Source of the DNA: Thermosphaera sp.
Lineage (GTDB): Archaea > Thermoproteota > Thermoprotei_A > Sulfolobales > Desulfurococcaceae
Direction: 5' to 3'
DNA length: 64,000 bases
NCBI GenBank assembly: GCA_038827615.1
Contig: JAWBNK010000001.1
Coordinates: forward strand, 868,290-932,289
In this document: in pieces, positions 1 through 64,000 of the stretch
Position numbering within the stretch: position 1 is the stretch's first letter
Layout: each line of letters begins with the position of its first letter
Notes under the pieces: model-generated
What the model was told of the DNA's origin: nothing
The model's input: the letters and a program-made list of their open reading frames with translations, nothing else
Database searches by the model: none
Program-made: the position numbers and the translations under genes

Positions 1-579
1 TTCAACTTTTTCTCTTATTACTTTTCCAAAATCTTCTTCTAGGATTTTCCTCAATTTAGGATTATATAGGGTTGCAGCAGGGTGGAATGTGGGAATCAAT
101 ACGACATCTAATCCAAATATATGGGTTTCAACGATTTTTCCGTGGTCTTTCATAACCCCATTCCATTTCAATCCAGCAAATCCCATCACCGTCTCCGCAG
201 CAGTGTTTCCTAGTAGAATAACGACCTTAGGTTTCAAGAGTCTTATCTGCCGAATCAAGTAAGGAGCACACTTAAGGATTTCATCCTTCCTCGGCTTTCG
301 GTTGCCAGGAGGTCTGCATTTGACTATATTGGTTATAAAGACATAACTCCTCCTCAAACCTGCCCTTTCGAGGAGTAAATCGAGAAGTTTTCCAGCCGCT
401 CCTACGAAAGGCTTCCCAGCCAAATCCTCCTTCTCGCCAGGGGCTTCTCCAATCAAAAGTATTCGAGCATTGAGAGGCCCCTCCCCCGGGACCGGCCTAA
501 CTCTTGTCTCGGAGAGTCTACATTTCATGCAGCTATTAATCTCATCGACGATTTTATCCCATTCTTCCGTGCCAACCAA
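1..579 (-). CDS. Family 4 uracil-DNA glycosylase (partial, C-terminus cut by window edge)
   Basis: Removes uracil arising from cytosine deamination, the first step of base excision repair. Read on the minus strand from a TTG at 579, 193 codons are open to base 1. Visible are the four cysteines expected to hold a [4Fe-4S] cluster (residues 17, 20, 88 and 104), the motif GEAPGEKED (44-52) and the sequence FHPAA near residue 177, which carries the active-site histidine of the family. This is the layout of thermophilic type 4/5 UDGs. The start is uncertain because the purine-rich GAGGG lies only two bases before the TTG. The gene diverges from the GtrA-like gene. Family identification is firm; type 4 versus type 5 is less so. 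Confidence 0.9.
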   Translation of the reverse strand, partial: MVGTEEWDKIVDEINSCMKCRLSETRVRPVPGEGPLNARILLIGEAPGEKEDLAGKPFVGAAGKLLDLLLERAGLRRSYVFITNIVKCRPPGNRKPRKDEILKCAPYLIRQIRLLKPKVVILLGNTAAETVMGFAGLKWNGVMKDHGKIVETHIFGLDVVLIPTFHPAATLYNPKLRKILEEDFGKVIREKVE

Positions 580-644
580 GACCCTCTATCCCTACAATTT
601 TAATTAATCTCAAGAATGTTAATAATAGCTCGGGTTTCGTTTAA

Positions 645-1430
645 TTGGTAAAGTGGGATAAACACTACAAGCTGTGTAAAGGTTTTGACCGTGGTTCAAA
701 GATATACGTTCGCTCAGAGTTCGAGGATCTTTGTCATAAGCTAACGCATATTCGAGTATCAGACGATAATCTATGCATAAAGGTTTATGCAAAACTTCCT
801 TCCACAGCTAAGATCTATCTTTTAGTAAAATCGTTCTCCTCTTTTTCCCTTCCAAAATTTGGTAATCCAATAGCTATAGTCATTGACATGGATGTAGCTA
901 ATTCTATCGAAAATCTTGTTTGTAAGGCCCTTGAGATTTCTCTAGATGAAAGAGATTGGAAGGTCGTAGTTAAGAACAATTTACCATTAGTCCTCGCCCT
1001 CCCCATTTTAGAGCCCAATAGAGTCGTTAGATTCCTTTTAGTTGGAGCAATGGGCAGTATTGTTAATTTAGCCGTTGCTCAATCGATCTTCAACGTGCTT
1101 ACGAGGATAGGATTAACGGAGTTTGTGAGAAATCCGCTGTCCTCAGCATCAGGATTCGAGTCCAGTGTTTTATTCAATTTTATTCTTCACGAAAAATGGA
1201 CCTTCAGGGATTCTGGGATAAGAAAAGATCTACGGAGCATCCTTTTGCGCTTGATAAAATACCATGGCGCTAGCATAACTAGTTTCTCGTCTCAATTGCT
1301 TCTCGCGACAATCCTCCCTATCACGATTGGATTAAGGTTTTGGGTTGCTCAATTAATCGGTATTGTAGTTGGATTCGCATTAAACTTTATATTGGGCTAC
1401 GTGTATACGTGGAGTGGAAGAAGCGTTTGA
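645..1430 (+). CDS. GtrA-like membrane protein with an extra N-terminal domain
   Basis: The C-terminal half (about residues 127-258) has the four hydrophobic segments and the conserved NFILHEKWTF-type loop of the GtrA/DPMS-associated family. These proteins are thought to help move or handle polyprenyl-phosphate-linked sugars in the membrane. The N-terminal 120 residues are soluble, contain no glycosyltransferase DxD motif and are not recognised. In many archaea GtrA is fused to a dolichol-phosphate mannosyltransferase, so this domain could be an unrelated or highly decayed partner. The start is TTG. The next small gene begins immediately after this one ends. Membrane location is inferred from hydrophobicity. 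Confidence 0.75.
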   Translation: MVKWDKHYKLCKGFDRGSKIYVRSEFEDLCHKLTHIRVSDDNLCIKVYAKLPSTAKIYLLVKSFSSFSLPKFGNPIAIVIDMDVANSIENLVCKALEISLDERDWKVVVKNNLPLVLALPILEPNRVVRFLLVGAMGSIVNLAVAQSIFNVLTRIGLTEFVRNPLSSASGFESSVLFNFILHEKWTFRDSGIRKDLRSILLRLIKYHGASITSFSSQLLLATILPITIGLRFWVAQLIGIVVGFALNFILGYVYTWSGRSV

Positions 1431-1440
1431 GGGGACTTAC

Positions 1441-1677
1441 ATGGGTCTAAAGCACGGCAAATATATCTACGTTGACCGGTTGGATGGGACTTTCGTTAAG
1501 GTTAGAGTACTGAATATTAGGTTTCACAAGAAGACGGAGGAAAAAATAGATGTCACGAATCCTACTCGATACATTGTGACGGGAGTTGTTTCCGAGAGAC
1601 CTCCTCGAAAGGCTGTTGTGATCAGTATTGAGGCGTTGCCCGAGGAGGTAAAAAACGCTATAAGATCAATCGCCTAG
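1441..1677 (+). CDS. Small conserved-looking basic protein, unknown function
   Basis: A 78-residue protein starting MGLKHGKYIYVDRL. The ATG at 1441 is preferred over an upstream in-frame GTG at 1414 because GAGGGGAC sits just before it and the upstream codons overlap the GtrA-like gene. The protein is short, beta-rich in appearance and ends in a charged helix (EALPEEVKNAIRSIA). No catalytic motif is visible. It lies 10 bases after the GtrA-like gene and is probably co-transcribed with it. It converges on the metallophosphoesterase gene. I do not recognise a family. Confidence 0.65.
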   Translation: MGLKHGKYIYVDRLDGTFVKVRVLNIRFHKKTEEKIDVTNPTRYIVTGVVSERPPRKAVVISIEALPEEVKNAIRSIA

Positions 1678-1730
1678 AAATAAGACTAGAGGCCTCAGCG
1701 ATCAATAAATAATTCTCCTATGCGACTTCT

Positions 1731-2387
1731 TCAACTCCTAAAGAGCTTCACATCAACCTTCTCCCCGATCAACTCGAGGACTCCGAAATTCCCCTTCATC
1801 AATGGACCAGGATGTATCACCACAGTCCTCCCGCGTCTCACAACTCCTTTGTGTTCGTGAACATGCCCCGTGATCCATGCGAGAGGACCACAACTCTCCA
1901 TGAAATTGAGAAATGATGCGGAGCCTATGTTTAAGCCCCTCACCTCGTCGAACATCCCCTTGATTGGAGTATGTGTAACCATTATCAATTTCTCGCAAAT
2001 CCCCGGTTCCTTGTTGGGGAGCAATCTTTCAAAATCTGTTTCGCTCCACTCAATTAGGGTATTGAAAGGTGAGATATTCCCTCCTCCTATCCCGTATAGA
2101 TGGTAATCGTTCAAATCAGTGAGTTTTTGATGAATGTTAAAAATCCCTTCTTCCTCCAAACTCCACGTCAACATTGATGGTGGATCACAATTCCCGGGCA
2201 CGAAATATATGCGTTTTCCAGAGATCTCGCGCATTCTTTTCAAAAATTCCACAGCATCTTCAAATGGTTTAAAATAAGTTATATCCCCCGCAACGACTAT
2301 GGCCTCGAAGCCGCCTTCCAACATGTTTAACGCTTTCTCAAAATACGACATTTTTTCATGGATGTCGCTGATAACCAACAGTCTCAT
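1731..2387 (-). CDS. Calcineurin-like metallophosphoesterase
   Basis: A 218-residue protein with the full set of dimetal phosphoesterase motifs: DIHEK near the N-terminus, GDITY (D-x-G-D type), GNCD, then HTP and GHVHEH near the C-terminus. The family hydrolyses phosphomonoesters or phosphodiesters, often cyclic nucleotides or nucleotides; the substrate here cannot be read from sequence. The ATG at 2387 is chosen because GGTG lies six bases before it and family members typically begin MxLLxISDxH. An in-frame ATG at 2399 would add four residues. It diverges from the hypothetical gene at 2453 across a short promoter region containing a GGTTAT/ATAACC palindrome. Confidence 0.88.
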   Translation of the reverse strand: MRLLVISDIHEKMSYFEKALNMLEGGFEAIVVAGDITYFKPFEDAVEFLKRMREISGKRIYFVPGNCDPPSMLTWSLEEEGIFNIHQKLTDLNDYHLYGIGGGNISPFNTLIEWSETDFERLLPNKEPGICEKLIMVTHTPIKGMFDEVRGLNIGSASFLNFMESCGPLAWITGHVHEHKGVVRRGRTVVIHPGPLMKGNFGVLELIGEKVDVKLFRS

Positions 2388-2452
2388 TAAATACACCATG
2401 GTTATTCATATAACCTTTTTAGACATATCAATGTTTAGATTAGAGTGAGAAT

Positions 2453-2938
2453 ATGTTCGTAAAATATCGGGTAAACTCGGGTGTGGTTGAGGTCGGGGAT
2501 AAAATCTTCATGAGCCCACAGGTATCGGTGAAATCTACCGCTCCTTTAACCGGGGTTATTTCCTCTCAGAAATTACTGATCGAAGGGGTGCTTCCAGAGA
2601 ACTTTAAAGTTATCGACGAGGTTGAAACCCTAACGCTGGAAGGGATTCAACTAGATCTCGAAAGCACTGAGATATTTGAAAAATTCAACGTTGAAACAGA
2701 TAGACTATCAGGATACTCCAAACCTTTGATCATATATTTAGGTGGTACAAAGAGGCTCGAGGTTAAAGTCAACAACAAGTACGTATTTCACACTATTGAA
2801 GCAAATATCAAGCTTGAGAAAAGAACGTACGTTTTGAACGTGCTGGCAACTCCCGTTAAAATGATGTGGATGTATATAGGCGAGGGCTACATAGATATGG
2901 CCAATGACTTGCTAAAAGCATCAATAAACGTCACGTAA
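2453..2938 (+). CDS. Hypothetical protein, 161 aa
   Basis: Starts at ATG 2453 with GAGTGAG upstream. The predicted protein is soluble and beta-strand rich, with alternating hydrophobic and charged residues (for example VKYRVNSGVVEVGDKI). It ends in a hydrophobic and helical stretch containing MMWMYIGEGYIDMAN. No cysteines, Walker motifs or signal peptide are visible. It ends four bases before the convergent nadE stop. I do not recognise the family. The codon use and start site look like those of a real gene. Confidence 0.65.
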   Translation: MFVKYRVNSGVVEVGDKIFMSPQVSVKSTAPLTGVISSQKLLIEGVLPENFKVIDEVETLTLEGIQLDLESTEIFEKFNVETDRLSGYSKPLIIYLGGTKRLEVKVNNKYVFHTIEANIKLEKRTYVLNVLATPVKMMWMYIGEGYIDMANDLLKASINVT

Positions 2939-2942
2939 TTCA

Positions 2943-3782
2943 CTATTCTAACTCCACTATAGGTTTACCCGCCCAAGGCATGCTAGGTATTGGTGGAAAA
3001 CTTCTCTTGTGGCGGGATAAATAATGCATTCTAAGTATTTTATCAACTACATTCTTCGAAATCCCTGTAGCTTTTACAACATCATCAGGCTTCAACCCCT
3101 TGTCAAAAACTCCGTAAAGCACTAGATCTATGTCTTCATACTTGACTCCGAGCTCGTCCTCGGCTGTATGGTCTTTCCAAAGTCTTGGAGAACTTGGTTT
3201 CAAAACTATTCTTTCAGGTAAACCAAGTCTCCTAGCTAACGTCCTCACTTGGGTCTTATACAAACATCCCAATGGAAGTATGTCCGCGCCTCCATCACCG
3301 TATTTAGTGAAGTAGCCGATTAGGAGCTCCGAACGATCGCTTGAGCCGGCTACGATTCCATTATACTTGTTTGCAAAGTAATACATTATTGTCATTCTAA
3401 CTCTTGCGCGGAGATTTCCCGTGTCTAGCTTGCCAGCAACATCGAATCCTGGCAGTACTGAGAAGGAATCAACTATTCCATCTATTTCTATCAAGTGATA
3501 CTTAACCGAGAATTCTTCTGCAATACTAATAGCGTCTTCCACATCTTCCCTAGGCGTTACCCTTGTGTCCGGGAGTATTAAGCCAATGATCTTATCCCTC
3601 GGTATCGACTCAGACACTAATGCGAGTAAAGTTGAGGAATCTATGCCGCCGCTTAGCCCAACAACGAGGCTGTTCGCCCTAACCTTGTTGAAGTATTCAG
3701 CAATGAAGTTCTTTACTATTGAAATGACCTCATCATAATCGATTTCAATCAAGTGATTAAGAGTTAATTTAATCTCTCTCAC
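2943..3782 (-). CDS. nadE: NH3-dependent NAD+ synthetase
   Basis: Catalyses the ATP-dependent amidation of nicotinic acid adenine dinucleotide to NAD+, the last step of NAD synthesis. The PP-loop SGGIDSS is at residues 44-50. GSSDRSELLIGYFTKYGDG and the KPSSPRLWKDHTAEDELG region match the conserved NaAD/ATP-binding segments. At 279 residues with no glutaminase domain it is the ammonia-dependent form. The start is GTG at 3782. It is followed downstream, convergently, by the hypothetical gene ending at 2938. Confidence 0.95.
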   Translation of the reverse strand: MREIKLTLNHLIEIDYDEVISIVKNFIAEYFNKVRANSLVVGLSGGIDSSTLLALVSESIPRDKIIGLILPDTRVTPREDVEDAISIAEEFSVKYHLIEIDGIVDSFSVLPGFDVAGKLDTGNLRARVRMTIMYYFANKYNGIVAGSSDRSELLIGYFTKYGDGGADILPLGCLYKTQVRTLARRLGLPERIVLKPSSPRLWKDHTAEDELGVKYEDIDLVLYGVFDKGLKPDDVVKATGISKNVVDKILRMHYLSRHKRSFPPIPSMPWAGKPIVELE

Positions 3783-3826
3783 CTCAGCGATGATTAATAA
3801 AGTTGAAAATTAATTAACTCCACCCA

Positions 3827-4492
3827 CTATTTCCTTAAACACTCATTACGATATTCTATTAACAAATCCCTCTCGTATATTTCCCCACCAGGGGTTCTCT
3901 CCTTGAATGCTTTTCCTTCATAATAGTAAATCCTTGTTGATGGATCAAGCCAACAAGAAGGTTCCAGGCCCGCCTTCACGCATGTCTCAGACAAAAATTC
4001 TTCTGGATCCCAACAGTATTCTACTGGGACAACTGGCAGAAGGGTTCCCTTGTAAAGACCTCTCTCCACTACTAGTCCGTGCTTACCTATAGTTATGAGT
4101 TTGGGAAGAGATTTCCTATCTGATACTATCAAGGGAGTTGGAAGAGATAAAACTGAAACCTCCACTACGACTTTGTTAAGCTCCCAGCTTTGAAGGGGAG
4201 GGAATCTGGGATCCTCTACGGCTGCTTCGATTGCCGAGTATATCGTAGATTCAATCAAACTATATACTGGTGCTAAGAACCCTATACACCCCCTAAGAGT
4301 CGTTAGCTTCTCCCCGTAATACGTCTCGATGGTTGTGAAAGTCATTCCTGGCCTCCTAAGCTTATCGGGGGCGTAGGTCGGCGGCTGGAGCGTTTCACCC
4401 TCTAATACGATCTTTTCAATCGCCTTTCTCGCGAGTTTGACAAGAAATATTCCATCCTCTAATGTTAATTCATCCGGATGTATTACCGTCAT
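3827..4492 (-). CDS. AMMECR1 domain protein
   Basis: A 221-residue protein carrying the family signature LRGCIGFL (67-74) and the core segments [16 protein letters not shown] and [14 protein letters not shown]1 proteins are part of the uncharacterised AmmeMemoRadiSam set (AMMECR1, Memo, radical SAM). The radical SAM member AmrS is also in this window at 62.6-63.7 kb. The ATG at 4492 is preferred because AAGGTG lies about seven bases before it; an in-frame TTG at 4510 is possible. The 5' end overlaps the end of the upstream Mut7-C gene by 23 bases, suggesting translational coupling. The molecular function is not established. Confidence 0.92.
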
Positions 4493-5009
4493 TGAAAACA
4501 CCTTTCCCAATCACTCTCTTATTTTCATCTAATTTCATGCGGGCTTCCTCTAATACTTTTTCAATCATTTTCCAGTGGCGCCCAATCCAGTATATTTTCC
4601 CGCAACGAGGGCATTCCCAAAAGTCCTCGTGTAGTTTAAACACTCTCTCAGGAACTTTGCCCCTCACAGACTGCTTCTCGACTTTCCTTAACGGAAAATT
4701 ATCTTCGGGACATCTCGTAGCATTGAAGTCAACAGATAACTTGATTCCACTACTCATCGCGATATAGGCTAATCTCTCAGCAAGGTCATCCATCCATAGG
4801 TACAGGGTTTTCAACCCCTTATTTAGAGCGCGGTGATGAAGACCTCTATCCCTAGTTATAATATATCGGTTTTCCTCTTCAGCTATCCTCAAGATCTTCC
4901 AGTCTTCTAAATCACGGCTATAAAGAGTGTCGTATCCTAGAATCCTAAGCCAGCGCGCCAATGTCCCCAGCATATTATCGACTATAAACCTGGCCTCACT
5001 GCCCTCCAA
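4470..5009 (-). CDS. Mut7-C type PIN-fold RNase with C-terminal zinc-finger-like part
   Basis: The Mut7-C family is a PIN-like nuclease fold followed by a zinc ribbon. The N-terminal [18 protein letters not shown] (8-25) carries the first catalytic Asp (D11), and IITRDRGL (50-57) carries the second (D54). The C-terminal CPRCG (133-137) is one zinc knuckle. The other knuckle, normally CPxCN, reads RCPEDN here, so one expected cysteine is missing. The start is TTG at 5009, overlapping the end of the preceding CBS gene by 14 bases. Probably co-transcribed with the two CBS genes and the AMMECR1 gene. A role in RNA or tRNA turnover is inferred from the family. Confidence 0.85.
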
Positions 5010-5823
5010 TTTGTTTTCCCAACAAAAGGTTAATAGCTAAATAGTTTATTAACTCGGCGTCTGTGATAACTCCCTTGAATCCTTCATCACCTACTACTAT
5101 AGCTCCCTTGAGCCTTGCATCATACAATTTCCTCGCAACATCGCCTACCGAGACAGTGTCTTTTACTTCTAAGTCTATCTTCTTCATATAATCTTGAACC
5201 AAAAGCTGTGAAATTCTCTCCTTCCTGAACCTCTCTGGAATGTTCTTCAGAAAGGTTGCAAACGCATATGCTACTTCTTTAATTGTTATATACCCTAAAG
5301 GATCTCCCGAGGGACTAATAACAACTGCATAACTTTTATCAGTTGATACGATTTTTTGTCTTAAAGCCAGTAGAGAGTCATCCGGCTTTACCTTCAGTGG
5401 ACGGTTGTCAACTAAGTCTTTAATTATTGTGTCATCCTCGAACAGTAATTTCAACAATTCCACGCGGAGAATGGCTCCATGTAGAGACCCGTTTTCCACA
5501 GGTATGATCCCATACCCCCTGGAACTCATTATCTTCACAACAGCCCCAATATCAGTCGTCAAAGACGCCCTGTATGGATTCTCAGTCATAAAACCCGAGA
5601 CCCTTAGCCTACCAAGGGATGTCCTCCTCAACCTCTCGGACACTATTTTAATTAAGACATCCCGTGATGTTACGACCCCACAGAGTTTTTTCACGCCTTC
5701 CTGGTTGTAACCAGTTACAAGAGCCTTATCTATCCCCGTCTTCTCTATTTGCCTTATGAACTGGGCAAGCGAATCATTCTTATCCAAGATGATGGTATCC
5801 TTCAAAATAAAACTCTCAATCAA
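4996..5823 (-). CDS. Four-CBS-domain protein (downstream copy)
   Basis: About 275 residues made of four consecutive CBS motifs and nothing else recognisable, each marked by a GVVTSRDVL- or GVITDAEL-type strand. CBS pairs bind adenosine nucleotides or SAM and act as energy or ligand sensors. The partner protein is unknown. TTG at 5823 is chosen because AGGTGA lies just upstream and the codon follows the stop of the neighbouring CBS gene. An ATG at 5859 inside that gene would add 12 residues. The side-by-side arrangement with a second four-CBS gene suggests an old tandem duplication or a hetero-oligomer. Confidence 0.85.
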   Translation of the reverse strand: MIESFILKDTIILDKNDSLAQFIRQIEKTGIDKALVTGYNQEGVKKLCGVVTSRDVLIKIVSERLRRTSLGRLRVSGFMTENPYRASLTTDIGAVVKIMSSRGYGIIPVENGSLHGAILRVELLKLLFEDDTIIKDLVDNRPLKVKPDDSLLALRQKIVSTDKSYAVVISPSGDPLGYITIKEVAYAFATFLKNIPERFRKERISQLLVQDYMKKIDLEVKDTVSVGDVARKLYDARLKGAIVVGDEGFKGVITDAELINYLAINLLLGKQIGGQ

Positions 5824-5830
5824 CGTTACT

Positions 5831-6787
5831 TCACCTCTTAGGAGAGGTTGATAAAGCATATAGGATGTCTCTCTCGGTCACAATTCCTTTTAAAACTCCC
5901 TCATCATCAGTTACCAGTACCGAGCTTACATTTCTCGACAACATTTCAGAGACTGCTTTGGCCAGGTCCTCATCCTCCTTGACTGTGACTAAATTTTCGC
6001 TCATAACTTCCTCAACAGGAATCAGTATAGCCTCCATTATGTTTCCGGTAAGTGTTTTCTCGAAAGCTATGTGGTGTCCAAAGTATCTAACTACATCTAC
6101 GGCCGTTATCATTCCCACTACGACTTCTCCCTCAACTACTGGAAGCCTGCGGAATCCTTGTATAATCATCTCCTCCATTGCTTTCTTTAGAGGAGATTTC
6201 TTATCGACAACTGCAACGGGAGTTGACATCACATCCCCTACAGTTAATCCTGTTGAAACGACCCCAGACAAATATACAACCATGTCATGCTCAGTGACGA
6301 TGCCTTGCAAACTCCCCTCCTTATCGACTACTAAAATGACTCCAGAACCGGTTGCGGCCATTGCCTCAAGTACATTTATTATTTTCGAATCACTGGGTAT
6401 TGTAACCAATACGCGAGACATTATCGTGTCAACAACCTCCTTCTCTAGTGAAGAGTAAAGGTTGAACCCGTATCTTTTCTCCACAATGCTGAATAAAGGT
6501 CCGCCGCCCAGGTAATCCACGATGTTGGTAGCATGCAAAATTCCTATAGGACGGGTTCCTACAGTTACCACTAGAGATCTGTAGCTACGGGACATTTCTT
6601 CTACTGCTTTCAAAACAGTTGAAGATGGACTGATTACCTTGACCTCTCTGCGAGTAACCAGGTCTAATTCCGATGGGGCTTTATAGATGTGATCGCTAAA
6701 GTTAGGAGTCCCATCGCTTCGCAACCATCTGTAGTGGTCTATTCTACGAGGAGAAGGCCTCTTAGACGATTGACCCATCATGCTCAC
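5831..6787 (-). CDS. Four-CBS-domain protein (upstream copy)
   Basis: A 318-residue protein with four CBS domains, each ending in a G(I/M)(V/I)T-type strand (GIVTEHDMVVYL, GMITAVDVVRYFG, GIVTERDILYAL). It has a poorly conserved basic N-terminus (SSKRPSPRRIDHYRW). Candidate starts are GTG 6787, ATG 6781 and ATG 6778. An A/T-rich TATA-like TTAATATT about 26 bases before the GTG suggests a leaderless or nearly leaderless mRNA. A 22-base imperfect palindrome covers this start region. It heads a run of four minus-strand genes ending with AMMECR1. Confidence 0.85.
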   Translation of the reverse strand: MSMMGQSSKRPSPRRIDHYRWLRSDGTPNFSDHIYKAPSELDLVTRREVKVISPSSTVLKAVEEMSRSYRSLVVTVGTRPIGILHATNIVDYLGGGPLFSIVEKRYGFNLYSSLEKEVVDTIMSRVLVTIPSDSKIINVLEAMAATGSGVILVVDKEGSLQGIVTEHDMVVYLSGVVSTGLTVGDVMSTPVAVVDKKSPLKKAMEEMIIQGFRRLPVVEGEVVVGMITAVDVVRYFGHHIAFEKTLTGNIMEAILIPVEEVMSENLVTVKEDEDLAKAVSEMLSRNVSSVLVTDDEGVLKGIVTERDILYALSTSPKR

Positions 6788-6804
6788 ATTTATATTATTG
6801 TGAG
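6783..6804. promoter_or_regulatory. Palindrome overlapping the start of the upstream CBS gene
   Basis: CTCACA and TGTGAG are perfect 6-base arms around an A/T-rich centre that is itself partly symmetric. The element covers the likely start codon and transcription start of the CBS gene at 6787. It would be a natural operator for a homodimeric repressor. There is no direct evidence of binding. Confidence 0.35.
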
Positions 6805-6848
6805 TTGACGAATATTAATTTAATGAATAATGAGTTCGAGTTGTATGT

Positions 6849-7124
6849 TTACAAGGATACTTTTTCAGGAGCCACTTGCCCATAATTCACGCTTATATAT
6901 TGAATATGGCTCCCACGAATAATCAATCTTCCATACCTAGCCACAGGTCTACCTTCTTTAGAATACTCTGTACAGTTGCTCATGACGACGTTCATTGTAT
7001 TATCTATGAGGTCTAGATTGCCAACATACTCATATCCGCCCTTAATCTTAACCAAGACGACTTGCCCCTCAGAGCTCTTCAATATCTTGAATGGGCTTTG
7101 AGGTCTCGATGGCTTGGCAGCCAT
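6849..7124 (-). CDS. LSm (Sm-like archaeal) RNA-binding protein
   Basis: A 91-residue Sm-fold protein expected to form a heptameric ring that binds U-rich RNA. The Sm1 motif is visible in VKIKGGYEYVGNLDLIDNTM, and the Sm2 motif in GRLIIRGSHIQYISV with the diagnostic IRG. The ATG at 7124 is preferred because GGTG is six bases upstream; an in-frame GTG at 7133 exists. It lies 45 bases downstream of the methyltransferase gene on the same strand and could share its transcript. Confidence 0.93.
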   Translation of the reverse strand: MAAKPSRPQSPFKILKSSEGQVVLVKIKGGYEYVGNLDLIDNTMNVVMSNCTEYSKEGRPVARYGRLIIRGSHIQYISVNYGQVAPEKVSL

Positions 7125-7168
7125 ATTGAACACCTTCTCTTTAACTCTTTAACCATTAATCGTACTAT

Positions 7169-7705
7169 TTAAAGATATCTCCTCTTAAATATGTAGAAGT
7201 CATCAATCAAAGTACCCTCGTACTTGAAATCGCTATCGTATAAACTCGGCGGAGGAGAGTTTGTCTTAGAGAGCTTGGTTATAACTATTTTTTCTCTTGA
7301 AACTCTCTTCATCTCTTTAACCGCCATGGAAGGGTCTCTAAGATTGTCCCACACAGTGATCATGAAGACATCGCTAACAGCATTATCCACTAAAGGCAGG
7401 TTTTCAGCAAAAGACACTATAAATATAATTAGTGGATCATTCCGCGCCTTTCTTACAGCCTCAGATATCATTCCGTCACTGGGGTCTATGCACACATATT
7501 TATGATAAAAAGTCATCATGGTCCTCAAAAACTCGTATAGCAAGCCTGTGCCGCAACCAATATCCGCTATGGTATCTCCCGGTAGAATATTCAAGTCGTT
7601 GAAGAGATATTCGTACTTTGAAAACTGCTCCTCCCTGTATAGTAGATCATAAGAATTATGCGTTACATCATATCTCTCGACCACATCAGGTTCTCCGCTC
7701 TCCAT
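7169..7705 (-). CDS. Class I SAM-dependent methyltransferase
   Basis: A Rossmann-fold methyltransferase with motif I ADIGCGTGLL near residues 47-56, an acidic CIDPSD loop, and the DNLRDP/EMKRV segments of the Ubie/Methyltransf_11 type. Substrate unknown. The 5' end overlaps the nucS reading frame. ATG 7705 is favoured by GGATGAT upstream, but ATG 7714 and a GTG at 7684, right at the nucS stop, are also possible. The overlap implies coupling to nucS. Confidence 0.85.
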   Translation of the reverse strand: MESGEPDVVERYDVTHNSYDLLYREEQFSKYEYLFNDLNILPGDTIADIGCGTGLLYEFLRTMMTFYHKYVCIDPSDGMISEAVRKARNDPLIIFIVSFAENLPLVDNAVSDVFMITVWDNLRDPSMAVKEMKRVSREKIVITKLSKTNSPPPSLYDSDFKYEGTLIDDFYIFKRRYL

Positions 7706-8516
7706 CCTTATCATCCATGTATAAGTACCTCAATATCGTTAAGTCCGATTTTTTCTTCTTACCTTCTATCAATTGCCTCATTTTCTTTAAATCGATTTCA
7801 ACGTATTCTAATTCTAGCTTTGCAAGAAGCTCGAGAGCCCCCGGGGTGAAGGCAGGGGCGATTAGGATTCCTCTAACGGGATTTCTCGAGTTCTTGCTAT
7901 AATTCACCACGTAATTATATAGCTGTAAGACCGCGTCCCGATCGCCCATTACTCTCTTTATCTCGATTAAGACATGGTTATTTTTAGAGTCGACTCCGAA
8001 AAGGTCAACCGCTCCTGTGCCTATTCTTTTCTCTTTCTCCAGGATTCTCAGACCCGGCTCGAGTAGCTCCGGCTTTTCGAATAAAATGTCTCTAATCTCT
8101 CCCTCATCTAAGTACATGATGAACTCAGCCTCGTCCTGAAGAAGAGCCTCAATTATTAAGTGGATCCTGGTGAAAAGGATTCTCAAAGTCTCCCGAGGAC
8201 GAGATCTGATCGCCAGGATTGATAGACCCTCGTTAGGTCTAATCCAGACATCTATTGTTGTCGTAGAGGGTTGCCAGTTGACTGGCGAGTATCCTTCGGG
8301 TCGATGAACGAGAACAGCGCCATCTTGTTTTATCACTACCAATCTCTCTCCAAGTCCAAGTTTAGACGCACTCCTACCCTCATAATCAATTATACACTCC
8401 CCAAATATTAGGATCAAGCGATTTCTTTGCAAAGCATCCCTTATACTTCTTAAAGCAGACTCTAGGTCAGGGTTTTCCAATACTTGGTAATGACCCATGA
8501 ATGCCCACTCTTTCAT
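7686..8516 (-). CDS. nucS: Endonuclease NucS/EndoMS
   Basis: Mismatch-specific or branched-DNA endonuclease of the RecB-like superfamily, acting in archaeal mismatch repair with PCNA. The N-terminal DNA-binding half shows the family pattern CIIDYEGRSASKLGLGERLVVIK. The C-terminal nuclease half carries the catalytic set in GAVDLFGVDSKNNHVLIEIK (D171, E185, K187) and a downstream QLYNYV. At 276 residues it is slightly longer than usual because of the N-terminal MKEWAFMGHYQ; ATG 8498 is an alternative start. It diverges from the SPOUT methyltransferase gene. Confidence 0.95.
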   Translation of the reverse strand: MKEWAFMGHYQVLENPDLESALRSIRDALQRNRLILIFGECIIDYEGRSASKLGLGERLVVIKQDGAVLVHRPEGYSPVNWQPSTTTIDVWIRPNEGLSILAIRSRPRETLRILFTRIHLIIEALLQDEAEFIMYLDEGEIRDILFEKPELLEPGLRILEKEKRIGTGAVDLFGVDSKNNHVLIEIKRVMGDRDAVLQLYNYVVNYSKNSRNPVRGILIAPAFTPGALELLAKLELEYVEIDLKKMRQLIEGKKKKSDLTILRYLYMDDKDGERRT

Positions 8517-8604
8517 TTCAGATTCAGAAGATAAGATGTTCGGTTTAAATTTAAGTAAATATTTATTGGATCATAAATAGTCTCCGGAATGGGGAGTAAT
8601 GTAA

Positions 8605-9240
8605 TTGATCCAAGACAAGCCAATAATACTCATTGAACACTTAGAGAGCGAACTTAGCCCCTGGTTGTTCCTGGAATATCGCCACTCTTCACTAATATAT
8701 GGTAAGGAGTTTCTACTTATCTCGAATCTTCCAAGGAGGTATCATCGTTTGATAAGCAAATACGCAATGGTCAGCGAGAAAAGCGTAAAGAAATTAATAA
8801 AAGAAGGTGAAATAAATGGGAGATGTGCCATAATCCTAGACCCAAAGAGCCCCCGTAAACTTGATTTCAACAATGTAATAAAGGCGAAGTATATAATTGT
8901 AGGTGGAATATTGGGCGAACATCCTCCGAGAGGAAGAACTTTTGAACTAATAACTAGGGAGTTGGAAGGAGTTGAATCTTTCAACATAGGATCGGGCCAA
9001 TTCAGTATTGATGGGACAGTTTTTTATCTACAGTATTTATTGAGCCATAGGGGAGATGAAGATTTTAAATACATTGATGGCGTGACTATCGATGACCCTC
9101 AACTAGGAGGTCGAACCATATATCTCCCATACAGGTACCCTTTAATCGATGGAGAACCCCTTTTACCCCCTGGCTTAAAGTATTACTTGATAAACGGAAG
9201 GCTCCCAGAAGAATTATGGAAAGAAATAAGGGATCCTTAG
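8605..9240 (+). CDS. SFM1-like SPOUT methyltransferase
   Basis: A 211-residue protein with the signature GGILGEHPPRGRT at residues 100-112. This glycine/proline knot segment is shared by archaeal SPOUT proteins and yeast Sfm1, which methylates an arginine of ribosomal protein S3. The archaeal substrate is not known to me; RNA or ribosomal protein are both possible. The start is TTG with GGGAG about eight bases before it. It is convergent with the small membrane-protein gene, nine bases away. Confidence 0.85.
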   Translation: MIQDKPIILIEHLESELSPWLFLEYRHSSLIYGKEFLLISNLPRRYHRLISKYAMVSEKSVKKLIKEGEINGRCAIILDPKSPRKLDFNNVIKAKYIIVGGILGEHPPRGRTFELITRELEGVESFNIGSGQFSIDGTVFYLQYLLSHRGDEDFKYIDGVTIDDPQLGGRTIYLPYRYPLIDGEPLLPPGLKYYLINGRLPEELWKEIRDP

Positions 9241-9249
9241 TGATGACGG

Positions 9250-9537
9250 TTATATCAAGGGACTTATCTCATTTAAAATAAACGAAGTCAAGAGCCATGA
9301 AGCATAGTAAGTTGATATTCCTCTAAGGTAAAGATTAAATGACTTTACAGGTCTCACGAATTTGTACACTAAGATTATGGTGACAGCATACAATACAGCT
9401 GCTCCTGTCCATGCTATCATGTTTAAGTCCTTTACCGGGATGAGTCTTAGTGATCCCAATAGGTATATCAAGGTGCCGTAAAATAGGCCGAATCCTAATC
9501 TCATTAATACTATCTTGTCCTCGCCAGCTATCTGCAT
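9250..9537 (-). CDS. Small membrane protein, about three transmembrane segments
   Basis: A 95-residue hydrophobic protein with likely membrane helices near residues 12-30, 38-57 and 75-93. The short polar loops contain RLIPVKDL and KFVRPVKSF. No family recognised. ATG 9537 is supported by GGAGGACAAACC. It is transcribed away from the NFACT gene, and the two share a divergent promoter containing a 12-base perfect inverted repeat. Shared regulation with the NFACT gene is an inference. Confidence 0.65.
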   Translation of the reverse strand: MQIAGEDKIVLMRLGFGLFYGTLIYLLGSLRLIPVKDLNMIAWTGAAVLYAVTIILVYKFVRPVKSFNLYLRGISTYYASWLLTSFILNEISPLI

Positions 9538-9546
9538 GGTTTGTCC

Positions 9547-9595
9547 TCCCTGAAGAATTATTAAAGGTTAAGATTTTATAGTGATTCTTCAGGGA
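9547..9595. promoter_or_regulatory. 12-base perfect inverted repeat in a divergent promoter
   Basis: TCCCTGAAGAAT (9547-9558) and ATTCTTCAGGGA (9584-9595) are exact reverse complements separated by 25 bases. Each arm lies between a TATA-like element (TTTAATAA facing left, TTTTATAG facing right) and the presumed transcription start of one of the two divergent genes. That is a typical archaeal repressor position. A transcript hairpin is an alternative reading. Confidence 0.5.
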
Positions 9596-9602
9596 CTGAG
9601 TT

Positions 9603-11597
9603 GTGCTTAAGAAATCGATGGATATCCTGGACACATATTCTTGGGTATGCAGTAATTCTAGAAGGCTGGTAAATTGCTATGTTGACAACGTGTATTTCTC
9701 GAAAAGTAAATGGCTTCTAAAACTCAGGTGCAAGGATGAGGGCACAGTGCTCCTCCATATACAACCGGGAGTTAGAATCAATTCATCTCCTATGGAACCA
9801 GCTGAGAAGACGATAGACAATTTTGCCAGGTTCTTAAGAAGCAGGATAAGAGATGGTAGAATAGGAGCCCTCTCGATGCCCAAGTGGGAGAGGATCATAG
9901 AGTTCATAGTCGAAAGGCGTGGAGAGAGGGTGAGGAACCTTATTGAACTTCTCCCAAGGGGACTATGGGTAGTCTCTGATGAAAACTACAGGATAATGTA
10001 TGCAAGCAAAATAGTAGAATATAAAGACAGGGAGATCAGACCAGGAGTCGAATACACGTATCCACCGTTGAAGGGTGTTCCCCCTTCAAGTGATTCGCTC
10101 ATTCCATCTATTCTAAGCGGAAAGGACCTGGTCCGTTCGATGGTTTTCAACTGGGGGTTGCCCGGGCATATCGCTGAGGAAATTCTATATCGCTCCGGAT
10201 TACTTGGACATAAGACTGCTGACCCGAAAACTATCCCTCCAAGCGACTTGGAACTTTTAGCTAACCGATATAGGGAGGTTGTTAAAGAGGCTGAGCAGGG
10301 CAAGGGTTATCTGATATTCGAGGGAGAGAACATACACTCGTTTACTGCTTACAAACCCTTAATCTTTATCGAAAAATACGAGCTCAGCGTTAAGGAGTTG
10401 AAAAGCATCGATGAAGCCATTGACACATATTTCACGCGCGTAGAAGCTACATTGGAATTACTGCAAAAAGAGGTTGAAATGAAAAAAACCTTGGACGGGT
10501 TAAACGAGAAGTTGCTGAAACAACAGGATATTATTTCTAAACACGAAGGTAAACTAAACGAAGTAATCAACAAATTATCGCTAATCTACGATAATTATCA
10601 AACCCTAGAGGAGTTATTGGATTGCGCTAAAAAAGTTCGAGACGAGAAGGGTTGGGAGTATGTAAAGGAGAGTTGTAAAGGCATCGTCAACGTGGTGAAA
10701 GATAAGGGAGAAGTCGAGGTATTGTTGAATGGGTCGAGAGTTGCTCTTTCACTTAGAGCACCACTGGAAAAACAAGTTATTGAACTTGAAAAAACCAAGG
10801 GAGAGCTAAAGAAAAAGATAGAGACTGCCCTAAAAATTCTTGAAGAAATACGTTCAGAGTATGACAGAGTAAAGGTCGAGCTCGACAGAGCCTCATCATT
10901 TCAACTTCTATATTACAGACCTAAATCCTGGTACGAGAAATTCCACTGGCTCATTACTAGGAACGGATTTCTAACGATAGGAGGACGTGATGCTTCCCAG
11001 AACGAGATGGTGGTGAAAAAGTATCTGAAAGAAAACGATATTTTTCTACACGCTGACATCCACGGGGGTTCTGCAGCCGTTCTGTTCACCGATGGTAAAG
11101 AGCCGAGCCTGGAAGACATTCGAGATGCCGCGTTGATACCGGCTTGCTACTCTAAAGCGTGGAAAAGCGGTGTGGGATTCATAGAGGTTTTCTGGACTAG
11201 AGGCTCAAACGTCTCTCTATCCCCTCCACCCGGCGAATATCTCCCGAAAGGAAGCATAATGGTGTATGGGAAAAAGAATTATGTAAAAATCCCGCTGAAA
11301 ATGGGAATAGGCTTAGATATAGCTTGCGACGACACATATGGAAGCTACTACTTGCTTTTCATACTTCCAGAAGACTTGGTAAAAGATAAATCCCTAGTCT
11401 ACGCAGTCTTAGAGCCGGGCGACGAACCTGTTCACGAAATTGCCGAGGAGATCGCTGAGGGGTTCAGCAATATGTTAAGTAAAAAATACGGGTTCAAACC
11501 CCCAATAAATCCCAAAGAAGTAGAGGTTTTAATTCCCGGAAAATCCGTCTTAAGGATGATCAACTACGGCGAGAAAACGCTAGATTGTAAGGAATAA
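9603..11597 (+). CDS. NFACT/Rqc2-like ribosome quality-control protein
   Basis: A 664-residue homologue of RqcH/Rqc2 (NFACT family), which binds nascent-chain-blocked large subunits and can recruit tRNA to add C-terminal tails. An NFACT-N-like domain occupies about residues 1-250. A long coiled-coil of about 180 residues follows (KELKSIDEAIDTYFTRVE onward). Then comes the NFACT-R (DUF814) domain with KYLKENDIFLHADIHGGSAA. The usual WxH variant of this motif reads FLHADIHG here. The start is GTG at 9603, with an in-frame ATG at 9618. It precedes the MAT gene on the same strand by about 65 bases. Confidence 0.88.
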   Translation: MLKKSMDILDTYSWVCSNSRRLVNCYVDNVYFSKSKWLLKLRCKDEGTVLLHIQPGVRINSSPMEPAEKTIDNFARFLRSRIRDGRIGALSMPKWERIIEFIVERRGERVRNLIELLPRGLWVVSDENYRIMYASKIVEYKDREIRPGVEYTYPPLKGVPPSSDSLIPSILSGKDLVRSMVFNWGLPGHIAEEILYRSGLLGHKTADPKTIPPSDLELLANRYREVVKEAEQGKGYLIFEGENIHSFTAYKPLIFIEKYELSVKELKSIDEAIDTYFTRVEATLELLQKEVEMKKTLDGLNEKLLKQQDIISKHEGKLNEVINKLSLIYDNYQTLEELLDCAKKVRDEKGWEYVKESCKGIVNVVKDKGEVEVLLNGSRVALSLRAPLEKQVIELEKTKGELKKKIETALKILEEIRSEYDRVKVELDRASSFQLLYYRPKSWYEKFHWLITRNGFLTIGGRDASQNEMVVKKYLKENDIFLHADIHGGSAAVLFTDGKEPSLEDIRDAALIPACYSKAWKSGVGFIEVFWTRGSNVSLSPPPGEYLPKGSIMVYGKKNYVKIPLKMGIGLDIACDDTYGSYYLLFILPEDLVKDKSLVYAVLEPGDEPVHEIAEEIAEGFSNMLSKKYGFKPPINPKEVEVLIPGKSVLRMINYGEKTLDCKE

Positions 11598-11662
11598 TTT
11601 AAAATTTAATGTTTCATAAACCATTTATTAGTTTTGGACTTAAACGCGTTGAGGGAGACAAT

Positions 11663-12895
11663 ATGGAGAGAAATGTGGAAGTAGAATTATTGAAAATGCA
11701 GAGTGTAAGACAAATGAAAGTAGAGCTGGTTGAGAGAAAGGGGCTTGGCCACCCAGATTACATTGCCGACTCCGCCAGTGAAGTGGCTTCAAAAGCCTTG
11801 TCCAAGTATTATTTGAAAAATTTTGGCACGATCTTGCATCATAATCTTGATAAAACATTGCTTGTTGGGGGACAATCATCTCCAAAATTTGGCGGAGGCG
11901 ATTTATTAGAACCTATTTACATCATCGTTGCTGGAAGAGCAACTACTGAGGTCAAGACCGACAGCGGTGTCGAGAAAATCCCCTTTGGAAAAATCATTGT
12001 GGAAGCTGTTAAAGAGTGGATCAAGACCAACTTCAGGTTCCTTGATCCCGAGAGGCACGTCATTGTAGACTACATGGTTAGAAAGGGAAGCACCGATCTC
12101 GTTACTGTCTTCGAAGCCGGCAAGAAGGCTATTCCACTCGCCAATGATACGAGCATTGGCGTTGGATACGCCCCCCTTACCACCCTTGAAAAACTCGTGT
12201 ACGAAACAGAGAGAATGCTTAACTCACGGGAATTTAAAGCAAGACATCCCCCAGTAGGGGAAGATATTAAGGTCATGGGTTTGAGACGCGATAAAAACAT
12301 AGTGTTGACAATAGCCGCCGCAATAATCGATTCTCAAGTAAGGGATATTGGCGACTATATCAATGTCAAAGATCATATAAAGGAGGCTGTTTTAGACCTC
12401 GCTGCTAGGATATCTCCTGACTACAATGTTAAAGTATACGTAAACACTGCTGATTTACCAGATAAGGGAAGCGTCTATCTAACTGTAACCGGGACATCCG
12501 CGGAACACGGCGATGATGGAGCAACAGGTCGCGGAAACCGAGCCAACGGTTTGATACCTCCTATGAGGCCTATAAGTCTAGAAGCAACTGCAGGCAAGAA
12601 CCCGGTGAACCATGTTGGAAAGATATACAATGTAGTAGCACGTACGATAGCCGAGAGAGTTTATAATCAATACGGAGACATTTTCAGCGATGTATACGTG
12701 GAGATATTGAGCCAAATCGGAAAACCCATAGACAAGCCCCTAGTGGCGAGCGTTAAATTAATCCCGCTAGACTTAAACATGAGCCAGGTGCCATCCCACG
12801 TTTTCAACGAAATACAGGCACTGGTCAACGAAGAATTGGAGAGCATCGTAAAGGTTACAGAGCTCGTCTTAAACGATAAGGTCTCGCTATATTAA
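11663..12895 (+). CDS. mat: Archaeal S-adenosylmethionine synthetase
   Basis: Makes SAM from methionine and ATP. It is the divergent archaeal MAT, recognised by [20 protein letters not shown] near the N-terminus, the glycine-rich [17 protein letters not shown] segment and [16 protein letters not shown] in the second half. The ATG at 11663 gives the usual length of about 410 residues and has GAGGGAG five bases upstream. An upstream in-frame ATG at 11609 would add an atypical 18 residues. SAM supply serves the several methyltransferases and the radical SAM protein encoded in the window. Confidence 0.96.
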
Positions 12896-12933
12896 CGGGG
12901 TTCGGGTTTCACGTTGGCCGATGTGATTCGTTA

Positions 12934-13494
12934 TCAACCTTTGGCTTCATAGAGCCCGGGCCACCTTTCTTCGGTCCCACGTCCTCTCCATCCCCACCCG
13001 GTTAGGGATACCCCCGACCCACAGCTCACTCTCGAATAGTTCGGATGCACGACTATGGGGAACCCCCATCCGGTGTATTTGAAGTAGTTGTTGAGGGATG
13101 CTAGGTTCTGTCCATCCATTTCGAGACCTCGCCTCGCGCGCTTGAACACCCTGACCACTCTATTCCACTGAGGCATGTTCACGTCTGCGAAATTCTTGAT
13201 TTCAAAAGGCATATCATTGTAGGGGATCTTCCATACGAATTGATACGTTCCCCAGTCCACGGGCTTAGAGGGGAAAACAACGCGTGCTCCCTTAAACCCA
13301 GTTTTAATTACGAATGTGTTGGCCCCATGCTCGCCGCCGTTGTGCTTAGCGAAGACAGTGGCCTCCGAATCCGCGTCGGCCGGGTTGTCTTCACTATCAA
13401 AATCAGAGCTGAGACGTTCACGGAGCGTCTTCTCAACCACGGGAATAGTTAAGCCAGGCTCCGTGATGAAGTCACTCCCATGTATATGTTCCAC
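12934..13494 (-). CDS. Orphan GC-rich hypothetical protein
   Basis: An open frame of 186 codons from GTG 13494, with a stop codon five codons upstream and a tandem TGA TAA end. Composition is visibly richer in G/C than the neighbours, and the protein is rich in aromatics, Asn and Gly (TGWGFPIVVHPNY, VSLTGWGWRGRG). No signal peptide, membrane segment or catalytic motif is recognised. The aromatic, strand-like pattern could suit a beta-sandwich or lectin-like fold, but that is speculation. It sits between MAT and the HdrA-N-like gene, next to a transposase remnant, so it may be horizontally acquired or a fragment of a longer gene. Confidence 0.5.
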   Translation of the reverse strand: MEHIHGSDFITEPGLTIPVVEKTLRERLSSDFDSEDNPADADSEATVFAKHNGGEHGANTFVIKTGFKGARVVFPSKPVDWGTYQFVWKIPYNDMPFEIKNFADVNMPQWNRVVRVFKRARRGLEMDGQNLASLNNYFKYTGWGFPIVVHPNYSRVSCGSGVSLTGWGWRGRGTEERWPGLYEAKG

Positions 13495-13705
13495 TTCCCC
13501 AGCGACCTAGTAGATTTAACATTTGCAGACGGGTAGGTGATCAAGCCACATAGCCAAAAACCCTTATTCAAAGATCGTATCACAATAGCGTTAATGATAG
13601 CTGGTTTGGTCATTAGGAGCAGAGGAAGCTATTCCAAAAATCAACCTTAGATAGAGTGCTATAAGGATTATATATGAGTAGTAAGATGTATTTTATTAGG
13701 CGATA

Positions 13706-14059
13706 ATGCTTATGAAGGGTTTAATCGTTTGTGTCTGTCAAGGCACGTGTCCATCGTTCCATAAGATGAATGTGTTTGAAGTAGTCAACTATTTCAGAAG
13801 AAATAAGAAGGTTGACTTCGCAGCGATTCACCCTCAACTCTGCGCAACCGACGGTGATAACTTCTGGAGGGCGTTGTTGAGTGGTAATTGGGATGGAAAG
13901 ATTGTGGTGGCCGGTTGCGACCCAGCAATGCAGCGGAAGATGTTTGGATGGGTTTTCCGAGAGTTGGGTTTCGATGAGTCCAAGTTTAGAGGTGTTGAAA
14001 TAAGGAATATGAGTACTGAGGAGGCCATCAAGGCTATTGAGGAAGCTCTGAATGCATGA
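13706..14059 (+). CDS. Stand-alone HdrA N-terminal-like cysteine protein
   Basis: A 117-residue protein resembling the isolated N-terminal domain of heterodisulfide reductase subunit A. It shows VCVCQGTC (Cys 9, 11, 15), HPQLCATDGDNFWRALLSG (Cys 46) and IVVAGCDPAMQRKMF (Cys 71). In HdrA these segments surround an extra Fe-S cluster site, and the FAD domain follows; here no FAD-binding domain is encoded. ATG 13706 has AGGCGAT upstream; ATG 13712 is an alternative. The stop overlaps the ferredoxin start (ATGA). A redox relay role with that ferredoxin is inferred, not shown. Confidence 0.7.
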   Translation: MLMKGLIVCVCQGTCPSFHKMNVFEVVNYFRRNKKVDFAAIHPQLCATDGDNFWRALLSGNWDGKIVVAGCDPAMQRKMFGWVFRELGFDESKFRGVEIRNMSTEEAIKAIEEALNA

Positions 14060-14277
14060 GGTGTTTAGGTTTGACGAAGAACTGGTATCCAGTAATAAAC
14101 TATGAGAAGTGCGTCGGATGCCTAACATGCTATAACTTCTGCCCGCACGGGGTATACGATCTAGGCGCTGACGGGAAGCCGGTGGTGGTTAAACCGGATA
14201 ACTGCGTTGAGCTGTGCAGGGGTTGCCAGAAGATCTGCCCATCATCAGCGATCAAGTATTTTGGAGACGAAGACTAA
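14056..14277 (+). CDS. Two-cluster [4Fe-4S] ferredoxin-like protein
   Basis: A 73-residue protein with two cluster motifs. One is CVGCLTCYNFC (Cys 19, 22, 25, 29), followed by the PHG variant of the usual CP. The other uses Cys 50, 54, 57 and 61 with a CX3CX2CX3C spacing that is wider than usual at its first gap. Translationally coupled by ATGA overlap to the HdrA-N-like gene, so the two proteins probably act together in electron transfer. No other subunits (HdrB/C, oxidoreductase) are next to them. Confidence 0.88.
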   Translation: MRCLGLTKNWYPVINYEKCVGCLTCYNFCPHGVYDLGADGKPVVVKPDNCVELCRGCQKICPSSAIKYFGDED

Positions 14278-14338
14278 GGATTTTCAACCCTTTAATTCTT
14301 TCACAGCATCTTTAAGCCTGGTTAGGTGTAATAGGTAG

Positions 14339-14461
14339 ATAGGTGTTCCTCAGATTGTTGAATATGTTCAGGGAGCTCCTTCCTGGATGTGGTGTAGAGA
14401 TCTCCCGAGCATTAACCCTGCCTTAAATCCACCGCCTTTCCTGAGAATGGAAATAGGTTGA
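14339..14461 (+). other. Short open segment beside the IS607 remnant, identity unclear
   Basis: Within the 258-base gap after the ferredoxin, 40 codons are open between TAG and TGA. They read as a Pro/Trp-rich peptide (GAPSWMWCRDLPSINPALNP) that looks coding-like but has no start codon. Given the neighbouring recombinase remnant it could be the tail of a lost accessory gene such as TnpB. I cannot confirm that from sequence alone. The rest of the gap shows nothing recognisable. Confidence 0.2.
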
Positions 14462-14535
14462 AGTAGTATTATAAGATGGTTTTAAAGGGTTCCCCTTTTA
14501 GACTTTATCTAAGCAATTCTGATAACGCCTTCAAC

Positions 14536-14910
14536 TTAGTATATAACATACGGACACACTGTGAGCGAGGTCTCTCTAGACACTTTCTTGTATCCTTTTC
14601 TATCCTCGTTGAGACCGCTACCAATGTCCGTGACGACCTCGTACTTCTCTACGTTGTTCTGTTTAGCCCACTCCTCGAGGACCTTCACTTGTCTCTCGAG
14701 ATCGTCCTTCTGCGTATGAGAGGAGGTACGAGCGTAGAGGATAACGGTCTTCGGTTTAACGATACCCATAAGCTTCTCAACGTCCTCCTCCCTGAACCTC
14801 CACTTACCGCTTTCGAGAACAACTGGTTTAATCCAACCTCTCTTAACGTACTCTCTCAGAGTAGTGTAGCTGATACCGAGCCTCTCGCAAACCTCCCTTG
14901 GTCGAAGCAC
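14536..14910 (-). pseudogene. Truncated IS607-family serine recombinase (TnpA remnant)
   Basis: The N-terminus has a MerR-type helix-turn-helix (LRPREVCERLGISYTTLREYV), and the serine recombinase core follows with VILYARTSSHTQKDDLERQ (the YARxSS nucleophile motif) and DIGSGLNEDRKGYKK. After about residue 109 the sequence leaves the family pattern and stops 15 residues later, so roughly the last third of the catalytic domain is missing. No intact tnpB adjoins it. The start (GTG 14910) has no good ribosome-binding site. This is the only mobile-element trace in the window. Confidence 0.8.
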
Positions 14911-14981
14911 CTACATCTCAACGAATAAAATGATACCAACCCGTACGAACCTGCGTGAAAACCAAAACAGTTGCGTAGGCA

Positions 14982-16913
14982 TTATTTCAAAATACCCCTC
15001 GATTTTTGGTACTCTTCGATAAGTCTTCTTATCTTTGCACGTGTCTCTAGATAATTTAATTGATCAATATCTTTCCAAATCATGCTAGATTGTTTTTCAA
15101 CATCTTTATTCACGACTACGTGTTCTCCTAGATCGAGTATGACTTGAGCGTTGATAATCGGCACTCTAATCGTCTTGTAATCAACGGTTGAATCCCCAGA
15201 TGTGACGATGTATCCTTTAATGGTTTTGATTAGCTCAACTAACTCTGGGCTTAAATGTTCTATGCTCGGGGTGTAAACACACTTAGTTTTTCTAATCTTC
15301 TCCCTATCTACCTCGCTGAGAACACTCTTTCCGGATTCATTAATTTTAGGTATTAAAATATATTCACCCTCTCCGATCTTCAAGATTATTTCCATCAATC
15401 TTTTTCGTTCCTCTTCCAAATCATTTATTCTTACTCTGGACTCCTCTAGTTTTCTCTTCAAATAAGCTATGTTCTCCTCTAAAACGGAAATCTTTCTTTC
15501 GTATTTATCATCAAAGGTTTTTCTATTTTTCAGAAGCCTTATCTCTACCTCAAGGATTCTTAATAAATCTTCTTTCTCCTCCAACTCTTTTGAAAGCTTA
15601 TTTACCATTGCTTCCAGGACTCTTATTCTTTCCTTGTAAATTGGTTTTTCCACGGCCTCCTGTTTCGCAAATGTTTTCTCATCATGTGTAATTGTGCTAG
15701 GTGATTTTTGCATTCTTTTCTTATAAATTTCCTCTAGCACATCAGATAGCGTTCTTCCCTTAATGATCTCTGAGATAACCTGATAAACATCGACTCCATC
15801 TATGTGTTTTATTTTGGACTTTACTTCGAGAATAGTGTTCTTGTAGTGTCCATAGGCTTTCAAAGCAGCTGCCAAGGCATCTCTGGTGTGTGAATCCTCG
15901 ATTTCGAAGCCGTGTGTCGTCCTAACTTCATGAATAACCTCGTTTTTCTCCGTGATGGAGATATCATGGTCTGGGGAGTATATTATTGCTCCCAAGAGTG
16001 AGGCGATTTTTCTAACGAGTTCAGGAGGGTTGGATACGTCGGTTGCAACGATCAGTATCTTCCCATAGCTGGATACTGTTGAGACGATCTCATACCTATC
16101 TACGGTTCTCCAACTTTTCGCGAAAACGGGGTTGCCATCAAGATCTACTAACGCCACTCCTATGGTCATCCCAGGGTCTATTCCCATTATCAAAGGCTTC
16201 GTTGAAGTGTTACTTAATACTCTATGTGACTGTTTAAAGGGCTTAACTATTATCTTTACATTTTTATATCGGATAGGCTTAACTAATCCGTGAAGCCTTT
16301 CCCGTGGAGCATATACTATGAAAACGCTTTTCTCCAAACCCCCGCGCGTTTTCTTAACCATCATGTCGTATTCAAAATTGTTGTCGTCAAGTATCTTTTT
16401 TATTTCCTTAGTGGCTTGAAGAATGCCCGCATTTATGCTTCGTTTATATCTCTCTTGACTCATGCCTCCCTGAGAGACGCTTCTACCCTTAGTTATCACA
16501 ATCCTTGTTTTATCGGTGAATACTTGAATTTCCGAACCATAGCCTTTCAAAGCTGCTATTGCATTCAAGTATGCCGTGTTTAGAGGTGTTAACTCAACTC
16601 TTTCTTTAAACAACTCTTTCGAAATCTCTCTTATGCTTGTAAACTCTGAACCCTGACGCGTGACTTGAACGATCCTACAGTTATAAGGAATTAATTCTAC
16701 CAGCTTATCCAACTCGTCGAGACTGCTCACCAACTCGAAAACATTGTCGACCGCTATGACGTCCACATGGTATTCTATCACTAGTCGTAAAAGCTTGTAT
16801 AGTGGTACATCTTCATAGGAGGCTATTAACTCTCCATCCTTAATGATCACGACTGAATACTTGGCTTCCCGTGAGGACATGGGTGAGCAACCGGGTTGTA
16901 TATCAACGCCCAT
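14982..16913 (-). CDS. DUF460 protein with RNase H-like fold and coiled-coil
   Basis: A 643-residue conserved archaeal protein. The N-terminal region is followed by an RNase H/RuvC-like segment, MGIDPGMTIGVALVDLDG (near residue 245), and a later ThrHisGly-Phe-Glu-Ile-Glu-Asp-SHTRDALAAA stretch whose acidic residues would complete a two-metal site. A coiled-coil of over 120 residues (about 420-530) and a C-terminal domain complete it. The family is predicted to be a nuclease or resolvase-like enzyme but is not characterised to my knowledge. A TATA-like TCTTAAAAG lies upstream. It is encoded alone, with RIO2 downstream on the same strand. Confidence 0.85.
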   Translation of the reverse strand: MGVDIQPGCSPMSSREAKYSVVIIKDGELIASYEDVPLYKLLRLVIEYHVDVIAVDNVFELVSSLDELDKLVELIPYNCRIVQVTRQGSEFTSIREISKELFKERVELTPLNTAYLNAIAALKGYGSEIQVFTDKTRIVITKGRSVSQGGMSQERYKRSINAGILQATKEIKKILDDNNFEYDMMVKKTRGGLEKSVFIVYAPRERLHGLVKPIRYKNVKIIVKPFKQSHRVLSNTSTKPLIMGIDPGMTIGVALVDLDGNPVFAKSWRTVDRYEIVSTVSSYGKILIVATDVSNPPELVRKIASLLGAIIYSPDHDISITEKNEVIHEVRTTHGFEIEDSHTRDALAAALKAYGHYKNTILEVKSKIKHIDGVDVYQVISEIIKGRTLSDVLEEIYKKRMQKSPSTITHDEKTFAKQEAVEKPIYKERIRVLEAMVNKLSKELEEKEDLLRILEVEIRLLKNRKTFDDKYERKISVLEENIAYLKRKLEESRVRINDLEEERKRLMEIILKIGEGEYILIPKINESGKSVLSEVDREKIRKTKCVYTPSIEHLSPELVELIKTIKGYIVTSGDSTVDYKTIRVPIINAQVILDLGEHVVVNKDVEKQSSMIWKDIDQLNYLETRAKIRRLIEEYQKSRGILK

Positions 16914-16983
16914 TACCGTGGTGATACAAACCCACCTTTTAAGACATTATTATATGACACGGAGCCACGAGTTATTATAATGT

Positions 16984-17862
16984 CTAGGACCCTATTATCT
17001 TCTTTAATGCTTCATCAGTGGTTAAGCTTACCTCGTAAACTTTGTTAAAGAACCTGACGATATATTCAACATCCCTTTTCAATAACTCGAAGGATGAAGG
17101 GTGATCCTTGTAAACGTATTGAGGCCAATCTATTATGTAAGGGTCTTGAGTATCAAGGTTAATCAGTATGTTGTACTCGCTTAGATCACTGTGAATTATT
17201 CCCACGTCTTGATAAGCTGTCTTCAACGTATCGAGTATTAAATTTAAAACAGCCTCGGGATCGCTGAGTTGAGGCCTCTTATACAGTTCAACCCCCTCTA
17301 AATACTCGACAACTACGACATGCCTGTTGTATCCATAAGGGGTGGGAACTTTTGCTCTCACCAGTACGAGTTCTTTAAGAGCCCTATACTCTCTCTCCGC
17401 GGCTATTTTTGATTGCTCATACCATGTAGAACGAGGACCCCTGGACCAGTCTCTCAATATTTTCGTTCTCCTAAAGCTAGCGCGGCCTATTCTTAAAAAC
17501 TTCACGGCAACCTTTTCCCCTCCGGTTGATAGTCCCACAAAGATCTCGCTTTCTTTTCCAACCCCTATTTTATCGCCAAGTGCCACTAGAACCTTCTTTT
17601 TCACGAGCTCATCTATAGCTATCATATCGTATCCTAGGGTGGTCATCCTGAAGCTCTTGTATCCACCAATGGTCTCCCGCTTGACAAGTCTAAGTTTATT
17701 AAGCTTACTTAGAACAAGCGTTAAATGCTCCTCCAGTATCTTAGTCCTCTTCTCTATTTTTTCAAGGGGTACATACTCGTGCCGAGAGGAGAGGTCTTCA
17801 ATAGCTCTTAGTACCTGGATGTCTCTCGGGGTCAAGCTCTTATAGAGCAAACCTATGTTCAC
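16984..17862 (-). CDS. rio2: RIO2-type serine kinase/ATPase
   Basis: Atypical kinase involved in small-subunit ribosome maturation. The N-terminal winged helix (YKSLTPRDIQVLRAIEDLS) is the RIO2-specific domain. The P-loop region GKESEIF, the catalytic HSDLSEYNIL and the metal-binding IIDWPQ are all present. The start is placed at GTG 17862, where GTGA overlaps the stop of the MfnA-like gene. A TTG at 17877 would add five residues not typical of the family. Confidence 0.95.
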   Translation of the reverse strand: MNIGLLYKSLTPRDIQVLRAIEDLSSRHEYVPLEKIEKRTKILEEHLTLVLSKLNKLRLVKRETIGGYKSFRMTTLGYDMIAIDELVKKKVLVALGDKIGVGKESEIFVGLSTGGEKVAVKFLRIGRASFRRTKILRDWSRGPRSTWYEQSKIAAEREYRALKELVLVRAKVPTPYGYNRHVVVVEYLEGVELYKRPQLSDPEAVLNLILDTLKTAYQDVGIIHSDLSEYNILINLDTQDPYIIDWPQYVYKDHPSSFELLKRDVEYIVRFFNKVYEVSLTTDEALKKIIGS

Positions 17863-19004
17863 ATGCCACCACTCCAACCATGTATTTTCTCTAAAGCCTT
17901 GATCAATGTCTGGACATGGCTTTCGCTCACGTGCGGCATTATAACAGCTCTAACAGCTTTGAGCGAAGGAGATTTATATAGGAAGATTTTCTCTTTCATA
18001 AGCATTTTAATTAATTCAATATAATCTAGCACGCGAGACCTCCATACCACGATAGGCAGGATGGGTTTGTATGCTTCCACGAAGGGTCTTTTAGTCAGTT
18101 CTTCGTAAAGATGAAGTGCTATTTTCTGTTGGCTAAGCGCCTGCTTTTCGTAACCATCTAAACCTATTGCCTTAACCACAGCCCATGAAGCGATCAGCGA
18201 GCCGCCCGGCCTAGTGCCAAGCAATCCACAATTAATTCCCGAAGGCAGATACTCCATTTCGAAACAAGCATGATTCAGGAGTTCCTCGTCCCTAACAAAG
18301 AGTAAGCTGGAGGGAATGGGGGCTCTTCCATTCTTATGTAAGTCCACTGACACGCTAGAGACTCCGGGATGGAAGTAAATTGTTTCATCAAGCATTCCAT
18401 GCTTGAAGAGGAATGGAACAATCAAGCCGCCGAACGCTCCATCAACGTGAAGGAAAACATCGTATTCAAGAGCGATCTCTGAGACCTCCTTTATTCTATC
18501 CACAACCCCAAACTCCGTGGTACCTGCTGTGACAACGATCGCGTAAGGATTGAAATCTCTAACATACTTCTCCATTAAATCGGGATCCACGGGGTCCGTC
18601 GGGCTGACGGGTATCTTCACAAGCCTGGAGCCCATGAGAATACACGCTTTATCAACTGATGCATGAACCGTTGAGGGCGCGACGACCACGTTATCCTTGC
18701 CTCTACTCGCCCTCTTAGCTATTAGCAAAGCCAAAATGTTAGACTCTGTTCCCCCGCTTGTGAACAATCCATGTCTAGAGCCGTATAGGGTTCCAATGGT
18801 CTGAATAAGGTATTGTTCAGCATCTTTAACTATCGGAAACAGAATGGGATCATTACCGTTGACATGCATAAATAGCTGGTAAGCATAGACTCCTATCTCA
18901 TGAGGCCAAGTAGTCATGGAGCCCAATATGCTTCCTTCAAAATGCTTCGGAATTCGATTATACCATTCTCTAAGCTCATCTATTATTTTCTCAAAATCCT
19001 CCAA
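17859..19004 (-). CDS. mfnA: PLP-dependent decarboxylase, MfnA type
   Basis: Group II amino-acid decarboxylase. The PLP-lysine motif is SVSVDLHKNGRAPIP, preceded by HVDGAFGG with the PLP-pairing aspartate, and GTESNILALLIA forms the phosphate loop. In non-methanogens the archaeal enzyme is thought to act mainly as aspartate decarboxylase, supplying beta-alanine for coenzyme A; the tyrosine activity of methanogen MfnA is less likely here. TTG 19004 has GAGGG six bases upstream; TTG 19010 is an alternative. It lies between TIP49 and RIO2 in a probable operon. Confidence 0.9.
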   Translation of the reverse strand: MEDFEKIIDELREWYNRIPKHFEGSILGSMTTWPHEIGVYAYQLFMHVNGNDPILFPIVKDAEQYLIQTIGTLYGSRHGLFTSGGTESNILALLIAKRASRGKDNVVVAPSTVHASVDKACILMGSRLVKIPVSPTDPVDPDLMEKYVRDFNPYAIVVTAGTTEFGVVDRIKEVSEIALEYDVFLHVDGAFGGLIVPFLFKHGMLDETIYFHPGVSSVSVDLHKNGRAPIPSSLLFVRDEELLNHACFEMEYLPSGINCGLLGTRPGGSLIASWAVVKAIGLDGYEKQALSQQKIALHLYEELTKRPFVEAYKPILPIVVWRSRVLDYIELIKMLMKEKIFLYKSPSLKAVRAVIMPHVSESHVQTLIKALEKIHGWSGGM

Positions 19005-19020
19005 AAACAACCCTCGAATA

Positions 19021-20373
19021 TTACTTTAGAAACAGTTTTTCATACTCCCTCAGATATTCAACACTCGCCGAAACATCTATGAAGAGTTTTCTCGCTTTCT
19101 CGATATCTTCGATCATTATCCTGGAATCACCTCTCTGCTCGGCTAGAATTCTCGCAGGCTCCATTAACTGGACTGCATATCTTAAACTGTGTTTAGATCC
19201 GATCTCGACAAGCCTCTCTAGAGCATTACTGTCTAGTTCTACATCCTCCTCTTCAGCCCTTATTTTGATAATCTCCCTGATCTCCTCTGGAGTGTAGGGA
19301 CGGGTGGGAATGATCAGTAACCTATCTAGCAAATCTAGGGGCATACCGTGAGGCGATTCCATGTCGGTTCCCCTGATTTTTGCCACTCCCCTATTAGTAG
19401 CTAAAATCAATATAGGGGCAAACTCGCTCTCCATGGCTCTGGTCAAGAAGCTGAATGCTTCGATGTCCAACATGTGAGCATCATCAATGAATAATACGCC
19501 GGGAATTATAGCCGCCCTCTTCTCCTCTATCCATTTTCTCACAGTTTCATCAACCTGCCTTCTCGCGTCGGGAGGGATTTCGCGCTCTATGGTTAAACCA
19601 AATACTGAGATTATGGATCTCTGTGCAGCAACATAAACATCGAGATCATGCAATGTTAGGACATTCACGATTTCCTTCTCCTTCTTCACAGGTCCCGAAG
19701 GTGTTTCAACGATCTTCTTCGTCTCGACATCATAGGTACGTACATCCTGGAATTCCTTAACCCTCCCTTCCCTATGTATTCTCCCAGTCTGGGCGTCAAT
19801 CCATATTACATCACCTTTCCTAATTCCTAGTTCAATGACTTGCTGTGTAACTTCTTCGGGTACAGTGAGCGTGACTTCCTCATCCCTTGTGGCCAGAGTT
19901 ATTTTGGCCTCCCTCGGGACGGTCAAATAGGGAACGAGGGGGTGTTTAGCCCTTCTAATGACGACGTTCTTCACGACACCCTCATAAACCAGTCTCCTTT
20001 CTGTTAGCCTGACGCCAAGGGATTTCCTAACAGCTTCCATTAAAACTTCGGTTTTCTTCTTTTCAGTGCTATATACCTCGCTACCGCTGAGAATCACAAA
20101 TGGCGTGTCCTCGCCCAGCTCCCTAGCGATTGCGACTGCAAGAGCCGTCTTACCGGTCCCCGGGGGACCGACTAGCAATATACCTCTCCCAGAGATGCGT
20201 CCTTCTTTGATCATTTTAACAACGATGCCGGCTGCTTCCCTAGCTTCTGTCTGACCCACCAATCCATCTGCAACCATGACAGCTTTTCCATTTTCGTCGA
20301 GTCCTAAACCTCTGATGTGACTATGAGCGCTTATTCTTCTCGGTCTAAAGGCTTCGATCTTGATCTCGCTCAT
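19021..20373 (-). CDS. TIP49/RuvB-like AAA+ helicase
   Basis: A 450-residue homologue of eukaryotic RuvBL1/RuvBL2, hexameric AAA+ ATPases. Walker [16 protein letters not shown], the Walker B variant [17 protein letters not shown] and sensor segment ILATNRG are clear. The large OB-fold insertion specific to TIP49 lies between them (about residues 125-270). The archaeal role is not settled; chromatin or box C/D RNP assembly are suggestions from the eukaryotic proteins. Start ATG 20373. It heads a minus-strand run that includes MfnA and RIO2. Confidence 0.95.
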
Positions 20374-20429
20374 ATACCTCCACCGGCTGTTTAATTATTA
20401 TAATCTAATGAGTGATTTTTAACCGTAAA

Positions 20430-20498
20430 ACTCAGAGCCGCTGAACATATCATCAACCCCAGCCCCTAAGGTCTCAAAACACATATTTCATCATCGCT
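20430..20498 (-). ncRNA. Candidate C/D box guide sRNA
   Basis: Read on the minus strand this intergenic segment has a perfect C box ATGATGA (20494-20488), an internal TTGATGA (C' position) and a terminal CTGA (D box, 20435-20432). The 14 bases before the D box end in GTTCAGCGGCT. The spacing between C and C' is longer than usual (31 bases) and the D' box is degenerate, so confidence is moderate. It lies in the 225-base divergent gap between TIP49 and the gene at 20600, which otherwise shows only promoter-like A/T tracts. Confidence 0.45.
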
Positions 20499-20599
20499 GT
20501 TCTGATCACTTTGAGCGCTCTCCAAAATTCAATTTAGAGTAGAGAGATTTAAAAAAGAATAAATGTTTAAGCTATAACTAAGTTGGAAGTGCAGAAGAG

Positions 20600-21433
20600 A
20601 TGACGTCTCCGAACGAGATTCTTAAGAAACACGTCGAGGACGTGTTAAAACAGCTAGAGAAGAGGGAAGCTCTGAGAAGTGAAGTAGAAGAATTGAAAGC
20701 TCTTAGTTCTTCGCTGGAGACCGTGGATTTTCCCCCAATCATAAATGGTGTTTTATACTATTCATTCAACTCTACCCTTGCTAAACTCTACGAACTCAAG
20801 GAGTACTTGAAAAACAAGACCAATGACATAGAATTGTATTACCTTCTCCGCGAGATCAACTCCGCTCTAAGATTTTATGTTGGAAGCGCTAAAAACTACC
20901 ATAAAAAAGAAATGGTTCAGCTATCCCTGCCAGTATATCTTTCCATTGTGGTATACGTTCTCAGCTTCATAGCCGAGCCCGTTGATAGAAATATCATAAC
21001 ATTGATACTCGGAACACTCGGGGTCGGTTTAACATTCTTCAACGTGATTGGAGCATACGCCACTGTCATCATCGCTTCACTAGTCAATGTGATCATTTTA
21101 TTAGGATTCACTGGGTTATCATCCCTGAACAATATCGTTATACACTTATTGATCATAATATCATCCGTTACGTACATATACATAGCGTTCTCTATGCGCT
21201 CCAGAGAATACCGTGAAAAGCTCAGTAAACTACTCACGGATGTATCAAATGTGATTGAAAGAGTCGTGGAGCCTAGTAACAAGCATGAAGTGGAAAAACT
21301 GTTGAACGAGGTTATTTTCGGAAATCAATCTGGTTCTTCCCGGAAACTAATCAGTTATAAAGCTTCAGTCTTAATCATGAACGGTTATAGTCTCGATGAG
21401 GTTAGAAAGATTATTTCAAGATATATTTATTAG
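20600..21433 (+). CDS. Membrane protein with N-terminal coiled-coil, unknown function
   Basis: A 277-residue protein. Residues 1-105 are charged and helical with coiled-coil character (EDVLKQLEKREALRSEVEEL). About four membrane helices follow between residues 108 and 203. A cytosolic-type C-terminal helical domain ends in SYKASVLIMNGYSLDEV. No catalytic motif is seen. The stop is about 50 bases before a winged-helix-like gene that it probably shares a transcript with. I do not recognise a named family. Confidence 0.7.
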   Translation: MTSPNEILKKHVEDVLKQLEKREALRSEVEELKALSSSLETVDFPPIINGVLYYSFNSTLAKLYELKEYLKNKTNDIELYYLLREINSALRFYVGSAKNYHKKEMVQLSLPVYLSIVVYVLSFIAEPVDRNIITLILGTLGVGLTFFNVIGAYATVIIASLVNVIILLGFTGLSSLNNIVIHLLIIISSVTYIYIAFSMRSREYREKLSKLLTDVSNVIERVVEPSNKHEVEKLLNEVIFGNQSGSSRKLISYKASVLIMNGYSLDEVRKIISRYIY

Positions 21434-21484
21434 TAGTTAATGGCCATACGATTAACAGGATTCTCCACTATTGAGGTGTTATCA

Positions 21485-21961
21485 ATGCCCAAGGAACAGG
21501 CGCAACCAACTCCAACCGAGAAAAGTAAGGAGGTAAAGATCATTGCAAAACAAGTATTCACTTTATCAGATGTCGAGAAAAACCCCAGGGCTCTCAAACT
21601 GTTATACGTGATAAATTCGGTGGGTAGTATTAGTGAAAAAGCCCTGCAGTACCTTCTCCACTATATGAAGGAGTCCGGGGCCGATTTAAAGTATTCATTC
21701 ACAACTATTGGGGGCGTTCCCACTTCAAAGGAACTCTTGAACGAGATACTTAGTTTAAAATACGTGGGCCTGGTCGAATCCCTCCCCAACAGAAAAATAG
21801 TCGTCACAGGCTTAGGAAAGGAATTCCTCAACAAGGCCATGACATTTCTCAGCGAGGAAGAGAAGAATATCTTGAATAAAGCTATTGAGGAAGCCAAACC
21901 AAAGATTCTCCCGATTGATGCTGAAGTAGATATAAGACTGAAAAAGCAGAATAGGAGATGA
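21485..21961 (+). CDS. Winged-helix-like protein, unknown function
   Basis: A 158-residue protein. After a low-complexity N-terminus (MPKEQAQPTPTEKSKEV), residues 28-110 look like a winged helix (KLLYVINSVGSISEKALQYL, then EILSLKYVGLVESLPNRKIVVTG). A charged C-terminal helix follows. ATG 21485 is chosen because GAGGTG is six bases before it; an in-frame ATG at 21440 would add 15 residues. Together with the membrane protein upstream it forms a plausible two-gene unit. Whether it binds DNA is not established. Confidence 0.65.
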   Translation: MPKEQAQPTPTEKSKEVKIIAKQVFTLSDVEKNPRALKLLYVINSVGSISEKALQYLLHYMKESGADLKYSFTTIGGVPTSKELLNEILSLKYVGLVESLPNRKIVVTGLGKEFLNKAMTFLSEEEKNILNKAIEEAKPKILPIDAEVDIRLKKQNRR

Positions 21962-21970
21962 TCTGAAGAT

Positions 21971-22372
21971 TTATATCGTTAATTGAACCGGGGATCTCCT
22001 TGTTTCTTTCTCCGTCTTCTCAAAACCAAACAGGGGATTTATTTTACCCTCAGAGGCAAGAATCTTCAAGTGCTCGCTGAATTTACTCGTGTGCTCTATG
22101 TCTAGCTCTATTAGCTCGTATAATAGTTGTCTAAGCTTCTCCCACAACTCAATCAGCATTTCACGAGGCATGTGGTTTGTTATCATCGGATCTTTGAGCC
22201 ACTGGTCGAATGCTTCAATGGTTCGCATCATGTGTTGAAATGCGGCTCTAGACAGCGTAATTAAGGTCAGTCTGTCGGCATCCCGATAGTCTGACTCAGC
22301 CTTTTCGAACAAACTCTTAACTTCGTTCTGACGCTTAACCCACATGTCTAGGCTGGAAAACAAATCACTCAT
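21971..22372 (-). CDS. Small helical protein, probably DUF2153 family
   Basis: A 133-residue all-helical protein with conserved-looking FQHMMRTIEAFDQWLKDPM and WEKLRQLLYELIELDIEHT segments. It resembles the crenarchaeal DUF2153 group from memory. ATG 22372 has GGTGG five bases upstream and is preferred over ATG 22384. No enzymatic motif. Convergent with the winged-helix gene; the Trm112-like gene lies 110 bases upstream on the same strand. Confidence 0.65.
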   Translation of the reverse strand: MSDLFSSLDMWVKRQNEVKSLFEKAESDYRDADRLTLITLSRAAFQHMMRTIEAFDQWLKDPMITNHMPREMLIELWEKLRQLLYELIELDIEHTSKFSEHLKILASEGKINPLFGFEKTEKETRRSPVQLTI

Positions 22373-22495
22373 GCATACCACCATACAATGTTATAATTTA
22401 CACCTACTTTATACTTATCCAGTCAATGGAAGAACGTCTTGAAAACCCAATATCCCACCAACACATGAATGACCAGGTGACTCTTCGTAAAGGCT

Positions 22496-22882
22496 CTATG
22501 ATGACAGATTATACGGCTTCCCTCTCTCGACAATATCCGGTGGAAGTTTATCACGATATGTTTGGAGAAAACTTTTATCAGTCTCAGCTTTCCTCCTGTT
22601 ATCAGTTAACAAGTAAACTATGCCCTCTTTAATAGGATACCACCTATTGCAATTGGGGCAGAACAAGACTCCCGTTTTGATCCCGATTTTTACACACTCG
22701 TTGCACGGATACTCCTCGGATGGTTTAACCTCTTTTTGCAGGTAAGCGCAGTAAGATTTGCATAATGGGAAGTCTAAACTTGAGGTATCCACGTTTTGAA
22801 CTTCTTTATCAATTACTATTATTTTCAACGGATAGTGTTTGCAGTGCACACATCTGATGAAGTCGATGCCCCAATATCGCAT
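22496..22882 (-). CDS. Trm112-like zinc-binding protein
   Basis: A 128-residue protein with CVHC near the N-terminus, several mid-protein cysteines (CKSYC, CNEC) and LFCPNCNRWYPIKEGIVYLL close to the C-terminus. The last segment is the core of Trm112/UPF0434 proteins, which activate methyltransferases for tRNA, rRNA and release factors. The cysteine-rich middle insertion is longer than in simple Trm112 proteins. The start overlaps the glmM stop (TGATG), so the two are coupled. Partner methyltransferases cannot be assigned from context alone. Confidence 0.7.
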   Translation of the reverse strand: MRYWGIDFIRCVHCKHYPLKIIVIDKEVQNVDTSSLDFPLCKSYCAYLQKEVKPSEEYPCNECVKIGIKTGVLFCPNCNRWYPIKEGIVYLLTDNRRKAETDKSFLQTYRDKLPPDIVERGKPYNLSS

Positions 22883-24252
22883 CAATTTAACCCAACCTCC
22901 ATTACTATCTTGCTCACTCTCTCAAATATACTCTTAGCATCTTCTTCGGTTCGAGCCTCCAGCATTACTCTTAATAATGGTTCAGTTCCGCTCGGCCTCA
23001 CTAGGATCCAATAGTTCCTTGCAATGACTTTGACCCCATCAATTAGTAAAAGCTTCTCATTCTTAAACTCTTCTTTTACGCGCTCGACAACGAGTAATGC
23101 TTTATCCCTTGACATCCTGTACTTTGTCTTTATGGAATGGTAATATGGTAACGAATCATAAAGCTCTGAGAGAGATACCTTGTATCTTGCAAGCATCTCT
23201 AAGACTAACGCCAATGTCATGCCTCCGTCTCTAACGTATTGATGAGGAGGGTACATGAAGCCCCCGTTCTCTTCGAAGCCGCATAAGGCATCCCCGCTCT
23301 TCTTCATTGTATGGGCGATATCGACGCTCCCAACCTTTAGCCATACAACTTCAACACCGAGCTCCTTCATTACATCCTCAATGATCATGCTGGACGAGAC
23401 TGCCGTGTATACTTTTCCACGCTCTCCTCTCTCAACACTCAAGTATTTGGCTAGGAGCGTTGCAGTCCTGTCTCCCGATTGAATTCTTCCTTTTTCATCT
23501 ATAAAGATCGACCTATCCGCATCACCATCGTGTGAAACCCCGAAATTCAATTTTAACGATTTGACTATTTCAGCGGTTTCTGAGATGTTTTCAGGGGTTG
23601 GCTCAGGATTTCTACTGGGAAACCATGAATCAAGGTTTCCATTGACTACGACGTATTCAACCCCTAATTTCTTGGCTATCTCGGGAGTTGTTAACGCACC
23701 GACACTGTTTCCAGGGTCTATTAGTATTTTAAACCCTCTAGATGAGATTAACTCTCTATCGACTTGACCCACAACCGCGTTGACGTATGATTCATTAACC
23801 GTTCTATAAGGCTCCACTGAATGATACGCTGCCCTCCAATCAATGCTCCTAAATCTCCCCTCCCAAAAAATCTCCTCAAGTTCTTTCTCCTTATCCCTAT
23901 CTAGCTCTATTCCATCGGGACCGATGACCTTAATCCCATTGTATTCCCTAGGGTTGTGGCTAGCTGTAATCATCACTCCGCCGTCAAAGCCGAACGCTTT
24001 AACCGCGTATTGTAATGCAGGAGTGGGGGTTAGTCCAGCGTCGTAAACCTTGTGTCCAAAGTATAACAGCGTCCCTGTAACGATACGGGAATATGCTTCC
24101 CCGCCGGATCTAGCATCTCTCCCTACGAGTATTCTCGAACCGGGTTTGAAAAACGACCCTATAGCTTGAGAAACCCTAGCAACAAACTCGGGGGTCAGGT
24201 CGCCTATAACTCCCCTTATGCCGTCCGTGCCGAACAAGCTACTTTTAAACAT
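22882..24252 (-). CDS. glmM: Phosphoglucosamine/phosphohexose mutase
   Basis: Interconverts hexose (or glucosamine) 6- and 1-phosphates. The phosphoserine loop is ITASHNPREYNG, the metal loop is HDGDADRS, the sugar-binding loop is GFEENGGFMYP and the phosphate-binding loop RPSGTEPLLRVM lies near the C-terminus. Length (456) is typical. The ATG at 24252 is supported by GGAGGAGTGAAT and lies two bases beyond the previous stop. Archaeal members may also act as phosphomannomutase, so the preferred sugar is not certain. Confidence 0.92.
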   Translation of the reverse strand: MFKSSLFGTDGIRGVIGDLTPEFVARVSQAIGSFFKPGSRILVGRDARSGGEAYSRIVTGTLLYFGHKVYDAGLTPTPALQYAVKAFGFDGGVMITASHNPREYNGIKVIGPDGIELDRDKEKELEEIFWEGRFRSIDWRAAYHSVEPYRTVNESYVNAVVGQVDRELISSRGFKILIDPGNSVGALTTPEIAKKLGVEYVVVNGNLDSWFPSRNPEPTPENISETAEIVKSLKLNFGVSHDGDADRSIFIDEKGRIQSGDRTATLLAKYLSVERGERGKVYTAVSSSMIIEDVMKELGVEVVWLKVGSVDIAHTMKKSGDALCGFEENGGFMYPPHQYVRDGGMTLALVLEMLARYKVSLSELYDSLPYYHSIKTKYRMSRDKALLVVERVKEEFKNEKLLLIDGVKVIARNYWILVRPSGTEPLLRVMLEARTEEDAKSIFERVSKIVMEVGLN

Positions 24253-24254
24253 AT

Positions 24255-24623
24255 TCACTCCTCCGAAACCTCGATCAAGTCCTCAAGCAACTCTATAATA
24301 TCAATCTCCCCCTCTCTTAATTTAATGTTGATCTCATAACCGTTCTCCTTAAACCATTTGTACAAGCCTGCCGTAAGCTCATTGAATTCGCTTATAACAT
24401 CTTCTACCAGGTCCTCAACATTATCGCTCCCCGACGAAACCAAATCCTCCAGGAAGTCCTTTAGGCTACTATCATAGGAGAGTTTTATTACGACTCTGTT
24501 TCCACCAAACACGATATCAAGGTAGACCGGGAGGAGATGGTGTAGAATTCTCAATTTATTTCCAATCCCCTGCACTTGATACCCCTTAGAAATGATCATG
24601 TCAACTAGGGATTGAATGCTCAT
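24255..24623 (-). CDS. Hypothetical acidic protein upstream of glmM
   Basis: A 122-residue protein, markedly acidic at its C-terminus (REGEIDIIELLEDLIEVSEE), with a mixed alpha/beta N-terminal half. ATG 24623 is chosen because GGTG lies seven bases upstream; an in-frame TTG at 24626 is an alternative. It ends two bases before the glmM start and is almost certainly in the same operon with glmM and the Trm112-like gene. No family recognised. Confidence 0.65.
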   Translation of the reverse strand: MSIQSLVDMIISKGYQVQGIGNKLRILHHLLPVYLDIVFGGNRVVIKLSYDSSLKDFLEDLVSSGSDNVEDLVEDVISEFNELTAGLYKWFKENGYEINIKLREGEIDIIELLEDLIEVSEE

Positions 24624-24704
24624 CAATAAGCACCATTAGTGCTCCCGTTTTATAAATCACCTTTTTAAATCACACTAATTTAGTATTTCAGGAAGGGGTT
24701 ATAA

Positions 24705-25022
24705 GTGGTTAGTCTAGTATTGATCTCAGTTAATGATGGAGACCAGCTTAGAAAGGCGGAGGATTTGATCAATAATTTTAAAAATGAGATATTTGTAACA
24801 GATATGCAAACTTTAAAGCTCCTAGTAAATAAGAAGCTTTTAACCAAAGGCTTCGCTGGCAAGCTTTACGTATTTAATTCCTCTTTTCCCGAAGAAGATT
24901 CTTTAAAATTGTTCGCGTTATCCAAGCCGGATGACGTTGTAGTTTGCGATGAAGCCGGTAGGCTTGAAGCGTTCACACGGTTTGTTAAGCGAGTGTCAGG
25001 ACTCAGGATCCTCGAGTGTTGA
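24705..25022 (+). CDS. Hypothetical protein, 105 aa
   Basis: Starts with GTG, preceded by AAGGGGTTATAA. The pattern of strands and helices (SLVLISVNDGDQLRKAEDLI, KPDDVVVCDEAGRLEAF) suggests a small Rossmann-like or receiver-like fold, or a PIN-like fold. No clear active site is present. It ends five bases before the convergent GTPase gene. A lone plus-strand gene in a minus-strand neighbourhood. Not recognised. Confidence 0.6.
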   Translation: MVSLVLISVNDGDQLRKAEDLINNFKNEIFVTDMQTLKLLVNKKLLTKGFAGKLYVFNSSFPEEDSLKLFALSKPDDVVVCDEAGRLEAFTRFVKRVSGLRILEC

Positions 25023-25027
25023 TCATC

Positions 25028-26188
25028 TCACCCCTTTATGTGGATCTCTACAATATCCTTGTCTTCAACAACATGTTCTAACCCTACTCTTTCACCAGGG
25101 TATTTCGCCGATGGACCCCATACTCTCGCATATTGAAACCTTTCAACGAAATCCTTGTGGATATTTAACGCTACATCCTGGATCGTAGCGCCCCGCCGCA
25201 GTACGAGGGGCTTTTGTGAGGGAGGAGTATTAGGGGCTTTTGTATAAACTCTCACCAACTCGAGGTAGTTGAATATCTCATGACCTATCTTGTCGAGGCC
25301 AAGGCCGCTAACTGCTGACCCGATGATTATTGGTCCATTAAACCGTTTGCGTAGCTCGTTTATATCACTATCATCTGGGCGTCTTAGGTCCACTTTATTG
25401 ATAAAAACAATGGAGGGCTTGTAGGTTATGTTTTCAAACAAGGCTTGCTCGACATCGTCTACGGATACTTCGCCATATATTTTAACGTGTGCATTGTATA
25501 TCTTATAGCTCTCCAAGAGTTTTCGCACATCGTCGCTTGTTCCATCAAGCAACCTCCCCATTAATGTAACTCTGATACCCGTTTTTCCTGATCTAAAAGT
25601 CTCTATAACCACGCGACCTCTAGGTTTAGATAGTAAGATGCCCTCACTCTCGAGTAATTGTTTCAATGTATCAAACTGCTGATTTAAGTCTCTAGTAGCA
25701 TCGAGAACGATCAGTAAGGCGTCGGAGTTTCTAGCTAGACCAATTATCTTGGATACTATTCTGCTTCCTAGAGCCAATGGGGGCGTATCAATTAATTGAA
25801 ACAATACATCTTCATACCTCAGCATACCTGGCACGGGAAAAATCGTGGAGAACTCGTAATCCGCCACAACGGTCTTGGCTCCTGTAAGCTTGTTCACCAG
25901 CAGGCTTTTTCCCGAATTAGGTGGTCCTACAACACATATTTGAGCTGATCCCTCCTTCTCAATGAAGAAGCTCAATCCTCCGCCTGTTCGCCTCTTTTTC
26001 TTCTGCTCTAACTCTTCCCGAAGCTCGGCGAGTCTACGACTGGCCCAATGCCTCAGATTTTCTGTCCCTTTGTGTTTTGGAACGCTAGACAAAAATTCCT
26101 CCAGAGCGGCGATTTTCTCCTCAGTCGTCCTGGCCTCCATTACTTTAATCCACTTGGCTTTTGCCTCAGCGGGAAGATTCGTCGGCAT
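25028..26188 (-). CDS. DRG-type GTPase with C-terminal TGS domain
   Basis: OBG/DRG-family translation-associated GTPase. Coiled basic N-terminus, G1 GPPNSGKS (about 102-109), a G2/G3 region with FQLIDTPPLALGS (DTPP rather than DTPG), G4 NKVD and G5 GSAVSG. A C-terminal TGS domain runs from about residue 310 (ATIQDVALNIHKDFVERF). The DTPP variant is common in archaeal DRG-like proteins. It follows the RNase HII gene with a three-base gap. Likely ribosome-associated, inferred from the family. Confidence 0.92.
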   Translation of the reverse strand: MPTNLPAEAKAKWIKVMEARTTEEKIAALEEFLSSVPKHKGTENLRHWASRRLAELREELEQKKKRRTGGGLSFFIEKEGSAQICVVGPPNSGKSLLVNKLTGAKTVVADYEFSTIFPVPGMLRYEDVLFQLIDTPPLALGSRIVSKIIGLARNSDALLIVLDATRDLNQQFDTLKQLLESEGILLSKPRGRVVIETFRSGKTGIRVTLMGRLLDGTSDDVRKLLESYKIYNAHVKIYGEVSVDDVEQALFENITYKPSIVFINKVDLRRPDDSDINELRKRFNGPIIIGSAVSGLGLDKIGHEIFNYLELVRVYTKAPNTPPSQKPLVLRRGATIQDVALNIHKDFVERFQYARVWGPSAKYPGERVGLEHVVEDKDIVEIHIKG

Positions 26189-26191
26189 TCT

Positions 26192-26899
26192 TTAACCCTT
26201 AACTCCTATGAAATCCCATAAAGTCTTAGATTTCTTTCTCTTTTCAATAAACCATTCAGGTGCCTCGTTTTTCAAAATAGACCATGATCTCCTTATGAAG
26301 AAGGGGGGTTTCGTATAACCATTAAAGACTGTCTTAAGCCAATCTCTAGTCCTGGAGTCGGCCGGATAACCAGATCCAAAATCACCTGCGATTGCACGGC
26401 TTGCTGAAATATTGACATCTCTTGAAACCTTTGCCAGAATACTCGCCAAGGATACAACAGGATATTTTGAATCCGCCTCTGGTTCGATTTTTAATGAAAA
26501 ATTTTTCTCGAAAATATTCCTACACTCCTTTTCAATGATCTTATGTATACCCTTAACCTCGTCAACGTATATCTCAATAAAATAACTTCTCTCACGATTA
26601 ATTAATGAGCTGAAAAAACGTATGATTCTAACCACGCTTTGAGCTGTTAACAAATTAATGTTTTCCCGATCTATGCTCGCTGGTGGTAAAAAATCTATGA
26701 AGAATGAAATAGGCTTACTCATGACAGACTTGAACGAATTAAACCTCTCATCCGGATCCATGAGCTTGCTATCCTTTATCTTAACCTCATCACTCACATC
26801 TTTGATAAAACTCTTGTTCAACATCACGCCAGCAACAACCATGTCTCCTATAAGAGGTCCTCTGCCCGCTTCATCGATGCCAACAATGTATTCTACCAT
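26192..26899 (-). CDS. rnhB: Ribonuclease HII
   Basis: Cleaves RNA in RNA-DNA hybrids and initiates ribonucleotide excision repair. The N-terminal GIDEAGRGP carries the catalytic Asp-Glu and the GRG motif. The downstream IYVDEVKG and VSLASILAKVSRD segments match the family, the latter holding another acidic residue and the basic Lys/Arg set. Length 235 is usual for archaea. Start ATG 26899. Followed closely by the DRG-type GTPase. Confidence 0.95.
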   Translation of the reverse strand: MVEYIVGIDEAGRGPLIGDMVVAGVMLNKSFIKDVSDEVKIKDSKLMDPDERFNSFKSVMSKPISFFIDFLPPASIDRENINLLTAQSVVRIIRFFSSLINRERSYFIEIYVDEVKGIHKIIEKECRNIFEKNFSLKIEPEADSKYPVVSLASILAKVSRDVNISASRAIAGDFGSGYPADSRTRDWLKTVFNGYTKPPFFIRRSWSILKNEAPEWFIEKRKKSKTLWDFIGVKG

Positions 26900-26921
26900 C
26901 CCTTACATCCCGAGTCTTAAC

Positions 26922-27320
26922 TCACTTTTTCTTCGGAAGAATCACCTTTATGAAGTGTTTACCAACATCCCTAATTATTTCTGCATTAGAAATATCAACG
27001 TCGTGGGGTATCTTCAATTCAACCTTGTATCTCTTCAGTGAAACATTCCTATGTATGCTCCACTTCTCAAACCTAATCTCTTTAACAAGATCGCATTCAA
27101 TCTTCAACACAGACTCTGAAATCTTAATGGATAAAGCATTCAAATCGCCGTAGGGAAGATCAAGCATTATCTCATATCTATCTGGGTACTCGGAAACTGT
27201 ATATAAGGGTTCAATAATCCCAGTGGAGAATTGAACCATGTCTTCGAATCCGGATTCGAACTCCCGGATAAGGTCACGCATTTTCCTTCTAAATCTTTCG
27301 AAAACATCGTCGAAGCTCAT
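26922..27320 (-). CDS. Small heat-shock protein (alpha-crystallin domain)
   Basis: A 132-residue Hsp20-like chaperone. The N-terminal 35 residues are helical and charged (FERFRRKMRDLIREFE). The alpha-crystallin domain follows with YEIMLDLPYGDL, HRNVSLKRYKVELKIP and the final VILPKKK, which resembles the C-terminal anchoring region but lacks a clear IxI. ATG 27320 has GAGGGGGAT upstream. Lies between PAC2 and RNase HII genes on one strand. Confidence 0.82.
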   Translation of the reverse strand: MSFDDVFERFRRKMRDLIREFESGFEDMVQFSTGIIEPLYTVSEYPDRYEIMLDLPYGDLNALSIKISESVLKIECDLVKEIRFEKWSIHRNVSLKRYKVELKIPHDVDISNAEIIRDVGKHFIKVILPKKK

Positions 27321-27332
27321 ATCCCCCTCACC

Positions 27333-28136
27333 CTACATATACATTAGAGGCATTTGCCTCTCCATTTGCTTCTGCATGTCTATCATCGCCTTCTTTGTCT
27401 GTACCATTAGATCCCTTGTCCTCAACTTAATCAACTCAGCCTCCTCGAGTAATCTATGAATATCCACTTGAATCCCGATCAACTTACCTAGCACATCAAT
27501 GCCGAGCGCAGCCGCCTCGGGATCGGGGATGTCGAGAAATGATTCAACCATTAACACCATGGTTGGAATCCCCCTTCTCCTACCCTCCTTGAGCAGGACA
27601 CCGTAAGGTCCTACTACGAAGCCTTCTTTCAACTCTTCAACTCCTGCATCCTTAACAAGAGAATACAGCTCATTCTTGCTTGAGACCGCGAAAACCTGAG
27701 GCTTCTCTATTTCAAGCCTGTTGGGCACAGCCAGACCTGTAACAGCCAACATGTATTCAATGCCCACATCGCTGGCATAGCTGTGTATGCTATTAATGAA
27801 AGGGTGAATACTTGCTGGTTGCAACGGGATTTCAGATAGCAAGAGGAGGAAGCTTCGGTCCTCTGGCATGTACATTTGAACGGGACTTATTGGGGATGAC
27901 TCGTGGATAACCGATATCGGAGGCAGGTATACATGAGAGTCTACCTCACCCACCAAACTTAGCTTCTTTTCTATTACCAAGTGCCGGCAAGCAATCGATG
28001 AAACCAAGCCGGCATCTGGAAAACACAATATCATATATTTAGGCGTTGGAGTAGCATATGCGTCATAATACTCGTGGATTTGCATGTAGTTGAAGTCAAT
28101 CGTTCTCCTCGGACGTGCTAACACGTAATCCACCAC
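27333..28136 (-). CDS. PAC2-family proteasome assembly chaperone-like protein
   Basis: A 267-residue member of the PAC2 superfamily, recognised from MILCFPDAGLVSSIACRHLV near the N-terminus, LLLSEIPLQPASIHPF in the middle and VGPYGVLLKEGRRRGIPTMVL. In archaea these proteins (PbaA/PbaB type) form assemblies around the proteasome core, though not every member has that role. A helical C-terminal tail (RTRDLMVQTKKAMIDMQKQM) may be coiled-coil. Start GTG 28136. Confidence 0.88.
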   Translation of the reverse strand: MVDYVLARPRRTIDFNYMQIHEYYDAYATPTPKYMILCFPDAGLVSSIACRHLVIEKKLSLVGEVDSHVYLPPISVIHESSPISPVQMYMPEDRSFLLLLSEIPLQPASIHPFINSIHSYASDVGIEYMLAVTGLAVPNRLEIEKPQVFAVSSKNELYSLVKDAGVEELKEGFVVGPYGVLLKEGRRRGIPTMVLMVESFLDIPDPEAAALGIDVLGKLIGIQVDIHRLLEEAELIKLRTRDLMVQTKKAMIDMQKQMERQMPLMYM

Positions 28137-28193
28137 AAACTGTATCTATTATATATCAAGTTAAAGACGATTTTAAAGAAAACACGCCTAAAA

Positions 28194-28262
28194 GAGCTCA
28201 GCTACCCCGGAGTACGTAGTTCATCCGGCGAGTCGATATGGCACGACTTTCTTCATTGCTCA
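28194..28262 (-). ncRNA. Candidate C/D box guide sRNA, possible 23S PTC target
   Basis: On the minus strand: a terminal stem GAGC...GCTC, C box ATGAAGA (one mismatch to RTGATGA), degenerate D' CGAC, C' CGGATGA and D box CTGA directly before the closing stem. The guide before the D box ends CCGGGGTAG. From memory this pairs with CUACCCCGG of the conserved archaeal 23S peptidyl-transferase-centre sequence. It lies between cdvC and PAC2. The remaining 140 bases of the gap are A/T-rich with no recognised feature. Confidence 0.5.
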
Positions 28263-28405
28263 AAACTATTTTAAGTTCTCATAAATTTTATATTCTTTTA
28301 ACTCGAGCTATTTGGTTGTCATCAAAAAGTTTTCAAAACACATTACTCTGTTTTATTTCCCCGGTGTCTGCGAATTTTTGAGAGATAAGAATGATGATAG
28401 CATGC

Positions 28406-29569
28406 TCAGAGTGCGCCGTACCTCTCCATCCATTCTCGATAGGATTCCAACCATGTGGGATCTATGCTTGGTTTTCTCGTTTGAACCACCTTTATAATGT
28501 CATCCGTAGATATTGGTCTCTCAACCTTTTCCTTTCTATCTCCTTTCCCGAGGATGGTTTCATTGATCTCTTCAGCTACATTGTTCTGAACTTCCTTAAC
28601 TATACTAGCTATGTCGGCAGGCGTGTAGTACTCCGTGATATCGGCGAGTTTATCATAGTCGACGTTTTCAACTGGATATACCTCCTTCAATTTACTAATG
28701 TAGTGAATGAATAATTGCTTTCTCACATCTCTATTAGGCTGAGGAACATATATTCTCTTCTCGAATCTTCTTATAAACCCTATATCCAAGTTCCATGGTT
28801 TATTGGTCGCTCCAATTATAAACAATGGCAACCGATTGTTCTCCTTCTCTTTCAAACCATCCATCTCCTGAAGGAATTGGTTTCTCATTCTGCTTTCCCC
28901 GCCGATTTCATTACCGTATACTTGGAGCAAACCGTCTACTTCATCTATGAAGATTATGACAGGTGTCCCCCCGGAAGCGAATTCTCGTGCTTTATCGAAG
29001 ACTTTCTTAACGTTTTTCTCAGCATCACCCAACCACTTGCTCATAATTGTAGCAGGGCTTACGTTAATCAGAACCGCGTTTACTTCGTTTGCCAAGGCCA
29101 GCGAGATCTCAGTCTTCCCGCAACCAGGTGGGCCGAAGAGTAATATTCCCTTTGGCCACCCTAGAGGATAAAGTTCAGGGGTCCTAACCGGGTAGATAAC
29201 TGCCTTCTTCAAGGCTTTTTTAACTTCTTCCAAGTCTACTAGGTCGTCGAATTTTTTCTTATTACCTCTCCTATCCGGGGTTAGTATTTCGAAATCCGCG
29301 TCACTATCATTGGTTTTCGTTTCTCCACCTATTTTCTGCATTTTGTCGAGAGCTCTTGAAAGCATGTTAATTCGTTCCTTATATTTCTCGACAAGTTCTT
29401 TGTAGAAATCGCTCATCGCGGTATCCGGGTAGAGTTTTAAGTATTTTGTGAACAGTTCTATAGCGACTTTATAGTACTTTATTGCCGTCTCATAGTCTCC
29501 GCTCTTATCAGCTGCTACTGCTTTATGCGCGTATTCCGTGCCTTTATCTATTAAGTACTGCATGCTCAT
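28406..29569 (-). CDS. cdvC: CdvC, Vps4-like AAA ATPase of the division machinery
   Basis: Disassembles and remodels ESCRT-III (CdvB) filaments during archaeal cell division. The N-terminal MIT domain (about 1-75) is helical (IDKGTEYAHKAVAADKSGDY). The AAA module has Walker A GPPGCGKTEISLALA, Walker B VIIFIDEVDGL and the arginine-finger region GFIRRFEKRIYVP. ATG 29569 is chosen over GTG 29578 because GGTG precedes it at suitable spacing. It lies 38 bases after cdvB. Confidence 0.97.
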   Translation of the reverse strand: MSMQYLIDKGTEYAHKAVAADKSGDYETAIKYYKVAIELFTKYLKLYPDTAMSDFYKELVEKYKERINMLSRALDKMQKIGGETKTNDSDADFEILTPDRRGNKKKFDDLVDLEEVKKALKKAVIYPVRTPELYPLGWPKGILLFGPPGCGKTEISLALANEVNAVLINVSPATIMSKWLGDAEKNVKKVFDKAREFASGGTPVIIFIDEVDGLLQVYGNEIGGESRMRNQFLQEMDGLKEKENNRLPLFIIGATNKPWNLDIGFIRRFEKRIYVPQPNRDVRKQLFIHYISKLKEVYPVENVDYDKLADITEYYTPADIASIVKEVQNNVAEEINETILGKGDRKEKVERPISTDDIIKVVQTRKPSIDPTWLESYREWMERYGAL

Positions 29570-29607
29570 AGCGATCACCGTCGAAGCGGGTTTAAAAAAC
29601 CCTGAAT

Positions 29608-30471
29608 TTAGAAGCGTTTTAACTTAACGAGACCTCTGGATTCGAGATTCCTTAAGGCAACGTAAACGACTTCTTTCCTAACTCTATACTTGCTAGTGAA
29701 CGTAGCTATGTCGAGTATTCCTCCCTTGGCCCTTAGCTCATCAAGCAGCCACTGCTCGACTACGTTCACGGGGACTTCAACCGGCTCCGTCTTCTTAATA
29801 GCTAATGCTTGCTGTTGTTCCTTTACCTCAACCTTTGGTTCCCCGCCGGCTTGAACAGCACTCTCCAGTATTTTTAACTCGCTAGGTGGCGGGGGCGGGA
29901 GTAGTGGGGCTTCAATGCTCTTCAAGGACTGCTGAGAACTACCCTGCCGTACCGAATGCGGAGTCTTCCCCAACATGTGTGAGGGCAGAGGCTCTGCAGT
30001 GGTTTCTATTAAGATGTCTTCAACCTTCTTCCTCAGGCTTCTCAGCTGGTTGAGTAGATCGGGAGCAATCTTAGCCACTTCGGGCTCTATTCTCTGGAGC
30101 TCCTCCATTACTCCAGGCAGATCCTTCATAGGTTCTTCAACGTACGCTAAAGTCTCTAATCTATACCTGACTCTAGCGAGGTCGAGAATGGCTTTTTCGA
30201 ACAGAGTCTTATAGCCAACTATGTTGTTTATCTCTTCGTTTATTATGTTTTGAAACTCTTTATCATTTTCATTGCTCAAGAGCTTAGCTCTTTTTTGATG
30301 TTCCTCGAGAACTGATTCGAGACTTTTCTTCGAAGCCTCTATTGTTCTAATCATTCTATCCATCATTGCAACCGACTCTAGAATGCTTTTCTTCATGGGA
30401 TCTCTAGCTTTCAGTAAACCTGTTATCTTGCTCCATAAACCGATCCTTGAATAACTAACCGAGGCAGACAT
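29608..30471 (-). CDS. cdvB: CdvB, ESCRT-III-like division protein
   Basis: Filament-forming division protein. The N-terminal ESCRT-III core (about 1-150) is helical and charged. The proline-rich MIM2-like motif APLLPPPPPSELK (near 190) would bind the CdvC MIT domain. A C-terminal broken winged helix (EQWLLDELRAKGGILDIATF, about 235-287) is the CdvA-binding domain known from Sulfolobus. Start ATG 30471 with GGGGT upstream. It has its own TATA-like box and sits between cdvA and cdvC. Confidence 0.97.
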   Translation of the reverse strand: MSASVSYSRIGLWSKITGLLKARDPMKKSILESVAMMDRMIRTIEASKKSLESVLEEHQKRAKLLSNENDKEFQNIINEEINNIVGYKTLFEKAILDLARVRYRLETLAYVEEPMKDLPGVMEELQRIEPEVAKIAPDLLNQLRSLRKKVEDILIETTAEPLPSHMLGKTPHSVRQGSSQQSLKSIEAPLLPPPPPSELKILESAVQAGGEPKVEVKEQQQALAIKKTEPVEVPVNVVEQWLLDELRAKGGILDIATFTSKYRVRKEVVYVALRNLESRGLVKLKRF

Positions 30472-30518
30472 GTGTTATACCCCAGTGCAAACCTGTAAAA
30501 AGATGCTCATGAAAAACG

Positions 30519-30530
30519 TTTTTAAATAAG
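30519..30530 (-). promoter_or_regulatory. TATA-like promoter element of cdvB
   Basis: On the minus strand CTTATTTAAAAA lies about 50 bases before the cdvB ATG in the 83-base gap after cdvA. That placement would give a leader of about 20-25 bases. It suggests that cdvB-cdvC can be transcribed separately from cdvA, as reported for Sulfolobus. Confidence 0.45.
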
Positions 30531-30554
30531 GGGATGAATAATAACGGGGTAATA

Positions 30555-31247
30555 CTAACCCTCTAAAACAACAACCTGCATTGGTTGCTGAGTGTCCTGC
30601 TGTATAGCGACCGAACCTTCTTTCTTTACAATAACATCAACTGGCAGGTTCTCCAAAGCTTCTATTCGATCCAGGTGTTTTTTCACGCTCTCTTTCTCCA
30701 ATAAGATCACGTCCATGTTTTTCCTGACAAGGTCTGCAGCCAGTTTATAAGATTTCTCTGGGATTTCCCCACCAATATAACTGACTTTCAAGTTGGTCAT
30801 GCATTTCTCGAGCTCAACCATTATATCCTCTATCTCATGCAATCTCTTTCTCAACATTTCCTTAACAGCTTTTGACTCCTCCTTTATTTTAATAAGTGTT
30901 TCATCAAGTCGTTTCCTATACTCCTCATAGGCATGCTTTGGTACTTCCTTACGCGAATTCAATTCTTCAAGGGCAGCAATCCTTTTCTTTAACCTCTCCA
31001 ACCTATTCTCAGTTACAAGAGCGTTGTACTCCCACTCTGATAGCAACACTATGTTGCCATTCTCAAACTTGAATCTATCTATTGGAAACTGTTTGAATTC
31101 AAAATCTCCAATGCTAACCTCTAACGAAGTAATGTTACCATCAGAGTCGCTATAGAAGCTTATTAAATACCCTACTCGTCGGCCATATGGATCGTTAACT
31201 GGTTTGCCCAAGTATTCATCTATGTTTTCAACCTTCACGCCTATCAT
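30555..31247 (-). CDS. cdvA: CdvA, membrane-recruiting division protein
   Basis: Crenarchaeal-specific protein that marks the division site and recruits CdvB. The N-terminal PRC-barrel-like beta domain (VENIDEYLGKPVNDPYGRRV) is followed by a long coiled-coil (about 85-200). The C-terminal tail (VIVKKEGSVAIQQDTQQP) corresponds to the ESCRT-III-binding peptide. The ATG at 31247 is preferred over GTG 31256 because GGTGGATCTA precedes it. A TATA-like TTTTTAAAG lies about 35 bases upstream. Confidence 0.95.
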   Translation of the reverse strand: MIGVKVENIDEYLGKPVNDPYGRRVGYLISFYSDSDGNITSLEVSIGDFEFKQFPIDRFKFENGNIVLLSEWEYNALVTENRLERLKKRIAALEELNSRKEVPKHAYEEYRKRLDETLIKIKEESKAVKEMLRKRLHEIEDIMVELEKCMTNLKVSYIGGEIPEKSYKLAADLVRKNMDVILLEKESVKKHLDRIEALENLPVDVIVKKEGSVAIQQDTQQPMQVVVLEG

Positions 31248-31352
31248 TAGATCCACCGTTGAGGTAATACCTTGTAAATACTTTAAAAATCCCCAGCCCC
31301 GTTGATCCGTTCCTCATACATCAATAGTAAATTGAATAAGAGCACAAGGATA

Positions 31353-31425
31353 ATTGAATCAGAAGCCTGGTAGCTGGCATCGCCAATCGGCTTTCCACGC
31401 TTTTAACCCTCATCATCGAGACAAT
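31353..31425 (-). ncRNA. Candidate C/D box guide sRNA
   Basis: On the minus strand: perfect C box ATGATGA (31416-31410), then 19 bases, D' CCGA, a weak C' (GCGATGC), 14 guide bases ending CCAGGCTT and the D box CTGA (31362-31359). ATTG and CAAT flank the unit and could close it. Box spacing fits archaeal sRNAs. It lies in the 277-base gap between cdvA and the small membrane-protein gene. Guide targets not identified. Confidence 0.45.
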
Positions 31426-31524
31426 GTAAGGTTTAACCACTATATAAACAGAAAGCTTAATAGGCTATATGTGTCCGAGGTTTTAAATTCCAATCTAATA
31501 GGATGTGTGAACAGGGGATCATGG

Positions 31525-31770
31525 ATGGGGTTTGAGGACGCTGCAAGAATATTCACTGCAATAGGAGGGGTAGTCGACAAGATAACCGGGGTTGGAGGAA
31601 TATTATTTCTCATAGGATTTATAATAGTGTTCACAATATTCATGGGCTTCGTAGTAACGTTACTGGTTAGAGCAATCAAAATGCTTCCGAATATGACGCC
31701 GGGTCAATTCTTAAAGTTCACACTAGTCGTAGCAATAAGCTTGATGATCGTTGGGCTGTTAATCCCTTAA
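31525..31770 (+). CDS. Small two-helix membrane protein divergent from cdvA
   Basis: An 81-residue protein starting MGFEDAARIFTAIGG. Two strongly hydrophobic segments (about 22-48 and 60-81) flank a short loop, RAIKMLPNMTPGQF. ATG 31525 has AGGGGATC upstream. In-frame codons extend upstream to 31354 but cross a C/D sRNA candidate and lack coding character. The position opposite cdvA suggests a link to division or envelope, which is only an inference. No family recognised. A small export channel subunit or an archaellum/pilin-type protein would be alternatives. Confidence 0.65.
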   Translation: MGFEDAARIFTAIGGVVDKITGVGGILFLIGFIIVFTIFMGFVVTLLVRAIKMLPNMTPGQFLKFTLVVAISLMIVGLLIP

Positions 31771-31817
31771 TGCTTAAAAAGTTTTTAAATTAGGATATTA
31801 TCCCTGATTTTAGCCTT

Positions 31818-33131
31818 CTAGGGTTTCCTTAGAAAGACGCTGAATCCAGGGTATCTTGGATTATCAAGCTCCTCTTCTATCTCAAGTAAACGATTATACT
31901 TAGCAGTTCTTTCACCTCTTGCTGGTGCACCAGTCTTTATTAAGCCTGTGCACAGTCCAACGGATATGTCAGCTATTGAAGTATCCTCGGTCTCACCGCT
32001 TCTATGACTTATTATTGCCCTGTATCCATTTGCTTGCGCCATTTTGACAACCTCGAGAGTTTCGCTAAGTGTTCCAACCTGGTTGACCTTAACTAATATA
32101 GCATTTCCCGCCTTTGACTCCACACCCTTCCTAAACCTTGTTGGATTCGTAGTGAACAGGTCGTCTCCAACAACAAGTATTTTACTCCCAAACCTGGCAG
32201 TGATTTCTTTAAATCCCTCGAAATCCTCCTCATGTAGCGGATCCTCTATGCTGACTATCGGGTATTCGCTTATTAGCTTTTCGTAGAATTCTATTAACTG
32301 ATCCCTACTGAACTCGGAACCTTCTAGAATGTAGACTCCTTTATCCTCCCTGTAAAACTGGCTGCTTGCAACATCCAGTGCCAACGCTATTTGAGACCAC
32401 GGATCGTATCCCGCCGTCTTTATAGCCTCCATTATAAGATCAAGCGCGTCTCTCACCTTCTCCAGAGGAGGAGCGTATCCCCCCTCATCACCAACGTTTA
32501 CTGCTTGGGGACCATATTTTTCCTTTAAAATCTTTTTTAAATCAAAATACACCTCAACTGCCGCTCTTATAGCCTCCTTCAACGAGCTGAAGCCAGCGGG
32601 AACTATCATGAACTCTTGGAAATCCAGCTTGTTTCCAGCATGAACTCCTCCGTTAATTATGTTTAGCATTGGAACCGGTAGTGTATCCGCTACATAACCT
32701 CCTAGATAGGCATAGAGCGGGAGACCCATGGTAGATGCAGCCGCTTTCGCTACTGAGAGGCTAGTAGCCACAATAGCGTTTCCCCCTATTCGTCCCTTAT
32801 TGGGAGTACCATCGATCTCTATCATCTTCCTGTCGATAACGTTTTGCCTGCGAGAGTCCAATCCGATCAGAGCAGGTGAAAGTATTTTGTTAACGTTTTC
32901 AACAGCCTTGTAAACTCCTTTTCCCTTGTACTCTTTTCCACCATCGCGTAGTTCAACGGCCTCGTGGACGCCCGTCGAAGCACCACTTGGAGCGTTGGCG
33001 ATGCCGACGCCCAGTCCTTCAGTGATTGTTTTAACCTGGATAGTGGGGTTGCCCCGACTATCGAGAATGAGTCTTGCCTTAACGTCTTTAATAGCGAAAG
33101 ATTCATCATATATATGTGTGGTAATGTACAA
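31818..33131 (-). CDS. eno: Enolase
   Basis: Interconverts 2-phosphoglycerate and phosphoenolpyruvate in glycolysis and gluconeogenesis. Marker segments are LDSRGNPTIQV, APSGASTG (substrate loop), SIEDPLHEED, VVGDDLFTTNP and the signature ISHRSGETEDT. Length 437 is normal. Start TTG 33131 with GGTGAGTTAA upstream; no other in-frame start precedes the conserved N-terminus. It diverges from the gene at 33157 with only 25 bases between start codons. Confidence 0.97.
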   Translation of the reverse strand: MYITTHIYDESFAIKDVKARLILDSRGNPTIQVKTITEGLGVGIANAPSGASTGVHEAVELRDGGKEYKGKGVYKAVENVNKILSPALIGLDSRRQNVIDRKMIEIDGTPNKGRIGGNAIVATSLSVAKAAASTMGLPLYAYLGGYVADTLPVPMLNIINGGVHAGNKLDFQEFMIVPAGFSSLKEAIRAAVEVYFDLKKILKEKYGPQAVNVGDEGGYAPPLEKVRDALDLIMEAIKTAGYDPWSQIALALDVASSQFYREDKGVYILEGSEFSRDQLIEFYEKLISEYPIVSIEDPLHEEDFEGFKEITARFGSKILVVGDDLFTTNPTRFRKGVESKAGNAILVKVNQVGTLSETLEVVKMAQANGYRAIISHRSGETEDTSIADISVGLCTGLIKTGAPARGERTAKYNRLLEIEEELDNPRYPGFSVFLRKP

Positions 33132-33156
33132 TTAACTCACCATGAGGGATTAATCA

Positions 33157-33480
33157 TTGAACCAGATTATAGGTTTAACTTTATATGTCATAATCCCTTA
33201 CGCGGCGTGGGTTTTAACAACTGGTTTATTGTTCAATAAGATCAAGAGTCCTTTGATTTACAATTTAATCATCCATTTACTTTATGTCTCATCTGTTTTA
33301 TTCATAGGATTTAAAACGGCGCAAAACACTCCACCAGTGGAGGCTTTAACGGCCGTCGCGGCGGGGCTCTTACTGCTCGCATATTACTCTCGATCCAAGA
33401 AGAGTTTTCTAAGAACGATTTTAACACCAATTCCATATTTAATAATCCTCGCGACATATGTATTAGAGATCAGCTGGTGA
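33157..33480 (+). CDS. Small membrane protein, unknown function
   Basis: A 107-residue protein with four hydrophobic segments (about 4-24, 32-52, 60-78 and 87-105) and a basic loop RSKKSFLR. Start TTG with GAGGGATTAATCA upstream. The stop overlaps the first possible start of the following zinc-ribbon gene, so it is the first of a three-gene unit with that gene and the signal peptidase. No family recognised. Confidence 0.65.
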   Translation: MNQIIGLTLYVIIPYAAWVLTTGLLFNKIKSPLIYNLIIHLLYVSSVLFIGFKTAQNTPPVEALTAVAAGLLLLAYYSRSKKSFLRTILTPIPYLIILATYVLEISW

Positions 33481-33485
33481 TTCGC

Positions 33486-33803
33486 GTGAGTGATCCCGGG
33501 AGAAACAACAATCTAAAATGCCCTAGGTGCGGGTCAACCAATATAAACGTGGTGAAATCGTGGCAACTAGTAGCCCCTATTCCAGATGCGCGGGGGAGAA
33601 TCACTATCACGGTAATGGGCGTTGTACAGTGTGGAAATTGTGGATATAAGTGGAAAACAACCATTAGTAAGTTGAAGGTTGGCGGTAGTTCCCTCGAAAT
33701 CGAAGGAGGTAGAAGCAAGAAAGTTCTGGAAGGCGAGCCGGAGGAGAGAGAGACAAAGGAGATCGTGCTTGATATATCAGACATTCTTAATGAAAAGGAT
33801 TAA
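33486..33803 (+). CDS. Zinc-ribbon protein
   Basis: A 105-residue protein with one treble-type zinc ribbon: CPRCGSTNINVV in the N-terminal part and VVQCGNCGYKWKT about 35 residues later. A charged, disordered-looking C-terminal tail follows. The ribbon resembles those of transcription or RNA-binding factors, but I cannot assign it. GTG 33486 is chosen because GGTG lies six bases upstream; GTG 33477 is an alternative. The 3' end overlaps the signal peptidase start by 14 bases. Confidence 0.65.
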   Translation: MSDPGRNNNLKCPRCGSTNINVVKSWQLVAPIPDARGRITITVMGVVQCGNCGYKWKTTISKLKVGGSSLEIEGGRSKKVLEGEPEERETKEIVLDISDILNEKD

Positions 33804-34290
33804 TTATTCCAGGTTAAAGCCGTACGTGTCATTATTGGAGCTTATCATAGCACTAGTACTAGTAATTATCATTGCAAACCCTTTAATCCTTTCAACCATA
33901 ACAGGCTCTCAAGCCCCCTTAGCCGTTGTGAAGGGCGAAAGCATGTTACCAGTCCTCAGAGAAGGCGATATCGTATTCACGTACAGACCATCCCCCTCTG
34001 AGATTAATATTGGAGACGTCATCGTTTTCAGAGCTTCCTCTAACAAGCTAATCATACATAGAGTTGTCGACGTGAAGATTATTGGAGGCAATTACTACTA
34101 CGTCACAAAAGGAGACAACAATTACGGTCCCGACATTATCTATTTCGATCTCGTTGGAAACCAACCGCTCGGGGTTAGCTATAATAGAGTTGTCGGAAAG
34201 GTTCTCAGCTTGAATGACATGGTTGTGAAAATACCATATCTAGGTTACATATCTCTATGGTTCCAGGAGATTCGTTCCTCATTAATATGA
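33790..34290 (+). CDS. Type I signal peptidase, archaeal S26B type
   Basis: Removes signal peptides from exported proteins. One N-terminal membrane segment (about 14-35) is followed by the catalytic domain. The nucleophile is Ser51 in GESMLP and the general base is probably His90 (IIHRVV), replacing the bacterial lysine. GDNNYGPD (108-115) carries candidate aspartates. A weaker hydrophobic C-terminus may be a second anchor. ATG 33790 gives 166 residues; longer upstream frames lie within the zinc-ribbon gene and are not used. Confidence 0.92.
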   Translation: MKRINYSRLKPYVSLLELIIALVLVIIIANPLILSTITGSQAPLAVVKGESMLPVLREGDIVFTYRPSPSEINIGDVIVFRASSNKLIIHRVVDVKIIGGNYYYVTKGDNNYGPDIIYFDLVGNQPLGVSYNRVVGKVLSLNDMVVKIPYLGYISLWFQEIRSSLI

Positions 34291-34315
34291 TGAGACGGAA
34301 ATAGTTAATTAACAA

Positions 34316-36397
34316 TCATTGACCAGCTAGATTACGCTCGAACTCTATTACATCCAATACCCATTTGCCAGTCGACTTAAGCCTTCTAATCCTCTCTAGG
34401 TACTCGGAAAAGGAGGCTTCCTCTTTAATTCTCCACTCTTGATAAACTGTTTCAATTACTTCTTTGGCTCTATAATGGTATTTGCATAAATTATCCTGGT
34501 AGGCTTCTCTATTACATATTTTACACTTATTAGAAGGCGTTGTAAAACCCAGCCTCGAAGCTAGTATTTCACCCACTCTAGCCTTATTCTCGTCAAACTT
34601 CCTGATCAACTCTCCGAGAGTTTGTCTAGCTTCTTTTATTACAGCCTCTCTACTAACTACACCCTTCCTTATATCGTTCATTAGTTTTTCAAAATGCCTT
34701 GTCAATTCCACCTTGACCAGTTCGGGAAAGAATGATTCAAGGGTTTCGACGATTCCCAGTCCCAAATCTGTTACAACAACACCTCGACTCGTGTTAACCA
34801 AGTATTTTCTCTCGAATAGTTTTTCAATTATCGTAGCCCTCGTGGCCTCTGTCCCTATCTCAACACTCTCCATCCACCTCAACATACCGATCTTGCTTAT
34901 TCTCTGTGGAGGCTTAGTGTAAGATTTTTTAACAGTAACATCGTCAACCCTGACCCTTTCTCCTTCAACAAATCTCGGTATCTCCCTCACGCTGGGCTTA
35001 TGATACGGGTAATACTTGTACCATCCAGGGTTCTCAATTCTTTGACCACTTGCTTGGAACATCAAACTTTCTCCAGGTAAAGTAAATTTTACAATCGAAT
35101 GATCAACTATGGCCTTGCCTGCGAATACTGCTAGGAATCTTCTAACAATTAAATCGTATATGGCCCATTGTTCGCTGGTGAGCTGAGATGGTTGCACGCC
35201 TGTCGGATATATGGCAGGATGAGCTGGGTCTTCCTTGCTACCTTCCACTGGTTTTAAAAAACCCTTTGTCTCCTTGAAGAGTTCAGATATTAAGGAAGCA
35301 TAGTTTCTTATTTGTGATAGTTTCTGGAAGATCTCCTTATAGTTTAGGGTTGGAGGCAGTTTTTGACTGTTTGTTCTCGGATAACTTATTAATGCGTCAA
35401 GGTAGAGTTGTTCTGCAATCGTTTGTGTTTTAGAAGGGCTAAAGCCATATATTCTAGCAGCTTCCTCCTGTAGGTCCCCGAGATTGAAGGGCGGGGGAGG
35501 AGATATATTAGTCCTATACTCTTCGTAAGACTTAACTATTAAGAAGCCCTCTTTTCTTATCTTCTCAGCCAGTAGATAAGCATCCTTCTTTGTTTCAGGA
35601 GCCTTGCCAATTAGGTCTAAATCTAATCTAGCTCCATTTTTTTCAATGGTTACCCCTATGTTGTACAGGGGTGTTGGTATGAATAAATTTCTATTTACTT
35701 CGACATCAGCTACGTATTTTAAAGTTGGCGTTTGAACCCGCCCAGCGCTGAGAATGATTTTCTTACGCGATGCTCCTTCAACGGCCTTCATCAAGGCTCT
35801 ACTAACATTTATTCCCCACAGCCAATCCAGCTCGTGTCTACAAAGACCCGCTTCGATCATTTCATAATCTAGTCTAGATAATTTCTTGAAGGATTCTCTC
35901 AGCTCCATAGAGGTGAGGCTTGAGAATTTGGCTCTTAAGGCTCTACTGGGATCTCCATTGAACTTTATGATCAAAAATCCTATCACGCTTCCTTCTATAT
36001 CATAGTCGCAGGCATTTACGAAGTAATCAGCATTGCTGCAAAGTTTTCGTAGAACATCCAAGTACTTGTATACGTAACTTTTTCCTTTCTCAACGGCGTA
36101 CAGGGGAGCCCACTCATACGAATAGACTGGGTAACCCTCCTCTCTCGTCACTAAACCATATAAGTGACCGACAGAACTAGCCACCAACACCTGGAGTAAT
36201 CCATTTTGAATCTCGAAGTAGGGAATATCGTTAATTCTCTTAACCGAGTACCTTGAGCTCAAGGCCTCAGCAATCTTTCTAGCTGCCTTGGGTTTTTCAG
36301 CGATAACTAAAACCTTGCCCTTTAGCTCCCAAAGGCTAATATCTCCTGTTTTCTGAAAAACCTCATTCCGAGGAATCCTGTTGTAGCGAGTATACAA
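34316..36397 (-). CDS. topA: Type IA DNA topoisomerase
   Basis: Relaxes DNA by single-strand passage. The TOPRIM domain begins VLVIAEKPKAARKIAEAL and contains NACDYDIEGSVIGF (DxDxEG metal motif). The catalytic tyrosine is in LISYPRTNSQ. Other core landmarks are SAGRVQTPTL and GTEATRATIIEKL. A C-terminal zinc-finger-like CKICNREAYQDNLCKYH is present. The sequence is of the archaeal topoisomerase III-like type and lacks a helicase, so it is not reverse gyrase. The N-terminus carries about 29 extra residues before the TOPRIM if TTG 36397 is used. Confidence 0.95.
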   Translation of the reverse strand: MYTRYNRIPRNEVFQKTGDISLWELKGKVLVIAEKPKAARKIAEALSSRYSVKRINDIPYFEIQNGLLQVLVASSVGHLYGLVTREEGYPVYSYEWAPLYAVEKGKSYVYKYLDVLRKLCSNADYFVNACDYDIEGSVIGFLIIKFNGDPSRALRAKFSSLTSMELRESFKKLSRLDYEMIEAGLCRHELDWLWGINVSRALMKAVEGASRKKIILSAGRVQTPTLKYVADVEVNRNLFIPTPLYNIGVTIEKNGARLDLDLIGKAPETKKDAYLLAEKIRKEGFLIVKSYEEYRTNISPPPPFNLGDLQEEAARIYGFSPSKTQTIAEQLYLDALISYPRTNSQKLPPTLNYKEIFQKLSQIRNYASLISELFKETKGFLKPVEGSKEDPAHPAIYPTGVQPSQLTSEQWAIYDLIVRRFLAVFAGKAIVDHSIVKFTLPGESLMFQASGQRIENPGWYKYYPYHKPSVREIPRFVEGERVRVDDVTVKKSYTKPPQRISKIGMLRWMESVEIGTEATRATIIEKLFERKYLVNTSRGVVVTDLGLGIVETLESFFPELVKVELTRHFEKLMNDIRKGVVSREAVIKEARQTLGELIRKFDENKARVGEILASRLGFTTPSNKCKICNREAYQDNLCKYHYRAKEVIETVYQEWRIKEEASFSEYLERIRRLKSTGKWVLDVIEFERNLAGQ

Positions 36398-36435
36398 TCA
36401 TGGATCCCCGTTGAAAACTCGTCGGTACTCACTCC

Positions 36436-37605
36436 TCACCCTATTGGTATGGGCGTTACAATAATTAGCATAGCGATATAAGGAATTAAGTAAAACCACG
36501 GCCTTTCATTGTCGTAATGGTCAGCGCTCCCTGGATGTTGTCCTTTAGCCACAAACCTTTTCAAGAGTAGTACCACAAGAGATAGCATTAAGTAGTAGAA
36601 CCCGGCAGAATAGTTCGCTAGTATAAGAAAAACTCCAATTGACGCTAGTGAGACAATAACTATGTTTCCCAGTTTCTCATGAGCTCGCGGCGATAACAAG
36701 CTCCTCAATACATGTCCCCCGTCGAGTTGACCAATTGGAAGGAGATTGAGGAATGTGACAATGAATATTATGTAAGTGATAAATAGTAGTGGGTGAATCA
36801 ACAATACTTCACTCTCCAAAGGTCTCAGCCTCAACAACAGCTCCAGTCCCAGCGTTGTTATAGGGATCGAACCAATCTCTCCTGCCTCCGCCAATTTTGT
36901 CGCATCCTCTAATGGAATAGATATTGAGTTGAAAACTCCCACGATCCCTATCAATGCTCCAGCCACCACTCCGAATAATGGTCCTGAAATTCCAAGTCTC
37001 GCGAGATCCCTTCTGGATGGCGGAATAGTTTTCATCATTATTAAAGCTCCAAAAGTTCCTATGAAACCCAGTTGTATTGGAGGAGCTGGAATGAATATTG
37101 GTCCTTCTATCAGAACCCCTTCTCTCTTACTAGATACCATATGTCCGAACTCGTGAAATCCCAGTGCGGCGAGGAATAGAAGAGTGTATAAGAGGGTTGT
37201 TAGATAAACGTCTAAGCCCGTTGATAAACCCAGTTTCGAAGCAATATCCAGGAAGCCGCTTGCTAACCCATACCCTGTCAAGCCAACAGTTATCACGGTC
37301 AACATGGTTAAAAATCGTTTAAACGGGATAGTTTTACTTGGAATGGGCAGGAACCGCAGAATTGGAGTATCGCTTTTCAACTGAGTGATCATGTAACGAT
37401 AGTTTTCAACGAAAAACCTATACAATAACCGGAAACTATCCTTATCGAGTGGTCGGTCAATGTAGAAGTCGTATACTTTTCCATAAACACTCTGATACTC
37501 GCTAAGACCTACTACTGATACTCCACGTCTCGATAATTGTTGATAAATACTTTCTAACATCAGGCGTGAGGAGTCTGCTGACTGGTACGAGCTCGTATTT
37601 TCCAT
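36436..37605 (-). CDS. Site-2 protease family membrane metalloprotease (M50)
   Basis: Intramembrane zinc protease. HEFGH in a membrane helix is the HExxH site, and NLLPIGQLDGGHVL is the second NxxPxxxLDG motif. At least six hydrophobic segments are visible after a soluble N-terminal domain of about 90 residues. ATG 37605 is supported by GGAGGATTGAAT, though it lies inside the 3' end of the RpoK gene (104-base overlap); ATG 37560 would reduce that to 59 bases. Substrates unknown. Confidence 0.9.
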   Translation of the reverse strand: MENTSSYQSADSSRLMLESIYQQLSRRGVSVVGLSEYQSVYGKVYDFYIDRPLDKDSFRLLYRFFVENYRYMITQLKSDTPILRFLPIPSKTIPFKRFLTMLTVITVGLTGYGLASGFLDIASKLGLSTGLDVYLTTLLYTLLFLAALGFHEFGHMVSSKREGVLIEGPIFIPAPPIQLGFIGTFGALIMMKTIPPSRRDLARLGISGPLFGVVAGALIGIVGVFNSISIPLEDATKLAEAGEIGSIPITTLGLELLLRLRPLESEVLLIHPLLFITYIIFIVTFLNLLPIGQLDGGHVLRSLLSPRAHEKLGNIVIVSLASIGVFLILANYSAGFYYLMLSLVVLLLKRFVAKGQHPGSADHYDNERPWFYLIPYIAMLIIVTPIPIG

Positions 37606-37825
37606 ATTCAATCCTCCTACGAATAGACATAGGTAAGCTTGTTTTTAACAACTCGTATATGGCTACGGCAACGGGATCTTTAATATTCAACTCGCTAACC
37701 TCTATGAGAGGGGGAGCACCAAGCGACAGCTGGAGGGCCCTAGCTCCGATTACTCTAGCAAGCTCAAATCTCGTAAGCCGTGAGGCAAACACCTGTGAAT
37801 ATATCTTCTGAACATCTACGCTCAT
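37502..37825 (-). CDS. rpoK: RNA polymerase subunit K with C-terminal extension
   Basis: Archaeal counterpart of bacterial omega and eukaryotic Rpb6. The conserved block LTRFELARVIGARALQLSLG and APPLIEV, followed by the DPVAVAIYELLK and PMSIRRR segments, marks the subunit. Typical archaeal RpoK ends near YELVPV; here about 25 further residues follow (RLLTPDVRKYLSTIIETW). ATG 37825 is preferred (AAAGGTG upstream); GTG 37837 is an alternative. The C-terminal extension is encoded inside the overlap with the M50 protease gene. Confidence 0.9.
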   Translation of the reverse strand: MSVDVQKIYSQVFASRLTRFELARVIGARALQLSLGAPPLIEVSELNIKDPVAVAIYELLKTSLPMSIRRRIEYGKYELVPVSRLLTPDVRKYLSTIIETWSISSRS

Positions 37826-37925
37826 TACCCAAGACACCTTTCAAAAGCAGGGCAATATTCAAAAATGATGTATAGGATTTATAAATCCAAACATAGTGTT
37901 TGGGAAAAAGATTAGTTTATTCTAC

Positions 37926-39578
37926 TTACTCGAAACTCCCGGGCGAGGGCATTTCTCCGCCTTCCTTCTTACCCTTCTCTTCCTTCTTTACTGGGCTGGC
38001 GGCAATTATGTCGTCTATCTTCATGATGGTTATGGCTGCTTCCGCGGCCGTCTTTATCATCGACTCCTTGACCAGCAATGGTTCAATAACGTTAACCTCA
38101 ATCATGTTCTCCCTAACCTCTCCGGTGACCACATCTATTCCAGCATACTTCTTTCCTTCGCTGTGAAGTTGCCTGAGTTTCATCAGTGTCTCCAACGGGT
38201 CCTTGCCACTAGATTCTGCAAGAATCAGCGGGATCTCCTCGATAGCTGATGCAAAGGCTTCGATAGCCAGCTGCTCCTTACCACCCACCTTAGCAGCAAA
38301 CTCTCTTAGCCTCATGGCAAGCTCGATTTCTACGGCACCGCCGCCTGGAACTATCTTAGGAACCCTCATAACGTTTCTCAGTACGTTTAACGCGTCCTTT
38401 AGACTTCTCTCAATCTCATCCATGACCATATCGTTCGCTCCTCTTATCAAGATAGTGACAGCCTTCGGGTTCTTGCACCCCTCTATGAACACCATCTTAT
38501 CATTACCTATCCTTCTCTCCTCGACGAGCGCGGCATATCCGAGGTCTTCCGGCTTCAAATCTCTGACACTGCTCACTATTTTACCGCCAGAGGCTCTTTC
38601 AAGCTTCTCTAGATCGCTCCTTTTCACTCTTCTCACAGCCATGATGCCCTTCTTAGCGAGGAAGTGTTGAGCCACTTCGTCAATACCTTTCTGACATATG
38701 ACGACGTTTGCCCCTGAAGCAGCAATCTTCTCAACCATTTCTTTTAATAGATTTGCTTCTTCATCAAGGAATGCTTTGATTAATTCAGGGCTAGAGATGT
38801 TTATTTTCGCTGTTATCTCTGGTTTCTCCACCTCTAGGGCTGCGTCTAGCAGGGCTATTTTAGCATTCTCAACTCTCCTGGGCATGCCGGGGTGGACTAC
38901 TTCCTTATCGATTACAATGCCTTTTATCAGTTGAGTGTCGATAACGTTTCCTCCCTTCTTCTTCTCAATTTTCACATCATCCGTCTTAAAGTCGTAAGTT
39001 CCGTTTTCCTTTGACTCGGCCACTGTTAGAGCCGCTTCGATAGTCATGTCGGCAAGCTTGTTTGAAATCACATTTCCTCCAATATACTTGCTTGAGATCG
39101 TGGTCATGACAACTTTTTTCAAAGCTTCTCTATCGGTTGGCTCAACCTTGTATGCTATCTCACTTAAGAACCTGAGGGATTCTCTTAACGCCTTGGTGTA
39201 TCCTTCAATTATTATGCTTGGATGAATGTTCTGATCGAGAAGCTCCTCAGCCTTCGTCAAGAAGGCTCCAGCTAAGACTACAGCGCTGGTTGTCCCATCT
39301 CCGACCTCGGCGTCCTGAGCCTTCGCAACCTCTACAAGGAGTTTAGCTGCAGGGTGTTGAACCTCCATTTCTTTGACAATGGTGGCTCCATCATTAGTAA
39401 CTGTAACATCTCCAAAACTATCGACCAGCATTTTATCTAATCCGCGTGGACCAAGGCTGGTTCTTAAAACCTCGGCGAGTGCCCTAGCGGCTGCAATATT
39501 TCCTCTTAATGCCTCTCTACCTATCGTTCTTCTAGTTCCCTCTTTCAATACAAGTACAGGTATTCCATACATCGCCAT
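37926..39578 (-). CDS. Thermosome subunit (group II chaperonin)
   Basis: ATP-dependent protein folding chamber. Landmarks are [27 protein letters not shown] near the N-terminus, [14 protein letters not shown] (catalytic aspartates), the apical region with [14 protein letters not shown], and [12 protein letters not shown]. The C-terminal tail is charged with Gly ([17 protein letters not shown]). 550 residues. ATG 39578 with GGTGAG six bases upstream. A clear promoter precedes it. Only one chaperonin gene is in this window; other subunits may lie elsewhere. Confidence 0.97.
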
Positions 39579-39632
39579 TCATGCTCACCTAATCATTGAC
39601 TAGAATCCATTATTAAATAGACAGAAGGGCTT

Positions 39633-39642
39633 CTATATAAAC
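39633..39642 (-). promoter_or_regulatory. TATA box of the thermosome gene
   Basis: On the minus strand GTTTATATAG, preceded by the A-rich BRE-like GAAAA, lies about 55 bases before the thermosome ATG. It predicts a transcription start near 39610 and a short leader containing the GGTGAG ribosome-binding site. This is one of the clearest archaeal promoters in the window. Confidence 0.6.
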
Positions 39643-39722
39643 TTTTCGTATCCATGGGAATCGTGTGAGAAGTTAGTTTTAAAGATTGGTTAAAACAAAG
39701 AGGTAAACAAGCATGTGACCGC

Positions 39723-40082
39723 GTGAACGAAATGTACGAGCTAACCAGTAGAGAAGAGTTAGAAAGAGCCTTGATGTCTAATGATCTAGTTATAATAGAA
39801 TACTACCTTCCAGACGATGATGAGAGCTTTATTCTTTCCGAAGTAATAAGGGAGCTCGAGAAAACAATAGATCCGAACATTCTCGTTTGCAGAGTGGATG
39901 CTACGAGGCAGGACATCTTGGGTGAAAAACTATCGCAAACCCCTATTGTTCGAGTTTACTATAAAGGGTCTATAGTGTTTGAGCAAAAAGGGGTTTTCAA
40001 AGACAAGGAGTTGAATCTTCAAGTTTTAAGACGGGGCATACGTTCAACGCTCAACTCTAAAGGAATACGTGCTCGAATATGA
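39723..40082 (+). CDS. Thioredoxin-fold protein lacking the CxxC active site
   Basis: A 119-residue protein with the thioredoxin strand-helix order: LVIIEYYLPDDDESFILSEV in place of the usual CGPC helix, then LVCRVDATRQDILGEKL, and QTPIVRVYYKGSIV with the cis-proline position (TPI) preserved. The residues where the redox cysteines should be are acidic/serine, so it is unlikely to be an oxidoreductase and may be a binding or chaperone protein. GTG 39723. It diverges from the thermosome gene. Confidence 0.7.
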   Translation: MNEMYELTSREELERALMSNDLVIIEYYLPDDDESFILSEVIRELEKTIDPNILVCRVDATRQDILGEKLSQTPIVRVYYKGSIVFEQKGVFKDKELNLQVLRRGIRSTLNSKGIRARI

Positions 40083-40102
40083 TTTAACGCCAAAGGATTG
40101 AT

Positions 40103-40933
40103 TTAGATCTTGACATCCCTTTCGTTTATACTCTCCACTATGAAGTGAATATCGGAGGGCTTTAAGTGAATCAAATAGTAAATCCTACCGGGGATTACGC
40201 TTTTCGAGCGGGGTGAGAAGACGCCGCTTGAGTTTGCTAAAACATACCCTATCTCCAGCACGCTCCTCAATTCAGCAACGCTCGCCGATTCAACATATAA
40301 TTTAAATTTGTTGTTAAAATCTAGCTGAGACCTAACGTATTGCTCGTTCACAATCCTTCCGCACACGAGGCAGGAAAGATCGCTTCCTAAGCTATTAAAC
40401 CCGCAATGTGGGCATTGAATAAAGTCTTTCGATACGCTCTTATTCCAAATGGTTTGAAGAATCATGATTAATTCCTCCCTCCCGTATTTACGGGATAGAG
40501 AATATAGTTTCGATATGTTAGGGATTATAGCTCTCCCGCCGCGATAAACCACGTATTCCAGGGTTTTTTCATCGAGATCATCTGAAGCCTCTATGATTCT
40601 ATGAGCAATAAGCTCGTAGAATCCTTCTAGATTTCTCTTAATCCTTTTAATAATCGTCTCACCATCTGGTTTAGTCGAATAACCCATTGTAACTGCCTCT
40701 ATTATCTCGCGGGATATTTGGGTCTTCAATTCCTCAGGAATGTTTAATTCGCTCAACCCAAGGAACTCTAAAACATCCTTGGAATACTTTGATATTAAAT
40801 CATCGATTGAAAATGTTTTGGAAGTCTTCTTTTTAGCGACTACGGGTTTAGCATCGCCTCGTCGAGCCTCCTCTCCACTCTTCTCCCGTAGGATTTTTGA
40901 TTCGGTTTTCCTAGGACGAGGAATTAGAAACAC
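40103..40933 (-). CDS. Zinc-ribbon-containing protein, unknown function
   Basis: A 276-residue protein: a basic low-complexity N-terminus, a helical domain (about 40-160), one zinc ribbon CPHCGFNSLGSDLSCLVCG (about 175-195) and a C-terminal domain with LKPSDIHFIVESI. No enzymatic motif. It is the last gene of the five-gene minus-strand unit that includes the PPP-family phosphatase; only 12 bases separate it from the gene before it. I do not recognise a family. Confidence 0.65.
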   Translation of the reverse strand: MFLIPRPRKTESKILREKSGEEARRGDAKPVVAKKKTSKTFSIDDLISKYSKDVLEFLGLSELNIPEELKTQISREIIEAVTMGYSTKPDGETIIKRIKRNLEGFYELIAHRIIEASDDLDEKTLEYVVYRGGRAIIPNISKLYSLSRKYGREELIMILQTIWNKSVSKDFIQCPHCGFNSLGSDLSCLVCGRIVNEQYVRSQLDFNNKFKLYVESASVAELRSVLEIGYVLANSSGVFSPRSKSVIPGRIYYLIHLKPSDIHFIVESINERDVKI

Positions 40934-40945
40934 CCTGAAGAAGGG

Positions 40946-41293
40946 TTAGATGGAAACGCCCTCAGGTATTCGGGCGTGTCTGGCCAGGGCGCCTGATTTT
41001 TCGAGATAGTTTCCTATGATATAACTCAATATTAGTTTGGCTATTTGAGGTTTATCTCTGAGTCTTAGTAAGAATTCTCTGATATCGGAGACGTCTCCCC
41101 GGCCCTTAAATACTTCTTTCTTAACAGAGTTCACAATCGTTATTAATAATTCTTCATAGTCTTCTTCGGACTCTAGACTGTCGCCATAATACCTCTCCAA
41201 TAATTCCTCGAGAATGTCGCCGATGACCTCATCCACCATTTCGACAATGGATTCTTCCTCGACTTTATCCAACAGTGCCACCCGATAACCCAT
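40946..41293 (-). CDS. Small acidic helical protein, unknown function
   Basis: A 115-residue, strongly acidic all-helical protein (EESIVEMVDEVIGDILEELL) with a basic, Arg-rich C-terminal stretch (ALARHARIPEGVSI). ATG 41293. It lies between the phosphatase and the zinc-ribbon gene with short gaps on both sides (31 and 12 bases). No family recognised. The close coupling to the zinc-ribbon gene suggests the two products form a complex. Confidence 0.65.
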   Translation of the reverse strand: MGYRVALLDKVEEESIVEMVDEVIGDILEELLERYYGDSLESEEDYEELLITIVNSVKKEVFKGRGDVSDIREFLLRLRDKPQIAKLILSYIIGNYLEKSGALARHARIPEGVSI

Positions 41294-41324
41294 TAAAAGA
41301 ATACCAGTTTATAAACCGTATTTT

Positions 41325-42248
41325 TCAATACTCGACGCGAATTTTAGCGAGATCTAACTTGTAGTTATCCTCTTGTGGATTGTAAACGTATTCAACTACC
41401 CCAATAACGTCTAGTCCATACGGGATGGCCGCGTCGAAAACCGTTATAACTAATCCTTCGTGTGAAGTATTATATCCATAGGCTACCTCATGACTTCTCA
41501 CAATATACTTACCTCTTATCAGATTTAGAGCGCGGGCGGTTACTTTTTTGCCATACAATCTTCCAGCCCCGCGTGGAGATTCCAGAAAATCCACGTTTAG
41601 ATCTATAGGATCGTTCCACAGGACTTCCTCGATTATCTTAGGGTGAAATACCTTAGAGTCCAAAGAGAAGGCGTCGCGAAAACTATCTGTTTCCAAGACC
41701 TTAACGGGAGGTCCTCCATGGAGCATTAACAACTCTCCTTGAACGTAGGCGACCAGAGGGAGTTTTTCGAAAAGCTTCTGAAACAAGCTATACAACTCGC
41801 CACCCTTATCTCCATATTTGGCTGCCAAGATGGATGGAAAATCGTGAGGATGAGGTATGAGCCAAGCAGGCGGTTCATGATTCCCTCTCAGGAGGATAAA
41901 TTTATCCTCGTATTTAGTTTTTAGGTAAAGGATGGCCGCAAGGGTCTCGACCTGGTAGTCCCCTCTATCAACATAATCTCCGAGAAAGACGAATACATGA
42001 GAATCTTCCTTCAAGAATTCATACTTTTTCTCTAAAATATTGAGTAGTGAGTGAATATCTCCATGTAAGTCTCCAATAATGTGTAAGTTAACACCTCTTT
42101 TGATTTCGACCACACCGGGCTCGTGAAAAACGAAGTTCCCAGAACTCTTCCAGAGGACGTCGATGGACTCTTCTATCAGTTCTGATAGTTCCCGGTAATC
42201 TGCGGATATAGCCAGTACTTCTTTAACAATCTCCTCTAACTTCTTCAT
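41325..42248 (-). CDS. PPP-family serine/threonine protein phosphatase
   Basis: Complete PPP metallophosphatase signature: GDLHG (59-63), GDYVDRGD (90-97), RGNHE (121-125), a LMLHGG motif and RSHEV near the C-terminus. The N-terminal 55 residues form a helical extension absent from compact archaeal PP1 types. ATG 42248 gives 307 residues and a 19-base gap to the upstream gene; upstream in-frame codons run into that gene. It would dephosphorylate Ser/Thr phosphoproteins; targets unknown. Confidence 0.92.
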   Translation of the reverse strand: MKKLEEIVKEVLAISADYRELSELIEESIDVLWKSSGNFVFHEPGVVEIKRGVNLHIIGDLHGDIHSLLNILEKKYEFLKEDSHVFVFLGDYVDRGDYQVETLAAILYLKTKYEDKFILLRGNHEPPAWLIPHPHDFPSILAAKYGDKGGELYSLFQKLFEKLPLVAYVQGELLMLHGGPPVKVLETDSFRDAFSLDSKVFHPKIIEEVLWNDPIDLNVDFLESPRGAGRLYGKKVTARALNLIRGKYIVRSHEVAYGYNTSHEGLVITVFDAAIPYGLDVIGVVEYVYNPQEDNYKLDLAKIRVEY

Positions 42249-42267
42249 CTTTATCTTCCACTTATGA

Positions 42268-43188
42268 CTATTCGAGAAGAGTAATATAAGGATAAATCTC
42301 GTAGGTAGAACTTTCAATAGTTTCATGATGTACTCTCGGGTCGTTAAGTTTGAACGGATCGAACCATCCGTGTAGTACTGCAATGGCTGGTTGCTTACTC
42401 AACAAATTGATCTGGTCAACCCCGACTAAGAGGCCATTCTTAAACATCGTATTCACAAGCCTGCTCATGAGCGATATTGTAGGAGATACTATTCTGGCGA
42501 GGGAATAAACCCCTCCCGTCCTGTAGATGAGTCTGGGATACGTCAAATCTTTCACATGGTTGTAGTAGTGGAACAATATGTTCTTAAGCATATATTTCTT
42601 CGAGATATGGGCTAGTATATCTGTGACTCTAACATCTCCCTGAAGTGGAGGGTTGAATAGATTGTACATTTCAAATATGATTAATTCATCAATGCTGTCT
42701 TTAGGAGGAACAAGCTGAGACTCATCGATCAACTTAAAATCAATTCTCCGCTCCGTGTAATTTTCCAGGGGGATGATGACGTCTTCAACAGTACCGGAAA
42801 AAACTATGTTGCAAATCTGCGTATTTATTTCTAAGACTTCCTCGGGGATGGGGGCTCGCTCTAAAATATACATTATTAACAAGGGTTTTCTACTAAATGA
42901 ATAATAGATAGAAAGGATTCGACGTTTATTATCAATGCAAGCTGATACCTCTGCCTTTTGTGTCATTTCAATCATCAAGAATGTGGGTCGCCGCGATCCC
43001 AAGGGCTTCATTAGAATGTTGTAGTATTTGAATAAGACTTCATTCTCAAACCCTTTCGAAATAAGGTGTGAAATATGCGATGGCTTCAAGCCGAGCTTTT
43101 TTGAAACCTCCTTGAGGCTTGCCCCTTCATTGTACAGCTCTATTATCCTCAAAAGGTCATGAAGTTGGGAGTATGAGAGCTTAGACAT
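42268..43188 (-). CDS. Putative helix-turn-helix regulator
   Basis: A 306-residue protein whose first 60 residues form a helix-turn-helix (LHDLLRIIELYNEGASLKEVSKKLGLKPSHISHLI). The remainder is a mixed alpha/beta region of unknown type (EMTQKAEVSACIDNKRRILS, then a helical part). It lies directly upstream of the phosphatase gene with a 19-base gap, and six bases downstream of the gene at 43554. Regulation of its own operon is plausible but not shown. No family recognised beyond the HTH. Confidence 0.65.
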   Translation of the reverse strand: MSKLSYSQLHDLLRIIELYNEGASLKEVSKKLGLKPSHISHLISKGFENEVLFKYYNILMKPLGSRRPTFLMIEMTQKAEVSACIDNKRRILSIYYSFSRKPLLIMYILERAPIPEEVLEINTQICNIVFSGTVEDVIIPLENYTERRIDFKLIDESQLVPPKDSIDELIIFEMYNLFNPPLQGDVRVTDILAHISKKYMLKNILFHYYNHVKDLTYPRLIYRTGGVYSLARIVSPTISLMSRLVNTMFKNGLLVGVDQINLLSKQPAIAVLHGWFDPFKLNDPRVHHETIESSTYEIYPYITLLE

Positions 43189-43194
43189 GAGGAT

Positions 43195-43554
43195 TCATCC
43201 AATACAGGATGCTAATAGTACATTGACATACTCTTGTTTTAATTCAGATATTGAAAGCTTTATGTGGGCCTTGTAATAATCACCTTCTTTTTCCACTAAA
43301 AAGCCCCGACTCTCCAACTCATCTACTCTATCCGACTTTAGAGTGGCCGTGGAGTAGGTTAGCTTAAGGGAGTCCTCACCAATTTTTACAAGCAAAACCT
43401 CATCGTCTCCGAATATTCTGAAGAGTACGAACTCGTGTAGTCCTCCTGTAAGGTCTCGTTCACTTATACGTTTTTCAACGACTTTCTTTCCTGCAACCCT
43501 ATTTTTCAGAAAATCTCTAATCCACTCAACAACCTCTGATTCAGTGGCTACCAT
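43195..43554 (-). CDS. Small hypothetical protein, first gene of the phosphatase unit
   Basis: A 119-residue alpha/beta protein (ESEVVEWIRDFLKNRVAGKK, FVLFRIFGDDEVLLVKIGED). ATG 43554 is supported by GGTGGTG six bases upstream; GTG codons at 43566 and 43563 are alternatives. It opens the five-gene minus-strand set that continues through the HTH protein and the phosphatase. No conserved cysteines or catalytic motif. Not recognised. Confidence 0.6.
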   Translation of the reverse strand: MVATESEVVEWIRDFLKNRVAGKKVVEKRISERDLTGGLHEFVLFRIFGDDEVLLVKIGEDSLKLTYSTATLKSDRVDELESRGFLVEKEGDYYKAHIKLSISELKQEYVNVLLASCIG

Positions 43555-43599
43555 TTTCTTCACCACCTAAGGTTCAGACGCGGCCAAGGTTCAACATCC

Positions 43600-43664
43600 T
43601 TGAATCAGCACGCTCGTTTAAAGCTCATTGCTTATGCTCACACCGGGGATATTCATCATGAAGA
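43600..43664 (-). ncRNA. Candidate C/D box guide sRNA, possible 23S PTC target
   Basis: On the minus strand: perfect C box ATGATGA (43659-43653), a guide ATATCCCCGGTG, a TGAG-like D', an AATGAGC C' and the D box CTGA (43608-43605). ATCTT and AAGGAT could form an end stem. The guide TATCCCCGG is complementary, as I recall, to CCGGGGAUA of the same conserved 23S segment that the sRNA at 28.2 kb appears to target. It lies between gatE and the phosphatase unit. Confidence 0.5.
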
Positions 43665-43738
43665 TAAAAAACTATGAGCATACGTGCTCGGACAAATGCC
43701 TTGTAATCACCTCTCATCGTCGGGAGTATTCCTCATCG

Positions 43739-45661
43739 CTACTCAATGTTAAGTCTTTCTCTAAGCATCCTTTTAACATTTTCAGCGACGACGGCACCGT
43801 CGATTCTTCCTTTCACTAGTTTCATTGTCTCGCTCATTACTATTGCAAAAGCTTTCTCCCTCTTTGCAAGCAACTTTTCTCTATTATTCATGATAATCTC
43901 GTCAATTATTCTCTCCAAATCTTGAATAGTCAGTTTAGTAAACCCTAGTTCCTTTATTATTTCTTCAATACTTTTCCCGGGTTGCAGAGCCGCTTGTTTG
44001 AGGATTGCTGGAACACCTTCTTTCGAAACCTCTCCTTTCGATATTAGATCAACTACTTTTTCAATAATCTCATCCGTGATGTTTTCAATAGGGATGTTTT
44101 CTTTTCTCAAGGAGGGGATCACGTTGACAAGTATCGAAGCTATTACGGAGGGTTGTACTTCTTTCTTGTACTTTTCCACGAGAGATTCATACAAGTCGAG
44201 TCTTAGATCTCTTATCAGAATAGATGCCAGCTCCTCGCTTAATCCGTGATGCTCAACAAACCTCTTCAATTTGATATCCGGCGATTCAGGAACGAGTTTT
44301 TTGGCTTCCTCGAGGATTTCTTGAGTAATATACACAGTGGGAATGTCGGTTTCAGGGTACATCCTAGCTGCCCCCGGACGTGGCCTGGTGTACTTAGATG
44401 TGCCATCAGGGTTTGCTCCTCTAGTCTCCTCAGGGACTCCGAGTATTGCTTGCCTAGCTCTCTCTATTACCGCTCTTAGAGCGTTTACACTCTTCTCGGT
44501 TTGGTCTGCTACTATTACGATAGCGTCTTCTTCAGGGTTGGCTTTCATCTTCTCATATAGTTTTCTAACCTCGTCGCTTGTTATCCCATAATTGGGTAGT
44601 TCATCGGTATGGAATATTCCTCCAACACCGCCCCACGCTTTAGCGTAGTCGGAGAGTTCCGTGCCAAATCTCCTCCCGGGTTGAATCTCTTTACCCAGTA
44701 ATCCTTTGAATTTTGGCAAAACGGTGGCGTAAACCCCTGCATTTCTCATCGACAAAGCCTTCCTTATGATTTTTGATGATGTCTCCTTGAAAACTTCGGT
44801 TACATCAACGATTTCATCCTTCAAATCACCTGAGTTTACCCCCCTCTTTTCGAGCTCTTCTTTGATCTCGAGAAGCCTTAGTTGCCTGAGAGCTTCTAAC
44901 TCTACTACCCGCGAGATCATATACAAATGCTGAATCCCCTTTATCTCCACTTTTGCCCCATTGCGGATGCTAACGTTGAGGTCCTGTCTTATTGTTCCTA
45001 GACCCCTCTTGGCGCGGCCAGTCAACCTCACCAATTGGCCAAGCTTTAAAGCAATCTTTACAGCTTCCTCGGGATGTGTGATGTCTGGTGCTGTGGCAAT
45101 CTCCACCAAGGGAATTCCCAGCCTATCTAGTCTATAAACTACCTTGTTCTCCTCCTCAACTATTTTTCTCGCTGCATCTTCCTCTAAGCAAAGAGTTTGG
45201 ATCCCTATTCTCTTACCTTCATCGAGAATGTATCCGTTTAAGGCTATCAACGCTGTTCTCTGGAATCCACTGACATTGCTCCCGTCGACGACAATTTTTC
45301 TCATAACATGAACCTCGTCCACAATACGCATGTTTAACGCCATGGCTATAGCTAATGCCAGTTTAAGCGATTCTTCATCTAAATTGTGCGGGGGTTCTTC
45401 ATCAGCTTCCACCAAGCATGAGGACTCCGAAGGAGCCTCGTACACATACATCCTCTCCTTCTTCCACTCCAAGAGGGCAGCAGGGTCTACTTCGCCTGTT
45501 TCGCTTTTAGCGGGCCTGAGCGTTCTCTCAATCCGCAGGCTCGGCGCTTCTTCGAGGAGTTTAGTGGGGCATTGACAAAATAGTTTTCTCAAGGTATCTA
45601 GTTGAACGTGAATCTCGAGTCCAATTCTTAAGCCTATTGCCTCATAATCTAAATTACTCAT
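43739..45661 (-). CDS. gatE: Archaeal Glu-tRNA(Gln) amidotransferase subunit E
   Basis: Phosphorylates Glu-tRNA(Gln) and transfers ammonia to form Gln-tRNA(Gln), with GatD supplying the ammonia. GatB-like kinase core: [44 protein letters not shown] and [10 protein letters not shown]. The GatE-specific AspRS-like insertion (about 290-430) separates the core from the helical C-terminal tail domain. ATG 45661 with GAGGTGGTATC upstream. Overlaps the gatD stop by eight bases. Confidence 0.96.
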
Positions 45662-47003
45662 GATACCACCTCGGGAAAAGGTCCATGGTGTGTCTTTGAT
45701 TAATCTCCCCTGCGATATTCTGCATCATGAGCTTTCTCACTTCATCCATATTCGTGGTTACTGAACCAAGAATCCATGATAGCTTAACATATGCCGTCTC
45801 CGGTAGCATGTCAGAGCCCGGTATAACACCTACCTGCAAAAGCCGCCTGCCAGTACTATACACGTTTAAATTAACTCTTCCAAACAAGCATTGACTGGTC
45901 ATAACCACGGGTATCTCGCTCTCGACAGCCCTTCTAATAGAGTCCACTAAGGAATTAGAGATGTGCCCTAATCCGCTACCCTCAATAACTATTCCATGAT
46001 AACCACGGTCGACTAGAAACTCGATTATTTCTTCCTGAAAACCAGGGTAAGCTTTCACAAGGGCTACTTTATCGTCAAACTTGTTCTTCAAAATCGGGGT
46101 CTTGTTTGAATCTCTTGGTTCGAAAACTCTTCCAACTACCCTGACCTCCTTCCTGGCAGGGTAGACAATTGCTATCGGCTTATCATTCACTGATTGAAAA
46201 GCGTCTCGCCTACTTGTATGCATTTTCCTGGTTTTCACACCTCTGTGAACAAGGGAATAAGTATCCGAGGATTCTCCATGCATGACGATCACGGATTCTG
46301 CAAACGGAGCCTTCGAAGCAGTTATCACCGCAGAATACAAGTTGAAGAACGCGTCGCTACTAGGCCTGTCACTACTTCTCTGAGAGCCGACGAATACTAT
46401 TGGAACTGGCTTGTTTTGAATAGCAAAAGCAATGGCTGATGCCGAATATGCCATCATATCTGTACCATGAGCCACTATGACGCCCTCTGCGCCTTCTAAC
46501 ATTTCATGGTATACTTCTCGAGAAATAGTTTCCCAGTCGGAGGGAGTTATGTCTTCGCTAAACTTCTTCATAGTCTCTCTCACGTTGAGGAAAGAAACGT
46601 CGAGTAATTCCGGCGCCCACTCTATTAATTCATTGGCGTCTAATAATGGAGTCACCGCGCCTGTAGTATAGTCCACCTTCGAAGCAATCGTTCCACCAGT
46701 TGCCAGGAGGGAGACAAACGGCTTTTCTATTCGCGAAGAATGTGCCCCGACTGATTGCCTTCCCTTTCGCTTTGATATTACGGTTACATTACTCAAATCT
46801 TCTATTCTTATACCTACATTATACCCATTAGACAATTTCAACACAATTATGGGTCTATTAGAGTAAAGCATCTGCCTAGGCATTAAGACTCCGGTGAAAA
46901 ATTCTCCGTTAGGATTTTCTATTCTAATCAAGTCGCCCGGCTCTGCGCCTGCTTCTCTTAGTTTTTGAGCAACCATTCCAGTGTATCCGTGATAAATATC
47001 CAT
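45654..47003 (-). CDS. gatD: Archaeal Glu-tRNA(Gln) amidotransferase subunit D
   Basis: L-asparaginase-like glutaminase that feeds ammonia to GatE. The N-terminal beta domain (about 1-95) precedes the asparaginase core. The active-site segments are [13 protein letters not shown] with the catalytic Thr and [11 protein letters not shown] with the second Thr-Asp set; [13 protein letters not shown] and IEGSGLGH follow. Length 449 is typical. Translationally coupled to gatE. Together they form the archaea-specific GatDE pair. Confidence 0.96.
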
Positions 47004-47051
47004 GGAAACTCACAAGGGAGATTATGGAAAGTAAAGGTTTAAAAAGAAAAA

Positions 47052-48815
47052 TTATCCACTGTAATCGGGCAGTACTTCTGGAAGCCCTGTTTTTCTCGAA
47101 TAATACCTGTTCAGTAATCTGTGTCCAACTATTAATGATATGACTCCTACCGATAGTAATATGACTGGGTTGAAGATCCCTGCAGCGAACAGTAGGTAAA
47201 GCACGAGGGATACTGCAGCCGCGAATGTTCCATAAGGCATTTGAGTCGTAACGTGGTCAATGTGATCGCTACCGCTAAACATCGAGGACATTATTGTAGT
47301 GTCGCTTATGGGCGAGACATGATCACCGTATATGCCTCCGCCGAAGACAGCTCCTACTGACGCGGCTGAGAGTAAGTATGCCATGCTTACATCATTGAAC
47401 TGTATTAAAGCTATTTTCCAAGCAAGCGGGATCGCTATAGGCATCATTAATGCAAACGTCCCCCAGCTTGTTCCAGTCGTGTACGAAATAAACATCGAGA
47501 CTAGGAAGATTATCAAGGGGACTAGAGTAGCGGGGACATTAGCGCTTATAGCATGCGCAACCACGTAGTCGGCAGTTCCAATGCTTTGCGTAGCCGTCTT
47601 AATAGTCCACGCCAGTACGAGGATCGCATTAGCGTAGACCATAAGGTACATTCCTCTAATGGTGTACTCCATGGCTCTTCTAAACGATATAACTCTAGAG
47701 AGCAGTGCCCCAACAAATGATATCGTGAAGCCTGTGAAGCTTCCCCATAACAAGGCCGTTGCGGCATCAGCATTCATTAGTGCATCCACGAAACCGATAG
47801 TCCACCATTGGGCTTCAAGCCCTTCTTCTTCAATGATCACTAATGCTCCCGTATACCACATGCCTAACAGGGTTATTCCGATCAACCCTATTATCGAAGC
47901 TATAAACAGCAAGTATGATGCTTTTTTCTCGGCTGTCACTTGTCCAAGTACTGTTTCAGTCGGCATTAAGGGTTGAGCCCCATCCCTTAACACTTTCCCT
48001 TCGGTCACAGCCCTATACTCGGCCTTCAACATTGGACCGAAATGTCTCCTCGAAGCTGCAACGAGGAATACTAAAACAAGAGCTAGAATCGAGTAAAAGT
48101 GGAATGGCACTGAGCTCAACCAGAGCGCGTAAGCAGATACATCTGGAGCCGCCGATACCAGACCATCCTCGAACTGACTACGCAACACATCGAACGCTCC
48201 ATTGATTTGGGCAACCTCGTATCCGATCCACGTAGACACAAGCATTAATCCGGCGACGGGAGCCGCTGTGGAGTCAACTATGTAGCTTAAGAGTTCCCTG
48301 CTCACTCTATGCTTATCTGTAAGCGGCCTCATCGAGTTCCCTACCACGATGGTGTTAGAGTAGTCATCAAAGAAGACAAATAATCCTAGAAGCGACGTCA
48401 TGATGGATGCGCTCCTCGCCGATCTAATCCGGCGTCCAATTACCTCTGCGAGCGAGTGCATAGAGCCTGACACGTATAAAATAGCTACCATCGCTCCTAT
48501 TATGAAGTCGAAAAGCAGTATTGTAGCGTTCCAAGAATCAGTGACGCTGGAGACAATCCATTTCCAAGTCTCCATTATCGCCATGAGGGGGTTGTATCCA
48601 TGAACCATTAAAGCCGCTATCCAAATGCCCGCAAATAATGCTGGTAGTACTTGCTGAGTATAGATAGCCAAGAAGATGGCTACCAGCGGCGGCAGTAGCG
48701 GGAACGTCGGGTATGGGAACCTCGCTCCCTCAGGCATGTATTCGGCTTCAGGAGGGGCAAATGCAACGAAGCCGATCATTAATACAACTATCAATAGTAT
48801 TAACTTTGCCTTCAT
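47052..48815 (-). CDS. NhaC-family Na+/H+ (or other ion) antiporter
   Basis: A 587-residue polytopic membrane protein with about 12 helices. The family core is visible in FVFFDDYSNTIVVGNSMRPLTD and SYTTGTSWGTFALMMPIAIPLA, and VGAVFGGGIYGDHVSPISDTT with the conserved acidic residues. NhaC members exchange Na+ for H+; some carry dicarboxylates instead, so the substrate is uncertain. ATG 48815 is supported by GGTGGG upstream. It lies between gatD and S30e on the minus strand. Confidence 0.87.
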   Translation of the reverse strand: MKAKLILLIVVLMIGFVAFAPPEAEYMPEGARFPYPTFPLLPPLVAIFLAIYTQQVLPALFAGIWIAALMVHGYNPLMAIMETWKWIVSSVTDSWNATILLFDFIIGAMVAILYVSGSMHSLAEVIGRRIRSARSASIMTSLLGLFVFFDDYSNTIVVGNSMRPLTDKHRVSRELLSYIVDSTAAPVAGLMLVSTWIGYEVAQINGAFDVLRSQFEDGLVSAAPDVSAYALWLSSVPFHFYSILALVLVFLVAASRRHFGPMLKAEYRAVTEGKVLRDGAQPLMPTETVLGQVTAEKKASYLLFIASIIGLIGITLLGMWYTGALVIIEEEGLEAQWWTIGFVDALMNADAATALLWGSFTGFTISFVGALLSRVISFRRAMEYTIRGMYLMVYANAILVLAWTIKTATQSIGTADYVVAHAISANVPATLVPLIIFLVSMFISYTTGTSWGTFALMMPIAIPLAWKIALIQFNDVSMAYLLSAASVGAVFGGGIYGDHVSPISDTTIMSSMFSGSDHIDHVTTQMPYGTFAAAVSLVLYLLFAAGIFNPVILLSVGVISLIVGHRLLNRYYSRKTGLPEVLPDYSG

Positions 48816-48870
48816 ATTATAACCCACCACGAGAACATGTATATTTTGGAAAACTAGCGGTATAAAAGCA

Positions 48871-49020
48871 TTATTGTTGTTTAGGAGGGTTTAAAATCCT
48901 TCTAACATACTCTACTCTATTTCTAACTCTCGGAGGCTTGTTTTTCTTCTGCTTTGGAGGTATCTTAGGGGTTGCGTTCCTGACTTTCCCTGCTTTTGTA
49001 AGCGAACCGTGTGTTGGCAT
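48871..49020 (-). CDS. rps30e: Ribosomal protein S30e
   Basis: A 49-residue protein starting [20 protein letters not shown] and continuing with the basic [18 protein letters not shown] stretch. This is the typical short archaeal S30e (eukaryotic S30/FAU C-terminal) sequence. It ends in a TAA after NPPKQQ. It is easily missed by ORF finders because of its length. It diverges from the Nop5 gene, sharing an A/T-rich promoter gap of about 100 bases. Confidence 0.95.
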
Positions 49021-49121
49021 ATTAACACACCTTATTTTCTTTCTATCGAGTTTTCTACGGTTTTAAGGGATATTTAAATATTCTTTAAATAATATAAAAC
49101 AATGATACCTCGGTGAAAGTA

Positions 49122-50333
49122 ATGGCAAAAGCCTATCTTGCTGAAACATTTATTGGAGTACTAGCTTTCAATGATGATAAAAAGCCGATAATAAGCATCC
49201 CAGCCCCAAGCTCCATTGATGACCACGTTGAATATCTTTTAAGAATTGAAAACGGTGAGGATACCCCTCAGTTAATCGAGGCCCTTAGCAAGCTAAAAGA
49301 AGCGGGTTTCTCAGAAGTAGAGGTAGAGCATCTGACGACGGCAAGACATGTTTCAAACCATGGCTTGACACCAATCATCTCCTCAAAGAGGGAGTTATTC
49401 CTAGAAGTGCGCGGGAGGCTCCCTAACATCGCATTAGAATTGGGTTTATTCAAAACAGTCGAAGAGTACTACCTAAAATACCACGAGATAATGATGGAAT
49501 ATACTAGAAGAAAGCTCCGAAGGGAAGCTCAGAAAAGAGATCTCCTAGCTGTCCAGGCGATTAGAGCTATAGATGACATAGATAAAACCATCAACCTCTA
49601 CATTGCAAGGCTCAGGGAGTGGTACAGCATTCACTTCCCAGAGCTCGACGAGCTGGTAAAGGAGCATCCGGAGTATGCGAAGCTGGTTCTGGAGCTGGGT
49701 GATAGAAGTAATTTCACGAAAGAAAACCTAAGGAGGCTCGGCTATTCCGAGGAGAAGGCCACGAAGTTAAGCGAGGCAGCCAGGATGAGCATTGGAGCCG
49801 ATTTGAGTGATTTCGATTTAAACTACATCAGAATTCTTGCAAACATAGTACTCGAGTTGTATAAGTTGAGGGACACTTTAGATGGATATATCGAAGTAGT
49901 AATGAAGGAGGTGGCCCCCAATATTACATCCATTGTTGGCGCAAAACTAGGAGCAAGGTTAATGAGCATTGCTGGAGGGTTAGAAAGGCTCGCCAAGCTC
50001 CCGGCCAGCACTATCCAGGTATTAGGAGCTGAGAAAGCATTGTTCAGAGCTTTGAGAACAGGCGGTAAGCCTCCTAAACACGGTGTTCTGTTCCAGTATC
50101 CTGCAATTCACAAGAGCCCAAAGTGGCAGAGAGGTAAGATCGCGAGGACGGTTGCAGCTAAGCTAGCAATAGCTGCAAAGATAGACTTTTTCAGTGGTAG
50201 ATTTATCGGTGATAGGTTAGTGAAAGAGATTGATGAGAGGATAGAAGAGATTAAAAAGCTATACGCTAAACCACCTGTTAAGAAGGAGGAAGAAAAGCCT
50301 AAACCCAAACCTAAGAAGAAGTGGAGGAGGTGA
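49122..50333 (+). CDS. nop5: Nop5 (Nop56/58-like) C/D box RNP core protein
   Basis: Scaffold of the archaeal box C/D 2'-O-methylation complex, linking L7Ae-bound sRNA to fibrillarin. The N-terminal domain (1-115) is followed by a coiled-coil, and by the NOP domain signature [20 protein letters not shown] and [17 protein letters not shown] Lys-rich C-terminal tail ([15 protein letters not shown]) completes it. ATG 49122 is chosen because CGGTGA lies just before it (GTG 49113 is upstream). Operon with fibrillarin. Confidence 0.97.
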
Positions 50334-50338
50334 GCAAC

Positions 50339-51046
50339 TTGAGTGAAGTAGTTAGTATTAAACCTCATGGAAAATACTATGGAGTCTTCATTGTGGAAAT
50401 GGATGATGGAAGCGTGAGACTCGCCACTAGAAACTTAGTACCGGGTCACAGGGTTTATGGTGAGAAACTCTTCAGGTATGAAAACGTAGAATACCGGGAG
50501 TGGAACATGTATAGGAGCAAACTGGCCGGCGCCTTAGGAAATGGTATTTCTGAGATGCCGATTAGAGAAGGGCATAAAATCCTTTACCTTGGAGTGGCCT
50601 CCGGAACCACTGCAAGCCACGTATCCGATATAATAGGAGCTGATGGAAAGGTATTCGGGGTAGAATTTGCTCCAAGGGTCATGAGAGAATTCGTGATCGT
50701 TGCAGATGTTAGGAAGAACTTAATACCAATACTCGCTGACGCTAGGAAACCGTTTCAATACCGCCACGTAGTCGAACTCGTCGACGGCTTATATGCCGAT
50801 GTAGCCCAGCCGGATCAGGCATCCATAGTGGCTGACAATGCCGATTACTTCCTAAAGGATGGGGGATACTTGTTGATGGCTATCAAAGCCAGGAGTATCG
50901 ACGTGACAAAGGAGCCCAGCGAAGTTTACAGGAAAGAGATCAACACCCTGAAGGAGCGCGGCTTCGAGATTGTTGATGTGGTCCACTTAGAACCTTATGA
51001 CAGAGACCATGCGATGGTTCTAGCGACATACTCTAGGAGAAAGTAG
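50339..51046 (+). CDS. flpA: Fibrillarin-like rRNA/tRNA 2'-O-methyltransferase
   Basis: Catalytic SAM-dependent subunit of the C/D RNP. The SAM motif is [19 protein letters not shown], and [19 protein letters not shown] and [11 protein letters not shown] form the catalytic surface (the Lys-Asp-Lys-type residues). 235 residues, normal for archaea. TTG 50339 has GGAGGTG six bases upstream; an in-frame GTG at 50321 is weaker. It follows nop5 with five bases between and is probably the same transcript. Confidence 0.97.
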
Positions 51047-51117
51047 AAATGTTTTAATGGGTTTTTAACAATTATTTTTAATCAAATATGTAAAAATCAG
51101 TTGTATAAGGGTTTGCC

Positions 51118-52008
51118 TTGAAAGGCTCTAAGGAGTTCGACGAACTAATTGATGAAGTTTTGAGTACGTTGAAGAGAGGAGGTTACATCGTTCATATAGT
51201 ATCGTATCCCGAGGACAGGCGAAGCATCGACATAGTAGCTAGAAGGGATAAGGAAGTATTGTTAATAAAAGTAGCACTGGATGCTGATAAAATCACAAAT
51301 CTGGAGATCGAAGATCTGCGCAAATCCGCGGTCGCATACTCTGCCTCAAGCATCATAATTTCTAGGTCTTACAAGGGGAGAAATATAGAGGATGACGTTG
51401 TGTATGTTAAAGGCAACGTCAACGTGATCTCGCCCGAGCTATTTAAGAACTATATTGTGAAGAACGAGAAACCGTTGATATACAATATCAAGGGTGTGTA
51501 TGTTCTACGCTTGGATCCTCATAAATTCTGTGAGAGAAGAATGGAGATGAATCTCTCAAGGGGGGAGCTGGCTGAAGCTTTGGGATTAACGCGTAAAGCT
51601 CTTTATCTATATGAGAAGGGCTCCTCGATGGTTTCATTGAACACGGCTTTACAGTTGGCGGAATATTTTGGAGAAGACATATTTAAAGAGATCGATCCCC
51701 TCAAAGACAGGGTCAGCGAAGAAGATGCAACAGTCATCAAGAGCGATCGAGAACGCTTGGATCGAGAGCTTACAAATATTCTCTCAAGGTATAACTATGT
51801 AGGTATTCTATTCAAGAGGACGCCAGTCGATATTGCGTTGAAAGGTGATAGAACATTCAGCATCGTAAAACAAGATGAAACAATGGAGTCTCATCGAAAA
51901 TTAGATGAAGCAGAAGAAATGGCCAACCTAACGGAATCCCTCTTAATAGTGTTGAAGGAGAAGGATGGGTTGAAGGAACTTGAAAAATTAATTAAGAAAA
52001 TTGCATGA
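51118..52008 (+). CDS. Archaeal HTH (cro/C1-type) regulatory protein
   Basis: A 296-residue protein with a nuclease-like or restriction-fold N-terminal region (IDEVLSTLKRGGYIVHIVSYPEDRRSIDIVARR). A central cro/C1 helix-turn-helix (MNLSRGELAEALGLTRKALYLYE, near 140-170) and a C-terminal domain with ILFKRTPVDIALKGDRTF complete it. The architecture matches the conserved archaeal 'putative HTH-type transcriptional regulatory protein' family. Start TTG 51118. It precedes the THEP1-like gene, which starts 19 bases after it. Confidence 0.8.
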   Translation: MKGSKEFDELIDEVLSTLKRGGYIVHIVSYPEDRRSIDIVARRDKEVLLIKVALDADKITNLEIEDLRKSAVAYSASSIIISRSYKGRNIEDDVVYVKGNVNVISPELFKNYIVKNEKPLIYNIKGVYVLRLDPHKFCERRMEMNLSRGELAEALGLTRKALYLYEKGSSMVSLNTALQLAEYFGEDIFKEIDPLKDRVSEEDATVIKSDRERLDRELTNILSRYNYVGILFKRTPVDIALKGDRTFSIVKQDETMESHRKLDEAEEMANLTESLLIVLKEKDGLKELEKLIKKIA

Positions 52009-52027
52009 TACTCAGTGCGGAGTAAAA

Positions 52028-52561
52028 ATGAATATCGTGATAACCGGACGACCTGGGGTTGGAAAGTCTACTCTTTTCATGCATGTTATTAACAAGTTGA
52101 GAGAGAAAGGGTTCATGGTATATGGCTTTCGCACTCCAGAAGTCAGGGATGGAGGCGTCAGACTGGGGTTTAAGATAGTAGACTTGTCCACTGGTGAAGA
52201 GTCCTGGTTAGCCAAAAAAGGCGTTAACTCGCCGGTCAAAGTGGGGTCTTATGGAGTGTTGGTCGAGGAAGCCTCAGCATTAATCGAGAAATCTTTGAAA
52301 ACAGCAATAGAAGCTAACGGTATTATAGGTATTGATGAAGTTGGACCCATGGAGCTGAAAATACCAGTATTTAAGCCATTGCTTCTCAAAATATTAGCGA
52401 AAAATACAGTGAAAATCCTGGTAGTCCACGAGAGAATGAGCGATTCAGAAATCCTATCGAAACTTAACAACGGGAAGTGGTTTAATGTAACAGTTTCAAA
52501 CAGAGAGATCTTACGGGATAAAGTCTTTGAAGAGGCGTATGCTTCACTAAAGAGGGTTTAA
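52028..52561 (+). CDS. THEP1-family nucleoside triphosphatase
   Basis: P-loop NTPase of the THEP1/AqTHEP1 family, which hydrolyses a range of NTPs. Walker A GRPGVGKST (7-15), the segment FRTPEVRDGGVRLGFKIVDL, and Walker B-like IIGIDEVGPMELK are present. ATG 52028 with GGAG five bases upstream is preferred over ATG 52001, which lies inside the previous gene. Cellular role unknown; nucleotide housekeeping is a common suggestion. Followed two bases later by trm1. Confidence 0.93.
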   Translation: MNIVITGRPGVGKSTLFMHVINKLREKGFMVYGFRTPEVRDGGVRLGFKIVDLSTGEESWLAKKGVNSPVKVGSYGVLVEEASALIEKSLKTAIEANGIIGIDEVGPMELKIPVFKPLLLKILAKNTVKILVVHERMSDSEILSKLNNGKWFNVTVSNREILRDKVFEEAYASLKRV

Positions 52562-52563
52562 GT

Positions 52564-53730
52564 ATGATATTTCAGGAAAGCGAGGAAGTAATTAGCGAAG
52601 GACTTGCCAGAGTAATTGTTCCACGTTTGAAATACTACATCAGGTCGGATGGAAGGTTTGAACCAGCATGGATGCCCGTTTTCTACAATCCAGAAGCCGT
52701 TCTCGGGAGAGACGTCACGGTTTTATATCTCTCCACAAGATTTAAGAACGGTTCAACATTCATAGACGCTTTGGCAGGGACTGGAGTACGGGGTATTAGG
52801 ATATCGTTAGAGGCAAACGGCGAAGGCATAGTCAACGATGTAGATCCTAGGGCTTACTACTATATTAAAAGGAACATCGCCATTAACAATCTTCAACAAA
52901 GAGTTCAAGCCTTCAATCAGGAGGCAAATGCCCTTTTAAATATGCTCACCTTCACCGGGATTCCGTTCGACTACGTAGATGTTGATCCATACGGCTCACC
53001 CGTTCCCTACCTTGATTCAGCGTTTAAACCACTCGCCAAGAAGGCATCGCTAGGGATCTCAGCCACAGATACCGCGCCCTTAACATGTAGCAATAGGGCC
53101 AAAATGCTTAGAAGGTACTGGCACAAGTGCGTTGACGTGGACTTCAACAAGGAGTTGGGTATACGCGTCTTGATATCCAACGTGGCTCTTAGAGGAGCCG
53201 CTCACGATGTTGCCGTAAAGCCTGTGGTATCATTCCAATACCGGCACTATTACAGAGTTATATTTGAAACGGAGCGGGGCGCTTCGCCCTCTCTCGCTAC
53301 TCTCAACAAATGCATAGGCTATATATGGTATTCCCCCAAGACGCTTGAAAGAGGATTCATTGATAATGAAGTGGGAACGATGGAACTCGAGAAAGAAGGA
53401 GTCGTCTTAGTTGGACCCTTGTGGAAGTGCAACATTTTTTCAACCGAGGTGATCAACGATATGATCATTAATTCCACAAAATATCCATGGCTTCAGAGGC
53501 AAACGATCAAGCTACTGAAAACGCTAAACGATGAATCAAGAGTTGAAAACCCGTACGTCAGGCTCGACAAAATATATTCCAGAGTCAAAAAGAACATGCC
53601 TCCAATCGAGAGGATTATTGAGGCCTTACAAGACCATGGATTTAGAGTATCCAGAACGCATTTCGACCCGAGAGGCATTAGAATAGATGGGGACTTCCTA
53701 GAAGCGGTCAAAATACTAGAGAGCCTTTAG
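52564..53730 (+). CDS. trm1: tRNA (guanine26-N2)-dimethyltransferase
   Basis: Forms m2,2G at position 26 of tRNAs. The SAM-binding motif is DALAGTGVRGIRISLEA and the catalytic VDVDPYGSPVPYLDSAF (DPxG). Cysteine-containing segments (TCSNRAKMLRRYWHKC) and the C-terminal domain with HFDPRGIRIDG complete the typical archaeal length of 388. The last 15 bases overlap the convergent TFE-beta gene. Confidence 0.96.
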   Translation: MIFQESEEVISEGLARVIVPRLKYYIRSDGRFEPAWMPVFYNPEAVLGRDVTVLYLSTRFKNGSTFIDALAGTGVRGIRISLEANGEGIVNDVDPRAYYYIKRNIAINNLQQRVQAFNQEANALLNMLTFTGIPFDYVDVDPYGSPVPYLDSAFKPLAKKASLGISATDTAPLTCSNRAKMLRRYWHKCVDVDFNKELGIRVLISNVALRGAAHDVAVKPVVSFQYRHYYRVIFETERGASPSLATLNKCIGYIWYSPKTLERGFIDNEVGTMELEKEGVVLVGPLWKCNIFSTEVINDMIINSTKYPWLQRQTIKLLKTLNDESRVENPYVRLDKIYSRVKKNMPPIERIIEALQDHGFRVSRTHFDPRGIRIDGDFLEAVKILESL

Positions 53731-54150
53731 CTGAGGCCCCAACTCTCTAACAAGTTTTCTAATATAATCTGATAGCCATGTGCATGTTGTAGGATCATAG
53801 TATCCTCCCTGGTAGCACCTGTATATGAACGGGCAACTTACGCACACAACATCCAATACTTCTTCGAGACCGCTCTCACTTTTGGCTGATTTACGAGCCA
53901 CCAGTACCTGATTTATCTTCTCAATATCCGGTTCAATAAGGAAGGTCTTTCGCCCATTTACCACAGCCTCCTTTCTCCTGATGATTCCAATAGACTCCAG
54001 TTTCTGTAAACTTCTCGAAGCAGCTCTACTGTCTAGTTTAAGTTCCTTCCAAATCTCGCTCTGATATAGAGGTTTGTCAGAGTTTCTCAATATGTGACGT
54101 AGTATCCTCAAATCCTCATCACTTAACTCGTAATCTAGTTGAGAGGTCAT
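53716..54150 (-). CDS. TFE-beta / RPC39(RPC34)-like transcription factor
   Basis: A 144-residue protein with an N-terminal winged helix (LSDEDLRILRHILRNSDKPLY) and a C-terminal Fe-S-type cysteine set at residues 103, 106, 112 and 123 (CVSCPFIYRC then CTWLSDYI). This matches the crenarchaeal orthologue of RNA polymerase III subunit RPC39, known as TFE-beta, which with TFE-alpha aids promoter opening. TFE-alpha is not in this window. ATG 54150 with GTGAG upstream. Confidence 0.88.
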   Translation of the reverse strand: MTSQLDYELSDEDLRILRHILRNSDKPLYQSEIWKELKLDSRAASRSLQKLESIGIIRRKEAVVNGRKTFLIEPDIEKINQVLVARKSAKSESGLEEVLDVVCVSCPFIYRCYQGGYYDPTTCTWLSDYIRKLVRELGPQLKAL

Positions 54151-54191
54151 TTCTGACTCACTGAGCCTACTTTTAATTAATATTATGGAAA

Positions 54192-55553
54192 TTAAACCGT
54201 AATATATTTAAACAATCCACCCCTCGTGTAATAGCCCCCTGTCTTTCTCCTTAAAAAGTATGCCACAGTTAGAACAGCAACTCCTGTGATGGAGAGTAAA
54301 AATAAGATCGTGCTAGTAGATATAATTTCACTTCCGGCTCGCCTCGACTCCTGCTCGCTCAAAAATCTCTCCTCCGAACTGGTTATCGTGGATGTGTTTG
54401 CGTCGGAGCCGTTCTCGGTAACCGGTGGACTAGGGGGGAGGGGTTCCCCCGAGAACGTCCGGTTGATAAAATCCTCTATAAATTCCTGGTTTAACTCTAA
54501 TCCAAACGAATCGATGAACTCGTCACGCGAAAAGATTGCAATCAGCTGAGACCCATTAATATTTCTATGTAGATCAAGCATTTGCTCAACCGCTGATTCG
54601 TTTACCGCTGTTTCTCTTGATTCGCTCTCAAAAAGGAACGGATAGCGCCAAAGGGAGCCTGCCAACCAATCGACGCTAACCCATTCAATCCCTGGAATAT
54701 ATACCAGGGTGAAAGCGTGTGGACCATTAAATCTGAAAATGTAGGTTACGTTTTCAACAGGCATTACATACCTCGAAAATCTTTCATCACTGATATATAC
54801 ATATCCATATCCTATTGTTGCCGGGATCCCGTAGTAGTTTAAAATTTCGACGAGAATCCTTGACATGTCATCGCAATCTCCCCGGCGGGATTGAACAACC
54901 TGTTCAATGCTCCGTGGTTCCGCACTAGCATCATACTCTATGAACTCCATGTAAATAAACCACGCTGCCGCCGCCGCAAGGCCTACCGCGCTAGCATTTG
55001 CAACGGGGATCCCATAAGTTCGTTGGAACCATGCCTCGAACTGGGGAACAACTATGTTAACAACAGCGGAGTTCTGCGGTCTTACATACTTGTTAACGAC
55101 TTCACTGGGGAAATCGCTCCAAGACGTAGGCTGGTAGGATACGTTGGATAAAGCTTTAATAATCAGGGTTTCCATCCAGCCCGGCCGAGGATAGCAAATC
55201 CGTATTTTGTTGACTAAATACGCGTAGGCCCCCTCGCCTTTTGCAACATTAAACTCGAATCCACTGACTGTAGAGTTGAACACGACATTCTTAGTGTAAA
55301 GTGTCTCCACGGTTTGATTAATAGTTGAGCCCAGGGTAAAGTTTGACGGCGACTCTAGATACAATGTCTCGGTATTATTTGAAAAACTAATCCATATAGC
55401 GTTGAGGAAAAAGAATTCCTCGCAGTCAACCGGAACTTGAACATCCGCGGTTAAAATTATAGGTTGAAAAATCGCGTATGAAATGATCAAGAATAGTAAC
55501 AACAATAGTGCGGACCTCTGAAACGATCCCGATGTTTTTCCATGGCGTATCAT
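54192..55553 (-). CDS. Membrane-anchored transglutaminase-like protein
   Basis: A 453-residue exported protein with an N-terminal signal anchor (about 15-33) and a C-terminal membrane segment (about 410-432) followed by a basic tail. The transglutaminase-like triad is Cys227 (RRGDCDDMS), His279 (GPHAFTLVY) and Asp295 (VSVDWLAG). The catalytic domain should face outside. In archaea such domains are proposed peptidases or protein cross-linkers. Several NxS/T sites suggest S-layer-side glycosylation. Start ATG 55553. Confidence 0.85.
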   Translation of the reverse strand: MIRHGKTSGSFQRSALLLLLFLIISYAIFQPIILTADVQVPVDCEEFFFLNAIWISFSNNTETLYLESPSNFTLGSTINQTVETLYTKNVVFNSTVSGFEFNVAKGEGAYAYLVNKIRICYPRPGWMETLIIKALSNVSYQPTSWSDFPSEVVNKYVRPQNSAVVNIVVPQFEAWFQRTYGIPVANASAVGLAAAAAWFIYMEFIEYDASAEPRSIEQVVQSRRGDCDDMSRILVEILNYYGIPATIGYGYVYISDERFSRYVMPVENVTYIFRFNGPHAFTLVYIPGIEWVSVDWLAGSLWRYPFLFESESRETAVNESAVEQMLDLHRNINGSQLIAIFSRDEFIDSFGLELNQEFIEDFINRTFSGEPLPPSPPVTENGSDANTSTITSSEERFLSEQESRRAGSEIISTSTILFLLSITGVAVLTVAYFLRRKTGGYYTRGGLFKYITV

Positions 55554-55739
55554 GAGTTAACCACGATTAATCGCTTATGTTTTAAATTCAAATAAGCCTT
55601 TCCATCCAGTATTTTAACAGTCTTCACCCCTCTGTGACTATTATTGCCATAGCAAGTATTGCTGAAGAACGGCTAGCTCTGCTCTCTCATAATCTGGGAT
55701 TTCAAGCTCTGAAATAATGTTAGGATGGACCTTTAAAAG

Positions 55740-56612
55740 CTACATTATAATGTCTATATACGTGTTCTTGACTATTGCGTCATAGGCATTTCTCACAGCA
55801 ACATCCGTTAAACCCACTGAGCTTCCTACCTCCAACTGATTCCTCTTATTATTAGAGATGACGCTGGCTAAATAGACCGAGGCGGCAGCAAGGCTTGCAG
55901 GGCTCTTTCCGCTTAAATATGTTTCCTCGGTGGCGGATAGTAGCTTGTTGGCCAGGACCTCAACTTCGGCCGGAAGAGCAAGTTTTTTAACAATAACTGT
56001 AACATAAGTCCTCGGATCATACTTCTGAGGCTCTATTTTGAAGTCTTTAACGCTTTCCCTTATCTTCCTAATACCTTCCCATAAATCATCCATTGTAATA
56101 CCAACTTCCTGTGCGAAAGCTCTCGCTACTTTGGGCTGATTGTGGATCTTGTATGCCAGGTATAAGGCCGCCGCCGCGATCCGTCTTAACGTTTTTTCTT
56201 TATAGTTCATACCTTTCACTGTTTGACTAGTTAAGTCTGCCGCAGTCTCCTGCACGCTTGAAGGTGGTTTTAGGATCTTGATCAATTCATTAAGCTCGGT
56301 TAATCCTTTCTTTACTATTCTACTGGACTTGTCAACTCTTATATCATAGTGCTTAGCTGCCCACGTCCTTCCCGACTTAACATGCGTTATGATATTCCCA
56401 GAGATCTCGGTGCCACCAACACCGTGATCGTGAACACGGTTCGTGAATGCTCCGCTGTATCTTGGCGTGGAATCGGTTCTTCCTGTCGACTCGAAACCAC
56501 TGTAAACCGGCTTTTCATCCAGGACTACCCCACAACTAGTGCAGATAAACGCGTTTAAGTTTTCATCGAATACTATATGAGTTGATCCACAAGACTTGCA
56601 CGCTATCTTCAC
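55740..56612 (-). CDS. tfb: Transcription initiation factor TFB
   Basis: Archaeal TFIIB homologue that recruits RNA polymerase to TBP-bound promoters. The zinc ribbon uses Cys5, Cys8, Cys24 and Cys27, followed by the B-reader/linker (GRTWAAKHYDIRVDK) and two cyclin repeats (LNELIKILKPPSSVQETA and onward; the second with LAAASVYLASVIS). GTG 56612 with GAGGTG seven bases upstream. It is coupled to the gar1 stop. The coding frame continues 32 codons past the TAG before tandem stops. Confidence 0.95.
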   Translation of the reverse strand: MKIACKSCGSTHIVFDENLNAFICTSCGVVLDEKPVYSGFESTGRTDSTPRYSGAFTNRVHDHGVGGTEISGNIITHVKSGRTWAAKHYDIRVDKSSRIVKKGLTELNELIKILKPPSSVQETAADLTSQTVKGMNYKEKTLRRIAAAALYLAYKIHNQPKVARAFAQEVGITMDDLWEGIRKIRESVKDFKIEPQKYDPRTYVTVIVKKLALPAEVEVLANKLLSATEETYLSGKSPASLAAASVYLASVISNNKRNQLEVGSSVGLTDVAVRNAYDAIVKNTYIDIIM

Positions 56613-56618
56613 GCTATG

Positions 56619-56903
56619 TCACCTCCTGGTTCTCCTCCCTGCGCGCCGGGGCTTGCGCTCAACTGGAGGTTGAAAATAGTAGAATGAGCCGGGATGGATT
56701 GACGCTACCACCTCCGGATTCTCAAGCTTTACTACTATTCGTGGATCCTCCACCCTGCCGATGATGTCAACGACTCTGCCAACCCTCCTCATGTTTTCAT
56801 CATACACTGAAAAACCCAGTGTCTTCGAAGCATCTGCGACTTCGCTCACTAAAATCACGTTGCCATCGCGCGTTACTTGGTGAACACGGCCAAGCTTCTT
56901 CAT
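56619..56903 (-). CDS. gar1: H/ACA RNP protein Gar1
   Basis: A 94-residue component of the pseudouridylation RNP. Six-stranded beta-barrel pattern with LGRVHQVTRDGNVILVSE, VYDENMRRVGRVVDIIGRV and SIHPGSFYYFQPP. Basic C-terminal tail (RKPRRAGRRTRR). ATG 56903 has GGTGATTAAA upstream; GTG 56912 is an alternative. Precedes tfb in a conserved archaeal gene pair. Confidence 0.93.
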   Translation of the reverse strand: MKKLGRVHQVTRDGNVILVSEVADASKTLGFSVYDENMRRVGRVVDIIGRVEDPRIVVKLENPEVVASIHPGSFYYFQPPVERKPRRAGRRTRR

Positions 56904-57057
56904 TTTAATCACCCAGGACCGGGTAATACTGCTGTAATATATCCTTTGACTCTTATGCTTAAAAGGAGTCTCGCCAATAATACCTTTTTAATACAAAATT
57001 ACCCGAATACATCAAAATTTAATCATTATCTTAAATTTCACCATAATACTATAGATA

Positions 57058-57363
57058 TTATTTCAACGGTTTTCTTGACCTATTTTCCTTAATCTCCTTT
57101 GCAATTCTGATGAGGAGATTATGCTTCTCAGCATTCTTATCTACTAACACTCTGCCCTTAACCCACCATTGCCCAGGGTATGCCTTATCCTTCTCAAGAA
57201 CCGGGTTTAAACCCAGTTTTAATGCTGCTTGAAAAATCTCTTCGATCGAGGGTGACGGAACACTCAGTGAAGCCGGGATTCTGCGGCCCTGTTTTCTCGT
57301 GAGGCTTGAGTCTAAATATGATGGATAAACAACTACTTTTCTTCCCCTATATTCTCGGCTCAA
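57058..57363 (-). CDS. srp19: Signal recognition particle protein SRP19
   Basis: A 101-residue RNA-binding protein of the archaeal SRP. VVVYPSYLDSSLTRKQGRRIP is the conserved N-terminal segment; KAYPGQWWVKGRVLVD and the Lys-rich C-terminus (NRSRKPLK) complete it. TTG 57363 with GGTGG upstream. It lies 17 bases downstream of the S8e gene and is co-transcribed with it. It ends about 145 bases from gar1 in an A/T-rich gap with no feature recognised. Confidence 0.95.
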   Translation of the reverse strand: MSREYRGRKVVVYPSYLDSSLTRKQGRRIPASLSVPSPSIEEIFQAALKLGLNPVLEKDKAYPGQWWVKGRVLVDKNAEKHNLLIRIAKEIKENRSRKPLK

Positions 57364-57380
57364 AAAACCACCAATAAGAG

Positions 57381-57767
57381 CTAACGCTTCAACAATACTC
57401 CATTCAATACTCCGTCTTGCCCGGGCCTTGACGTGATTTTAACAAGCCCCAGCTCCGTTTTAACTACTGTGCCTTTTGAAATAATTTGAAACCTAGCGTT
57501 CTGCGGGTTTGATGGCGTTTCCACAACGCTCATTATCTTTACTTTGCGGCACGACTTCTCCTCAGGTAGATAGACGTTCACGTATAAGGCCTTCTTCACC
57601 CTCACTTTTCTATTTCCACCTCTGGTACGAACGATCTTTATCTCCTCCTTGTCGGCAAGAACGGTTGAAGTAGGCGGGGAACCCAGCTCGTATTTTCTCT
57701 TGCCTTTGTGAACACCTTTCACTCCACCAGTTGGCTTTCTCAAGTCGTTGCCTTGGTAAAACGACAT
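57381..57767 (-). CDS. rps8e: Ribosomal protein S8e
   Basis: Small-subunit protein recognised by the N-terminal YQGNDLRKPTGGVKGVHKGKRK, the RTRGGNRKVRV core and SRPGQDGVLNGVLLKR at the C-terminus. 128 residues, standard for archaea. ATG 57767 with GGGGTTGG upstream. A TATA-like ATATTTAAAA lies about 48 bases before the start, in the divergent gap shared with the prenyltransferase gene. Confidence 0.96.
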   Translation of the reverse strand: MSFYQGNDLRKPTGGVKGVHKGKRKYELGSPPTSTVLADKEEIKIVRTRGGNRKVRVKKALYVNVYLPEEKSCRKVKIMSVVETPSNPQNARFQIISKGTVVKTELGLVKITSRPGQDGVLNGVLLKR

Positions 57768-57892
57768 GTTTCCAACCCCTTAAGCACTATTAAAGAAAAT
57801 GAGATGATTATTCATTTTTAAATATTCTCTTCTTGAAGTTATGAACCTTAATATAACTGGTTACATTATTATGGATATGAGATGATGCTGAT

Positions 57893-58708
57893 TTGAAGAC
57901 GAGCAGAGAGAGAATAGAAGCGCTGACCTTGAAAACTGGCAATAGATTCCTAAGGCCTTTCTACAAGATCTATGAGAAGTGGCTGTGGCTACAGATAAAG
58001 AATGGCCCTTTTCCAAACCACGTGGGGATCATACCTGATGGCAATAGGAGGTGGGCTAAGAGAGTTGGGCTAGATCCTTCTGAGGGACACGTTTTCGGAT
58101 ATGAGAAGATTAAAGAGACATTACGATGGATATGGGACCTAGGCATTAAACATGTTACTATCTATGCGATGAGCACCGAGAATTGCAGGCATAGGCCTCC
58201 GCAGGAGAGGGAAAAACTCTTTAACCTAGCATTTGAAGGGTTGAAGGAGTTGAAGGACCTCCCAGAGATACACGAGTATAAGGTTAAAGTGAAGATTATA
58301 GGGGATTACACCCTAGTACCTGCGGATTTGATAAATGCTATAAGAGAGTTAGAGGAAAAGACGAAAGACTACCATAACTATAGTTTAAACATAGCTCTGT
58401 GTTACGGAGGTAGACAGGAGATCTTAGATGCTATAAAAAAGATTTTGATGGATCTTGTAGCTGGGAAAATCACACTAGATGAATTAACAGAGGAGAACTT
58501 CAGGAAGTACTTGTACACCAATAATTCCCCCGACCCTGACTTGATAATTAGAACAAGCGGAGAAGAAAGAATAAGCAACTTTCTACTGTGGCAGTCAGCA
58601 TACAGTGAACTATACTTCTGCGATGTCTACTGGCCAGAATTTAGAAAAATAGATTTTTGGAGAGCAATTAGGAGTTATCAATTTAGGGAAAGAAGATTTG
58701 GAAGATAG
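57893..58708 (+). CDS. uppS: cis-Prenyltransferase (polyprenyl diphosphate synthase)
   Basis: Makes long cis-polyprenyl diphosphates used as lipid carriers in N-glycosylation. Catalytic Asp49 in IIPDGNRRWAKR, the YAMSTENCRHRP segment and the C-terminal RTSGEERISNFLLWQSAYSE are diagnostic. TTG start at 57893, with a weak ribosome-binding site. The downstream gene is convergent. Chain length cannot be told from sequence here. The GtrA-like and transglutaminase genes elsewhere in the window would also act at the cell envelope. Confidence 0.95.
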   Translation: MKTSRERIEALTLKTGNRFLRPFYKIYEKWLWLQIKNGPFPNHVGIIPDGNRRWAKRVGLDPSEGHVFGYEKIKETLRWIWDLGIKHVTIYAMSTENCRHRPPQEREKLFNLAFEGLKELKDLPEIHEYKVKVKIIGDYTLVPADLINAIRELEEKTKDYHNYSLNIALCYGGRQEILDAIKKILMDLVAGKITLDELTEENFRKYLYTNNSPDPDLIIRTSGEERISNFLLWQSAYSELYFCDVYWPEFRKIDFWRAIRSYQFRERRFGR

Positions 58709-58724
58709 ACTCTAAGTTAACAGG

Positions 58725-59621
58725 TTATTCTGATATCAGGTCGTCGGGTTCTCCGTAGAGTATCTTCAACTCCTCGATAGTGAGTTTACCGCCCCGCTTG
58801 AGCTTCTCCATAATTTCTTGCTTCTTTAAATCGATTATTCGTGTGACTTTACTCTTCTCCAACTCTTTCTGAAGCTGACTGATTTTTTCCCTCAAATCCG
58901 CTTGCTTCTTGAAGTATTCGTCTATCAGCGCAGATAGTTTGTTAACTCTCTCCTGCTTCTCGTTAATCAGTGATTTCAGCTCGAGATTTCTTTTGATAAT
59001 CTCATCTATTTTAGACTTCAACGTGTCTTTTTCTTGCGTCAACTTGTTTATCTCATCTCTTAGAAGCTTCATCTTCTTGGTTAAATCTTCAACTTGAATC
59101 CTTATACTAGACAATAGTGCTTTCATCTCGAGCGTGCTATTCCTCTCCCTTCTCAAGGCTTCAGCCTTGTCAAGGAGCTCTTTCAATCTTTTAATCTTGC
59201 TTATGATCCTGTTCTCTTCTTCAAGCGTCAGTACCCGAGTCTGAAGCTGCCACTCTAAACGATTGATTTCTTCCCTCAGTATCGCCGTAGGAGTTCTAGC
59301 CTCCTTCTCCATTTCACGAATCTGATTGTTCTTTGCCAAAAGCAATTCCTTCAACTCTTTGAGTTCAGCCAGCCTTGACTTCTTCTCGTTGCTAAGCTTT
59401 TTGTACTCTTCAATCAGCTCTCGTCTCTTAGAAACTATTGATTTATATTTTTCCCTAATGCTTGGTAAATCGTTCAACAACTTAGCTCTTTCCGACCTAA
59501 GATTCTTCAGCTCATCAATGATTTTTGCTCTTTCTTCTTTAGCCCCTTTTATCTGCTCTCTAACTAGGTTCAACTCATTAGTCAATCCTTCGATTTGTAA
59601 TTTTAACTCAGTGCTCTCCAT
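58725..59621 (-). CDS. Long coiled-coil protein, unknown function
   Basis: A 298-residue protein that is coiled-coil almost throughout (LQIEGLTNELNLVREQIKGA to RVNKLSALIDEY). A short C-terminal domain follows (RGGKLTIEELKILYGEPDD) that could be a small helical hook. Similar archaeal proteins are annotated only as coiled-coil or SMC-like, and no ATPase head is present. ATG 59621 with GGTAG upstream. It lies 15 bases after the acyl-CoA synthetase beta gene. Confidence 0.75.
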   Translation of the reverse strand: MESTELKLQIEGLTNELNLVREQIKGAKEERAKIIDELKNLRSERAKLLNDLPSIREKYKSIVSKRRELIEEYKKLSNEKKSRLAELKELKELLLAKNNQIREMEKEARTPTAILREEINRLEWQLQTRVLTLEEENRIISKIKRLKELLDKAEALRRERNSTLEMKALLSSIRIQVEDLTKKMKLLRDEINKLTQEKDTLKSKIDEIIKRNLELKSLINEKQERVNKLSALIDEYFKKQADLREKISQLQKELEKSKVTRIIDLKKQEIMEKLKRGGKLTIEELKILYGEPDDLISE

Positions 59622-59636
59622 TTAACTACCCATCCA

Positions 59637-60335
59637 CTATGTTTTCTTCAATATGATCCTGGCGTCGACAGCTATTGCGGAGTCTGGATATGCCATGACT
59701 GGGTTTAAATCTATTGATTCTACCTCTTCATTGTCCTCGAGAAGTCTTGAAGTCTTAATGATCATGTCGGCTATTGCATCCTTATTGACAGGGGGTTGAC
59801 CCCTATAGCCGTCTAATATCTTGTAGGACTTAATCTCCCTTAACATTTCAAGCGCATCTTCCATCTTGACTGGTGATACTCTAAAGGAGACGTCTTTCAA
59901 TACTTCGACGAATATTCCTCCTAGCCCAAACATTACGACGGGGCCAAATATTCCATCCCTTACTCCCCCGATAATTACTTCAAGCCCCTGGGGAGCCATG
60001 TTGTACATTAACACTCCGACCAGCCTTGCATTAGGAGCTCTCGACCTAACGGTTCTGAACATTTCATCCACTGCTTTAGCAACTTCCTCCGGAGTTTTCA
60101 AGCCAAGCCTGACTCCTCCCACATCGCTTTTGTGAGAAATGTCTGGAGAGACTATTTTTAAGGCAATGGGGAATCCTATCTTAGGTGCTAACTCTTTTGC
60201 TTCCTCACCACTATTAACCACGACTACTTCAGGCGATTTAATACCATAGTACTTGATCACTTGGAAAGCTTCATGCTCTAATAGCTTGGTCCTACCTTCA
60301 TCTAAGGCTTTTCTAATGATCTCTTTGGGAATCAA
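59637..60335 (-). CDS. ADP-forming acyl-CoA synthetase, beta subunit
   Basis: ATP-grasp subunit that, with the alpha subunit, converts acyl-CoA, ADP and phosphate to acid, CoA and ATP. It is the main substrate-level energy step of peptide- and sugar-fermenting archaea. Landmarks are EHEAFQVIKYYGI, LKIVSPDISHKSDVGGV (nucleotide loop), IIGGVRDGIFGPVVMFGLGG and SIDLNPVM at the C-terminus. TTG 60335 with GAGGTGTG upstream. Nearly overlaps the alpha gene. Confidence 0.93.
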   Translation of the reverse strand: MIPKEIIRKALDEGRTKLLEHEAFQVIKYYGIKSPEVVVVNSGEEAKELAPKIGFPIALKIVSPDISHKSDVGGVRLGLKTPEEVAKAVDEMFRTVRSRAPNARLVGVLMYNMAPQGLEVIIGGVRDGIFGPVVMFGLGGIFVEVLKDVSFRVSPVKMEDALEMLREIKSYKILDGYRGQPPVNKDAIADMIIKTSRLLEDNEEVESIDLNPVMAYPDSAIAVDARIILKKT

Positions 60336-60337
60336 TT

Positions 60338-61720
60338 TTAATCACACCTCTTCTTTATCATGCTATAAGTATATAATGCTTTTAGGGCTTTCGCAGCTCT
60401 TTCAGGCGACTCGAACACTGGCACTCCTCCAGATTCAAGCTTCTCGGATATCTTCTTGGCCTCCTCGCCGCCAATGGCGAGAGCGATAATTGGCTTGCCA
60501 TATTTTTTCTTGGACTCTATCAAGTAGTCCGCGATCGCCCCTCTTATTCCGGGGACCTGAGGAAGAGCTACAACAACTACTGCATCCACATCGCTCCTCG
60601 GCAAGATTTTCTCAAGAACTTTCATATATCTCTCATCATCAGTATCGCCTGTTAAGTCAATTGGATTTTCAATGATGCAATGAGGGGGGAGAATACTCTT
60701 TAGCTCCTCCTTTAATTCAGGCGGCGTCCTAGGCAATTCAAATCCTTGAGTTGCTAAGGCGTCAGTCAACATTACCCCGACGCCCCCAGCGTCTGTTACG
60801 ATGTATACTTTGTTACCCTTCATCAAGGGTTGGGTCAAGAGGATCTTAGTAATATCCATTATATCGTCGAAGGAGTCTGCCTCTATTAATCCCGCCTGTT
60901 TTATTGCCGATTTGTATAAGCTATAGTCGCCAGCCAGAGCTGCCGTGTGGCTCGCCGCGGCCATGCTGCCCCTGCTCGTCTTACCAGCCTTGTATATCAC
61001 CACTGGCTTGACTTTCACGACCTCGCGAGCTACTCTTATGAATTCTTTACCTCGGTTAGTTTTCAATCCTTCAAGATACATAAGGACGATCTTTGTTTTC
61101 TCGTCATCCTTAAAGAACTTTAACAAGTCAACATCATCTACGTCGACTTTGTTACCATAGCTCACTGCCCTCGAAACCCCAATATTGTTGTATGCCATCC
61201 AATCGATTAGGGCGGATGCGAAGGCACCGCTTTGACTTATGAATCCGACGTGTCCTCTCGGAGGCCTCTTCATTTTCTCCTCTGGCAGGAAGAAGGTGTC
61301 GACCCCGCTCCAATTATCAAATATTCCTATGCAATTGGGTCCAACAATCCTTATACCGTATTTTGAGGCTATCTCCTTAACCTTGTTTTCTAACATCTCG
61401 CCTCGAGGAGTATTTGTCTCTCTAAACCCTCCGCTTATAATGATCACTGCCTTGGTCCCTTTCTCTCCCAAATCCTCAAGAACTTCTGGGACTCCGTCAG
61501 CGGGAATAACTATGACTGCTAGGTCTGGCGCTTTAGGCAGTTCTGAAACTTTCTTATAGCATTTCAATCCCATGATGCTCTCGTAGTTCGGATTTACAGG
61601 GTATATCTCTCCCTTGAATTTTTTCACGAAGTTCTCGAGAATGACTTTTCCAACTTTTCCTGGCTTATCGCTGGCTCCTACTATCGCCACTGACTCCGGA
61701 TTGAAGAACTTTTCTATCAT
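60338..61720 (-). CDS. ADP-forming acyl-CoA synthetase, alpha subunit
   Basis: CoA-binding and ligase subunit. The N-terminal Rossmann CoA-binding domain has VAIVGASDKPGKVGKV; the middle has FISQSGAFASALIDW; the phosphorylated histidine is His258 in ASHTAALAG. ATG 61720 is preferred over TTG 61732 on spacing of GGTTGAG. Typical length 460. Separate subunits, as in Pyrococcus-type enzymes, rather than a fusion. Preferred acyl group not determinable here. Confidence 0.93.
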   Translation of the reverse strand: MIEKFFNPESVAIVGASDKPGKVGKVILENFVKKFKGEIYPVNPNYESIMGLKCYKKVSELPKAPDLAVIVIPADGVPEVLEDLGEKGTKAVIIISGGFRETNTPRGEMLENKVKEIASKYGIRIVGPNCIGIFDNWSGVDTFFLPEEKMKRPPRGHVGFISQSGAFASALIDWMAYNNIGVSRAVSYGNKVDVDDVDLLKFFKDDEKTKIVLMYLEGLKTNRGKEFIRVAREVVKVKPVVIYKAGKTSRGSMAAASHTAALAGDYSLYKSAIKQAGLIEADSFDDIMDITKILLTQPLMKGNKVYIVTDAGGVGVMLTDALATQGFELPRTPPELKEELKSILPPHCIIENPIDLTGDTDDERYMKVLEKILPRSDVDAVVVVALPQVPGIRGAIADYLIESKKKYGKPIIALAIGGEEAKKISEKLESGGVPVFESPERAAKALKALYTYSMIKKRCD

Positions 61721-61811
61721 AATCTCAACCAATAATCCTGTTTGGTATAGATTATCAAGGCGTCAAGAAAATAAATATTAAATGTCTCCATCGATGCACG
61801 GAATAGCCACA

Positions 61812-62606
61812 CTATAGTACCGGGTTCGGCTCCTCCGTAAGATAGTCCTCTCCACCGGCAACTATCCTCTGAATACTTGCATACAAGTCGTCGAAACCTT
61901 GTCCATTAACATTGGATACTGGTATGGACTCGAAATTGTGTAATTTCTCTGCAACCGCATAGACTTCCTCAGAGGACCACATGAGCAACGTTTCAGCATC
62001 ACCCACTACTTTACTCGCAAGCTCATCCGGGTCTTCAAGCATGCTAAGCAAGCTCGAGAACTCGCTCTCGGAGAGTAGGTCTGTCTTAGTAAACACGTTG
62101 ATCTGTGGATACTTTATCCTGAAGAATGTTGAAGCGGACAACAACATCGCCGAAAACAAGTTGCTCGGTTTCAGCGCGTATAGCCCATCAATCAGGAAGA
62201 GCGCGGCAGCCTTTGATTCGCCTATAAGTGTTCTCAATACTATGGGTCCTGAATCTCTGAACGCGAATATCTCTAACTGTCCGGGAGTATCAATTATAAC
62301 GTAATTTGCCCTCAATGAATCAACCTGGTCTTTCAACTCATTGATGCTAAACGCCAACATATCCACGGATGCAATTAAAGCACCATTAGGTCCTAGTCCC
62401 TGCTTAACCATAATCTCCCTTGCATCAATCCACTCCCTAACATCCACGTCGGGTTCGTAGGGAAGCTCCTCGACAGCTGGATCCAGGTTAACTATGGAAG
62501 CATGTAATTGATGCGAATCTAGGTAGTTCATCAACATACCTGTCAACGTAGTCTTACCGCTTCCCGCAGTACCGAGAACAATAATGTAGTAGGGAATCTT
62601 CACCAC
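61812..62606 (-). CDS. GPN-loop GTPase
   Basis: A dimeric GTPase related to eukaryotic GPN1-3, which assist RNA polymerase II assembly. Walker A GTAGSGKTT (12-20), the defining Gly-Pro-Asn in LGPNGALIA (72-75), YVIIDTPGQLEIF and TKTDLL (G4). GTG starts at 62606 or 62603 overlap the amrS stop. Precise archaeal role unknown. It shares a transcript with amrS. Confidence 0.92.
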   Translation of the reverse strand: MVKIPYYIIVLGTAGSGKTTLTGMLMNYLDSHQLHASIVNLDPAVEELPYEPDVDVREWIDAREIMVKQGLGPNGALIASVDMLAFSINELKDQVDSLRANYVIIDTPGQLEIFAFRDSGPIVLRTLIGESKAAALFLIDGLYALKPSNLFSAMLLSASTFFRIKYPQINVFTKTDLLSESEFSSLLSMLEDPDELASKVVGDAETLLMWSSEEVYAVAEKLHNFESIPVSNVNGQGFDDLYASIQRIVAGGEDYLTEEPNPVL

Positions 62607-63709
62607 CAGATTAAAGATTCTCTGAATCTGGAATCGTGAAAGACTCCCTTAAATCTTAGAGTATAATTACACCTTGGACACTTAAAATCCTTTGTTAAAC
62701 CCCACCTACTGATATAGAAACCCCTCCTCTCCACTACGAGAGAGCCGCATGAAGGGCAAAAAGTGTTCTCTAGCTTGTGACCCCAGACGTTTCCCAAATA
62801 AACATGTTTCAAACCCTTCTTGAAGGCTATCTCCGCTAGCTTCTCGAGGGTTTTCACGGGCGTGGGCGGTATATTGTTCAGCATGTATTCAGGGTGAAAC
62901 CTAAGAAGATGGAAGGGGGTCTCGGGGTCTAAATTAGCTGCGATCCATTCAGCCAACCTAGCTAAATCCTCCTCGGAATCCCCTATCCCGGGAATTATTA
63001 AATCAGTGATTTCTATCCACCACCCCTGTTTCTTCATCTCAATCAAGGATTCGTAGATGGGTTCTGATTGAGGTACTCCCATGTACTTCCTGTAAAATTC
63101 TACATTCCCTGATGCTTTGAAGTCCACTGTAGCAGCGTCTATCAAACTACCCAAAAGCTTTATCGCCTCAGGAGTCATATACCCGTTGGTCACCATGGTA
63201 TTGAACAACCCTTTCTTCTTAGCTAATACAGCTACATCAAACATGAATTCAAAAAACACCGTGGGCTCGTTGTATGTGTAACTTATTCCTTCACAACCTC
63301 TTGACACGGCCTCCTCGACGACTTCATCCGGCGTGTATAACTCTCCATACACTCGGTCTCTTCGAGACTGGCTCAACAACCAGTTCTGACAAAACTTACA
63401 GTAGAAATTGCAACCAACCGTTGATATCGATAAAACACATGAGCCCGGGTGAAAATGCATCAGCGGCTTCTTTTCAATAGGATCCGGGTTGGCCGCCGTC
63501 AGCATGCCGTAGACTAGAGTGTAAAGCTTCCCATCATGGTTAAACCTGACTCCACATGCCCCGTAAGCCCCTGGAACTATTAGACATCTCCTGTGACATA
63601 GATTGCACTTCACTACTTTATTCGAGACGGGCTCCCATAGAACGGCCTCTCTAACTCCAGGTTGGTCAGGGGCAAACCCCATTACTCTCACTAAAAGGGT
63701 TTTTACCAA
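62600..63709 (-). CDS. amrS: AmmeMemoRadiSam system radical SAM enzyme
   Basis: Radical SAM protein with the cluster motif CNFYCKFC (Cys 100, 104, 107). It has an N-terminal Cys-rich CNLCHRRC region and a C-terminal zinc ribbon (CPSCGSLVVER, then CPRCN). It belongs to the AmrS family, linked to AMMECR1 and Memo by gene association. AMMECR1 is at 3.8 kb in this window. Its reaction is unproven. TTG 63709 or ATG 63682 may be the start. It diverges from prs, 34 bases away. Confidence 0.92.
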   Translation of the reverse strand: MVKTLLVRVMGFAPDQPGVREAVLWEPVSNKVVKCNLCHRRCLIVPGAYGACGVRFNHDGKLYTLVYGMLTAANPDPIEKKPLMHFHPGSCVLSISTVGCNFYCKFCQNWLLSQSRRDRVYGELYTPDEVVEEAVSRGCEGISYTYNEPTVFFEFMFDVAVLAKKKGLFNTMVTNGYMTPEAIKLLGSLIDAATVDFKASGNVEFYRKYMGVPQSEPIYESLIEMKKQGWWIEITDLIIPGIGDSEEDLARLAEWIAANLDPETPFHLLRFHPEYMLNNIPPTPVKTLEKLAEIAFKKGLKHVYLGNVWGHKLENTFCPSCGSLVVERRGFYISRWGLTKDFKCPRCNYTLRFKGVFHDSRFRESLIWW

Positions 63710-63743
63710 TAATACCCTAATAAGTCAAGCAGGGGATGCGGGA

Positions 63744-64000
63744 GTGAGCGCCGTTGTAATCCCTGGAAGAAATTACGTTAGCCAAGCCGAGAGAATAGCC
63801 CAACGGTTAAACTGTATGCTTATCAAAACTCATTACAAGGAGTTTCCGGATGGAGAACAATACGTAAGGATTGAACCACCTGAGCAGTTGAAGAACAGGA
63901 AAGCCTTGATTATTAACACAATGTATCCATGGCAAGACAGGAGTCTCGTCGAGATATTGATGCTGGTAGATGCCGCTATGAGAGCTGGAGCAGAAAGCGT
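63744..64000 (+). CDS. prs: Ribose-phosphate pyrophosphokinase (partial, 3' end beyond window)
   Basis: Makes PRPP from ribose 5-phosphate and ATP for nucleotide, histidine and tryptophan synthesis. The 85 visible codons from GTG 63744 read VIPGRNYVSQAERIAQRL, then YKEFPDGEQYVRIE and LVEILMLVDAAMRAGAESV, matching the N-terminal half of archaeal class I enzymes. AGGGG lies eight bases before the GTG. The right edge cuts the gene. Confidence 0.93.
   Translation, partial: MSAVVIPGRNYVSQAERIAQRLNCMLIKTHYKEFPDGEQYVRIEPPEQLKNRKALIINTMYPWQDRSLVEILMLVDAAMRAGAES

Follow-up and report, generated by a model that had tools for sequence, protein, structure and literature searches.

The five closely packed genes around a PPP-type phosphatase in the Thermosphaera sp. 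genome probably constitute two adjacent gene sets, a phosphatase operon AB-HTH-PPP (module 1) and, beside it, a separate and older unit of AC and ZN to which a thioredoxin-like gene (TRX-like) may be added (module 2). The window, that is the whole 64,000-nucleotide stretch of DNA that was analysed, contains five minus-strand open reading frames at positions 40103-43554, where the first-pass annotation had placed them. They encode the small alpha/beta protein AB (43195..43554, 119 residues), the tandem Lrp/AsnC-type protein HTH (P0004; 42268..43188, 306 residues), the phosphatase PPP (41325..42248, 307 residues, starting at ATG 42248), the small acidic helical protein AC (40946..41272) and ZN (40103..40933, 276 residues). 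Each of them is a real gene, because relatives were found in other genomes. With the annotated starts, including ATG 41293 for AC, the gaps between successive genes are 6, 19, 31 and 12 bases, which agrees with the tight packing described previously. The open reading frame of AC opens at ATG 41293, but translation probably begins further along, at TTG 41272, because the equivalent ATG in a relative (L033) runs into a stop codon; the gap between PPP and AC would therefore be about 52 bases. Module 1 is preceded by a minus-strand gene at 43739..45661, which we take to be gatE and which is kept upstream in 13 of the 16 genomes of the host's family. Beyond ZN lie the TRX-like gene (P0006; 39723..40082, plus strand, convergent with ZN), which belongs with module 2, and a minus-strand thermosome subunit gene (37926..39578), the conserved neighbour of this module.

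The comparison sample comprised 117 genomes of the order, sixteen of which form the host's family (f1). Relatives of PPP were found in 112 genomes and those of ZN in 108, making ZN near-universal; profile searches yielded relatives of AC in 41 genomes and of AB in 38, and relatives of HTH in fifteen, all from the host's family. All five genes are adjacent and co-directional in three of the 117 genomes, which belong to one genus (3/16 in the host's family and 0/101 in the others, where HTH was not found). The claim of a single five-gene unit is not borne out by this distribution. An operon devoted to reversible protein phosphorylation, with AC and ZN as regulatory subunits of the phosphatase, would account for the tight packing in these three genomes and for the shared direction of PPP, AC and ZN in all sixteen genomes of the family; nevertheless, we consider it improbable. 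The distance counts for AC, ZN, PPP and TRX-like are based on hand-entered coordinates. Of the 37 genomes with both PPP and AC, 16 place them less than 3 kb apart, and every one of these belongs to the host's family; in the other 21, PPP is away from AC. The distance between PPP and ZN is at most 4 kb in 19 of 105 genomes, among them 16/16 of the host's family, and in the remainder PPP lies away from ZN (86/105). Five further genomes of the host's family have the same gene order, but an opposite-strand gene splits PPP from AC. The restriction of HTH to the host's family and the TATA-like box that precedes AC also argue against one operon. The single phosphorylation function that had been suggested for all five genes is not supported, given the separation of PPP from AC and ZN in most genomes.

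The genes are not scattered among relatives without a shared pattern; the pattern is clear, yet it is one of two modules. AB adjoins PPP, or is one gene off, also in families f4, f8 and f10, where the order is AB, another protein, PPP (in f8, genome G018). In 30 of 32 genomes, which span five families, no more than 1.5 kb separates AC from ZN. Family f9 has eight genomes with AC and none with ZN, which argues against an obligate AC-ZN pair. Families f1, f2, f3, f4, f8 and f10 comprise 67 genomes with ZN, all of which carry a TRX-like gene at most 1.5 kb from it; in f5, f6, f7 and f11, ZN is present without a close TRX-like gene. TRX-like coordinates were entered for 79 of 106 genomes; the weak matches omitted come mostly from f5, f6 and f11, and none of those inspected by eye, in an unscripted check, is near ZN. 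ZN adjoins the TRX-like and thermosome genes also where PPP sits elsewhere. In the neighbourhood set, which outside the host's family was hand-picked and is non-random, ZN and TRX-like share a strand and overlap or lie at most 13 bases apart in each of 11 neighbourhoods from other families, and a thermosome gene is present in 31 of the 36 ZN neighbourhoods, two of the other five reaching a contig end. Proximity of thermosome and ZN genes was also seen in 51 of 55 genomes among the matches listed, but one row per genome had been picked on the ZN contig, and this biased count was not used; the thermosome linkage is therefore stated only from the neighbourhood count. A cysteine-rich, 108-residue neighbour of ZN in f11 (c31) was considered as a candidate AC and dropped after its sequences had been read.

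It is possible, although we doubt it, that the arrangement is pure synteny, in which five unrelated house-keeping genes became neighbours after the genes between them had moved. Three genomes of f4 and f10 (L051-L053) preserve an order that fits this reading: AB-X-PPP, a small HTH gene (c16), a disulfide oxidoreductase, a ribonucleotide reductase and AC-ZN-TRX-thermosome. However, ZN and TRX-like are end to end on the same strand wherever TRX-like is near, save in the host's family, where the TRX-like gene is turned, and AB and HTH have relocated together, away from PPP, in two genomes (L037 and L039). Both observations argue against pure synteny.

Upstream signals are consistent with the division into two modules. 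A TATA-like box, TTTATAAA, lies on the minus strand between PPP and AC (41308..41315). Among the 16 genomes of the host's family, 11 have the pattern TTTAWA ahead of AC (1.9 expected), but one has it ahead of PPP and one ahead of ZN, so that AC-ZN probably has its own promoter, as judged from sequence. Among the family genomes, the same pattern precedes the thermosome gene in 13 of 14 (2.3 expected), HTH in none of 15 and AB in one of nine. A first count, with another pattern and window, gave a box before AC in 8 of 16 (2.3 expected); a second TATA pattern (14/16 for AC) was chosen post hoc from the sequences and is excluded from the argument. Other families do not show this signal: there, a TATA-like box lies ahead of AC in one of eight genomes. 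No enrichment of boxes was detected upstream of AB/HTH (4/15, with 3.3 expected), and module 1 may therefore be transcribed from gatDE. In 11 of the 16 genomes of the family, AC follows PPP without an intervening gene, with gaps of 14-143 bases; therefore, read-through from PPP into AC is possible.

The identification of PPP as a phosphatase and of its neighbour as a putative HTH regulator agrees with Pfam Metallophos (E 3e-24) and the HTH fold matches, respectively, and no protein-kinase gene adjoins the cluster, as had been noted. By sequence, PPP is a predicted eukaryote-like Ser/Thr phosphatase of the PP1-arch/PP2A type, and its best solved relative is the PP2A catalytic subunit (E 2.4e-33). 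The translation and the PP2A alignment contain the motifs GDLHG, GDYVDRG, GNHE and HGG. Eukaryote-like PPP enzymes are defined by an Asp in domain 3 in place of the second bacterial Arg and by an Arg close to where the loop of this domain ends (PMC8249667). PPP has both residues: its LWNDP and SPRGAG stretches are matched by LWSDP and SPRGAG in PP2A C. Where FSAPNY is expected PPP has FDAAIPY, a stretch before which the PP2A alignment ends. The alignment with human PP2A begins at residue 18 of PPP and residue 16 of the catalytic subunit, and the extra helical N-terminus ascribed to PPP in the first-pass annotation is thus of ordinary PP2A-type length. PPP shares its catalytic motifs with the eukaryote-like archaeal enzymes PP1-arch (Sulfolobus), Py-PP1 (Pyrodictium) and PP2A of S. 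acidocaldarius; the archaeal members characterised so far are Ser/Thr phosphatases (PMC8249667), an activity that PPP would be expected to share. In contrast to these enzymes, PPP is clustered with a tandem Lrp-type protein, and the interaction partners of S. acidocaldarius PP2A named in PMC7472852, namely ArnA, ArnB, a GPN GTPase and a universal stress protein, lie outside the cluster. Taken alone, the phosphatase operon is an unremarkable variation on an archaeal enzyme that is already known.

The AlphaFold2 model of HTH (pLDDT 89.6) shows two successive pairs of an HTH and a ferredoxin-like RAM domain, beginning with the HTH at the N-terminus (wHTH-RAM-wHTH-RAM), in agreement with fold and profile matches. 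Pfam HTH matches are all below their cut-offs, and the profile matches in the PDB, which include Lrp-type chains, fall on the N-terminal HTH of DNA-binding proteins. Over the whole chain, with two HTH and two ferredoxin-like domains, the model resembles tandem Lrp/AsnC proteins and NirDL. The best Foldseek match is NirDL (4czc, E 6e-6), and VIA superposes the model on 4ch7 with Z 8.1 and rmsd 6.4 over 251 residues, as would be expected if HTH were a siroheme-decarboxylase-like enzyme (AhbA/B, NirDL) and no regulator. We regard this as very improbable, given that identity is only 8-10%, that single Lrp regulators also match the model and that the profile matches point to DNA-binding proteins; the comparison with these enzymes covers the fold. 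HTH further differs from the known tandem Lrp/AsnC proteins and NirDL in adjoining a phosphatase and in its restriction to the host's family among the 117 genomes. The proteins that take the place of HTH elsewhere (c24/c53) were rejected as homologues (hhalign probability 0.05%).

The reading of the last two genes as those of a small acidic protein and a zinc-ribbon protein was correct: AC has a pI of 4.6, and every one of the 36 ZN sequences from the neighbourhood set carries the CxxC...CxxC ribbon. ZN is predicted to consist of a basic tail, a helical (TPR-like) domain, the ribbon and a C-terminal domain. For AB, AC and ZN, the only trusted match in Pfam, NCBIfam, PADLOC and PDB profiles was the zinc ribbon. 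The suggestion of an undescribed system stands insofar as these three proteins are unmatched beyond this ribbon and one PHROG, but not as regards a single system. ZN matches that PHROG, phrog_30683, of unknown function, over nearly its full length (E 1.6e-24). Searches of phage records, viral contigs and plasmids gave no support for a viral origin of ZN, nor any relative in the phage records and viral contigs; we therefore think that phrog_30683 goes back to host sequence included in a predicted provirus. Matches of the basic tail and first helices of ZN to histone H2B (E about 0.1) were taken for chance, as was the lone weak match of AC to AbiB in PADLOC (E 0.005, 44 residues), and a defence-system reading, which had this PADLOC match only, was set aside. 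Foldseek of the ZN model gave no match at E 0.001 or better; the best VIA match (Z 6.5, rmsd 2.7, 63 residues) covers helical hairpins 104-167 and may represent only a common helical-repeat arrangement, from which we claim no fold.

The P0006 family has a thioredoxin fold by profile, and none of the 26 members of its cluster carries CxxC, the mark of a redox-active thioredoxin. Phosducin-like chaperonin cofactors combine a non-redox thioredoxin fold with an N-terminal helical chaperonin-binding domain. The putative likeness of P0006 to phosducin-like proteins lies in its thioredoxin fold, in the lack of CxxC and in its position beside a group II chaperonin gene, but P0006 has no phosducin match in Pfam and, at 119 residues, no separate N-terminal domain. 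No paper on AC, ZN or TRX-like was recognised in the literature searched, a search too small to exclude one.

Based on these data, a mechanism can be proposed. PPP would be expressed as module 1 with the tandem Lrp-type HTH and the small partner AB. A small ligand is most likely sensed by HTH, which would control expression of the cluster or of the phosphatase targets. PPP would remove phosphates added by the few kinases of the genome, among which RIO2- and Bud32-type enzymes were found. AC-ZN with TRX-like would constitute a house-keeping unit of greater age with a promoter of its own. Within it, ZN may serve as a scaffold: its basic tail and zinc ribbon would contact nucleic acid or ribosomes, and AC and the cysteine-less TRX-like protein would dock on its helical domain. 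Module 2 would serve protein folding alongside the thermosome.

We speculate further, and with considerable doubt, that AC, ZN and the TRX-like protein form an undescribed cofactor complex of the group II chaperonin, and that PPP sets its state of phosphorylation in the host's family. The TPR-like zinc-ribbon scaffold and the non-redox thioredoxin fold would then act like the phosducin-like cofactors of CCT. Thermosome subunits of S. islandicus are phosphorylated on Ser and Tyr, as stated in PMC7744417. Were these proteins to act on the thermosome, archaea would have chaperonin cofactors beyond prefoldin, which might bear on the origin of the eukaryotic CCT cofactors. ZN merits attention: near-universal in the order, it is given no function by the libraries searched, its predicted helical zinc-ribbon structure has no clear solved counterpart, and it is retained beside a non-redox thioredoxin fold and a chaperonin gene. 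Other house-keeping genes, RpoK and ribonucleotide reductase, also sit near the thermosome gene, and the order there may therefore be old synteny without contact.

The first-pass annotation described a compact row of five minus-strand open reading frames in the window and read it as one unit of single function around a phosphatase. The frames and their positions were confirmed: from upstream to downstream they are AB (a small alpha/beta protein), HTH (P0004), PPP (the phosphatase), AC (P0002, acidic and helical) and ZN (P0001, a zinc ribbon), with gaps of 6, 19, 31 and 12 bases when PPP is counted from the ATG at 42248. The row is preceded by two genes that we take to be gatE and gatD. Twenty bases beyond ZN, on the opposite strand, lies the gene of the thioredoxin-fold, TRX-like protein P0006 (39723-40082), and beyond it the thermosome gene followed by what are presumably RpoK and a site-2-protease-like gene, on the minus strand. 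The genome is archaeal and 1.36 Mb long. The packed row is real, but the single-system reading is unlikely. All five genes are contiguous, with nothing inserted, in only three of the sixteen genomes of the host's family (f1), all from the host's genus. Most likely, we infer, the row combines two neighbouring units: an operon for a Ser/Thr phosphatase and its Lrp-type protein, and next to it a distinct AC-ZN(-TRX) unit of greater age that borders the thermosome gene.

Gene order was compared in 38 neighbourhoods fetched by coordinates for the main clustering and 18 added later. PPP, AC and ZN share one strand in 16/16 f1 genomes, as a single system would have it, and a small opposite-strand gene, CS-like by our reading, separates PPP from AC in five of them. 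HTH is directly 5' of PPP in twelve f1 genomes and elsewhere in the three g2 genomes; among the 16 f1 neighbourhoods, none was found in G049. In two g2 genomes AB and HTH lie together at gatDE, while PPP-AC-ZN remain with the thermosome gene (L036-L039). The TRX-like gene is convergent with ZN in 11/16 f1 genomes and co-directional in 5/16.

The hexamer TTTAWA, a promoter consensus, was searched for 75 to 16 bases before the starts of f1 genes, with expectations from shuffles. It precedes AC in 11/16 genomes (1.9 expected) and the thermosome gene in 13/14 (2.3), in contrast to PPP (1/16; 2.1), ZN (1/16; 1.0), gatD (3/15; 2.2), HTH (0/15) and AB (1/9). The gap between gatE and AB or HTH was not enriched (4/15 versus 3.3). 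The TATA-like box of AC in the window is TTTATAAA (41308-41315). The related stretch L033 shares this box, but there the reading frame opened by AC's upstream ATG is interrupted by a stop codon, so AC probably starts at the TTG at 41272, behind GGTG. Because the box before AC shows no clear enrichment outside f1 (1/8 versus 0.3 expected), this sequence signal supports the split of PPP from AC-ZN within f1 only.

The order of the host comprises families f1 to f11 (117 genomes, 16 in f1). PPP was found in 112 genomes, ZN in 108 and HTH in 15, all f1; profile searches found AC relatives in 41 and AB relatives in 38, including 10/16 in f1. ZN occurs in 170/197 genomes of a wider draw from the class. 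AC is within 1.5 kb of ZN in 30/32 genomes, and the TRX-like gene is equally close in each of the 67 genomes of f1, f2, f3, f4, f8 and f10 that carry ZN; PPP is within 4 kb of ZN in 19/105 and within 3 kb of AC in 16/37, all 16 in f1. Outside f1, ZN and the TRX-like gene lie end to end or overlap on one strand in 11/11 neighbourhoods (-47 to +13 bases; longest open reading frames). Of the 36 ZN neighbourhoods in the main clustering, f1 included, 31 contain a thermosome gene. Against a strict AC-ZN(-TRX) module count f9, with AC but no ZN found, and f5, f6, f7 and f11, which carry ZN without a TRX-like gene nearby. In some f9 genomes AC is at the thermosome/ribonucleotide reductase locus (L083-L086), and G056 has a second AC copy apart from ZN (L091:6424-6786).

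The f4 and f10 neighbourhoods (L051-L053) run from AB through an unrelated 426-446-residue protein, PPP, a small HTH gene, and presumed disulfide oxidoreductase and ribonucleotide reductase genes to AC-ZN-TRX-thermosome; the f1 arrangement therefore looks like this region with its middle genes removed. Unrecognised proteins of 350-450 residues are encoded next to AB, or between it and PPP, in f4, f8 and f10 (L052:13929-15209, L054:9029-10078, L051:1100-2440); they gave no trusted Pfam match and by hhalign are unrelated to the HTH protein occupying their place in f1.

PPP is a phosphatase of known kind and shows those eukaryote-like features that could be tested. The extra helical N-terminus ascribed to it was not borne out, as its residue 18 is already paired with residue 16 in the alignment to PP2A C. 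A PF00069 search of the genome gave one match at 42.8 bits, presumably a Bud32-like kinase, and a second, below the cut-off at 20.7 bits (16984-17877 of the window, minus strand), which we take to be RIO2-like. P0004, judged from its AF2 model (pLDDT 89.6), is a tandem Lrp-type protein; the model matches NirDL (Foldseek E 6e-6; VIA Z 8.1, rmsd 6.4, 251 residues). PP2A of S. acidocaldarius binds ArnA and ArnB as well as a GPN GTPase and a stress protein (PMC7472852); none of these partners is encoded at this locus. Phosphorylation of thermosome subunits, known from S. islandicus (PMC7744417), leaves room for a possible PPP-chaperonin link.

The ZN-TRX-AC-thermosome association is the part deserving experiment. 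The AF2 model of ZN (pLDDT 88.3) shows a basic tail of low confidence together with a helical domain, a zinc ribbon and a small C-terminal domain; no trusted relative was found among solved structures, and phrog_30683, of unknown function, is its only full-length family match. AC and AB gave no trusted match. The P0006 family is assigned to the thioredoxin fold by Pfam Thioredoxin hits in 13/19 members (E ≤ 0.1) and by profile matches to PDI/thioredoxin chains. CxxC occurs in 0/26 members, and in six families the gene of this CxxC-less protein (39723-40082; alignment A5) directly adjoins the end of ZN, next to the thermosome gene. In other families a protein of cluster c12 adjoins ZN and the thermosome gene (L052:5274-6269, L069:1086-1877 and relatives); it weakly matches the TtuA N-terminal zinc-finger, has the SGGxDS PP-loop in 0/12 members and is perhaps a catalytically dead tRNA-thiolation paralogue. 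The ribonucleotide reductase of G010 (L052:7901-11698) has 1265 residues versus about 850-900 in relatives and appears to contain an intein.
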